Shown: in pieces, positions 1 to 8,670 of the stretch
Position numbering within the stretch: the stretch's first letter is position 1
How the letters are laid out: each line of letters starts with the position of its first letter
From: Deltaproteobacteria bacterium RIFOXYA12_FULL_61_11
GTDB taxonomy: Bacteria > Bdellovibrionota_F > JAHFAK01 > YA12-FULL-61-11
DNA length: 8,670 nt
NCBI GenBank assembly: GCA_001799195.1
Contig: MGSU01000164.1
Span: forward strand, 1-8,670
Reading direction: 5' to 3'
Program-made: the position numbers and the translations under genes
Notes under the pieces: generated by a model
What the model was told of the DNA's origin: nothing
Seen by the model: only the letters and a program-made list of their open reading frames with translations
Database searches by the model: none

Positions 1-513
1 GATTTCCGGGCCGCGGAACGGGTCTTCCAACTGGTCACGCAGGTCGCGGGGCGAGCAGGGCGGCGGGAGCGAGAGGGACGTGTGATAGTGCAGAGCTTCA
101 CCCCCGAGCACTTCGCCCTCTCCTGTGCCTTCGAGCATGATGTCGAGACCTTCTACACCCGGGAAGTCGCGGTGCGGGAAGCATGTGGTTTTCCCCCGCT
201 CTTTAGGCTCCATGCATTGCGATTGGCCGGCAAGGAACAGCTCGCGACCCAGGCCTTCGCCGTGGAGCTCGGTCTGTTCGCCCGGCAGCGACTTCGGGAG
301 TCCGGCCTGGAAGCTCGCATTCGGGTACTCGGACCCAGCGTGGCTCCGCTGGAGCGGCTCAAGGGTTGGTATCGGCACCAGCTCTTGTTGGTGAGCGAGC
401 GGGCCGGTGACCTGCAATGGCTCTCGAGGTGTCTGCTCGCTCAACTCGAAGGGGAGGCTCATCACCGAGGCCTTCGGCTCAGCGTGGACGTAGACCCCTA
501 TAGTTTTCAGTGA
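1..513 (+). CDS. priA: Primosomal protein N' (PriA helicase), C-terminal part, 5' end outside window
   Basis: PriA is the 3'-5' DNA helicase that reloads the replicative helicase at stalled or collapsed forks. The reading frame is open from the first base and ends at TGA 511-513, giving about 170 residues of the C-terminus. The start of the visible part reads DFRAAERVFQLVTQVAGRAGR, which carries helicase motif VI (QVAGRAGR). It is followed by the typical GRVIVQSFTPEH stretch and then the ACGFPPL segment, where PriA proteins usually have a YPPF-like motif. The rest matches the C-terminal domain, ending in DVDPYSFQ, which resembles the usual VDVDP.xx ending of PriA. A GTG at 82 could be called as a start but lies inside conserved helicase sequence, so the gene is simply cut by the window edge. 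The next gene begins one base after the stop, which suggests cotranscription. The assignment is strong. Confidence 0.95.
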   Translation, partial: DFRAAERVFQLVTQVAGRAGRREREGRVIVQSFTPEHFALSCAFEHDVETFYTREVAVREACGFPPLFRLHALRLAGKEQLATQAFAVELGLFARQRLRESGLEARIRVLGPSVAPLERLKGWYRHQLLLVSERAGDLQWLSRCLLAQLEGEAHHRGLRLSVDVDPYSFQ

Positions 514-514
514 G

Positions 515-829
515 GTGGATATGGCGGTGGAGAGCCCGGAACCAGGAGAACGCCGCACGACCCTGAGGAAGGACCTCGCCGAACTGCTCGGCCGGGGGGA
601 GTACGAGACCCTGGAACTGTCAAAGTTGCTCGGCATCCCGGAGCGGGAGGTGTTCGATCACCTGGAACATCTGCGTCGCAGTCTTCGGGGCCGTTTGCAG
701 ATACGTCCCGCTGGTTGTCGGAACTGTGGTTTCACCTTCGAGGATCGGCGCCGCTTGACCACCCCGGGCCGCTGTCCACGCTGCAAGGAAAGCCGCCTCA
801 CTCGTCCGCGCTTCACCGTCCGAGGTTGA
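515..829 (+). CDS. Small HTH plus zinc-ribbon transcriptional regulator (COG3357-like)
   Basis: This is a 104-residue protein. Residues about 15-60 look like a winged or simple helix-turn-helix (TLRKDLAELL, then ELSKLLGIPEREVFDHLEHL). Residues 68-90 form a zinc ribbon with C68-x2-C71 and C87-x2-C90. This order matches the family of predicted regulators with an HTH fused to a C-terminal Zn ribbon; its DNA target is unknown. The start is not settled: GTG at 515 gives the longest form, while ATG at 521 gives a protein two residues shorter. A GAGGTG sequence at 512-517 lies only 3 nt before the ATG, so neither start has an ideal ribosome binding site. The gene follows priA after one base and is probably translated from the same message. 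Its stop is 3 bp from the stop of the convergent minus-strand gene. Confidence 0.8.
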   Translation: MDMAVESPEPGERRTTLRKDLAELLGRGEYETLELSKLLGIPEREVFDHLEHLRRSLRGRLQIRPAGCRNCGFTFEDRRRLTTPGRCPRCKESRLTRPRFTVRG

Positions 830-832
830 AGG

Positions 833-1486
833 TCAGGGATAGTTCTGCGACTTCAGTTCGAGACGCGCTTTCTTCTGGTTGGCGGCGACGGCCATGCAAC
901 TCTCTTTGGCAGTGCTGAGGCAGGATACACAGTCGCCCAGGTGTTCGAGCACGGGGGCGAGTAGCTCTCCGAAGACCGGGGGGAGGGAGTTGGTCTCTAC
1001 CTCGAGTTTCTCCACCCGCATCCTCAACTTCTTCGAGGCTCGGGTACATTGCTTCAGCGCGGCCGCGCTGGTCCCGCTGCGGCGGCGCACCTTCTCGAGC
1101 TGACGCCCTTCCTTTTCCAAGCTCCCTGCTCGCTTCAACAACGAACGCCCGGTAGCGAAATGCTTGCGGGAGGAACGTTTGATTGTGGTGATATCTTTTT
1201 GATAACCTTTATTTTTTGTTTTCTTATACAGGGTGCCGAGGATGCTCGCCGCCTTGCGGTATTCGCCGCGCTGACGCAACCGAGAGGCTTCTTGATCGAG
1301 CTCGTGCAGAGCCGTCCCCGGTGCATTCGGCGAGGCGTGGGGCGTCGGACCTCCTGCTGGGTCTTGCCGCCGTTCGGAGAGGGGGGAACCTCGAGGTGAG
1401 GGCTGATCCTTTCTCGCTCGCGCTTGGGGGTCCTTTACGGAAACTCTTGTATCGGGAGGAGAAATCGGGGCGGCGGCTAGATGCAA
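833..1486 (-). CDS. Uncharacterised helical, basic protein; 5' end doubtful
   Basis: I do not recognise the family. The 217-residue frame has three parts. Residues 1-60 are Pro/Ser/Arg-rich and look disordered. Residues about 60-95 resemble one TPR-like helical hairpin (RLRQRGEYRKAASILGTLYK). Residues about 110-170 are strongly charged and probably coiled coil. The C-terminal part contains C186-x2-C189-x7-C197, which could bind a metal or form disulfides. From about residue 60 onward the amino-acid pattern looks truly coding, and the stop lies 3 bp from the convergent regulator's stop. The only start that covers the whole frame is TTG at 1486, which has no Shine-Dalgarno sequence before it, and an in-frame stop lies at 1496-1498. 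Third-position GC is low over the first 60 codons. The true start may be internal, or the gene may have lost its 5' end. A low-GC patch covers codons for KKTKNKGYQKD. Confidence 0.55.
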   Translation of the reverse strand: MHLAAAPISPPDTRVSVKDPQARARKDQPSPRGSPLSERRQDPAGGPTPHASPNAPGTALHELDQEASRLRQRGEYRKAASILGTLYKKTKNKGYQKDITTIKRSSRKHFATGRSLLKRAGSLEKEGRQLEKVRRRSGTSAAALKQCTRASKKLRMRVEKLEVETNSLPPVFGELLAPVLEHLGDCVSCLSTAKESCMAVAANQKKARLELKSQNYP

Positions 1487-1520
1487 CCCGGTACTCTACG
1501 CAACGCGACCTCCTGCTGGG
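1348..1520 (+). repeat. 14-bp direct repeat (GACCTCCTGCTGGG) flanking the truncation zone
   Basis: The sequence GACCTCCTGCTGGG occurs exactly at 1348-1361 and again at 1507-1520, 159 bp apart. Because 159 is a multiple of three, both copies read DLLLG in the caspase frame on the plus strand. The second copy marks the first recognisable caspase sequence (LLLGDS). The first copy lies in the doubtful N-terminal part of the minus-strand gene. It may be a scar of a duplication or recombination event, or a chance match. Confidence 0.5.
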
Positions 1521-2757
1521 AGACAGCATACTCCCCTTCGTCGAACTCAAGGCCACGCTCGACAAGCTCGGAGCGGACATCCGCGTGTTGATCCTCGATT
1601 CCTGTTTCAGCGGCGTGCTGATCAAGGGAGGCACCCTGGCCCGAGAGAACCGCGTGGTTATCGAACACGATTTCGAGCACGAGGGCGATGTCGTCATCTC
1701 TTCCAGTACCTATCTCGAACCGTCGATGGAATCCGACGAACTGCAATCGTCCTATTTCTCCTATTTCCTCATGGGCGCGCTGCGCGGTGAAGGCGACCTC
1801 ACCGGAGACGGGCTGGTCTCGGTGCGCGAGGCCTATCAATACGTGTACGACCGCACCTTGCTGCGCACCTCGCGTTCCGCTCCCGTGGCCCAACACCCGC
1901 GCTTCAGCTATCACTACAAGGGCAGCGGCGATGTCATCCTCACCGACCTGCGCAAGATCTCGGCGGTGCTGGTGCTACCCGCCCTGGCCAGTGGGCCGCA
2001 CCTGGTGTACGACAAGAACGCGGGGTATATCGTCCTTGAGGTCGACAAAGTACCGGGTCGCCCCCGCAGGATCAACCTTGAACCCGGCGACTACCTGGTC
2101 AGGAAGGTCGGCCTCCAACAGGTCATCGAGACCGACGTGACCTTGGCCGAGGGAGAGGTCGTACTGGCGGACTTCCTCAACGCCCGGGTCTATCCCTACA
2201 GCCACTACCTGCTCAAACGCTCCCTGGAGGGGGTTTCCTACCGCAATTACCTGCAGGTTCAGTACGCCTACTACCACCTGTACGAGCACGCTGCGAGCTT
2301 CAACCTGCTCAAACTCGGTTTCCAGAACGAATTCAACCGGTTCAGTCTGGTCAACGCGCTCCTGCTGCCGCTGCCCTCGTTCGGCACGACCGTGGCGGTC
2401 ATCAACGGGGTAGGCTATCAACTCCAGGGTCTGGTCCGCAAGACCTATCCTCTCGAACTGCTCGGCCGCACCCGCCCCCTCAGTCTGCACGCGGGCCTCG
2501 GCCTGACCGTGCTCTACCACTCCAGCCCGACCCTGGATTACGACCAGGTCCTCTCCGCCTATACCAATACCGGCCTCGGCCGCGGTAATTCCCTGCACCT
2601 GATGCCGGCCCTGACGGTCGGTACTCGCCTCTACCTCCGGCATCGGCTCTATTTCGGTTCCGAATTCGAATTCGGCAACCGTACCGACGCCGCCGCAACC
2701 GACGACCTGTTTCGGCCCTATTTCTCGACCATGTTCGGTCTCTTTCTCTCGATCTGA
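1492..2757 (+). pseudogene. Caspase-like (peptidase C14) protein with barrel-like C-terminus, 5'-truncated
   Basis: The conserved part begins at LLLGDS (from about 1510). The caspase p20 core follows: VELKATLDKLGADIRVLILDSCFSG, abbreviated here by its end DSCFSG, with the catalytic Cys codon at 1603-1605. After it come the conserved stretches VVISSSTY, SYFSYFLMGALRG, GDGLVSVREAYQYVY and QHPRFSYHYKGSGDVILTDL. From about 1950 a non-peptidase region follows, and its last 150 residues alternate hydrophobic and polar residues as in outer-membrane strands, ending in FGLFLSI. Members of this family normally start with a signal peptide, a VVGxNxG-like strand and a YYSGHG/YYSGHA catalytic-His motif. 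None of these can be found upstream in any frame. The frame stays open back to a TTG at 1216, but that stretch is the antisense of the minus-strand gene. No credible start or ribosome binding site is visible, so I treat it as a 5' fragment loss. The stop is 12 bp before the next gene. Confidence 0.7.
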
Positions 2758-2759
2758 CC

Positions 2760-2765
2760 AGGAGG
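2760..2765 (+). promoter_or_regulatory. Ribosome binding site AGGAGG of the PGLGQIY membrane protein gene
   Basis: A perfect AGGAGG lies 4 nt before the ATG at 2770, just after the caspase gene's stop. It fixes the start of the downstream gene and shows that this gene can still be translated even if the caspase gene is dead. Confidence 0.85.
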
Positions 2766-2769
2766 TTCC

Positions 2770-3405
2770 ATGCGCTGCTCGACCACGGGTTTCTTCTTCT
2801 TGCTCGTACTGATGTCCCTCGGGCAGGTCCGGGCCGATCTCAGCGAGGACCTTGCCACTCCTCCACCGGCCGCTACGTCCGTTGCCCCGGTCGAGATACC
2901 GCCCGGAACCCCTCTCCCCGCGCTGGTCGTCTCCCCGGTCGACCTGTCGATGCTGCCTCTCAAAGATCCGCTGCTCGCGGCCATTCTCTCGGCGACCATG
3001 CCCGGTCTCGGGCAGATCTATTCCCGCCGGGTCCTGCGCGGCGTGGCCTTCTTGCTCGGAACCGCGGCACCCATCATCGTGGCCCAGGTCGTGACGCATC
3101 GCCAACGCGACGACCTCCAGGAAACCTTCACCATCCAGGACACCGCGGGCGCGGAGCATGTCATTTCCCAACAACCGCGCGAGCCAGACGGCGATCCGGC
3201 CAAACTCTACTCTGCCATGTCGGGCGTGGAACGCGCGGTGCTCGTCACAGGGCTCGGACTAGGCCTCGGCACCTGGATCTGGAACGTCATCGACGCCATG
3301 TTGGTGGCCGAGGACTACAACCGCCTCTTCCTCGAGACCAGCCTCTCGGTGGCCCCGTTGCCGACCGACACGGCTCTCGGGCTAGCCGTCACGGCGCGAT
3401 GGTGA
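2770..3405 (+). CDS. Secreted/membrane protein with PGLGQIYxxRxxRG motif (DUF5683-like)
   Basis: This 211-residue protein has a signal peptide at residues 1-22 (hydrophobic FFFLLVLMSLG, cut near VRA). A Pro/Ala-rich linker follows at about 30-60. The core begins with PGLGQIYSRRVLRG at 78-91, leading straight into a hydrophobic segment at 92-107. A second hydrophobic segment lies at about 156-175, followed by WNVIDAMLVAEDYN. The PGxGQxY...G motif, two membrane helices and a downstream W/D-A...A..N pattern are typical of DUF5683-like small envelope proteins, whose function is unknown. Start ATG 2770 has AGGAGG upstream. The gene sits 12 bp behind the caspase fragment and overlaps the glycosyltransferase start by 7 bp, so the three were probably one operon. 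An envelope role beside the barrel-like caspase protein is inference. Confidence 0.75.
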   Translation: MRCSTTGFFFLLVLMSLGQVRADLSEDLATPPPAATSVAPVEIPPGTPLPALVVSPVDLSMLPLKDPLLAAILSATMPGLGQIYSRRVLRGVAFLLGTAAPIIVAQVVTHRQRDDLQETFTIQDTAGAEHVISQQPREPDGDPAKLYSAMSGVERAVLVTGLGLGLGTWIWNVIDAMLVAEDYNRLFLETSLSVAPLPTDTALGLAVTARW

Positions 3406-4634
3406 CGGCTCGTACGAACCGCCGCCCTCTCCGCCTGCTCCTGGTCATCGACCAGTTCCCACCTCTGATCGGCGGCGCCGAACGCCAGGCCGAGTTGCTC
3501 TGCAGAGAACTGGCCTCGCGTGGGCATGACCTCGAGGTCTTGACCCTCTGGAAACCCGGTCTGTCTTTCCACGAACACCGCCACGGCTTCCTTATCACCC
3601 GGGTCCCGGCCGCCCTTGATCTGCCCAAGCTGCGCTACCCTGCGTCACTTGTGGATTTCACCCTGGGAGTGCGCTCGAGGTTGCCCCGCGTCGACGTCGT
3701 TCAGGTGGTACAGGCTATCTATCCGGCCTTCTGTGCCGTACTGGCCGCACGGGGCACTACCGTACCCGTGGTGGTCAAGTGCTCGGCCGGCGGCGAGCTC
3801 TTCGACCTGACCGCCCTGGCCCGGGACTACCCCTTGGGCCGTTACATGGTACCGCTCCTCGCCCGGGGAGCAACGCGCTTCGTCGCCGTTGCCCCCCATC
3901 AGCATACCGACCTCGCCCTTCACGGAATCGAACCTACAAGAATCGCGACGATACCGAACGGAGTCGTACTGCCGGCCATCCTCGATCCTGGCCGCCGCGC
4001 CGCACGGCGCCGGGCACTCGGCTTTACCGCTGCCCCCCTCTGGCTCTGTCTCGGCCGCCTGATCCCCATCAAAGGGCATTGCACCGCACTCGAGGCCTTC
4101 GCCTTGTTGCCCCGGGAAAGACGAGGCACGCTCGTGCTCCTCGGTGACGGTCCTCTGCAACCTGCTCTCGCCGCGCGAGCAGCCCAACCCGACCTCGCGG
4201 GCTCGGTCGAAGTGCTCGGAGCTCGCGCTGAGGCCCTCGATTACCTCTCCGTGGCCGACTACCTGCTCCAACCATCCCTTCTCGAGGGACTCTCGAATGC
4301 GGTACTCGAAGCCCTGGCCGCCGGGGTGCCGGTGGTGGCCTCGGACCTGCCCTCGCACCGCTACCTCCAAGGACTCGGGGCCTCTCCCCCTCCTCTCCGG
4401 CTCTGTCCACCGGGCGATCCGGGGAGGTGGCGCGACGCAATGGTGTCTTTGCTGGAAAACCCTGGGTTCGCCCGGGAAGTGGGTGCCTCCGGCCGGGCCC
4501 TGGCCGAACAGCACTTCGCCCTCTCCGGGGTGACGGACCGCTATGAAGCTCTCTACGCCGGTTTGCTCTCGGCCTCATCCACAAAGGCCACTCCGCGCTC
4601 CCCGCTCTTGCCGAGGAGGCCCAAGAAACGCTGA
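3399..4634 (+). CDS. GT4-type glycosyltransferase (GT-B fold)
   Basis: This 411-residue protein has the two Rossmann-like halves of a retaining GT-B enzyme. The N-terminal half opens with LLVIDQFPPLIGGAERQ (residues 13-30), the acceptor-side GGAE motif typical of family GT4. The second half begins near IPNGV (185-189). It then carries LCLGRLIPIKG (217-226, with the Arg and Lys that usually bind the nucleotide-sugar diphosphate), LLGDGP (247-252) and EGLSNAVLE (296-304), the E-x7-E donor-binding motif. It probably transfers a sugar from a nucleotide donor to a surface polysaccharide or lipid; the acceptor cannot be told. No membrane segment is evident, so it should act at the cytoplasmic face. 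ATG 3399 lies inside the preceding gene's last codons (ATGGTGA), implying translational coupling; GTG 3402 is an alternative. The last 27 codons, rich in Pro, Arg and Lys, overlap the convergent DHH gene. Confidence 0.88.
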   Translation: MVTARTNRRPLRLLLVIDQFPPLIGGAERQAELLCRELASRGHDLEVLTLWKPGLSFHEHRHGFLITRVPAALDLPKLRYPASLVDFTLGVRSRLPRVDVVQVVQAIYPAFCAVLAARGTTVPVVVKCSAGGELFDLTALARDYPLGRYMVPLLARGATRFVAVAPHQHTDLALHGIEPTRIATIPNGVVLPAILDPGRRAARRRALGFTAAPLWLCLGRLIPIKGHCTALEAFALLPRERRGTLVLLGDGPLQPALAARAAQPDLAGSVEVLGARAEALDYLSVADYLLQPSLLEGLSNAVLEALAAGVPVVASDLPSHRYLQGLGASPPPLRLCPPGDPGRWRDAMVSLLENPGFAREVGASGRALAEQHFALSGVTDRYEALYAGLLSASSTKATPRSPLLPRRPKKR

Positions 4635-5587
4635 CAAAGCTGGTCCCGAATCGTCGAATAGTGCTCGGGAATCGCGGGATCGAGCACAATTTTACCCCCG
4701 GCGGTCTGAACATGCCCTCCCCCACTGCCCACACCATGGACGAGGGCTTTCATCACTCTGCCGGCACTCCTGCGAGTACTGGTGGTACGGATGCTCAGGT
4801 ACAGTGTTCCCTGGTACCGACCCACTGCCAGGACCCATCTCACCCCCTCGCAGCGCAGCAGCAGCTCACAGACCTCGGGGATGAACTCGGGGTTGGGCGC
4901 CTCGTCGCAGCGGGTGACGAGCACCGTGGAAAACCGGCTGGTATGGCCGAGCGCGTACCTGAGTGTCTGGAAATACACAGGCGGGTGCCGAGCATGCTCG
5001 ATGCGTCCGAGCATCTTCTTGCTGGCAAGCCGGAAACAGCGCACATAGACCTCTTCGGTCATGCGGTTGCAGTCCCGCTGGAGATCCAGGGTTTCGGTGC
5101 GGAGGGCATAGACCAGAGCCGTGGCCAACGAGCGATCGAGGGGAATGCCGAAGTGGTCGAGGTAGGGCACGAGCAAGAGAGCCGTGGCCGCGGCAGCCTC
5201 GTCCAGGTGCGAGAAATCGTACTCGCGGAACCGTCGAGGAGGATGATGATCGAAGACCATCAGCTTGCTCGGCCGTTCTCGCAAGGGATTGTTGCCACTA
5301 CCGAACTGGGTGTCGACCAGGATGGTCAGGTCGAAACGTCTGCGCCGCAGCTCGCGGTAGGGTACCAAGGGCACGCGGAGCAAGGTGACCATGGCCTGGT
5401 TCTCAACCCGCCCGATGATGCCATCGTAGCCGAGGGTCACCCTCGCCCTCGGGACGATCACCGCGGCAAGGCGCAGAATGGCCATTCCAGCGGCAAAGGT
5501 ATCGGGATCGGGGTTGTCGTGCGTCAGCACCAGGATATTCCGGGCGCTCCCAAGGAGCTCGGCGAAGTGGGCATACGGACCGGTCAT
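4553..5587 (-). CDS. DHH-family phosphoesterase (NrnA-like: oligoribonuclease/PAP phosphatase type)
   Basis: This 344-residue protein has the two-domain DHH-DHHA1 layout. Motif I is THDNPDPDTFAAG at 22-34 with metal ligands H23, D27 and D29. Motif II is VDTQ with D92. Motif III is DHH at 113-115. A fourth motif reads RTETLDL at 163-169, where relatives usually show TDT. The DHHA1 substrate-binding loop is GSGGGH at 287-292. Length and order fit NrnA-like enzymes, which degrade nano-RNAs and/or remove the 3'-phosphate of pAp, or related cyclic-dinucleotide hydrolases; substrate cannot be decided from sequence alone. Start ATG 5587 is preceded by GAGGAG (5594-5599 on the plus-strand numbering) at 6 nt spacing. 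The 3' end overlaps the glycosyltransferase by 82 bp on opposite strands. It lies 241 bp downstream of the HMG-CoA synthase operon on the same strand, so it may be a fourth, loosely linked gene or have its own promoter. Confidence 0.87.
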   Translation of the reverse strand: MTGPYAHFAELLGSARNILVLTHDNPDPDTFAAGMAILRLAAVIVPRARVTLGYDGIIGRVENQAMVTLLRVPLVPYRELRRRRFDLTILVDTQFGSGNNPLRERPSKLMVFDHHPPRRFREYDFSHLDEAAAATALLLVPYLDHFGIPLDRSLATALVYALRTETLDLQRDCNRMTEEVYVRCFRLASKKMLGRIEHARHPPVYFQTLRYALGHTSRFSTVLVTRCDEAPNPEFIPEVCELLLRCEGVRWVLAVGRYQGTLYLSIRTTSTRRSAGRVMKALVHGVGSGGGHVQTAGGKIVLDPAIPEHYSTIRDQLCQRFLGLLGKSGERGVAFVDEAESKPA

Positions 5588-5828
5588 GCGACGCTCCTCG
5601 AAAGAAGAGGTTGGTCTTGACGGAATTCCTTGCTATGTGCGCAAGAAGGTGCTACTCAAAAAGTCCCGCCGCCTCTCAGGACTTGACCGAAGCACCTTCT
5701 CTCGACCCTTATCCGCCGTTCCAACCTCACTTTCAATGAACATCCTTACGATCGACATGAGCCTGTTGCCCATCGTTACCAGGGCGCAGCGGTGCTGGAT
5801 GCGGGGGAACCCGAGAAGGTTGCGATGC
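5588..5828. other. Intergenic gap between OB-fold gene and DHH gene
   Basis: These 241 bp separate two same-strand genes. They contain the nested inverted repeat described separately and the ribosome binding site of the DHH gene. I see no convincing promoter boxes and no hairpin followed by a T-run on either strand. A 46-codon minus-strand frame (5633-5773) exists but has weak support. Confidence 0.6.
5644..5700. repeat. Nested inverted repeat (possible structured leader)
   Basis: AGAAGGTGCT at 5644-5653 is the exact reverse complement of AGCACCTTCT at 5691-5700. Nested inside, AAGTCC at 5661-5666 pairs with GGACTT at 5679-5684 around a 12-nt loop, and TCA/TGA triplets beside it can add pairs if three A residues bulge out. 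The transcript could fold into a two-tier hairpin of 57 nt. On the minus strand it lies 57-113 nt before the DHH gene's start codon. Neither side has a T-run, so a simple intrinsic terminator is unlikely. Confidence 0.6.
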
Positions 5829-6221
5829 TCAGGGCTGGAGGACGGCTTTCAAGCCATAGGCCAGGACCCCTGCCTCACCGTCGGCCTGGATGCGGCGGAA
5901 TTCGAGTGTGACCCGTTTTCCGATGGCGAGCTTGCTGGGATCCGTGTCGGCAACCTGGCAGGTCAGAGCCACACCATCGTCGAGTTTGACGATGGCCACG
6001 GCATAGGGCACCTGGTCGACGAATTGGCTCGGGGCTACCCGTATCACCGTGTACGTCTCAATCGTCCCCGTGTTCTTCAAGGTGATGGGGACGAATTCCC
6101 GACACTGGCACTCCGGACAAATCAGTCGATGCGGATACGCGATGTACCCGCATTGCTTACACCTGCTCGCCTCGAGGCGGTAACGATGGGGAATCTCACG
6201 CCAGTAACGCGCCGTGGACAT
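5829..6221 (-). CDS. Zn-ribbon/OB-fold (DUF35) protein bridging thiolase and HMG-CoA synthase
   Basis: This protein of 130 residues starts with the helix-like N-terminus usual in DUF35 proteins (RYWREIPHRYRLEA). A rubredoxin-like zinc ribbon follows, C21-x2-C24-x10-C35-x2-C38, and then an OB-fold domain (about 45-130: GTIETYTVIRVAP, PYAVAIVKLDDG, GKRVTLEFRR). In the characterised archaeal complex such a protein holds thiolase and HMG-CoA synthase together around a shared CoA-binding tunnel, so that acetoacetyl-CoA passes directly between them. Gene order here fits that role. I chose ATG 6221 because GGAGGT (6228-6233, plus numbering) lies 6 nt before it. The longer GTG 6227 start abuts that site with no spacing. 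The thiolase stop TGA overlaps this ATG as TGATG, a translational-coupling arrangement. Confidence 0.88.
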   Translation of the reverse strand: MSTARYWREIPHRYRLEASRCKQCGYIAYPHRLICPECQCREFVPITLKNTGTIETYTVIRVAPSQFVDQVPYAVAIVKLDDGVALTCQVADTDPSKLAIGKRVTLEFRRIQADGEAGVLAYGLKAVLQP

Positions 6222-7381
6222 CAGCACACCTCCAGGATATGAACGATCGAACTGCCGCCCGTGCCGCCCATGTTCTGGGTCAAGCCTCGCCGAGCCCCCT
6301 TGACCTGCCGTTCACCGGCCTCGCCGCGAAGGTGCTTGGCGACTTCCAGGATCTGGGCCACGCCCGTTGCACCGACCGGATGCCCCTTGGACTTCAGCCC
6401 GCCGCTGACATTGACCGGGATCTTGCCGTCCGCCGTGGTGAGCTTCTGGTCGATGGCCTTCCCCCCTTGGCCCCGTTCGCACAGACCCAAGGCTTCGATG
6501 ACACAGATCTCGGCAATGGTGAAACAATCGTGGAGTTCGACCAGATCGAGCTCACCGGGTCCGCACTTGGCCATGTCATAGGCCTTCCGAGCCGCGTGCT
6601 GAGTGGCTTCGAGGAAGGTCAGGTCCTTGCGAGCATGGAGCGCAATGGTGTCGGTCGAGTGTCCTACCCCCGCGATGCGCACGATTGGACGGCCTTTGGC
6701 CAGTTTCTTGGCCACGTCCATGGAGGCCAACAGCACCGCTGCGGCACCATCCGTGATGGGGGAACAGTCGAGGATGTGCAGAGGATCTGCGATCAGGGTA
6801 GACTCCAGGACCGTCTTCACGTCGACCTTGTAGGGATACTGGGCCAGAGGGTTGCGCGACCCATTTGCGTGGTTCTTGACCGCGACCTGGGCAAGCTGTT
6901 CTTTCGTGGTCCCGTATTTCTTCATGTGCGCATGGGCAATCATGGCGTACAGGCCAGGGAAGGTAACCCCATGGTACGCCTCGTACTCCTGGTCCGAGGC
7001 CGTGGCCAGGGCATAGGTGGAGGCATTGCCGTCCACGTCGGTCATCTTCTCCACACCGGCGGCGAGCACCACGTCGCTGGCGCCGCTGGCGATCTCGTAA
7101 TAGGCTGACTTGACCGCTAGACCGCCCGAGGCGCACGCGGATTCGACCCGCGTCGCTGGGAGGGAACGCTGGCCAAGGTAATCGGCCAGCATGGAACCGA
7201 GATGTTCCTGGCCGACGAAGAGCCCTCCGGACATGCAACCGATATACATGCTGTCGATGCGGTCGACCCCGGCATCATCAAGGGCATCGATCGCGGCTTC
7301 GGTGAAGATGGTGCGCAGGGACTGCTCCCACAGCTCACCCCATTTGCGCATCCCAAGTCCGATCACTGCAACGTCTCTCAT
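6221..7381 (-). CDS. Acetyl-CoA C-acetyltransferase (thiolase, archaeal/SCPx type)
   Basis: This 386-residue thiolase-fold enzyme condenses two acetyl-CoA to acetoacetyl-CoA (or runs in reverse). The nucleophilic Cys is C83 in ESACASG. The second conserved motif is LHDCFTIAE with H284, the HDxF form of archaeal and SCP-x thiolases in place of the NEAF of classical biosynthetic thiolases. H334 lies in [14 protein letters not shown]. The C-terminal Cys of classical thiolases (CxGxG) is absent; the corresponding place reads [11 protein letters not shown], again as in the archaeal/SCP-x group. Start ATG 7381 is preceded by AGGAGG (7387-7392, plus numbering) at 5 nt, overlapping the end of the HMG-CoA synthase gene. 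It lies 10 bp behind the synthase gene and shares a base with the OB-fold gene, so all three should be made in step. A different acyl-CoA substrate is possible but less likely next to a synthase of this type. Confidence 0.92.
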
Positions 7382-7391
7382 GATCTCCTCC

Positions 7392-8441
7392 TCACTCCTT
7401 GCGGATCTTGCCCCGATATTTCACATAGGTGCCGTAATCAATATAGGTTTTGTTCTCCTCGAGTTGGGTCCGAGTCTTCGGTGCCAGATCTCGGACCTCC
7501 TCGATGCGCGAGGTGACCTCAAGGATGAACCCGTCGCTACCGGCGCCCGAACCGTAGGAGACCATCAGGATCTTATCGCCCTTCTTGGCCACATCGAGAG
7601 AAGCGGTCAGACCGAGCGGTGAGGCTCCCGAATACGTGTTGCCCAAGGTCGGCGAGAGCCAACCCGGTCCGGTCTGCTCCCGCGAGAAACCGAGCATCTT
7701 CCCGGCCCGGTCCGGGAACTTCCCGTTGGGTTGGTGGAAGACTGCGTAGGTGAAATCCTTGGCCGACATCCCGGCCATGCTCATGATCCGCTCTGCTGCG
7801 CCGAGCACGTGTTTGAAATAGGCCGGTTCTCCTGTGAAACGCCCGGCATGGCGCGGATAGTGTTGGTACTCGCGGCGCCAGAAGTCCGGAGTGTCGGTCA
7901 TATACGAATTGGTGTACAGGATTTCGGCCACGATCTTGTCTTTGTCGGCTCCCATGATATAGGCGGCGGCCCCTGCCGCTGCCGAGTACTCCAGGGCATC
8001 ACCCGGGCACCCCTGGGAGGTATCGGCGCCGATACCGAGGCCGTACTTGATCTCACCGGCCTTAACCAGACCGTAGGTCACAAACATCGCTTCCGCACCC
8101 GCCTTGCAGGCGAATTCGAAATCCACGCAATGCAGATCCGGGGTTGCTCCGATGGCCTCGGCGACCACCGTGCCGCTCGGCTTGACCGCATAGGGATGCG
8201 ATTCCGAACCGATGTAGATCGCCCCCAGTTCGCGGGCGGGTATCCCTGCTCTCACCAACGCGGACTTGGCCGCCTCGACCGACATGGTGATGGTGTCCTG
8301 GTCCGGCCCCGGCACCGATTTCTCTTGGAGCATCAAGCCTTTCTTGTAGCTCGGAGCATCAGCGCCCCAGACTTTCGCGATCTCTTCGACCTTGATCCTG
8401 AAACGGGGGATATAGGCCCCATACCCGATGATACCAACCAT
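7392..8441 (-). CDS. Hydroxymethylglutaryl-CoA synthase, archaeal type
   Basis: The enzyme condenses acetyl-CoA with acetoacetyl-CoA to HMG-CoA, the precursor of mevalonate. The catalytic triad is visible: E80 in [14 protein letters not shown]112 in FEFACKAG and H236 in [11 protein letters not shown]. Other landmarks are the N-terminal [14 protein letters not shown], the [11 protein letters not shown] loop (138-148) and the GSGAGSDGF loop near the C-terminus (297-305). The length of 349 residues matches archaeal enzymes (about 345-350) and is shorter than eukaryotic and Gram-positive ones. The frame could begin upstream at 8507 (GTG-like start) or at ATG 8456, but ATG 8441 begins the conserved MVGIIGYG and has GGAGGT 7 nt before it. 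It is the first gene of the three-gene operon. The cluster type is the one known for archaeal thiolase-synthase complexes, here in a bacterial genome. Confidence 0.93.
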
Positions 8442-8448
8442 TCCCGGA

Positions 8449-8454
8449 ACCTCC
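8449..8454 (-). promoter_or_regulatory. Ribosome binding site GGAGGT deciding the HMG-CoA synthase start
   Basis: On the minus strand GGAGGT lies 7 nt before ATG 8441. It overlaps the alternative ATG at 8456, which therefore cannot use it. This supports the shorter, family-typical protein. Confidence 0.8.
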
Positions 8455-8533
8455 ATGGCTAGAGCTGAGGATCGCGATGATCTACCACACTTCGCAGGGC
8501 AAACCAATCATTTTCTTTCCCCCGCAAGGATCA

Positions 8534-8560
8534 ATATCCCATTCAGATACTATGGGTTAT
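8534..8560. promoter_or_regulatory. Imperfect palindrome upstream of the HMG-CoA synthase operon
   Basis: ATATCCCAT (8534-8542) and ATGGGTTAT (8552-8560) form an inverted repeat with 8 of 9 positions paired and a 9-nt spacer. It lies 93-119 bp upstream of the synthase start in locally AT-rich DNA, where a promoter would be expected. It could be an operator for a dimeric regulator or a weak hairpin. I find no convincing -35/-10 pair beside it. Confidence 0.35.
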
Positions 8561-8606
8561 ACAGAACCAACGGCCGTAAGGAAGGGAAAAGGGGATAAAA
8601 ACAGCG

Positions 8607-8657
8607 ATGAAGAGCGTCTATTCTTCGCGCAGGAAACTCAGGAAACTCGAGCGATGA
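8607..8657 (+). other. Possible 16-codon leader frame with internal 9-bp tandem repeat
   Basis: A short frame reads MKSVYSSRRKLRKLER from ATG 8607 to TGA 8655-8657. The repeated RKL comes from a tandem duplication of AGGAAACTC (8631-8639 and 8640-8648). A purine-rich AAGGGG tract lies roughly 14 nt before the ATG, rather far for a ribosome binding site. The stop overlaps another ATG (8654) as ATGA, and that second frame (MRDTA...) runs off the window. If a plus-strand gene starts at 8654, the short frame could be a coupled leader; otherwise it is chance. Confidence 0.25.
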
Positions 8658-8670
8658 GGGACACTGCCGA

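Follow-up and report, generated by a model that had tools for sequence, protein, structure and literature searches.

The locus raises the question of whether a bacterial caspase gene has lost its 5' half in the cell or in the assembly. The window, which is the entire contig C164 (8670 bases), comes from a draft, metagenome-derived genome of a sparsely sampled phylum (342 contigs totalling 4.64 Mb, with a completeness of 87%). A sequence-only reading of the window had proposed that two head-to-head genes lost their 5' ends in one step, by removal of the DNA between them, leaving a catalytically dead caspase; an assembly join had been named as the alternative. The analysis presented here indicates that the window is very probably a wrongly joined contig, and that the truncation most likely reflects an assembly fault instead of a lost or dead gene. 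The features on which the argument draws are listed in Table 1.

Table 1. Features at and around the break in the caspase gene (window coordinates unless C299 is named)
Feature	Position	Strand	Remarks
priA 3' end (PriA C-terminal domain)	1..513	+	PF18074, 1.9e-16; truncated by contig start; left segment
PF0610-like HTH / zinc-ribbon protein	515..829	+	PF21476, PF23470; left segment
Orphan ORF	833..1486	-	Open frame reaches the break; start is TTG at 1486
14-base exact direct repeat GACCTCCTGCTGGG, copy one	1348..1361	+	One of two genome copies
Inter-repeat stretch	1362..1506	.	Weak coding signal in every frame
14-base exact direct repeat GACCTCCTGCTGGG, copy two	1507..1520	+	Codes for DLLLG, onset of clear caspase homology
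Peptidase_C14 (bacterial metacaspase) gene, 3' part	about 1507..2757	+	Remainder of caspase domain with DSCFSG cysteine motif; C-terminal region
DUF5683 protein	2770..3405	+	PF18935, 5.3e-7; directly 3' of the caspase
GT4-type glycosyltransferase	3399..4634	+	PF13692, PF13439; 3' of the DUF5683 gene
ECF sigma factor, anti-sigma-like gene, caspase 5' end	C299 1-1695	-	At contig end

The caspase piece in the window carries the cysteine motif DSC.SG of metacaspases (p20 fold) as ILDSCFSG, and its caspase region shares 36-44% identity with the best family members from other genomes. When a profile was built from six relatives, the translation in the caspase frame matched it with 194 bits up to the end of the caspase region; the homology sets in abruptly at about 1492-1510 (YSTQRD-LLLGDS), and none of the profile positions before the histidine is matched by that translation. 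Codon usage in the caspase frame likewise turns on sharply near 1505. In relatives, the sequence 5' of this point encodes a signal peptide, the strand ALLVG.N.GG and the histidine motif YYSGH. The absence of a 5' end before LLLGDS, as first described, is thus borne out, with nothing upstream resembling an N-terminus, and alignment with the family puts the loss at about 120 N-terminal residues that comprise all three elements. An N-terminus suggested by MAFFT, which placed YSTQRD under YSGHSD, was rejected as the profile did not extend the alignment. Against Pfam PF00656 alone the piece scores weakly (13.3 bits, below the cut-off of 21.4), and both it (49.4 bits) and the intact paralogue described below (63.0 bits) fall under the curated cut-off of 140 bits for the EACC1-associated caspases (NF047832). 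The C-terminal region (2215-2757) is rich in aromatic, strand-like stretches, ends in the residues FLSI and may form an outer-membrane barrel.

On the left side of the break, a codon-usage scan gives the minus-strand ORF a good signal over about 836-1310 and detects no coding signal in any frame over about 1330-1500. The description of this gene as one with an unsupported TTG start and a poorly coding beginning is confirmed in part; an open frame of 60 codons is not unusual at this G+C content. The homologue search for its protein gave no convincing relative; a weak match inside an apparent pyruvate phosphate dikinase was judged to be chance, and three further weak matches showed 27-28% identity. 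An AT-rich stretch (1180-1230) lies within this ORF, and G+C is about 0.5 over 1100-1299 compared with about 0.6 around it. The priA end at the contig start is the best, and probably the sole, PriA match in the genome, and the N-terminal part of priA was not found elsewhere in the genome. No clear second priA copy, which would mark the left half as foreign, is present in the genome, and contamination of that half is therefore not supported. The sequence that truly adjoins the left segment was not found. To the right, the DUF5683 gene has an AGGAGG ribosome site at about 2760-2765, and further on there are consecutive minus-strand genes (5829-8444) of OB-fold/ChsH2-like, thiolase-like and HMG-CoA-synthase-like type, the latter two named from their translations only.

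The break is flanked by the direct repeat GACCTCCTGCTGGG, whose two copies, spaced by 159 bases, are the only ones on either strand of the whole 4.64 Mb. Among the 14-mers in the 23 kb examined, no other recurs within 200 bases. Since clear caspase homology starts with the residues that the second copy encodes, a chance occurrence is unlikely; the repeat could come from a scaffolding or gap-closing step or from a microhomology event. Neither the 1200-1700 stretch nor the C299 end was found a second time; such a duplicate might have caused a repeat-driven break. The junction is placed within the inter-repeat stretch or at its right end, most likely at 1485-1507.

A candidate for the missing half of the caspase lies at the end of another contig. 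When the N-terminal part of the family served as query, the genome gave two matches, one to an intact paralogue (C49) and one to a fragment (C299); an earlier scan of the genome contigs with a single protein had given no match. The family in this genome thus consists of one intact member (C49), one N-terminal half without a C-terminal half (C299) and one C-terminal half without an N-terminal half (the window). On C299 (5511 bases), the fragment occupies positions 3-263 of the minus strand, reads MSVRASAFLLLILTAFGAEAEERLALIVGNNDGG...LVDLARSI and is cut off by the contig end at base 1. It bears the signal peptide and first strand, scores 22.5 bits against PF00656 (positions 2-60), and belongs to the window caspase only if both pieces are one gene. 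Further genes on this contig are SurE-, PCMT- and DedA-like, as judged by their translations only. The contig also contains an 11-N gap at about 5374-5384, and the assembly therefore underwent scaffolding. The intact paralogue (C49 6683-9043, minus strand, about 774-787 residues) differs from the window caspase at the C-terminus, which in the paralogue matches a surface-repeat family (LA_2272 repeat, NF047436) and in the window piece is shorter and unlike it.

Several lines of evidence connect the C299 fragment with the window piece, and we infer from them that the two are one gene. Their coverage of the Pfam C14 domain is complementary (positions 2-60 and 88-196). When placed on 104 relatives, the gap between the halves has a median of 24 codons; 64 relatives show just this value and 92 fall in the range 23-25. 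These 24 intervening codons are in neither contig, so that no overlap joins the two pieces, and a YYSGHS pattern matches only the C49 paralogue genome-wide. The histidine motif, absent from the window, would have its codons in this very gap; the proposal of a catalytically dead caspase is accordingly left unsupported. The gene context agrees. A sigma factor lies directly upstream on the same strand in all 16 of the closest relatives examined and at 61 of 87 loci overall. The window has no such gene upstream of its caspase piece, but on C299 sigma-factor and anti-sigma-like genes stand in this position, next to the N-terminal half. Both caspase halves fall within a single ORF in 86 of 87 relatives. 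The DUF5683 gene was not seen downstream of the caspase in the relatives checked, and synteny therefore backs the upstream side only. In a comparison over 103 relatives, similarity to the C299 N-terminal half correlates with similarity to the window C-terminal half (Spearman rho 0.55), compared with a rho of -0.12 for the C49 N-terminal half against the window; the correlation is support for one gene, not proof, as it could reflect a shared subfamily. Finally, the continuation of the caspase is located at a contig end, C299 base 1, and by our own arithmetic the chance that a correctly oriented contig end lies at most 72 bases from a given point is about 0.005 (342 ends, 4.64 Mb).

These observations bear on how the contig came about. 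With the 5' half present at the end of C299 behind a sigma factor, there was most likely no deletion between divergent neighbours, and what lies left of the caspase in C164 very probably does not adjoin it in reality. The one-step loss is in this way left without support, and the assembly join gains favour from the position of the missing half, which ends C299 in a conserved operon context. The true order would be ECF sigma factor, anti-sigma-like protein, full-length secreted caspase, DUF5683 protein and glycosyltransferase. The operon would have broken within the caspase gene during draft assembly, with the 5' half going to the end of C299 (minus strand, base 1) and the 3' half to the window from about 1507, such that the reversed C299 would be followed by about 72 unassembled bases and then by C164 from its base 1507 or so up to its end at 8670. 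The first 1.36-1.5 kb of the window, with the priA end, the PF0610-like gene and the orphan ORF, would come from another place and have been misjoined to the caspase, possibly in scaffolding or gap closing. The join would then be an artefact absent from the cell, which on this reading probably carries a full-length caspase.

A real rearrangement, fixed or present in part of the population, might instead have split the caspase and moved its 3' half beside the priA side, with the repeat as a scar. A 14-base repeat that is found nowhere else in the genome would suit a microhomology event, and a strain variant in the sampled population would likewise end contigs at such points. However, neither a mobile element nor a longer repeat was found at the break, and C299 ends exactly where the rearranged gene should run on, a coincidence with the low chance calculated above if the rearrangement is fixed; this explanation is considered unlikely. 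The narrower version, in which a rearrangement guided by the repeat split the sigma-linked operon in some or all cells and left a fragment without the histidine half, is slightly less likely again.

Two further explanations carry little weight. C299 might hold a third caspase whose 3' half is unassembled, the window caspase having really lost its 5' end together with the DNA between two divergent genes, as first proposed; in a genome that is just 87% complete, the 3' half of a third paralogue could be missing. Such an account requires two independent losses that are complementary by chance, and it has to contend with the agreement of the relatives' similarity scores for both pieces, which makes it improbable. 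Lastly, the caspase might be intact but short, or 1216-1506 might encode an N-terminus that has diverged or suffered a frameshift, as the caspase frame is open back to 1216. Yet all six frames of 1291-1509 resembled the N-terminal caspase domain no more than shuffled sequences did, and the N-terminus is therefore missing, neither diverged nor frameshifted. Together with the lack of coding signal at 1330-1500 and the location of the N-terminal half in the same ORF in nearly all relatives, this result leaves hardly any room for a short or diverged caspase.

The window has known counterparts on both the technical and the biological side. It resembles chimeric contigs in metagenome-assembled genomes in that gene halves lie on separate contigs, a contig end coincides with the break and the assembly was scaffolded, whereas its left side is unpaired with a true neighbour. 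A sigma-70/metacaspase operon has been published for Myxococcus xanthus, Anaeromyxobacter, Haliangium and Sorangium (PLoS One 2012, PMC3501461). The arrangement on C299, where genes for an ECF sigma factor and an anti-sigma-like protein lie upstream, is like these operons, which occur in Myxococcota and others. It differs from them in that the caspase is split over two contigs and comes from a genome of a different, sparsely sampled phylum, and from the relatives checked in having a DUF5683 gene 3' of the caspase.

The reassignment keeps a dead caspase and a paired gene loss from being recorded in error, and it means that the gene order of C164 left of about 1507 is unreliable. For the caspase family, a known type of sigma-factor/caspase operon would be recovered, by joining the two contigs, in a sparsely sampled phylum.
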